From the IMG/VR virus record IMGVR_UViG_3300030060_004465, positions 6,726 to 30,927 of that record: DNA of 24,202 nt. One strand, written 5' to 3'. The stretch comes from a virus. Positions 1 through 24,202 of the stretch are shown piece by piece; the first letter of the stretch is position 1, and each line of letters starts with the position of its first letter. Below the pieces are notes generated by a model that was given only the letters and a program-made list of their open reading frames with translations, did no database searches and had not been told where the DNA came from. Position numbers and translations under genes: made by a program.

Positions 1-696
1 CGAGAATGGGAACTTAGTTACAGACTCGGAATGAGGCCCTGGATTTGTGTTGCATACTCTGCGCCGGTCGCTGCAGCGGCTGCTGTCTTTCTTGTTTATC
101 CCCTTGGACAAGGTTCATTCTCTGACGGAATGCCTCTTGGTATTTCAGGGACCTTCAACTTCATGTTGGTATTTCAGGCTGAGCACAATATTCTCATGCA
201 TCCTTTTCATATGCTTGGTGTTGCCGGCGTATTTGGTGGGGCTCTGTTCTCAGCTATGCATGGCAGTCTTGTCACCTCTTCTTTGGTTCGTGAAACCACT
301 GAAAAGGAAAGTCTCAACTATGGCTACAAGTTTGGTCAAGAAGAGGAGACGTATAACATCGTGGCTGCACATGGTTATTTTGGACGTTTGATTTTCCAAT
401 ATGCTTCCTTTAATAATAGCCGTTCACTCCACTTCTTCCTTGCAGCTTGGCCTGTCGTCGGCATTTGGTTTACAGCTCTGGGTGTTAGCACTATGGCTTT
501 TAATCTTAACGGCCTTAACTTTAACCAGTCCGTCTTGACCAAACAGGGTCAGGTTGTAAACACCTGGGCTGATGTATTGAATAGAGCTGACCTTGGACTT
601 GAGGTTATGCACGAAAGAAATGCACATAACTTCCCGCTTGATCTTGCAGCTAACAACATCGTGCCTATCGCACTGAAGACACCTGCTATCGGTTAA
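1..696 (+). CDS. psbA: Photosystem II D1 protein, 3' part of the gene
   Basis: D1 is the core reaction-centre subunit of photosystem II in the thylakoid membrane; it binds QB, the non-haem iron and the Mn cluster and turns over quickly in light. The reading frame is open from base 1 and encodes 231 residues. Using standard D1 numbering the first residue is R129 and the last is 359, with no indel. Key residues are visible: E130, Y161 (in FLVYP), D170 (SFSDG), E189-H190 (QAEHN), H198, H215, S264, H272, H332-E333, H337, D342 and A344. A 15-residue C-terminal extension follows A344, the known processing site. In cyanophages psbA is an auxiliary gene that supplies D1 during infection. The copy looks intact and uninterrupted by an intron as far as it goes. 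The 5' end lies outside the window. Identity is near certain; phage rather than host origin follows from the downstream genes. Confidence 0.98.
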
Positions 697-723
697 GCAA
701 CCCGTCCGTTCATCTTCTTAATT

Positions 724-894
724 ATGGAATACGAGATTAGAGTCAACGATGCTTACGTTGAACTTATGCACAAAGCTGTCAGCCATTACATTAAGTTCTG
801 GCCTGGTGGTGATCCAGGTGAGCAAGAAGCTCTTCTGGTACTTAAAGCTCAACTAGACAAACTGAAACTCGAAGTTTTGTTCGACACAATGTAG
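724..894 (+). CDS. Small hypothetical protein, 56 aa
   Basis: This short ORF starts 27 bases after the psbA stop and encodes 56 residues, beginning MEYEIRVNDAYVELMHKA and ending in a charged Leu/Lys-rich stretch (LVLKAQLDKLKLEVLF). It has no membrane segment or signal peptide and is probably a small soluble, mostly helical protein. The start ATG is preceded by CTTAATT rather than a Shine-Dalgarno sequence, the same A/T-rich context seen at several later genes here. I do not recognise a family. Its place between psbA and the capsid gene suggests co-transcription with psbA. The length, clean start and packing against its neighbours make it more likely real than chance. Confidence 0.6.
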   Translation: MEYEIRVNDAYVELMHKAVSHYIKFWPGGDPGEQEALLVLKAQLDKLKLEVLFDTM

Positions 895-907
895 AAGACG
901 CATGCTA

Positions 908-933
908 CTAACAGTATGGAACGGGACTGTTAG
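908..933 (+). other. Perfect 8-bp hairpin upstream of the micro-ORF
   Basis: CTAACAGT at 908-915 and ACTGTTAG at 926-933 are exact reverse complements around a 10-base loop. The hairpin ends 8 bases before the ribosome-binding site of the 17-codon ORF. No U-tract follows, so it is not a typical intrinsic terminator. It may be an RNA-processing or translation-control structure; that role is inference. Confidence 0.5.
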
Positions 934-941
934 ATCTCCTC

Positions 942-946
942 GGAGG
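942..946 (+). promoter_or_regulatory. Strong ribosome-binding site of the micro-ORF
   Basis: GGAGG lies 8 bases before the ATG at 955, ideal Shine-Dalgarno spacing. It is the best such site seen in the window, where most starts have poor ones. It can also pair weakly with the preceding CTCC (936-939), so partial masking is possible. It is the main reason for calling the tiny ORF that follows. Confidence 0.6.
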
Positions 947-954
947 TAAACATC

Positions 955-1008
955 ATGGTACGTATCGCTCGTCGTTACGTGTATCGCGGTGTCGCATACA
1001 CCAAGTGA
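955..1008 (+). CDS. 17-codon micro-ORF with a YRGVxY motif
   Basis: This ORF encodes MVRIARRYVYRGVAYTK and then stops at TGA. The peptide is very basic. Its YRGVAY segment matches from memory the YRGVxY core of a family of small cyanobacterial and cyanophage proteins (the DUF4278 type), but nothing follows the core, so it is either a minimal form or a truncated remnant. It has a textbook ribosome-binding site 8 bases upstream and lies between a perfect hairpin and a run of further hairpins. Its stop codon falls within an inverted repeat (CCAAGTGA at 1001-1008 against TCACTT at 1045-1050). It could be a functional micropeptide, a leader peptide whose translation affects the downstream RNA fold, or a decayed gene. 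Function unknown. Confidence 0.45.
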   Translation: MVRIARRYVYRGVAYTK

Positions 1009-1025
1009 TTAGTTAAAGGCTAACA

Positions 1026-1044
1026 GGGAGGTTCGAGTCCTCCC
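1026..1044 (+). other. tRNA T-arm-like hairpin
   Basis: GGGAGG (1026-1031) and CCTCCC (1039-1044) form a 6-bp stem around TTCGAGT, the canonical 7-base T-loop. The next bases, TCACTT (1045-1050), pair with AAGTGA (1003-1008), as an acceptor stem would. The whole unit is only about 48 bases, and no D-arm or convincing anticodon arm can be drawn, so it is not a complete tRNA. Options are a tRNA remnant, an attachment-site-like match to a host tRNA 3' half, or a tRNA-like regulatory or processing structure. Confidence 0.5.
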
Positions 1045-1053
1045 TCACTTATT

Positions 1054-1140
1054 GGCTTTGGCCCGGTAAGCCGGATACCCTTAGCCGTCTAGACGGTGGG
1101 ATAGACCACACGACAATTGAATAACTCTGAACGTTCAGAG
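1054..1140 (+). promoter_or_regulatory. Structured leader upstream of the capsid gene
   Basis: Several inverted repeats follow each other without coding potential: GGCTT (1054-1058) with AAGCC (1068-1072), or alternatively CCGG (1063-1066) with CCGG (1071-1074); a perfect 12-base palindrome CCGTCTAGACGG (1085-1096); GTGG (1096-1099) with CCAC (1106-1109); and a perfect 16-base palindrome CTCTGAACGTTCAGAG (1125-1140). In T7 the equivalent place holds the strongest late promoter, an RNase III site and the leader of gene 10. A similar role here is inference. No convincing host -35/-10 pair with correct spacing was found. Confidence 0.45.
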
Positions 1141-1171
1141 AGTGGTTATACATTATTACTCTCTTTTAGAA

Positions 1172-2317
1172 ATGGCACAACAACTTACTTCCCCTAAGGC
1201 ACCACAGGTAATTCCTGGTGCTAATAATCTGGCGGGGGGCCAGACTCCTACAACTGATCAGCGCAGGGCTCTTTACCTAAAGCTGTTCAGCGGTGAGATG
1301 TTTAAAGGGTTCCAGCATAACACTATCGCTCGCGATATGGTTATGAAGCGTACTCTTAAGAACGGCAAATCTCTTCAGTTCATCTACACTGGTCGTACCC
1401 AAGCTGAATTCCATACTCCTGGAAATCCGATTTTGGGTAACAGCGACGGCGCGCCGCCCGTTGCAGAAAAGACCATCACGGTAGATGATCTGCTTATCAG
1501 TTCAGCGTTCGTATACAACCTGGACGAAACACTTTCGCACTACGATTTGAGGTCGGAGATCTCACGTAAGATCGGCTTCGCTCTTGCAGAAAAGTACGAC
1601 CGCTTGATCTTCCGTGCGATTGCACGTGGTGCACGTAAGGCTTCTCCTGTTAGTGCAACTAACTTTGCTGAGCCCGGTGGCACCCAGATCCGTGTTGGCG
1701 CTGGTACGGATGAATCTGATGCTTTCTCTTCTGCTGCTCTGATTTCAGCCTTCTATGACGCTGCAGCTGCAATGGACGAGAAGGGTGTCAGTGGCGACGG
1801 ACGTGTCGCCGTATTGAACCCACGACAATATTATGAATTGATCCAAGCTGTACCCACAAATGCTTTGGTAAACCGTGATGCTCAAGGCACTGCGTTGCAG
1901 TCCGGCCAAGGCATCATTGAGATCGCTGGCATCAAGATCTACAAGTCAATGAACATTCCGTTCCTTGGCAAGTACGGCACCAAGTACGGTGGCACTACCG
2001 GACAGACTTCACCTGGCAATCTGGGTGACTTCATTGGTCCTGACCTTGAAGATGCTTCCAATGCTTCTACCGGCATCAACAACGACTACGGCACCGCTAC
2101 CGAATTCGGCGCTGTGTCTGCTGGCCTGATCTTCCAACGCGAAGCAGCTGGTGTTGTTGAAGCAATCGGTCCTCAAGTACAGGTAACAAATGGAGACGTA
2201 TCCGTCATCTACCAGGGTGATGTTATGCTCGGACGTTTGGCCTGCGGGGCGGATTATCTGAATCCAGCTGCAGCTGTTGAGCTGTATGTTGGTGGTACTG
2301 CACCTTCCGATTTCTGA
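1172..2317 (+). CDS. Major capsid protein, T7 gp10-like
   Basis: This encodes the subunit of the icosahedral head shell, 381 residues from the ATG at 1172, compared with about 345 for T7 gp10A. The protein begins MAQQLTSPKAPQ. It contains sections typical of T7-type capsid proteins: the helix-rich IGFALAEKYDRLIFRAIARG region, the AVLNPRQYYELIQ stretch and a C-terminal part rich in small residues. A GTG at 1142 would add ten residues but lies in the structured leader, and MAQQ is the usual kind of capsid N-terminus, so the ATG was chosen. The start has no good Shine-Dalgarno. The gene stands alone between a hairpin-rich leader and a strong terminator, consistent with a separately controlled, highly expressed transcript. 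G+C-rich choices such as GGC and CGT are commoner than in the fibre-block genes, as expected of a highly expressed gene. Confidence 0.95.
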   Translation: MAQQLTSPKAPQVIPGANNLAGGQTPTTDQRRALYLKLFSGEMFKGFQHNTIARDMVMKRTLKNGKSLQFIYTGRTQAEFHTPGNPILGNSDGAPPVAEKTITVDDLLISSAFVYNLDETLSHYDLRSEISRKIGFALAEKYDRLIFRAIARGARKASPVSATNFAEPGGTQIRVGAGTDESDAFSSAALISAFYDAAAAMDEKGVSGDGRVAVLNPRQYYELIQAVPTNALVNRDAQGTALQSGQGIIEIAGIKIYKSMNIPFLGKYGTKYGGTTGQTSPGNLGDFIGPDLEDASNASTGINNDYGTATEFGAVSAGLIFQREAAGVVEAIGPQVQVTNGDVSVIYQGDVMLGRLACGADYLNPAAAVELYVGGTAPSDF

Positions 2318-2332
2318 TATTTATTCTTTCCT

Positions 2333-2359
2333 AGGGATCCTTCGGGGTCCCTTTTTTTT
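2333..2359 (+). terminator. Rho-independent terminator after the capsid gene
   Basis: AGGGATCC (2333-2340), a TTCG tetraloop and GGGTCCCT (2345-2352) form an 8-bp stem with one G-U pair, followed directly by seven more T residues. It lies 15 bases after the capsid stop codon and 6 bases before the next gene. T7 has its main late terminator at the same place, just after gene 10. Partial read-through would reduce expression of the tail genes relative to capsid. Confidence 0.92.
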
Positions 2360-2365
2360 ATTCTT

Positions 2366-2974
2366 ATGTCCTCAACTATTGGCACCGATACCGAACTATC
2401 CGCTGTGAACTCAATCTTGGGGAGCATCGGACAAGCGCCTGTTACTCAATTGAATACAGAGAACCCAGAGATCTCTTTTGTTTATAACCTCTTCCGTGAA
2501 TCTATGGTTGATGTACAGAACGAAGGCTGGGTCTATAACCGTGAAGAGAATGTACCTTTGTCACCCGATCAGCATGGCTACATCTATGTACCTGTAGATA
2601 CTCTCAGGTTAGATATCAGCGGTGGTCAGGTCGATCGAAGCACCAACGTTGTTCAACGCAAGGGTCGTCTCTACGACAAGGTGCGTCACACAGATGTATT
2701 TACACAACCCATTGAGGTTGACATTGTTCGCATCTACGACTTCGCTGATATCCCCTCTGTCTTCCAGCGGTACATCACAGCCCGTGCTGCATCCCGTGCT
2801 GCTACTCAGTTGGTATCCAACCCACAGCTTGTCCAACTACTACAACAACAGGAAGGCATGTCACGTGCAGCCTGTGTCGAATACGAATGCAATCAGGGAG
2901 ACCATAACTTTATGGGATTCCCAAGTGATACATATTACCAAACCTACCAACCCTTCCATGTATTGAGGCGCTGA
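2366..2974 (+). CDS. Tail tubular protein A, T7 gp11-like
   Basis: This is the gatekeeper/adaptor protein that joins the portal to the tail nozzle in T7-like phages. It has 202 residues, close to T7 gp11 (196). The N-terminal region, with ELSAVNSILGSIGQAPV and SMVDVQNEGWVYNRE, is the hallmark of this family. The ATG at 2366 follows the T-tract of the terminator almost directly and lacks a Shine-Dalgarno, so translation may depend on read-through transcripts and an A/U-rich leader. The gene ends in TGATG, sharing one base with the start of tail tubular protein B, a sign of translational coupling. Confidence 0.95.
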   Translation: MSSTIGTDTELSAVNSILGSIGQAPVTQLNTENPEISFVYNLFRESMVDVQNEGWVYNREENVPLSPDQHGYIYVPVDTLRLDISGGQVDRSTNVVQRKGRLYDKVRHTDVFTQPIEVDIVRIYDFADIPSVFQRYITARAASRAATQLVSNPQLVQLLQQQEGMSRAACVEYECNQGDHNFMGFPSDTYYQTYQPFHVLRR

Positions 2975-5832
2975 TGGCAAGCATTACACAAAAGATTCCA
3001 AACTTTGTACTAGGTATTTCAGAACAACCCGACGATCAGAAACTACCTGGTCAAGTCAGGAACGCTGTGAATGTTGTGCCTGATATTACTGAAGGTTTAA
3101 TGAAGCGACCTGGCTCTAAGTTTGTAGCTACGTTGGCTAACCAACAGAGCGATGGTTGCTGGTTTAATTATTATCGTGATGAAAATGAAGGTTCATATGT
3201 TGGGCAGGTAGCACGTAACGGTTCTGTCCGTGTGTGGCGCTGTAGTGATGGCCAGGAAATGACTATTACTAACAGTGGTTCTCCTGCTTCTTACCTGAAT
3301 CATACTCAAGATGGACATATACAAACCCTTACTATTAATGACACAACTTTTCTAGTTAATAGAACTAAGACGGTTTCAATGACTGGTGCAGTTGCTCCGT
3401 CCAAGCCGGACACCCACTCTGCATACATTGAACTGAAACAGATCCAACCACGTCGTCAATATGCATTAAATATCTACAGCAATACAACAACAGCTCTAGA
3501 GCGTTCTGCAACAACCGTCACTGTTACTGGCCCGTTTACTAATAACGTTGCTGGTCATGATGATGCTAGAGCTACTGGATCTAAAGTTCACGTCGATCCT
3601 ACAACTGGTATTGCTGTCCGTGTAACTGTTGCTGGCCAACCTTTCGTAGAGGGTTACGACACCAGTCCTCCTAATGCTCAATACGATACGCAATACACAC
3701 TGCGTGTTGACCTACTGCATGGTGGTTCTTACACTTCAACTCTTCCTACTTTTACTGTTGTAGTTGAAGGTTTAAATTATACAGTTACTGTTACTAAAGA
3801 AGTATCTGCTTCTTACAAAGGTAACCTTAGCCGTGTCCGTCCTGTACCTGTAGACATTGAAGCTGAGACGAGTACTTCTGTTGCTGGTGTGCTGAACTCT
3901 ATTGTTTCTGAGATCAGTGGAGTTACGGCTACTATCCTTGGTAACGGTATCTATTTGACGCATAGCTCTGCATTTAATATTGAAGTTTTAGAGAGTGATC
4001 TTTTTGAGATTACACAAGACAGAGTTAATGACATCTCTAAGTTACCTACTCAATGCAAAGATGGTTACATAGTCAAAGTGACCAACTCGGCACAGCTAAC
4101 TGAAGATGACTACTACTTAAAATTTGTAGGTACTGATGGTGATGGTCCCGGTGTTTGGGAAGAATGTGCAGGACCAGGCATCGAGACAACTTTTGATGCA
4201 ACGACTTTGCCGTACATCCTGCAGAGGACTGGTGCTACCACCATGACTTTGGGCACTTACACGTGGTCACAACGTGAGGTTGGTGACGACAACACAAATA
4301 AGAAGCCATCATTTGTTGGCAAAAAAATTAACCAGGTTTTATTTCACAGAGATCGCCTGGTCTTCCTGAGTGGATCAAACATCATCCTCACCCAACCCGG
4401 TGATCTTGGTAACTTCTGGAATAAAACAGCTCTGACTTTTTCTGGCATTGACCGTATTGACATCTCATGCAGTTCGTCCAGTCCTAATGAACTGGTTGAT
4501 GGAATTGAGATGAACACTGGTCTTGTGTTGTTCAGTAGCAATGCTCAGTATTTGTTTACCACTGATGATACTGCTCTGAATCCTGAGACCGCAAAGGTCT
4601 ATGCACTATCAACCTATAACTACAATATTGATGTATCGCCTATTTCATTAGGTACGACACTAGCTTTTGTAGACAACGCTGGTAAGTTCAGCAGATTCTT
4701 CGAGATGGTAAACATCCGAAGGGAAGGCGAGCCAGATGTCGTAGAGCAAAGCAAGCCTGTCTCCAAGTTGATGGGTACTGGTCTAAACCTAGTTGCTAAT
4801 TCACGTGAAAATTCTTTCGTGTTTATGGCGGAAAAGGATACTCAAAATGTAGTTGGCTTCCGCTACTACGGACAGGTTCAGGAACGTCTTCAAGGAGCTT
4901 GGTTTAAGTGGCGTCTACGTAGACCTATTACACATCACTTTGTTGTTGATGATGATTATTACGTGGTGCATGACGATAAAACTTTGACTCGTACACCGCT
5001 ACTCACTTCAGCTGCTACTCCTTCAATCTTAAATGATGAAGATCAATTCGATATTCACCTTGATCACTTTGTCACTGTCCCTGCTGCATCGCTGACATAC
5101 AACGCAACGACTAGAAAGACCACGTTTGCTCTCCCTGCTGCATTTAATACCAGCGGATCTATTGGAGCAATCGTTACTAACAACAGTGAAGACAAAGGTC
5201 GTTACCAGATTGTCGAAGGAACGGAGCAAGCATTCGAGTCCCTGGTTGGTGAGACATCCGTCATTGATGTCAACGACAGCATCAACGCTGAGTTTATTGA
5301 TCTGAATACCGCTGACCTTGAGGGTGCCACCGTGTATGACCTTGAGTCTGGTACTACATCGATCAACTCACTTGCTGGCGCATCTACTGAATACGACTCT
5401 GGTGGCCAGACGGTATCCCTAACCGGTGACTGGACAGCACAACCCATTACTGTTGGCTACTTATACGAGATGAGTGTTGAGCTGCCAACTATCTTCCCAA
5501 CCCAAACAAAAGACAAACGTGTCGTTGCTGACACCTCAGGTTCATTGATCCTGCAACGTCTGAAGTTTAACTTCGGTGCTGTTGGTGAGTTTTGGACTAC
5601 TCTTAAACGTACTGGTAAAGCTGACTACGTTGATAAGCATGAATCATCTTTGATGAATGGCTATAGCGCCAACACTGTTCCGTACGTTGACGATAGTTTT
5701 AGAACATTACCTGTGTACGAACGTAATATCAACGTTAATGTCATCCTTAAATCAACCCACCCCTCTCCTGCAACCCTGCAATCCCTGTCTTGGGAAGGAG
5801 AATATACAAACAACTTCTACAAACGGATCTAG
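2974..5832 (+). CDS. Tail tubular protein B (nozzle), T7 gp12-like
   Basis: This forms the tail nozzle at the distal end of the short tail and contacts the fibres. It has 952 residues, longer than T7 gp12 (794). The N-terminus (MASITQKIPNFVLGISEQPD, then LPGQVRNAVNVVPDITEGL and KRPGSKFV) is characteristic, as are the central FFEMVNIRREGEPDVVEQSKP segment and the C-terminal WEGEYTNNFYKRI ending. No signal peptide or membrane segment. The start overlaps the previous stop by one base. The 3' end, up to 95 bases, is probably overlapped by the next gene in another frame. The extra length relative to T7 appears to lie in the beta-rich middle of the protein and may reflect added surface domains; that is inference. 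Confidence 0.95.
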   Translation: MASITQKIPNFVLGISEQPDDQKLPGQVRNAVNVVPDITEGLMKRPGSKFVATLANQQSDGCWFNYYRDENEGSYVGQVARNGSVRVWRCSDGQEMTITNSGSPASYLNHTQDGHIQTLTINDTTFLVNRTKTVSMTGAVAPSKPDTHSAYIELKQIQPRRQYALNIYSNTTTALERSATTVTVTGPFTNNVAGHDDARATGSKVHVDPTTGIAVRVTVAGQPFVEGYDTSPPNAQYDTQYTLRVDLLHGGSYTSTLPTFTVVVEGLNYTVTVTKEVSASYKGNLSRVRPVPVDIEAETSTSVAGVLNSIVSEISGVTATILGNGIYLTHSSAFNIEVLESDLFEITQDRVNDISKLPTQCKDGYIVKVTNSAQLTEDDYYLKFVGTDGDGPGVWEECAGPGIETTFDATTLPYILQRTGATTMTLGTYTWSQREVGDDNTNKKPSFVGKKINQVLFHRDRLVFLSGSNIILTQPGDLGNFWNKTALTFSGIDRIDISCSSSSPNELVDGIEMNTGLVLFSSNAQYLFTTDDTALNPETAKVYALSTYNYNIDVSPISLGTTLAFVDNAGKFSRFFEMVNIRREGEPDVVEQSKPVSKLMGTGLNLVANSRENSFVFMAEKDTQNVVGFRYYGQVQERLQGAWFKWRLRRPITHHFVVDDDYYVVHDDKTLTRTPLLTSAATPSILNDEDQFDIHLDHFVTVPAASLTYNATTRKTTFALPAAFNTSGSIGAIVTNNSEDKGRYQIVEGTEQAFESLVGETSVIDVNDSINAEFIDLNTADLEGATVYDLESGTTSINSLAGASTEYDSGGQTVSLTGDWTAQPITVGYLYEMSVELPTIFPTQTKDKRVVADTSGSLILQRLKFNFGAVGEFWTTLKRTGKADYVDKHESSLMNGYSANTVPYVDDSFRTLPVYERNINVNVILKSTHPSPATLQSLSWEGEYTNNFYKRI

Positions 5833-6256
5833 ATTTATACACCCAATTACACATGAGGCTGCCGTTGAGGTGGCCTCTAATCTACGGCCTGAAGACCATA
5901 GAGAGGTAGTTGATGGGTATGGGGTAGATCCTATAGATGCGATACCTAAAGAAGCTATGAAAGGCTTCTGCATATATTTCACAGTACCTGACGGCAGGAC
6001 TGCCGGACTAGCTGGGATAGGTGATAACGGAGCTGTATGGATGCTCTGTACACCAGCTATCCATGACTTCCCTGTTCTGTTTGCTAGGCAGGCGAAACGC
6101 TTTATAGACAGCAGAACAGAAACTCTTCTGTGGAACTATGTAGATAAGCGCAATACAGCACACCTTAGGTTGCTGAAATATCTGGGGTTTACCTTTGTTG
6201 AAGAGATTCAATATGGTCCCAAACAATTACCCTTTATTTTATTTAAAAAATGTTAG
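5738..6256 (+). CDS. gp13-like protein with GNAT-like fold
   Basis: Residues encoded from about 5831 to the stop (141 aa) resemble T7 gp13 (138 aa), a protein needed for virion assembly whose family resembles GNAT acetyltransferases. Matching sections are the first strand (FIHPITHEAAVEVA) and the C-terminal TLLWNYVDKRNTAHLRLLKYLG, which parallels T7's TLWNYVWVGNTSHIRFLK. The start is a problem. The homologous part begins right at the tail tubular B stop, where there is no ATG, GTG or TTG in frame. The nearest upstream ATG is at 5738, giving 172 residues with a 31-residue extension overlapping the previous gene by 95 bases; the GTG at 5870 would cut off the first strand. A non-AUG start near 5831-5846 is also possible. 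The stop overlaps the next gene by 7 bases. Family call is good; catalytic activity is not claimed. Confidence 0.8.
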   Translation: MSSLNQPTPLLQPCNPCLGKENIQTTSTNGSRFIHPITHEAAVEVASNLRPEDHREVVDGYGVDPIDAIPKEAMKGFCIYFTVPDGRTAGLAGIGDNGAVWMLCTPAIHDFPVLFARQAKRFIDSRTETLLWNYVDKRNTAHLRLLKYLGFTFVEEIQYGPKQLPFILFKKC

Positions 6257-7059
6257 AGCCATTGAGTTGGGCGACATTAGGATTTGGAGCTGTTAAGTCA
6301 GTAGCTGGTTTGTTTGATAATAGTGCCCAAAAAGCTGCACATGCTGCAAATGTAGCACGTGTGAATTCAATCAACCGTGCAAACCAACGTATACATTTTA
6401 ATAATCTTTCTATTAGAGCTAAGTCGTTGCGGGTACGTGCAAACGTTTCTGCCCAACTACAAGCTATACGCACTAGCCAAGATCAATTAAAAGCTAACCG
6501 ACAACTACAAATGGATCGACTTGTCAGTGATTCATTGATGGACAATCAAAAAGATGCTATCCAAATGTTCCGTGGTATGACTGGTTCTGGCAGTGGTCGG
6601 ATGAATCTTGATTCTGCACGCTTAGCAGAGCTTGGTAGAACCAATGCAATGCGTAGAAATGCGCTGATGAGAAGCAGAGATGATCTAATTACTAGTGGTT
6701 ATCTTGACAGATTTACAGCACAAAACCAAGCGTCAAAGGTTAAAGCTTCTGCAGCTGTTAATCCTGTCTATCAGCAATACATTCAGGACTACACACCTGC
6801 TGTAGCACCTCCTCAAAACAAGCTATTTGACCTTGTTACTGGGCTAGGAGAAACGGCTCTGAATGTAGTAAATACACAGAATGCTTTAAAACCCCCCATG
6901 ATTGGTGGTACACCTAATACCAATCGTAGTTTGCTTGGAATTAAAGATGTACCTGTACCAGGTTTTAACATTAGTCCTGGTGTCAATACACCAACTCCTC
7001 TCGCTGTTTATCCGTTCGAGGTGCCAGGCGCTAGTGGCGGTCTTACTGAGGTTTATTAA
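6250..7059 (+). CDS. Internal virion protein, T7 gp14-like
   Basis: In T7, gp14 is ejected first and forms the pore through the outer membrane. This 269-residue protein (T7 gp14 is 196) sits in the gp14 position. It has an N-terminal hydrophobic helix (LSWATLGFGAVKSVAGLF, residues 5-22), then a long Ala/Arg/Gln-rich helical region to about residue 165, a layout typical of gp14 proteins. The C-terminal 100 residues are Pro/Asn/Gly-rich and probably extended. It overlaps gp13 by 7 bases and shares its last base with the next start (TAATG), so the group is translationally coupled. The call rests on position, composition and layout more than on a diagnostic motif. Confidence 0.85.
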   Translation: MLEPLSWATLGFGAVKSVAGLFDNSAQKAAHAANVARVNSINRANQRIHFNNLSIRAKSLRVRANVSAQLQAIRTSQDQLKANRQLQMDRLVSDSLMDNQKDAIQMFRGMTGSGSGRMNLDSARLAELGRTNAMRRNALMRSRDDLITSGYLDRFTAQNQASKVKASAAVNPVYQQYIQDYTPAVAPPQNKLFDLVTGLGETALNVVNTQNALKPPMIGGTPNTNRSLLGIKDVPVPGFNISPGVNTPTPLAVYPFEVPGASGGLTEVY

Positions 7060-9605
7060 TGACATCATCTTTTAACCCATTACAAGTACCTGATTACGAA
7101 GCTCAGTTTGACAACATCGCCAAACAGCAAGAAGAAGCTATGGCTTCTGTGTTTGGCCAAGCTGAAGAAGATGATCAAGTCAGTGTTAACTATGCTTCTG
7201 CTGAAACGGCTGAGCGTGAAAGAGTCCTCGATTCATTAGCTGCTTTTAGTGGAACCCTTATGGACTCACTTGTCGAACAAAAGAAAAAGGATAATGAAGC
7301 AGAAATGCAGGCCGGTATCGTAGACGCTTTTTATAGTGACGATGATGACACTGGTATTGCACTTACAACATTTGCAGAACAAGAGCTTGTAGATTCTACT
7401 TCAGTAATTAACAAGACTGCTGACAAAATTGAAGCCAGTGACGGTCATAGCATCGTTGCTGATCAAGTACGTCGTGCAGGTTCTTGGAGAGAATACGGAC
7501 GTTACGTTGGTCAAATTCAAAACAACGTAAACATGTTGCCGACGATGATGTCCTTTGCTCAAAAGAACATGTCGGTTACTGTTCAAGATTCTGATGGCAG
7601 TACACGTACTCTTACGTATTCCGCTCTGAAAGAACCAGAGGACTTCCAGCTTTGGATGGACAAATTTACCAAAAAGTATCTTTCTCAATTCCCTGGTCTT
7701 AATCCTCAAGTTGCACAAAAGTATGTGTTCCCACAGCTGCGACAAAACCTTCAAGTTTCTGCTATCCAGTGGAATACTGAACGTGAAAAGATCAACAAAC
7801 AAGAAAGAAAAGATGATGCATTAGATCGTATTCGAGCTGCTGCAGGCACTACTTTCTTTGGTGAGGTTTACGTTAGAGAGCTAGAGGCTCGCAACATTTC
7901 GCGAAAAGAAGGCAGAACATTATTAGACAAATTAGCACGTGACAAAGTTATTAAACCGAAAGACCGCCAAAGCATTGAGCTTGCTCTTATTACTGACAGG
8001 TCTGACGGCCAACGAAAACCCGCTAAAAAAGTAATTGCGCGGGACTTAGACGGTTTAGATCAGATATTTGCAGATCAAGCTAAAGCCGACTATGAAGCCC
8101 GCGAAGCTTTAATTACGCGAAATGCAACAGCATTTGAAAGACAATTGACTCAGCTTGCATTAGAGCGAGCAGACGCAGGTAATCCTATTACTCAAGGTGA
8201 ACTCAATGCTGCTATCGCTGAGCTACCCACTGATCCAGATGATCCCAACTTTATCGATTATGATAGAGCCCAAGAGATTATTCAAAAAATTGAAACTCGG
8301 GAAGACCTTGACGATGAAGCTGCTACTGCATATTTGAATGCACGCAGAGCCAGTCAGGGTTATATTACTCTTAGGGATGTTAGCCGCTTCAGCTCAACTA
8401 TTCAAGATAAGTTTTTGCCACAAGTGCAAGCTGATCGTAATATTGCTGAAAAAGGAAGTAAGTATTTTGAGAACGGCGATGAAGATATCGTTGCTGCACT
8501 AAATAATAAGTATCTGGATGCTTACGGAAAAATCCGAAAAGACAAACAGGTAACATTTACAAATGAAAAGCAACGTGCCCAAGCCGACTTAAGGAAAAAG
8601 TTTTACGAAAACCGCACCAGTGGTGATTATGCAAATGATGCTGAAGCATTGAGAGCAGCAGAGAAAAGCGTTTTAAAAAATCTCAACCCACCATATAATA
8701 CTTATACACGTAATGATAAATATGATCCAGATCCTAAAACAGATGCAGATAAAGGTATAGCAGTTAGAAATGCCAGGAATAGACTTGCTGCTGATCCTAA
8801 TTCGTATGAAAATGAAGTCTTTGCTGGTACGGATGATTACATTGAGCAGCTTAAAAAGTTTAAGCGTACTGGTATGGGGGAGATCCCCCAATTTTATAAA
8901 GATTTAGCTGTTGGTTCTCAACTCAGTGCATGGGACTATGCTGATGCACAGTTGAAAGCCGCTGGCGATAAAGAAGGTCTATTTAAACCCAAAGTAGAAG
9001 AAGTAGTTGATGATTTATCACCTGATATTAAGAAACTTCTTCGAGAGTATAACACTGGTTCCAGATCCTTTAGAGCTGCTGCTAATGCAACTTCTCAAGG
9101 TGGTGATATCCGTTGGTTCCTCGATACTATCGCGGGGCGTGAATCAGCTGCTCATGGAGAATATGATGCGTACAACTTAGGTGGTGATGATAATGGTTAC
9201 ACTCCTATCGACCCCGGTAACAGTGCTAAGGATGGTAGATTCGGCGTTCCAATTTCTCAATTATCCTTAGGTACATTAATCCAGCTTGGATTGGATCGCA
9301 AGATCTTTGCTGCTGGTAGATACCAATTTGTACCCGGTACATTGAGAGAAACTTTTAATAGGTTAAAAGCACAAGGTGTCGTTGACGAAAACACTATTTT
9401 TGATGCACAGACACAGGACAGGTTTGCAATCGAACGTGCCAAACAACGCATCTCTTGGCCTGGTCAAAACAGTGTTCAAGGATTAATTAATGAATGGAGA
9501 GGTCTCAAGTTTGAAGATCCTGTAAAGCTCCAACGTATGTTAAATATTATCAGGAGTGAACCGTATCTACAGCCAAATGTACTGATGCCAGGAGTTACTA
9601 ATTGA
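7059..9605 (+). CDS. Internal core protein, gp15-like, with C-terminal lysozyme-like domain
   Basis: This 848-residue protein takes the place of T7 gp15 (747 aa), part of the ejected core that spans the periplasm. Residues 1 to about 675 are charged and helical (E/D/K/Q-rich) with no membrane segment. From about 683 to the end the composition changes and a lysozyme-like domain appears: E695 in AGRESAAHGEYDAYN, then AAGRYQFVPGTLRETF (751-766) and IFDAQTQDRFA. The GRYQ motif about 58 residues after a Glu is the pattern of lambda-R-type lytic transglycosylases (GH104) and relatives, so E695 is the likely catalytic acid. In T7 the transglycosylase is at the N-terminus of gp16 instead. The probable role is local opening of peptidoglycan during DNA ejection. 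The start overlaps the previous stop by one base. Confidence 0.88.
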   Translation: MTSSFNPLQVPDYEAQFDNIAKQQEEAMASVFGQAEEDDQVSVNYASAETAERERVLDSLAAFSGTLMDSLVEQKKKDNEAEMQAGIVDAFYSDDDDTGIALTTFAEQELVDSTSVINKTADKIEASDGHSIVADQVRRAGSWREYGRYVGQIQNNVNMLPTMMSFAQKNMSVTVQDSDGSTRTLTYSALKEPEDFQLWMDKFTKKYLSQFPGLNPQVAQKYVFPQLRQNLQVSAIQWNTEREKINKQERKDDALDRIRAAAGTTFFGEVYVRELEARNISRKEGRTLLDKLARDKVIKPKDRQSIELALITDRSDGQRKPAKKVIARDLDGLDQIFADQAKADYEAREALITRNATAFERQLTQLALERADAGNPITQGELNAAIAELPTDPDDPNFIDYDRAQEIIQKIETREDLDDEAATAYLNARRASQGYITLRDVSRFSSTIQDKFLPQVQADRNIAEKGSKYFENGDEDIVAALNNKYLDAYGKIRKDKQVTFTNEKQRAQADLRKKFYENRTSGDYANDAEALRAAEKSVLKNLNPPYNTYTRNDKYDPDPKTDADKGIAVRNARNRLAADPNSYENEVFAGTDDYIEQLKKFKRTGMGEIPQFYKDLAVGSQLSAWDYADAQLKAAGDKEGLFKPKVEEVVDDLSPDIKKLLREYNTGSRSFRAAANATSQGGDIRWFLDTIAGRESAAHGEYDAYNLGGDDNGYTPIDPGNSAKDGRFGVPISQLSLGTLIQLGLDRKIFAAGRYQFVPGTLRETFNRLKAQGVVDENTIFDAQTQDRFAIERAKQRISWPGQNSVQGLINEWRGLKFEDPVKLQRMLNIIRSEPYLQPNVLMPGVTN

Positions 9606-9608
9606 GTT

Positions 9609-12600
9609 ATGCCTACTTATGATTTTGAGAATCCTCATAACTATAAGGATTCAGATATCTATCGTGAAGAACTAGAGGAGGAAGAAAAGGAAAAACAACG
9701 TCAACTAGCACTTGCCAAAGATCGTGAAAGAGTCGCTAAGGAAGCCGCAGATAATCCAGTTTCTAGAAAAGAAGCAGAAGCTAGTCTTAGAGAAAGTTTC
9801 GGTTCTAAACAACCAGAGCCAAAGGTAAAAGTACCAGAAGGTGTAGATCTCCCAGACGTTTTACCTGAAGGATTTACACCGGTCAAAGCTGGTATCCCTC
9901 TTGAAGCTGCTGAATATAACCAGCAACTTAAAGATCCAAAAGAGTTTGGTCTTGGAGAAAATATTGTCGAACTCCGCAATGCTATTGCTAAAGGTGGTCT
10001 TGATGCAGTCGATGGAGCTGTCACTGCTCCAGAGCGTTTGACTGATGCAGCACGCGGGATTGATATTGGAGATGACAAATACAAGCCTGATTGGGATCCA
10101 ATGGCTGATCGCCCTAACCCAATGGTTCGTACTTGGTGGGGAAGCTTGGTAGAACAGGCTTCTCACTATGGCACCTATGGTGCTGGTCTTGTTCTGGCAA
10201 CTAAAGGAGCTGTAGTTGGTTTGGGTTCAATGGGGGTCGGAATGACTTCTGCTGCTCTAGCCGGTCTACTCTCTAAACAACATGACGACCATAACCTCAG
10301 TGGAAAAATTGTTGAGGCTCGTCCTGAATTTGGTTACATTCTTGGAGCACTAGCTACTAAAGATACTGACCATCCTCTTCTTAAAAAGTTTAAGACTATG
10401 GTGGAAGAGATGGGTATGGCCGGAACCTTTGACAAATTGGTTGGCAAACTGTTTGGCGAAAAGGGTGCTGAGATAGCTATCGCCCGTAATCAAAATGTTA
10501 CCGATCAAATTGTCGAGCAAGGAAGACGGGAATTTGACGAGGCTATAGAACTTGTTCAAGTACGTGACATCACTGACCAAGTTGCACTACCTGGTACTGC
10601 TACACCTCAAAAACCTGTAGTCAAATTCAGGGCTCACATGAACAAGCCCATTGCTGATCCTTGGCAGGGCTCTCCTAATTCGACTGGAAGACCTTTTGAT
10701 ATTCATAATCAAGCAAACAAGATCGAAACAGATCCCACTGCTGGTAAAGGTTCTACTGACTCTCCGTTTACTGCAGCTCAAGCTGAGCGTATGTCAAGCG
10801 AGAATGGTATGACAGAAAAGGTTATGGCTGATCTGATAAAAGATCTTATTGGAGATGTTCGTTATGAAAAAGCCGTTAGACAAATGAAGGCTATGAACTT
10901 GACACCACGTCAGGTTTTTGGCAGATCTTACCAACGCTTCCAAGAAGTAATGGGTCGAAACGTTGATGGCATGTCTGCAGATGAGTTTTGGGAACCTATC
11001 GAATCAATGCTTAAAGGACGTACTGGAGGTGACAACAGTATGGACTATTGGTCAACCGAAGCAATGGTTACTGGTGATCTAATTAACGCTGCACTATTCA
11101 GACAGCTTCGTGATCTTTCTCAAGGCGTTTTGGAGATGAAGGATGTTATTGATGTCTTTGACGTTGACGGTCCAATGAAAACAATTGCTGATCGACTGAT
11201 CATTGGATTAACTGAGGTAAAAAAAGCAAGATACATGTGGAGTGAGACTGGTCGCAGAATGCAGCTGGTCAGAGAATTAGGTGAAGAAGCTGCACGTAAG
11301 CAAGCATTTGAGTCTATTGAAAACACCACTAGGGATCAAATTAATATGGCTATCCAATTTATTGGTAAGTCTGAAAACGAACAAATATTCCAAGGAATTA
11401 TAGAAGCTTTTTCGCTTGGTAATCAAGTCGAAAATTGGATGGATTTAGATAAGTTTATGCGTAAAAAGCTGTTCAGTGTTACTGATGAAAGCGTTTTGCT
11501 GCGAGAATTATCAGGCACAATGATTAATAGCATTCTGTCTGGTGTTAAGACAGGTTGGCGAGCACTTAGTGGTACTGGTCAAGTTGCCATTATGCAACCT
11601 CTAGGTCGAGCAATTGGTGCATCTTTTACTGCTCCATTTAGTGGAGCCTCGCGGGATCAACTACGAGCTAATCTCGCTAATTTGCATGCATTTGGGTCAG
11701 TACTTCCTGAAGCATACACTGTATTTAGAAAACGCTTCGACTCTTACTGGTCAGGTGATTTTTCAAATATGCGTACTCGTTTTACTGAAACAGTTAATGC
11801 TGACGAACAATGGGCTGCAATGGGTCGTTGGGCTGACACTAGAGGTACAGTAGGCGACTCTGCTGCGTATCACCTAGCAAGTGCTGCCAGACAGCTTAAT
11901 GATGTTCGATTCTTGTCATGGACACCTAGATTACTAGCTGCTTATGACGACACTTTCCGATTCATTATGGCCCGTGCTCATTCAAGAGAACGTGCCACTC
12001 TTAAAGCTCTTCAAATGAAAAGGTCAGGTGACCTTTATGATGTCCAAGTTTCTGATATAAGAAAAATAGAATCTAAATTCTACAACGAATTGCTAGATGC
12101 AGATGGTAATATCGATCTTTCTAAAAATAGTTTCTTAGAAAAATCATATAAAGAAGCCACAATGACGCAAGAGCTAAGAGGTTTTGGTAAGGATCTCGAT
12201 TCTCTTATGAATAAATATCCACTGGTCAGACCCTTTTATTTGTTTGCCAGGACTGGTATTAATGGTTTGTCCCTTGCTTATAAACACACTCCCATTATTG
12301 GTGCCTTAAATAAAAAATCATTTGACATTCTTACTGCTTCAGCAGACAACCTTGAAAATGTTGCTCAGTATGGCATCAAAAGTGTTGATGATTTGAACGC
12401 CGAAAGAGCTGGAGTTTTAGGACGACAGGCAATGGGTATAGCTGTTACATATGCTGGTATGGAAAAATATAAAGCAGGTGAGTTGACTGGTAATGGACCT
12501 GCTGACGCAAGTATGAGAGCGGCTTGGGAAGCTACAGGTTGGAGACCAAGGTCAGTCAAGCTCGGCAATGTCTGGGTTAGTTATGACACCTTTGAACCCT

Positions 12601-13544
12601 TCTCTCTAATTATGGCAACCATGGCTGATATTGCAGACAACCAAGCACTCATGGGTGAAGAATGGGTTGAAAATAGATTGGCACTGCAAGCTACTGCTTT
12701 AGCTGGTGCAGTTTCATCAAAATCTTATCTTGAAGGACTCAATCAATTGGTTGACCTTTTTAGCGGTCAGCCTGGTTCTGGCGGACGCATTGTAGGTGGA
12801 ATACTTAATAACACAGTTCCTCTTGCATCACTGCGAAATGAATTTGGACGTATTATTACTCCCTACCAGCGCGAATTGCATAATGATGTTATGAAAGGTA
12901 CGGCAGATGCTATCCGTAATCGTAATCTTGCGACAGAGCAAATTGCTGAAAGAAAGTTAGGAGGTGTTACACCTGACTTGCCTATTAAATATGACATGCT
13001 TAACGGCAGACCCTTAAAGGATTGGCCCTTTTGGCAGCGAGCAGTTAATGCTGTTTTGCCTTTTAACTTTTCAATTGACACTATGACTCCCGGTCGCAGA
13101 TTGTTTCTTGATAGTGGATTCGATATGCGTCTGTCTGTCATGACTGATCCTGTTGGTGACAATATTAATCTACGTAAGTATCCAGAAGTGCGTTCGCTGT
13201 ATATGATGTATATGGGCGCACCCGATAAAGATACTGGCCTTACGTTAGAGCAGACTCTTGATAACTTGGCCGAGCGCAAAGATGTGCAGGACTCTATTAG
13301 GGATATGGAGGAAGACCGTGCTAATGGCAGAGAAAACTTCGACCCTATGAAAGCTTATGTACATAATGATCTTATTAAAGCAGCTATTCAAAATGCTCAG
13401 GCTAATGCTTGGGCAGAAGTGAGAAAGACTGAAGCTGGCAAAGCAGTGATTGAAAAGCAAAGAGAACTCGATGATGCAGAATTTGATCGTAAACGTAATC
13501 AAGCTACTGTCCCTGAAATTATTGAATCTACTAAATACGCATAA
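9609..13544 (+). CDS. Large internal core protein, T7 gp16-like
   Basis: At 1311 residues this is almost the same size as T7 gp16 (1318) and follows the gp15 equivalent by 3 bases. T7 gp16 is ejected into the cell, spans the inner membrane and helps pull in the first part of the genome. The N-terminal 60 residues are a very charged, probably coiled-coil helix (EELEEEEKEKQRQLALAKDR). A Gly/Ala-rich hydrophobic section at about residues 182-222 (GAGLVLATKGAVVGLGSMGV) could insert in a membrane. The rest is long and mainly helical. I see no transglycosylase motif at the N-terminus, where T7 gp16 has one; the activity seems to have been placed in gp15. GGAGTT at 9591-9596 may serve as a ribosome-binding site. 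Position, size and neighbours make the call secure. Confidence 0.9.
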   Translation: MPTYDFENPHNYKDSDIYREELEEEEKEKQRQLALAKDRERVAKEAADNPVSRKEAEASLRESFGSKQPEPKVKVPEGVDLPDVLPEGFTPVKAGIPLEAAEYNQQLKDPKEFGLGENIVELRNAIAKGGLDAVDGAVTAPERLTDAARGIDIGDDKYKPDWDPMADRPNPMVRTWWGSLVEQASHYGTYGAGLVLATKGAVVGLGSMGVGMTSAALAGLLSKQHDDHNLSGKIVEARPEFGYILGALATKDTDHPLLKKFKTMVEEMGMAGTFDKLVGKLFGEKGAEIAIARNQNVTDQIVEQGRREFDEAIELVQVRDITDQVALPGTATPQKPVVKFRAHMNKPIADPWQGSPNSTGRPFDIHNQANKIETDPTAGKGSTDSPFTAAQAERMSSENGMTEKVMADLIKDLIGDVRYEKAVRQMKAMNLTPRQVFGRSYQRFQEVMGRNVDGMSADEFWEPIESMLKGRTGGDNSMDYWSTEAMVTGDLINAALFRQLRDLSQGVLEMKDVIDVFDVDGPMKTIADRLIIGLTEVKKARYMWSETGRRMQLVRELGEEAARKQAFESIENTTRDQINMAIQFIGKSENEQIFQGIIEAFSLGNQVENWMDLDKFMRKKLFSVTDESVLLRELSGTMINSILSGVKTGWRALSGTGQVAIMQPLGRAIGASFTAPFSGASRDQLRANLANLHAFGSVLPEAYTVFRKRFDSYWSGDFSNMRTRFTETVNADEQWAAMGRWADTRGTVGDSAAYHLASAARQLNDVRFLSWTPRLLAAYDDTFRFIMARAHSRERATLKALQMKRSGDLYDVQVSDIRKIESKFYNELLDADGNIDLSKNSFLEKSYKEATMTQELRGFGKDLDSLMNKYPLVRPFYLFARTGINGLSLAYKHTPIIGALNKKSFDILTASADNLENVAQYGIKSVDDLNAERAGVLGRQAMGIAVTYAGMEKYKAGELTGNGPADASMRAAWEATGWRPRSVKLGNVWVSYDTFEPFSLIMATMADIADNQALMGEEWVENRLALQATALAGAVSSKSYLEGLNQLVDLFSGQPGSGGRIVGGILNNTVPLASLRNEFGRIITPYQRELHNDVMKGTADAIRNRNLATEQIAERKLGGVTPDLPIKYDMLNGRPLKDWPFWQRAVNAVLPFNFSIDTMTPGRRLFLDSGFDMRLSVMTDPVGDNINLRKYPEVRSLYMMYMGAPDKDTGLTLEQTLDNLAERKDVQDSIRDMEEDRANGRENFDPMKAYVHNDLIKAAIQNAQANAWAEVRKTEAGKAVIEKQRELDDAEFDRKRNQATVPEIIESTKYA

Positions 13545-13549
13545 CTACA

Positions 13550-16402
13550 ATGGCAATTGAACCTACAGTAAACAGTTACTGGAGAGGTGATGGTGACGGT
13601 ACGAACCTAATCTTCACGTTCCCATTCTCCAAGTTTGAAGACGACGACGTATTTGTCTATGTCTATAACACCACCACTGGCGCATGGGACGCCAAAACAG
13701 TTTCTACTGATTACACCATCAGTGGATCACAGATCACCTTTAATGCTGGTAACGCACCTGCTTCACCACCTAGTGCTGGGTTCGGTAACGTTCTGATTAT
13801 TCGGAAGACTGACTTCCAAACCAGTAAAGCACTGTTTACTGCTGGTAGCTCTATTCGAGCTAAAGATCTAGAGGATAACTTTCTTCAATCTATCTTTGTT
13901 GACCAGGAGTTTAGAGATCTTAAGGTTGATAAACTTGCACCAGAGTTTTGGGCCAATGTTGACATGAAGCTCCGCAAGATTGTAAACCTTGCTGACCCAA
14001 CATCTGACGCTGATGCCATCAATAAAAAGTATATGGATGACAGGCGTACTAATACGCTTGTACAGGACACACAACCTACAGCTGATCAGGAAATAAAGGG
14101 TCTTCACTGGGTCCAGTATGCCCAAACTGACAACCAAGTTCATCGTATTTTTGATGGATCTGGTTGGATCGAGGTTGCATCTGGTATTCCTTTTGTTCCA
14201 AAAACTGGTTCTAGGACACGTTTTGTTGACACCTTGAATGGTTCTGATGCTGTTGGTAACAGTGGTTTCTTTTCATCTAACCCTTTAAAGACGATCAAAC
14301 GTGCTGTTGATCTAATAAACGCTGATCCAGCTGGTGATGGAAGTCTTATTTATGTCAATGCTGGCATTTATCAAGAGCAGCTTCCTATTAGTATTGAGAA
14401 GTCAAACGTATCTATTGTTGGTACTACACAACGTAGTTGCTTTATCCATCCAACTCCTGCAACTGAACTGAACACTATGTTCTTAGTTGACAGTGGTACT
14501 TATATTTCTAATTTTACCTTCTGTGGATTGAAGGCTAGTGGTGTGCGTGGTGGCTATGGCCTCGATACCACTGACACTACGTACGGCCTCCCAACTAACC
14601 AGAGTTGGGCTGTAGCGTTTAGAAGCGGTGTAACTATTAGAAAGAGTCCGTATATTCAAAACTGTGTATCTTACACAGACTCACAGATCAACAACGAGAC
14701 AACTGTATACAACGCCAACCAAACCATTGCTTCTGGATTTAATCCAAACACGATGGCTGGCCTTGGTGGTGACGCCACGTCTGCTCCTTGTGGAGGCGGC
14801 GTTCTTGTTGATGGTGACGCTGTATCGGCCACAAGCCCATTGCGGTCCATGGTTGTCGATGCATATACCCAGATCAACCTCGATGGCCCTGGTGTTCTGT
14901 GCACGAACAATGGCTATGCACAGCTGGTGTCGTTCTTCGGAACGTTCTGCCACTACCACGCAAAAGCCCGTAATGGCGGTCAGCTCAACCTGAGCAACTG
15001 CACTACTGACTTTGGTCGGTATGGACTGATTGCTGAAGGTAAGAGCCCCAACGTCATTGCTACTGCCACTGTCGTCAACCCTGCATCTGCTGGTGACATC
15101 ACATTCGTGTGTACGGCTCCCGCTGCTGCAGCCTCATGGCATGGCACACAAGTAATTCCACGTACTACTCAGATCGTTGAGGTGGGTGGAAACTCTTATC
15201 CCGTCAAGCAGAGCGTCATTGATAGCAATGGCAACTACACCATTACTGTCTACAACCCACAGCCTGGCAACGAGTCCATTAATGATGGTTTGATTGCTGC
15301 GCTTACTTCTGGCAATGCTGTCAACTTCTACCAAAAGTCCCTGATCACTACTGGTGGTCACGTCTTTGAGTATGTGGGTAGTGGTACTGACTACTCGGCA
15401 CACCCTGACAATGGTGGTCTTGCTGACATTACTCGTCAATCCACAGAGATTGGTGATGGTCAAGTCTGGCTTTCATCTACTGACGAAAACGGTCGCTTTG
15501 TTGTTGGTGGCGGCGGTACTGATTCCTTTGTCGTTGACCAGCTTGCTGGAACGGTGACTCTGCCTGCCGGTGCTGTTATTGCTGACAACATCGTTACTGA
15601 CACATCACCACAACTTGGTGGTGCTCTAGATACAAATGGCTTTGCTATCACCTCTTCAGGCAGTAATCCAGTCATCATTGATCCCGCTGGTAGCGGTACG
15701 GTCAATATGGGTGCACCTGTTGTTTTTGACGCAACCCAACCCACTGCATCAACTGCAGCTGCCAATATTGTTCAGTTGACAAACGACTATCAGGCTGGCT
15801 CTACAACCCTTGCTGCCACAGCATCTGCTGTTAAGAGCTTGATGCCTGTTGGTTCTGTCATTATGTATGCCGGCGCTACAGCACCTGCTGGATATCTGGA
15901 ATGTAACGGACAAAGCACTGCTTCTTATGCAGCACTAGCTGCCATTGTTGGAGCAAACGTGCCTGACCTTCGTGGTGAATTTGTAAGGGGTTGGGATAAT
16001 AGTGCTGGTGTTGATAGCGGACGTGCTCTGTTAAGTAGTCAAGCTGATAGTTTTGGAAGCCATAACCACAGTCTTACCAGTAATGGAACGCATAACCACT
16101 CTTTAGGCAGTGCTGGAACTCACGTACACCCTATTAACAGTGTTGGTAATCATATCCATAGCGAAGAAAGTACAACTGGTGGTACTGACCACGATGGATC
16201 GGGTGGCGGCATAAAACTTCGTAGTGAGATAAAGAATACGTCTACAGGAGCTGCAGGTGGGCACAACCACTCAATGAATAACGCTGGTAATCATAACCAC
16301 TCACTAGCTAACGCTGGCACACATGCTCATACAGTTGGCAGCACAGGATCTACTGAAAACCGCCCACGCAACATTGCACTTATGTACTGCATTAAATTCT
16401 AA
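13550..16402 (+). CDS. Tail fibre with collar domain and H-x-H needle tip
   Basis: This 950-residue protein is the main receptor-binding fibre. Residues 1 to about 155 match the T7 gp17 N-terminal attachment domain (NSYWRGDGDGTNLIFTFPFS, then DLEDNFLQSIFVDQEFRDL), which anchors the fibre to the tail tube. Residues about 220-600 look like a right-handed beta-helix of the pectate-lyase type: it opens with a PLKTIKRAVDLINAD stretch followed by IYVNAGIYQEQLPI, as in phage beta-helical fibres and depolymerases. Residues 765 to about 830 are a phage collar domain (PVGSVIMYAGATAPAGYLEC, then PDLRGEFVRGWD). Residues 838-929 carry seven H-x-H motifs, and the protein ends RPRNIALMYCIKF. The collar and H-x-H tip resemble T4-type fibre tips. 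Enzyme activity of the beta-helix is possible but no catalytic residues are assigned. Confidence 0.93.
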   Translation: MAIEPTVNSYWRGDGDGTNLIFTFPFSKFEDDDVFVYVYNTTTGAWDAKTVSTDYTISGSQITFNAGNAPASPPSAGFGNVLIIRKTDFQTSKALFTAGSSIRAKDLEDNFLQSIFVDQEFRDLKVDKLAPEFWANVDMKLRKIVNLADPTSDADAINKKYMDDRRTNTLVQDTQPTADQEIKGLHWVQYAQTDNQVHRIFDGSGWIEVASGIPFVPKTGSRTRFVDTLNGSDAVGNSGFFSSNPLKTIKRAVDLINADPAGDGSLIYVNAGIYQEQLPISIEKSNVSIVGTTQRSCFIHPTPATELNTMFLVDSGTYISNFTFCGLKASGVRGGYGLDTTDTTYGLPTNQSWAVAFRSGVTIRKSPYIQNCVSYTDSQINNETTVYNANQTIASGFNPNTMAGLGGDATSAPCGGGVLVDGDAVSATSPLRSMVVDAYTQINLDGPGVLCTNNGYAQLVSFFGTFCHYHAKARNGGQLNLSNCTTDFGRYGLIAEGKSPNVIATATVVNPASAGDITFVCTAPAAAASWHGTQVIPRTTQIVEVGGNSYPVKQSVIDSNGNYTITVYNPQPGNESINDGLIAALTSGNAVNFYQKSLITTGGHVFEYVGSGTDYSAHPDNGGLADITRQSTEIGDGQVWLSSTDENGRFVVGGGGTDSFVVDQLAGTVTLPAGAVIADNIVTDTSPQLGGALDTNGFAITSSGSNPVIIDPAGSGTVNMGAPVVFDATQPTASTAAANIVQLTNDYQAGSTTLAATASAVKSLMPVGSVIMYAGATAPAGYLECNGQSTASYAALAAIVGANVPDLRGEFVRGWDNSAGVDSGRALLSSQADSFGSHNHSLTSNGTHNHSLGSAGTHVHPINSVGNHIHSEESTTGGTDHDGSGGGIKLRSEIKNTSTGAAGGHNHSMNNAGNHNHSLANAGTHAHTVGSTGSTENRPRNIALMYCIKF
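16061..16330 (+). repeat. Seven H-x-H repeats in the fibre tip
   Basis: Seven H-x-H motifs lie between residues 838 and 929 of the fibre: SHNHS, THNHS, THVHP, NHIHS, GHNHS, NHNHS and THAHT, several preceded by an (N/S)(A/N/V)G turn. At DNA level they are imperfect repeats of about 27-33 bases, such as GGTAATCATAACCACTC. The spacing is even except for a Gly/Asp-rich insert between the fourth and fifth. In the T4 gp37 tip, seven such motifs from three chains bind iron ions; a similar metal-bound needle is inferred here. Confidence 0.85.
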
Positions 16403-16404
16403 TT

Positions 16405-17892
16405 ATGGCAAATACCTTAAAACTTAGAGGCGGTACTACAGCTGAGGTTGCCGCCGCTACTCTTGCTGAACGCGAGATTATGGTGGACACGACAAAAGAT
16501 GTAATTATTGTCGGTCCATCTAAAAAAGAAATGGCCGTTGCTAACGGCGGTACATATACCGGTAACTATACGTTTTCTGGTGATGTAACTATCAATGGAG
16601 GAACCACCTTTGGCTCCTCTATTAATGCTAATAATCTGCGGATTCAAAACGTTGCAACACCGACTGGTACTTCTGACGCTACAAACAAATCGTATGTAGA
16701 TGGTCAAATTACTTCCGTTCAAAACACAACGCTTCCCGGCAACGTGTTTTCAGCAGATAGCAGTATAACAATTACTGATAATAATCCTGGTGTTGGCGAC
16801 ATTAACCTTGCTATTACGCCTGCAAGTGTTACTACCGCCAAGCTTGCTACTAACAGTGTTACTACAGATAAAATTGTAGATAATAGCGTTACTGGTGCCA
16901 AGTTTGCTAATAATAGTATTACCACAGCCAAGATCCAAGACCAAGCTGTAACCTCAGCAAAGATTGCTGTTTCGGCTGTTACTTCTAATCGTATTAATGC
17001 TGGTGCAGTAGGTACTACTAAACTTGCTGATGCAAGTATTACTGCACTGAAAATTGCTTCTAATGCAGTAACAACGGATAAGATTCAAAATGGTGCTGTT
17101 ACTACTGCAAAAATTGACACTGGACTATTAGCTTCTCATGCTGCTGAAGCTGCGGCTGCGGCTGCCAGTGCAACTGCTGCTGCTGGTAGTGCAACAGCTG
17201 CGGCTACATCTGCTGCGGCTGCTGCGGCTGCATTCGATAATTTTGACGATACTTACCTAGGTCAAAAAGCTAGTGACCCTACAACCGATAACGACGGTGA
17301 TGCACTGACTGCAGGAGACTTGTACTTCAACACAACTGCTGGTGTAATGAAGGTATACACCGGCAGCGCATGGGTCATTACCTATGTGCCTGGTGAAGCT
17401 GTCAACATTACCAACGCTGCTAGTGGCAACTTAGCATCAACAAATGTCCAAGCTTCTCTGCAGGAGTTGCAAGGTGATATTGATACGCTGAACACTAACG
17501 TCAGTAGTAACGACACCGATATCGCAACAAACACAACTAACATTGCAACGAATGTAACTGACATCTCTAACCGAGTTGTCCAAACAGGTGCTACAGCATC
17601 CGCACAACTACCAGTAGGTACAACCGCACAACGAGACGGCACGCCTGCTACAGGCATGATCCGCTACAACAGCACGACAGCAGGTTTTGAAGGTTACGGA
17701 TCTGCTTGGGGAGCTATTGGTGGTGGCGCAACAGGCGCTGGTACAGATGCTTGGGCTATTGAACATGACAACACCATCACTACTTCTTACACAATTACTA
17801 CAGGTAAAAATGTAATTAGTGCTGGACCGATGACTGTTAACACAGGTGTTGTTGTAACAGTGCCTTCTGGATCGAATTGGGTGGTTGCTTAA
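16405..17892 (+). CDS. Second fibre-like structural protein with decapeptide repeats
   Basis: This 495-residue protein starts two bases after the fibre stop (TAATTATG). Domains in order: an N-terminal section (ANTLKLRGGTTAEVAAATLA) typical of cyanophage fibre proteins; a beta-rich part with NVATPTGTSDATNKSYVDGQ, a motif shared with many phage fibres; ten exact-period decapeptide repeats (residues 142-241); an Ala-rich helix (about 245-277); a LYFNTTAGVMKVYTGSAW motif; a heptad-like section with repeated TNxxxI units (about 358-390), probably a trimeric coiled coil; and a second short MIRYNSTTAGFEGYGSAW motif before a beta-strand C-terminus. It is likely a trimeric fibre or fibre extension. 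No collar or enzymatic domain is seen. Receptor specificity is unknown. Confidence 0.82.
   Translation: MANTLKLRGGTTAEVAAATLAEREIMVDTTKDVIIVGPSKKEMAVANGGTYTGNYTFSGDVTINGGTTFGSSINANNLRIQNVATPTGTSDATNKSYVDGQITSVQNTTLPGNVFSADSSITITDNNPGVGDINLAITPASVTTAKLATNSVTTDKIVDNSVTGAKFANNSITTAKIQDQAVTSAKIAVSAVTSNRINAGAVGTTKLADASITALKIASNAVTTDKIQNGAVTTAKIDTGLLASHAAEAAAAAASATAAAGSATAAATSAAAAAAAFDNFDDTYLGQKASDPTTDNDGDALTAGDLYFNTTAGVMKVYTGSAWVITYVPGEAVNITNAASGNLASTNVQASLQELQGDIDTLNTNVSSNDTDIATNTTNIATNVTDISNRVVQTGATASAQLPVGTTAQRDGTPATGMIRYNSTTAGFEGYGSAWGAIGGGATGAGTDAWAIEHDNTITTSYTITTGKNVISAGPMTVNTGVVVTVPSGSNWVVA
16828..17127 (+). repeat. Ten 30-base (decapeptide) tandem repeats
   Basis: Ten consecutive units of exactly 30 bases encode a ten-residue repeat with consensus (V/I)T(T/S)xK(I/L)xx(N/S/G)(A/S), for example VTTAKLATNS, VTTDKIVDNS and ITTAKIQDQA. 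There is no insertion or deletion through all ten. Synonymous codons vary, so the units are old rather than newly expanded. The period is that of a repetitive beta-structured shaft in a trimeric fibre. The repeats are followed at about 17140-17235 by a GCT/GCG-rich stretch encoding an Ala-rich helix. Confidence 0.92.
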
Positions 17893-17894
17893 TT

Positions 17895-18539
17895 ATGGGA
17901 ATTAAACTTAACGCTGCTACGTCTGGCTCGATTGAGCTAAACGTTCCTGCAGTATGTGATGGCAACTTAACTTATACACTGCCAGGGCTACCTGGCGGTG
18001 CTAATCAAGTACTGCAAACTGATGGATCAAACAACTTAACTTTTTCTAATACCAGTATGCCAAGCAGCGGCACGATTGCCGTTGAAGAGTCTGGCAATAT
18101 TTTGCAGGTAGTAGAAGGCACTTCACAGACAGGAGTGGTAACTACTGCTTTGACATATGTAGATTCTGGTTTGTCTGCCACCATTACGCCAAAAAGTACA
18201 AGCAGCAAAATTTTGGTTTTGGTACACCATGCTGTTCAGTGGGTAGTTTCTGGTGGCACTACGGCGAACGGAATGGGGTTAAGAGTTCTAAGGGATACAA
18301 CCACTGTTTATCAATCGCCTGCTGTCGGCGTGAATCCGTTTGCAAAATACGATTCTGCGATGGCAACAAATATTGATATCTACTCTATTTCGTTTACCGA
18401 TTCTCCTAGTACGACTAGCGCGATTACGTATAAGTGCCAAGGCAGACCATATGGCAGTAACTGCACTGTAACTCTAACTAGAAGTTCTGACGCTATCCCA
18501 TCAACATCCAAAATTACGTTATTGGAGATTCGCGGATGA
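17895..18539 (+). CDS. Putative virion adhesin, cassette 1
   Basis: This 214-residue protein begins MGIKLNAATSGSIELNVPAV, with LPGGANQVLQTDGSNNLTFS at residues 33-52. The N-terminus is shared with the protein at 18861 and resembles the start of many cyanophage structural proteins; it probably docks the protein to the particle. The C-terminal half (from NILQVVEGTSQ, through ITPKSTSSKILVLVHHAVQW, to SKITLLEIRG) is a beta-sandwich-like domain also shared with 18861. The start ATG follows the preceding stop by two bases, and its end overlaps the next gene (ATGATAA junction). An in-frame ATG at 17877 lies inside the previous gene and was not chosen. A host-surface-binding role is inferred from neighbours. 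Confidence 0.72.
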   Translation: MGIKLNAATSGSIELNVPAVCDGNLTYTLPGLPGGANQVLQTDGSNNLTFSNTSMPSSGTIAVEESGNILQVVEGTSQTGVVTTALTYVDSGLSATITPKSTSSKILVLVHHAVQWVVSGGTTANGMGLRVLRDTTTVYQSPAVGVNPFAKYDSAMATNIDIYSISFTDSPSTTSAITYKCQGRPYGSNCTVTLTRSSDAIPSTSKITLLEIRG

Positions 18540-18871
18540 TAAATACAATTACAAAGGTAGAAGCTCTTAATTCACTGCGGCCTGGAGCTGAATGGGTGTT
18601 AAGAGGTGATGAATTGACTTGGATAGATTCTAATCAATCCGAACCTACGTCTAACGACATAGATGCTGAAATTGTGCGGCTTACAGAATTAGCACCTTGG
18701 AATGCACTACGTGAAAAACGTGATGAATTACTTGCTAAAACTGACTACGCAGCTCTAAGAGATACAGCACTTACTGATGCTATGAGGAACTATCGTCAGG
18801 CCCTACGTGACCTACCTGCAAATACATCAGACCCTGCAAACCCTACCTGGCCTGAATTAGATGTCAATTAG
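18536..18871 (+). CDS. Phage tail assembly chaperone-like protein, copy 1
   Basis: The 111-residue protein has the C-terminal pattern of phage tail/fibre assembly chaperone proteins (the Phage_tail_APC type, named from memory): LREKRDELLAKTDYAALRD, then MRNYRQALRDLPANTSDPAN and a final PTWPEL. The N-terminal half (EALNSLRPGAEWVLRGDELT) is different from the other two copies in the window, as expected if it recognises a particular partner. It starts within the last codons of the preceding adhesin (4-base overlap) and its end overlaps the next adhesin by 11 bases. This arrangement suggests that it helps fold or attach the adhesin encoded just before it. Probably cytoplasmic; whether it ends up in the virion is unclear. 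Confidence 0.75.
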   Translation: MINTITKVEALNSLRPGAEWVLRGDELTWIDSNQSEPTSNDIDAEIVRLTELAPWNALREKRDELLAKTDYAALRDTALTDAMRNYRQALRDLPANTSDPANPTWPELDVN

Positions 18872-19601
18872 ATTAAAAGCAGCTGCAGGTGGTGGTTCAG
18901 TTGAACTAGACGTACCTAATACAGTTAACTCAGATATAGCACTAACTGTACCAGCTACAGCTGGTGAGATTATTGCTAAAGACGGTAATGGAAATATTGA
19001 CGTAACTAAGATCAATTCATTGACTTACCCAAGTTCAGACGGATCTGCAGGTCAATTTTTAAAAACCAACGGATCAGGTGCACTGTCTTTTGACGATGTG
19101 ACGACTGGTAAGGTTTTGCAGGTTGTTTACAATCAAGAACAACTTACATCTTCTGTTTCTACAAGTCCTACTTCTTGGAGTGAGATTACAGATTTAGCAA
19201 CTTCTGTTACTCCAGTTGGTACTAATAGTAAATTCTATGTACAAGTACGGTGGAATGGAGAGCTATCTTCTACAACTAACTGGGATATGGTATTTGCTGC
19301 AGGTACGTCTAATCCACCTAGCCAGCATTTAGGTTTCAATATGGGTTCTACTCACCCAGTAGGTTCATCCACTATTTTTCAAAACTACCATCTTTCAGAC
19401 TCTAATAGTACACCAGAATCTACTTTCTATAGCCATCTTTTTACAGGGTTAGGTAATTCAACCTTTACTATGAAATTTTTTGCAATGCAATCTGGCACTG
19501 TAACAGCCACTCTGTACACGAACCGCACGGTAGGTGACGTTAGTTCTCAGCATTATGAACGACTATCGTCTTCCATGATTGTCTGGGAGATTGCAGCATG
19601 A
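18861..19601 (+). CDS. Putative virion adhesin, cassette 2 (paralogue of 17895)
   Basis: This 246-residue protein shares its N-terminus (MSIRLKAAAGGGSVELDVPN and a GQFLKTNGSGALSFDD motif) and the layout of its C-terminal beta domain (GKVLQVVYNQEQ near the start, SSSMIVWEIAA at the end) with the protein at 17895. The middle (about residues 100-235) differs. The shared ends and variable middle suggest a common docking and folding scaffold with changed binding surface. The ATG at 18861 overlaps the preceding chaperone-like gene by 11 bases; its own end overlaps the next chaperone-like gene by 4 bases. No signal peptide, so it is a cytoplasmically assembled virion part, not a secreted protein. 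Function inferred. Confidence 0.72.
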   Translation: MSIRLKAAAGGGSVELDVPNTVNSDIALTVPATAGEIIAKDGNGNIDVTKINSLTYPSSDGSAGQFLKTNGSGALSFDDVTTGKVLQVVYNQEQLTSSVSTSPTSWSEITDLATSVTPVGTNSKFYVQVRWNGELSSTTNWDMVFAAGTSNPPSQHLGFNMGSTHPVGSSTIFQNYHLSDSNSTPESTFYSHLFTGLGNSTFTMKFFAMQSGTVTATLYTNRTVGDVSSQHYERLSSSMIVWEIAA

Positions 19602-19930
19602 ACCATCAAGCTATTTACAACAAATATCCAGAAGTTGTTCGGATACACGATCAAAAAGATGGGTCTTGTATTGCTTATGATAAAGATGGAAACGTAGTTA
19701 ACGTTGACGTTTTTATTATTGATGACGAGACTAAGCTTGTTGAAAAAGAAATGTATTTTTCTTGGCTTAGAAATAAGCGAAATCGACTACTATCTGAAAC
19801 TGATTATCTTGCACTGTCAGATGTTACTATTTCAAATGATATGAAAGTATATCGACAAGCTTTGCGGGATCTACCTGCAAACACTGCTAACCCAGCCAAC
19901 CCTGTTTGGCCTACTAAACCGGGAGCCTAA
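19598..19930 (+). CDS. Phage tail assembly chaperone-like protein, copy 2
   Basis: This 110-residue protein carries the same C-terminal module as the proteins at 18536 and 21195: LRNKRNRLLSETDYLALSD, MKVYRQALRDLPANTANPAN and PVWPTKPG. Its N-terminal half (PEVVRIHDQKDGSCIAYDKD, then VNVDVFIIDDETKLVEKEMY) differs from both. It begins within the end of the preceding adhesin (4-base overlap), which pairs it with that gene. Identity with copy 1 is highest from YRQALRDLPANT onward, at protein and DNA level. It is probably the dedicated assembly partner of the adhesin at 18861. Confidence 0.75.
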   Translation: MNHQAIYNKYPEVVRIHDQKDGSCIAYDKDGNVVNVDVFIIDDETKLVEKEMYFSWLRNKRNRLLSETDYLALSDVTISNDMKVYRQALRDLPANTANPANPVWPTKPGA

Positions 19931-19932
19931 TT

Positions 19933-20361
19933 ATGAGTAGATTAAAAGTAAACCGCTTAGAAAACACATCTACAGCCAGCGGTGGTATTGATATTGATAC
20001 CAATGGTGATGTAGAAATTGATGGGGCTCTTCGCGTTGAGAGTCGTGTTGAAAATAAAGTCTTAAGTAATAGTGTTGGTAATACAAGCATTAATATTGGT
20101 ACTAATAACTATTTTACTCAACAAATTGATGGCAACATAACACTTGCTTTTACAGGTCAATTTGCAGGAAGTGGTTATGCCCAATCATGGGTTATGGAGA
20201 TTGACCATGTTTCAGGAAATATAAATTGGCCTGCTGCTGTTAAGTGGCCTGGTGATACGGCACCAACTCTTACTGCAGCAAAGAAACACCTTTTTATGTT
20301 TGTCACTGATGATGGAGGCACTACAATTAATGGCGCTTGTTTAAAAGATTATGTGAGTTAA
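19933..20361 (+). CDS. Fibre-type structural protein, cassette 3 part A
   Basis: This 142-residue protein opens with SRLKVNRLENTSTASGGIDI followed by NGDVEIDGALRVES, an N-terminal module common in cyanophage fibre proteins. Its C-terminal 85 residues (NNYFTQQIDGNITLAF, GNINWPAAVKWPGDTAPTL, KKHLFMFVTDDGGTTINGA) form a beta domain also familiar from phage fibres. The start follows the preceding stop by two bases (TAATTATG), and the stop is two bases before the next ATG. It may work with the next gene as a two-part adhesin sharing one chaperone. No enzymatic motif. Confidence 0.75.
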   Translation: MSRLKVNRLENTSTASGGIDIDTNGDVEIDGALRVESRVENKVLSNSVGNTSINIGTNNYFTQQIDGNITLAFTGQFAGSGYAQSWVMEIDHVSGNINWPAAVKWPGDTAPTLTAAKKHLFMFVTDDGGTTINGACLKDYVS

Positions 20362-20363
20362 AA

Positions 20364-21191
20364 ATGGATCCTACTTCATTTAATCTTTTTGCAGGTAGTA
20401 GTTATAGTAGTGGTGGTGGGCCTAGTCTTGAAAGTGGTTGGTATCCAATGTTTGCTGTTAAAAATTTTAACGCAAGTCAGGATTCAATTCCAGCTCCCGA
20501 TTCTGAATACGGGATGAGAAATGCCCTGCAATTCAATACATCTGCTACAACCGCACTTAATGGTTCAGAGTCTCTTGCAACCATAATTAACATACTTGAC
20601 GCCTCTAAGTACACTTGTAATCCTGCGTTTAAAACTTCTACCACTTATATCAGTGGTTTTCAAATCAAGCACTATCAAAATGCAAGCACTCTTTATGACG
20701 AGTGCGAAGCAACATGGAATGGTACAGGTTTTAATATTTATGATCACGCTTGTAGTGTTCAATCAAACTTATCGTATGCACTCCCTTCACAAGTTGGCAC
20801 TATTCAAACGGCTACAGTAAATGGTACAAACGTCTTTACAAGTTTAAGCCAACGTGTCTTTATTAACTGCAGCACCAGATCCTCACGTACAGGTAGCGAT
20901 AACTGGGCAACTGACTTTGGTGATTATGTCTTTTTAGGTGTAACCAACAAAAATCATACATCTATTAACGGTGATAGTCTTGACAGTGCTTGGTCAACAC
21001 AAAATGGTATAGCTTTTGGTTTGTCAGATTCAGATGGAGCCCCAACATCTGGTCAATCACCAATGCTTGGGATTAGTAGACGAAATGCCAATTACCCAAG
21101 TTTATTTACGAACTGGCAAGAACGAACAGGTAGCGGACATGGTGGCCGTACAACATCTGGTTATTCTATTGTGTATGGAAAGGTAATTTAA
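20364..21191 (+). CDS. Putative structural or adhesin protein, cassette 3 part B
   Basis: This 275-residue protein starts MDPTSFNLFAGSSYSSGGGP. A TTG upstream at 20337 would overlap the preceding gene and is less likely. The body is rich in Ser, Thr, Asn, Gly and aromatic residues without charged runs, membrane segments or signal peptide, as in phage receptor-binding proteins. It has sections such as GDYVFLGVTNKNHTSINGDS and a Gly/Arg/Thr-rich C-terminus ending SIVYGKVI. I do not recognise a specific domain. It lies between a fibre-type protein and the third chaperone-like gene, which argues for a host-contact role. Four Cys occur, which is unusual among its neighbours. Confidence 0.68.
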   Translation: MDPTSFNLFAGSSYSSGGGPSLESGWYPMFAVKNFNASQDSIPAPDSEYGMRNALQFNTSATTALNGSESLATIINILDASKYTCNPAFKTSTTYISGFQIKHYQNASTLYDECEATWNGTGFNIYDHACSVQSNLSYALPSQVGTIQTATVNGTNVFTSLSQRVFINCSTRSSRTGSDNWATDFGDYVFLGVTNKNHTSINGDSLDSAWSTQNGIAFGLSDSDGAPTSGQSPMLGISRRNANYPSLFTNWQERTGSGHGGRTTSGYSIVYGKVI

Positions 21192-21194
21192 TTT

Positions 21195-21623
21195 ATGAAT
21201 ATTGTACTTACTGCTTCAGAGTCAATTGTAACTGAAGCTGCTTTCAAAGAAGCAAACAAAAATACATCGTTTTCTAGCATTCTATTGGATGAAGATCTCA
21301 AAGGATTTGGAGCAGCTTTGTTGCATTCGTCTAGCCAACCAACTGCTGAACCTGGCAAAAAAGTTGTCGCAGACGGCATCCAAGAGGTCGATGGAAAATG
21401 GTATGAAAAATGGGCAGTAGTTGACATGACCGCTGACGATACTGCGGCTGTGGCAAATACTGTACGTAAGGATCGCAACCTGCTTTTACAGGACAGTGAT
21501 TGGACACAGGTTGGTGATTCAACTGTTGCAGACACTTGGAAACCTTACCGTCAAGCACTACGTGACATTCCGCAAGCTGCAGGATTCCCTCACGCTGTTA
21601 CTTGGCCAACTAAACCTAATTAA
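21195..21623 (+). CDS. Phage tail assembly chaperone-like protein, copy 3
   Basis: This 142-residue protein is the longest of the three chaperone-like copies. The C-terminal module is RKDRNLLLQDSDWTQVGDST, KPYRQALRDIPQAAGFPHAV and TWPTKPN, the form most common in T4-like and T7-like cyanophages. The N-terminal part (SESIVTEAAFKEANKNTSFS, then VDGKWYEKWAVVDM) is unlike copies 1 and 2. The ATG follows the previous stop by three bases with no Shine-Dalgarno. It closes the adhesin block and probably serves the preceding one or two structural proteins, or the main fibre. The family name is from memory of the conserved C-terminus. Confidence 0.78.
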   Translation: MNIVLTASESIVTEAAFKEANKNTSFSSILLDEDLKGFGAALLHSSSQPTAEPGKKVVADGIQEVDGKWYEKWAVVDMTADDTAAVANTVRKDRNLLLQDSDWTQVGDSTVADTWKPYRQALRDIPQAAGFPHAVTWPTKPN

Positions 21624-21628
21624 TTATT

Positions 21629-21790
21629 ATGATTACTCTTATTCGCCCACTACTATTTTCATTTCTGCAATCCGACCGTGTTAAGCGCTTGATTGTTGAG
21701 ATGCTAGAAAAACTTGCTGAGTCAACTGATAACGATATCGACGACAAGGCAGTTGAATTTGTACGTAACGGTCTATTCCCAGCTAAGTAA
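21629..21790 (+). CDS. Small conserved-type protein, 53 aa
   Basis: This encodes 53 residues: an N-terminal hydrophobic section (MITLIRPLLFSFLQSDRVKR), an amphipathic helix (LIVEMLEKLAESTDNDIDD) and a tail VEFVRNGLFPAK. Short proteins of this pattern, with TDN-x-IDD and FVRxxLF, are familiar from marine phage genomes, but I know of no assigned function. The hydrophobic part is short for a full membrane span; peripheral membrane association is possible. The stop shares one base with the next start (TAATG), so it is translationally coupled to the proline-rich membrane protein. In T7 the region after the fibre gene codes for holin, so a lysis-related role could be considered, but nothing in the sequence proves it. 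Confidence 0.65.
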   Translation: MITLIRPLLFSFLQSDRVKRLIVEMLEKLAESTDNDIDDKAVEFVRNGLFPAK

Positions 21791-22224
21791 TGGAATGGGG
21801 AGAACCACCGTTACTTCCCTCTGTAACGCTCCCTGAGCCACCTAAACTGCCTGGACCTGTACTTGATATACCACAGGCAGATATACCGTCTTATACGCCC
21901 TTAGTGGTGCCACCTAGCGACCTTAAGCCACCTCCAGGAATTAAACCTAGCGGTAAGCCGAGTGCACCACCTAAGCCACAGATACCTGTAGTACAACCAC
22001 CACAGATACAGCCACCTGAAGTCCGAACATTGGATGTACCAGGTACTGATATTGAGGTTCCTGTACCTAGCGGTGAAATTCTCGTCACTGCTGCCACAAC
22101 AGCATTCGTATCAGTTGCTGCCACCTTATCTGCTACTGCACTTTTTAAATACCTAGTCACTTTATTGAAGCCTGTATTTAAGCAAGCATGGAGCAAGATA
22201 ACCAAAAAAAAAGTGAGTTCATAA
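21790..22224 (+). CDS. Proline-rich protein with C-terminal membrane segment
   Basis: This 144-residue protein has a very Pro-rich first two thirds (residues 5-90, with PPKPQIPVVQPPQIQPPEV), which must be extended and flexible, then a hydrophobic span at about residues 97-127 (ILVTAATTAFVSVAATLSAT, FKYLVTLL) and a basic tail (KQAWSKITKKKVSS). The layout, a long polyproline arm and a single C-terminal anchor, suggests a protein that reaches away from a membrane or particle. The last codons contain A9 (22204-22212), read here as Lys-Lys-Lys, and the gene overlaps the next ORF by 37 bases. A -1 slip on that run would fuse it to the next membrane protein. Its function is unknown; a lysis or spanin-like role is speculative. 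Confidence 0.72.
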   Translation: MEWGEPPLLPSVTLPEPPKLPGPVLDIPQADIPSYTPLVVPPSDLKPPPGIKPSGKPSAPPKPQIPVVQPPQIQPPEVRTLDVPGTDIEVPVPSGEILVTAATTAFVSVAATLSATALFKYLVTLLKPVFKQAWSKITKKKVSS

Positions 22225-22367
22225 AATTCATTGTCCTTGTCTGGTCTGCAGGTCTTTTGACGGCAAGTTATGCAGGGTGGATGGAAAAGATGGACCCTAC
22301 TTATGTCGCTTCAATTCTTAGCGGCACACTGGCAACCTTTTCAATTACAAGAGAAAAGAACAAATGA
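22188..22367 (+). CDS. Small membrane protein, holin candidate, 59 aa
   Basis: This 59-residue protein starts at the ATG at 22188 inside the previous gene and ends in an ATGA overlap with the next. It has a charged N-terminus (MEQDNQKKSE), a membrane segment at about residues 11-29 (FIKFIVLVWSAGLLTASYA), a short loop with DPTYV and a second, weaker hydrophobic section (ASILSGTLATFSI) before a basic end (TREKNK). Size and layout fit a small holin or similar inner-membrane protein, and T7 has its 67-residue holin just after the fibre gene. That comparison is by position and layout, not by sequence identity. It may also be made as a fusion with the preceding protein through frameshifting. Confidence 0.6.
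   Translation: MEQDNQKKSEFIKFIVLVWSAGLLTASYAGWMEKMDPTYVASILSGTLATFSITREKNK
22204..22212 (+). promoter_or_regulatory. A9 run, possible -1 frameshift site
   Basis: Nine A residues are read ACC AAA AAA AAA GTG in the proline-rich gene and include the slippery heptamer A AAA AAA. A -1 shift here leaves the 0 frame four codons before its stop and enters the frame of the 59-residue membrane protein, giving AGT GAG TTC ATA. The resulting protein would be about 197 residues with both membrane parts. No obvious strong stem-loop was identified just downstream, so the site is only a candidate. Confidence 0.4.
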
Positions 22368-22714
22368 AAGCAATTCTAGTCTTACTGATGCTAGCTACAC
22401 CTGTGTCGGCACAGACAGTTACTCCTAAATTTACACAAGGGAGTATGCAATCAAATACCACTACTACCACCAATATCACCAGGACTATTGACCAGGAGGT
22501 ACTTGGTGGCGCATATTCATCATGGTCAGGAACGAACGTAACTCCAAGCGGAGCTATTGGAGACGCAGCTACAACTTTCTCGGTAACAACACCTGGAGAT
22601 CAGTTTCAGCTGGAAATCACGGAGCGAGCAGCGGGGATTATCGAAAACATCGACATCACAGAAACCGTTACTCAAACTTCTACCACTACTTCATTGTCTG
22701 TCTTCTCTCAGTAA
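22364..22714 (+). CDS. Small exported protein with signal peptide
   Basis: This 116-residue protein has a clear signal peptide, MKAILVLLMLATPVSA, with probable cleavage before QT. The mature part is Thr/Ser-rich (SNTTTTTNITRTIDQEVLGG, then WSGTNVTPSGAIGDAATTFS) and likely all beta, with no Cys and no membrane segment. It should be exported to the periplasm or outer membrane by the host Sec system, which is unusual for virion assembly and suggests action on the host envelope, for instance in lysis or superinfection exclusion. The start lies in an ATGA overlap with the preceding ORF. Similar small exported proteins are familiar from marine cyanophages, but no function is known to me. Confidence 0.75.
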   Translation: MKAILVLLMLATPVSAQTVTPKFTQGSMQSNTTTTTNITRTIDQEVLGGAYSSWSGTNVTPSGAIGDAATTFSVTTPGDQFQLEITERAAGIIENIDITETVTQTSTTTSLSVFSQ

Positions 22715-23184
22715 GTCCAGCTTACGCAGAAGATGCTCCAGAGGTTTACAACACATCTAATCCAGTGGCAGCAGCTACTGGCAACGTAACTAACCAAGCC
22801 GTTCAGTTTCAGAACAACGGTGCACCGTCCAGACAGTATTTTCACGGAAACAACTCCTGTAACGGCACCACCTTGTCATTTAGTCCCTTTTACATGGGGA
22901 ATGACACAACTCCTATGGAGCCTTCCGGTTATGTCAAAGGAAACAACTGGGGAGCACAGCTGAGTCTTTCTGTACCGCTTGACGGCGGCATGGTTGAAAC
23001 GTGTAAGCAAATAGCAAGACGACATGAACAAAAGATGCGTCTTGACTATGAATTAGTTCGCGCATTGAAGTGCACGGAAATAATGAAAAGCGGCTTTACG
23101 TTTCGCCCTGGCAGCCGTGTAGCGGTCTTATGTCAGGACATCGTGCCGATTGTACTAATCGACAAACGAGATCTCAACTGGTAA
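22522..23184 (+). CDS. Second exported-type protein, start uncertain
   Basis: The protein after the signal-like stretch FIVCLLSVSPAYA, cleaved before EDAPE, is about 150 residues, with NVTNQAVQFQNNGAPSRQYF, SFSPFYMGNDTTP, four Cys, and a C-terminal section that includes FTFRPGSRVAVLCQDIVPIV. This looks like a conserved marine phage periplasmic protein. The start is odd. The only in-frame ATG (22522) lies 51 codons before the signal sequence inside the previous gene and adds a very basic, unlikely N-terminus; between it and the signal sequence there is no ATG, GTG, TTG or CTG, only ATT at 22693. The true start may be that ATT, or translation may come from the previous gene. The four Cys suggest disulphides in the periplasm. 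Coordinates given are the AUG-bounded frame; the trusted part is about 22690-23184. Confidence 0.7.
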   Translation: MVRNERNSKRSYWRRSYNFLGNNTWRSVSAGNHGASSGDYRKHRHHRNRYSNFYHYFIVCLLSVSPAYAEDAPEVYNTSNPVAAATGNVTNQAVQFQNNGAPSRQYFHGNNSCNGTTLSFSPFYMGNDTTPMEPSGYVKGNNWGAQLSLSVPLDGGMVETCKQIARRHEQKMRLDYELVRALKCTEIMKSGFTFRPGSRVAVLCQDIVPIVLIDKRDLNW

Positions 23185-23438
23185 TGCTAGAAGCAACAGT
23201 AACTGCTGTTATCGCTTGTATTGCAGGCGGGGCAGCATTGAATAACAGACTACACAACAGAATAGGAAATGTACACGACCGTATTAGCGGTCTTGACCGT
23301 CGTATTGACACTTTAGAGCTGACAGTAGCTCAAGAATACGTATCTAAAACTGATCTAGCCACCTTGGTATCCAGGATGGAAGATCACATGATCCGTATTG
23401 AAAACAAATTAGATCAAATCGTACTTAGAAATAGCTAA
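23184..23438 (+). CDS. Membrane-anchored coiled-coil protein, spanin candidate
   Basis: This 84-residue protein has an N-terminal hydrophobic helix (LEATVTAVIACIAGGAAL, residues 2-19), then a long charged helix with regular I/L spacing (RIGNVHDRISGLDRRIDTLE, LVSRMEDHMIRIENKLDQI), a strong coiled-coil pattern. One N-terminal anchor followed by a periplasmic coiled coil is the layout of inner-membrane spanins such as T7 gp18.5 and lambda Rz, and the gene is beside the small terminase as in T7. Sequence identity to those proteins is not claimed, and the coil is short for spanning the periplasm. It shares one base with each neighbour (TAATG at both ends). It could alternatively be a structural or membrane-scaffold protein. 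Confidence 0.68.
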   Translation: MLEATVTAVIACIAGGAALNNRLHNRIGNVHDRISGLDRRIDTLELTVAQEYVSKTDLATLVSRMEDHMIRIENKLDQIVLRNS

Positions 23439-23605
23439 TGTCCTACCAACTTGTTGACAACATTCGTGGCAAAGTAATTCAAGAATTTCCGACTAAGGAA
23501 ATGGCAGAAAAAGCTTTGGAGCGTCAGTCATCCGAAGCCGACGTATCTATCGTTGAACCTAAAAAGGTTACCAAGAAAAAAAATGTCAAAAAAGAAGGCA
23601 ACTGA
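23438..23605 (+). CDS. Small basic-tailed hypothetical protein, 55 aa
   Basis: This encodes 55 residues: MSYQLVDNIRGKVIQEFPTK, then a helix (EMAEKALERQSSEADV) and a Lys-rich tail (EPKKVTKKKNVKKEGN). It starts in a TAATG overlap with the preceding gene and overlaps the small terminase gene by 23 bases in another frame, so it is tightly packed in the cluster. The short sandwich-like N-terminus plus Lys tail suggests nucleic-acid contact, but I recognise no family. No membrane segment or signal peptide is present. It is judged real because of its coupled start and because it fills the space between two convincing genes. Confidence 0.6.
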   Translation: MSYQLVDNIRGKVIQEFPTKEMAEKALERQSSEADVSIVEPKKVTKKKNVKKEGN

Positions 23606-23828
23606 AGACCAGTTTAACGAACTCCATAATTTAGTTACTAAAGAGTTTCTTGCTCGAATTAAATCTGGTGAAGCTACAACACAAGATCTAAAAGCAGCGT
23701 GTGATTGGCTAAAAACCAATGACATCAGTGGTGTCGCGTATGACGGCAATCCGTTGTCCAAGCTAGCCAGCGTTATGCCAGAGATCGATCCTGAACTTGT
23801 ACAAACGAGACTTTATGGCAAGCGGTAA
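23583..23828 (+). CDS. Terminase small subunit, T7 gp18-like
   Basis: This 81-residue protein corresponds in size and place to T7 gp18 (89 aa), which recognises concatemeric phage DNA and delivers it to the large terminase for packaging. The pattern is that of cyanopodovirus small terminases: ATEDQFNELHNLVTKEFLAR, IKSGEATTQDLKAACDWLKT, NDISGVAYDGNPLSKLASVM and DPELVQTRLYG. The start ATG at 23583 is inside the previous gene and a TTG at 23553 is less likely. The end overlaps the following gene by 14 bases. The large subunit is not in the window and is expected downstream. Confidence 0.85.
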   Translation: MSKKKATEDQFNELHNLVTKEFLARIKSGEATTQDLKAACDWLKTNDISGVAYDGNPLSKLASVMPEIDPELVQTRLYGKR

Positions 23829-24078
23829 AACATCTCAGTATTACAAGAAAAACCCTGCTGCACGTAAGCGTCGTCTTAAGCAGCAGGCCAAATATAACAA
23901 GTCTAAAAAGGGACTAAAGATACGTACAGCAGCCAACAAATGCAATCGCAAGATGGGTACTTACGGCAACAGAGATGGTAAAGACTCAAGTCATACCGGA
24001 CCTAATACCTGTAAGAAAGAATCCATGAAGGTTAACCGGACACGTCCGCGCAAAGGCAAAAAGTACGCATCTAAATGA
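23815..24078 (+). CDS. Very basic conserved-type protein, 87 aa
   Basis: This 87-residue protein is extremely rich in Lys and Arg. Sections include GKTSQYYKKNPAARKRRLKQ, KGLKIRTAANKCNRKMG, the motif GTYGNRDGKDSSHTGP, and NRTRPRKGKKYASK. I have seen a YGNxDGKDxSHT motif in small proteins of many marine phages, but I know of no proven function. The charge suggests binding to nucleic acid. The ATG lies within the end of the small terminase gene (14-base overlap), and the stop forms ATGA with the HNH gene start, so it is translated together with packaging genes. A role in DNA packaging or end processing is plausible but unproven. Two Cys are present, too few for a clear zinc finger. Confidence 0.72.
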   Translation: MASGKTSQYYKKNPAARKRRLKQQAKYNKSKKGLKIRTAANKCNRKMGTYGNRDGKDSSHTGPNTCKKESMKVNRTRPRKGKKYASK

Positions 24079-24202
24079 CCCCTCTACTTCCAACTCCTGA
24101 TCATTACCTTAACAACCTAATAACCATGACATCCTCTGAAGCAAAGCGTCTTTGGAGGCGCAGCATCAAAGAGCATTTTGGCTGTACATGTGTTTATTGC
24201 GG
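24075..24202 (+). CDS. HNH endonuclease, N-terminal part
   Basis: The frame runs off the window after 42 codons. The visible part reads MTPLLPTPDHYLNNL, then MTSSEAKRLWRRSIKEHFGC and TCVYCG. An EAKRLWRxSIKEHF segment followed by a CxYCG knuckle is the usual start of small cyanophage HNH endonucleases; the catalytic His residues and second zinc knuckle would be beyond the window. It begins in an ATGA overlap with the preceding gene. An HNH nuclease next to terminase genes may assist DNA packaging, as known in HK97-type phages, or be a homing-type nuclease. An internal ATG at 24126 is an alternative start. Confidence 0.82.
   Translation, partial: MTPLLPTPDHYLNNLITMTSSEAKRLWRRSIKEHFGCTCVYC

Follow-up and report, generated by a model that had tools for sequence, protein, structure and literature searches.

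Organization of the capsid gene leader

The window analysed here is a 24,202-nucleotide stretch (positions 6726–30927) of a 34,297-base virus record, IMGVR_UViG_3300030060_004465. It contains the end of psbA, a small ORF, the capsid gene and T7-like tail genes, which are the genes of P-SSP7-like cyanobacterial podoviruses, and the gene order of P-SSP7 is the same. The segment in front of the capsid gene was compared with the capsid leaders of ∼150 relatives. It is composed of three parts arranged side by side: a degenerate riboswitch with a micro-ORF, a tRNA-like structure and a phage-specific structured RNA. The following features are located in this region of the window.

724–894: small ORF after psbA (PHROG 628, function unknown)
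875–933, + strand: degenerate glutamine-II (Downstream-peptide) riboswitch (RF01704, 15.7 bits at 875–932)
942–946, + strand: ribosome-binding site of the micro-ORF, GGAGG, identified from the sequence
955–1008, + strand: micro-ORF of 17 codons, MVRIARRYVYRGVAYTK, with its TGA stop (1006–1008) in the acceptor strand of the tRNA-like element
1003–1050, + strand: tRNA-like structure, identified by its minimum-energy fold, T-stem and acceptor covariation and the true tRNAs that occupy its position in relatives
1051–1111, + strand: conserved core RNA, identified by covariation and by model R1 (81.7 bits, E 2.6e-19; one strong copy in the record)
1054–1057/1083–1086 and 1060–1061/1079–1080: core helix P2
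1063–1066/1071–1074: core hairpin P3
C1062 / A1075–C1078: asymmetric loop of the core
1096–1099/1106–1109: core hairpin P5, with the loop GAUAGA
1085–1096, + strand: palindromic hairpin CCGU-CUAG-ACGG (perfect palindrome CCGTCTAGACGG), with a stem that is invariant in 56 sequences
1125–1140, + strand: perfect leader palindrome CTCTGAACGTTCAGAG, from a repeat finder
1172–2317, + strand: major capsid protein gene (PHROG 27239 and 267, major head protein)

A first-pass annotation of this DNA had listed five inverted repeats in positions 895–1171 and a 17-codon ORF with a strong ribosome-binding site. All five repeats are present (908–915/926–933, 1003/1045, 1026/1039, 1085–1096 and 1125–1140), as are the ORF and its GGAGG sequence. 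The annotation missed that 1003–1050 is tRNA-derived, that 908/926 is the hairpin of a glutamine-II riboswitch and that the micro-ORF is a fragment of a host peptide family.

The 277-nucleotide segment folds only modestly better than its shuffled versions (z −1.83; 14 of 200 shuffles as good), as does the stretch 995–1055 (z −2.31; 3/200), and the case therefore rests on comparison. The first-pass annotation had staked its control role on conservation and covariation in relatives. The stems of the part downstream of the ORF do covary there, and the micro-ORF is conserved. Scans of the segment revealed no σ70-like promoter site, no terminator-like site was found between 600 and 1500, and no Rfam family matched the window at its gathering cut-off.

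A degenerate glutamine-II riboswitch and a host-type micro-ORF

The hairpin formed by 908–915 and 926–933 encloses the conserved AUGGAACGGG of the glutamine-II family upstream of the short ORF, an arrangement in keeping with the known location of glutamine-II riboswitch RNAs upstream of ORFs of 17–100 amino acids (PMC2864571). The score in the window (15.7 bits) lies below the 33-bit gathering cut-off for a family match. At the orthologous place in six relatives, RF01704 scores 36.7–54.9 bits, above the cut-off (48.1 bits in P-SSP7). The window aptamer looks degraded by its sequence, which renders glutamine control in the window doubtful. The end of the small ORF at 724–894 overlaps the degenerate riboswitch.

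The micro-ORF carries a YRGVxY motif. YRGVxY peptides occur at the same place in relatives, most of which also have a strong Shine–Dalgarno (SD) sequence in front of the micro-ORF, and longer phage versions of the peptide match Pfam DUF4278 under its cut-off. The riboswitch is present in 27 of 41 host-family genomes, with YRG-repeat proteins behind it. The phage micro-ORF matches the C-terminal repeat of these host proteins, including the DNA around the stop codon (host, GCCAAGTGATTAGG; phage, ACCAAGTGATTAGT). By this sequence match, the micro-ORF is a C-terminal fragment of the host glutamine-riboswitch peptide family.

As the first-pass annotation had noted for one arm of the 1001–1050 repeat, the micro-ORF stop is located inside 1003–1008. 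This placement recurs: in most ORF-bearing relatives, the stop overlaps the tRNA-like element, with an offset of 2–12 nucleotides from the start of the element. Because the stop lies in the acceptor strand, it is plausible that the ribosome and the fold exclude each other at this site.

A YRG-like motif and the riboswitch core string occur together in 40 of 48 loci with the tRNA-like (type A) element, sampled by capsid protein. This association of the riboswitch and the YRGVxY micro-ORF with the type A element, and the micro-ORF stop within that element, would suit a composite regulatory leader in which glutamine sensing and micro-ORF translation switch the downstream folds and set capsid expression. 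Such a leader is rather unlikely. The core is kept without the riboswitch and the micro-ORF in 16/23 loci of the alternative type B described below, the window aptamer scores far under the RF01704 cut-off, no terminator was found, and a host gene pair that carries the same riboswitch forms a unit of its own. Attenuation by a leader peptide, which formed part of the composite control element of the first-pass annotation, finds no support: MVRIARRYVYRGVAYTK contains no run of one codon and no obvious regulatory codon run, no intrinsic terminator follows the peptide in 600–1500, and phages without the micro-ORF still have the core. The remainder of that proposal survives: the leader is composite, conserved and covarying, its micro-ORF is conserved, it probably contains a processing site, and it forms a structured 5′ UTR before the capsid gene.

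The tRNA-like element

In the fold of 1003–1050, a 6-bp acceptor is formed by 1003–1008 (AAGTGA) and 1045–1050 (TCACTT), and a 6-bp T-arm is formed by 1026–1031 (GGGAGG) and 1039–1044 (CCTCCC), with the canonical T-loop UUCGAGU at 1032–1038. A D-arm-like hairpin occupies ∼1009–1024. Plain energy folding recovers this tRNA-like fold in both the window and P-SSP7. The fold contains no anticodon arm, and ARAGORN calls no tRNA in the window. The acceptor and T-stem (6+6 bp, with a T-loop) add up to the ∼12-bp coaxial length of a tRNA, with a T-stem of 6 rather than 5 bp.

The pairing is supported by comparison. Double compensatory changes are observed at 6/7 T-stem pairs (0/500 shuffles). The acceptor table comprises loci selected because they have an acceptor, and it excludes six type-A-like loci whose acceptor is imperfect or truncated. 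In this table, 26/30 loci have at least five Watson–Crick acceptor pairs (2000 permutations: mean 4.2, maximum 10/30), and the acceptor and T-stem total 11–12 bp in 49/52 loci. The split of this total varies, from 7+5 in tRNAs to 6+6 in the window and 5+6, 5+7 or 4+7 elsewhere. The distance from the T-loop to the core is 15–16 nucleotides in 52/52 loci. The length of the acceptor/T-arm is thus kept as a ruler, as in a substrate of RNase P or RNase Z. Position 1 of the element is a purine in all 37 distinct elements. The element thus retains the features used by tRNA-processing enzymes and has lost those used for decoding. A host origin of the element was rejected because no T-loop motif was found after the ORF of host riboswitch-peptide genes.

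At the same place, relatives carry a full tRNA-Gly(UCC), a tRNA called Leu(aag) by ARAGORN, tRNAs with an abnormal D-arm, anticodon-less mini-tRNAs or a different hairpin. The tRNA forms constitute a graded series from full tRNA through decayed tRNA to mini-tRNA without an anticodon arm. The full tRNA genes end 1–3 nucleotides before the first conserved GG of the core. In the cultured phage NATL1A-7, the annotated tRNA-Gly and the core match share one base, the last of the tRNA and the first of the match, and the tRNA of locus L169 scores 70.3 bits in Rfam.

The type B alternative is a ∼9-bp hairpin with the loop CACCUCAGAGUCGGA, which is identical in 133/142 hairpins built on 55 different stems. 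Its length and spacing are similar to those of the type A element, without a T-loop. In a sample chosen by capsid protein only, type A was found at 48 loci and type B at at least 23. The type B hairpin is found outside the capsid leader as well: on the reverse strand of L169, near position 17, before a gene beginning MSFYSNST..., and on the reverse strand of L188, near position 2857, before psbA.

The core RNA

The core at 1051–1111 is marked by a hairpin of the form GCC-stem-UACG-stem-GGAUACC with a conserved asymmetric loop (C / AYAM). An alignment of 56 distinct sequences has 96.7% of its pair cells paired, and double compensatory changes occur at 10/14 pairs, a result matched by 0/500 shuffles. 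The G-U pairs are read on the + strand, and the core therefore acts as a + strand RNA. RNAalifold on A1 prefers local GGC/GCC pairing plus the palindromic hairpin; P2 is favoured over this fold because of the covariation at columns 7–37 and 11–32.

With the covariance model, each phage genome yields a single strong hit, before the capsid gene. Among 151 host-family genomes, the model matched one, at a phage contig with a capsid gene, and a host origin of the core was rejected. Rfam 15 gave no match to 1051–1111 at E values up to 10 and none to the core in 20 other loci. The core is a phage-specific RNA that belongs to no Rfam 15 family. No description of it was found in the open-access papers searched, which is weak evidence of novelty since most subscription journals lie outside that search. 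Because of GGUGCAAGUCC in relatives, assignment to a small ribozyme or a cobalamin-type T-loop RNA was considered and was dropped for lack of Rfam support.

The same core hairpin is recognizable by eye before the capsid gene in P60, S-CBP42, SS120-1, S-TIP28 and Syn5; the model misses the diverged Syn5 leader, for which the likeness is by eye. Two further resemblances, also by eye only, were noted. Hairpins like the core GCC..GGAYAMC precede the capsid gene in roseophage CRP-804 (L412) and in the more distant marine podoviruses P-SCSP1o (L413) and L414, and in L090, L128, L187 and similar loci the core hairpins apparently follow the type B hairpin in permuted order. In L044 (2561–2800), the core ends early, after P2, and is followed by an ORF, MHRSIEWAAGLFEGEGY..., that resembles a homing endonuclease.

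The conserved stretch occupies the position of T7 φ10, contains palindromes and, at 1096–1111, has a sequence (GGGAUAGACCACA) like the start of the T7 φ10 transcript, and it could on these grounds be a DNA signal, namely a promoter for a phage RNA polymerase or an operator. This is very unlikely, as the stems vary with compensation that includes + strand G-U pairs, each genome has a single strong copy of the core rather than a motif repeated at several genes, and no σ70-like site is found. The known Syn5 promoter motif occurs elsewhere in Syn5, only at 4929 and 44797, and a phage promoter was rejected as the main reading.

Palindromes before the capsid start

The hairpin at 1085–1096 and P2 are alternatives since both use 1085–1086. 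The invariance of its stem in the 56 sequences leaves no covariation for or against it, and other relatives have other self-complementary loops at its place. In the second palindrome (1125–1140), the overlapping segment 1137–1143 can also pair with 1158–1164, just before the capsid start.

Counting related sequences more than once, a perfect palindrome of at least 10 nucleotides is present between the core and the start codon in 76% of leaders compared with 10% in shuffles (∼60 different sequences), and the loop of leader hairpins (stem of at least 5 bp, 4-nucleotide loop) is self-complementary in 41/45 cases compared with 3/184 in the capsid coding sequence. The palindrome sequence differs from phage to phage, and its self-complementarity, loop included, is kept. 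The 3′ half of the palindrome is in many cases complementary to the sequence preceding the capsid start codon, before which no SD-like sequence was found in any of 147 distinct leaders. The existence of G-U versions points to RNA, and kissing-loop dimerisation or mutational palindrome correction are possible causes. It is conceivable, if quite improbable, that the tRNA-derived mark frees the capsid message and that the self-complementary-loop hairpins pair capsid mRNAs as kissing or duplex dimers, protecting the mRNAs or timing their SD-less translation.

A putative tRNA-mimic boundary in the late transcript

The observed anatomy, covariation, replacement by true tRNAs, near-constant ruler length and phage specificity are consistent with a tRNA-mimic boundary in a late polycistronic transcript that is cut by host RNase P and/or RNase Z to give a capsid mRNA with a protective 5′ end. 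We place this reading at about an even chance of being correct. Element 1003–1050 would separate the upstream unit (psbA, small ORF, riboswitch and micro-ORF) from the capsid unit. Host tRNA-processing enzymes would recognize the acceptor/T-arm stack, with RNase P cutting near 1002|1003 and/or RNase Z after ∼1050–1051. The capsid mRNA would then start with the folded core at 1051–1111, a possible shield against RNase E/J attack on the 5′ end of the message. Behind the core lies an AU-rich translation start that lacks an SD sequence. While the micro-ORF is being translated, the element would be unable to fold or to be cut, and vice versa.

The direct start of the core after the tRNA-like element favours cutting. 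RNase P is known to act on mRNAs and phage RNAs as well as on tRNA-like structures (PMC11143913). Host RNase E rises upon P-SSP7 infection (PMC10989914), which may make a shielded 5′ end of the capsid mRNA useful. Four points weigh against cutting. The type B hairpin found at this place in many relatives has no T-loop, which means that the locus can do without a tRNA shape or that a different enzyme operates on it. In six type-A-like loci, the acceptor is imperfect or incomplete. A tRNA may also come to lie between phage genes by chance, and an RNase P cut would take away the stop codon of the micro-ORF.

The tRNA-like element may instead be bound and not cut, capping the 3′ end of the upstream message or recruiting EF-Tu or the CCA-adding enzyme, with the core serving as a protein or ribosome site for SD-less translation. 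Mimicry of the T-loop and acceptor would by itself suffice for binding, and both the conserved C/AYAM loop and the capsid start without an SD sequence agree with such a role. The true tRNAs that abut the core must be cut out to function, however, and the type B hairpin has no T-loop to be bound, so this explanation appears distinctly improbable.

P-SSP7, a laboratory model, belongs to a group of phages that is common in the ocean. In this group, the capsid leader holds a strongly covarying RNA outside all Rfam 15 families, next to an element that can be followed from a full tRNA to a mimic without an anticodon and that apparently obeys a length rule. If the tRNA-mimic boundary is a cut site, it would indicate a way for T7-like phages to split late messages by means of host tRNA enzymes and a way in which strong expression of a capsid gene may be achieved without an SD sequence. 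It would also suggest one reason for a phage to retain a tRNA, which is processing and not decoding.

Comparison with known systems

The known tRNA-like substrates of RNase P include the phage M3 and C4 RNAs, T4 gene 32 mRNA and the polycistronic his mRNA (PMC11143913). The element described here resembles tRNA punctuation and these substrates in having a tRNA-shaped acceptor/T-arm stack inside a transcript. It differs from them in preceding a capsid gene, in joining directly to a conserved 5′ RNA domain and in being an anticodon-less mini-tRNA of near-constant length, for which cleavage is proposed from comparison.

With the glutamine-II riboswitch systems (RF01704), which score above the cut-off in relatives and hosts, the locus shares the AUGGAACGGG hairpin and a small downstream ORF with the YRG motif. 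The window copy is degenerate in comparison, and its ORF is reduced to one YRG repeat. In the phages, a tRNA-like element follows the ORF, whereas the host riboswitch genes have no such element and often have a terminator-like sequence.

The T7 gene 10 leader (φ10) has the same place before the capsid gene and a GGGA(UA)GACCACA string, and some relatives have TTAACTTTA in common with it. The resemblance of GGGAUAGACCACA in the window to the φ10 transcript start, GGGAGACCACAAC, may reflect chance or shared ancestry. Unlike the leader described here, φ10 has a promoter and an SD sequence, and it has neither the tRNA-like element nor the core.
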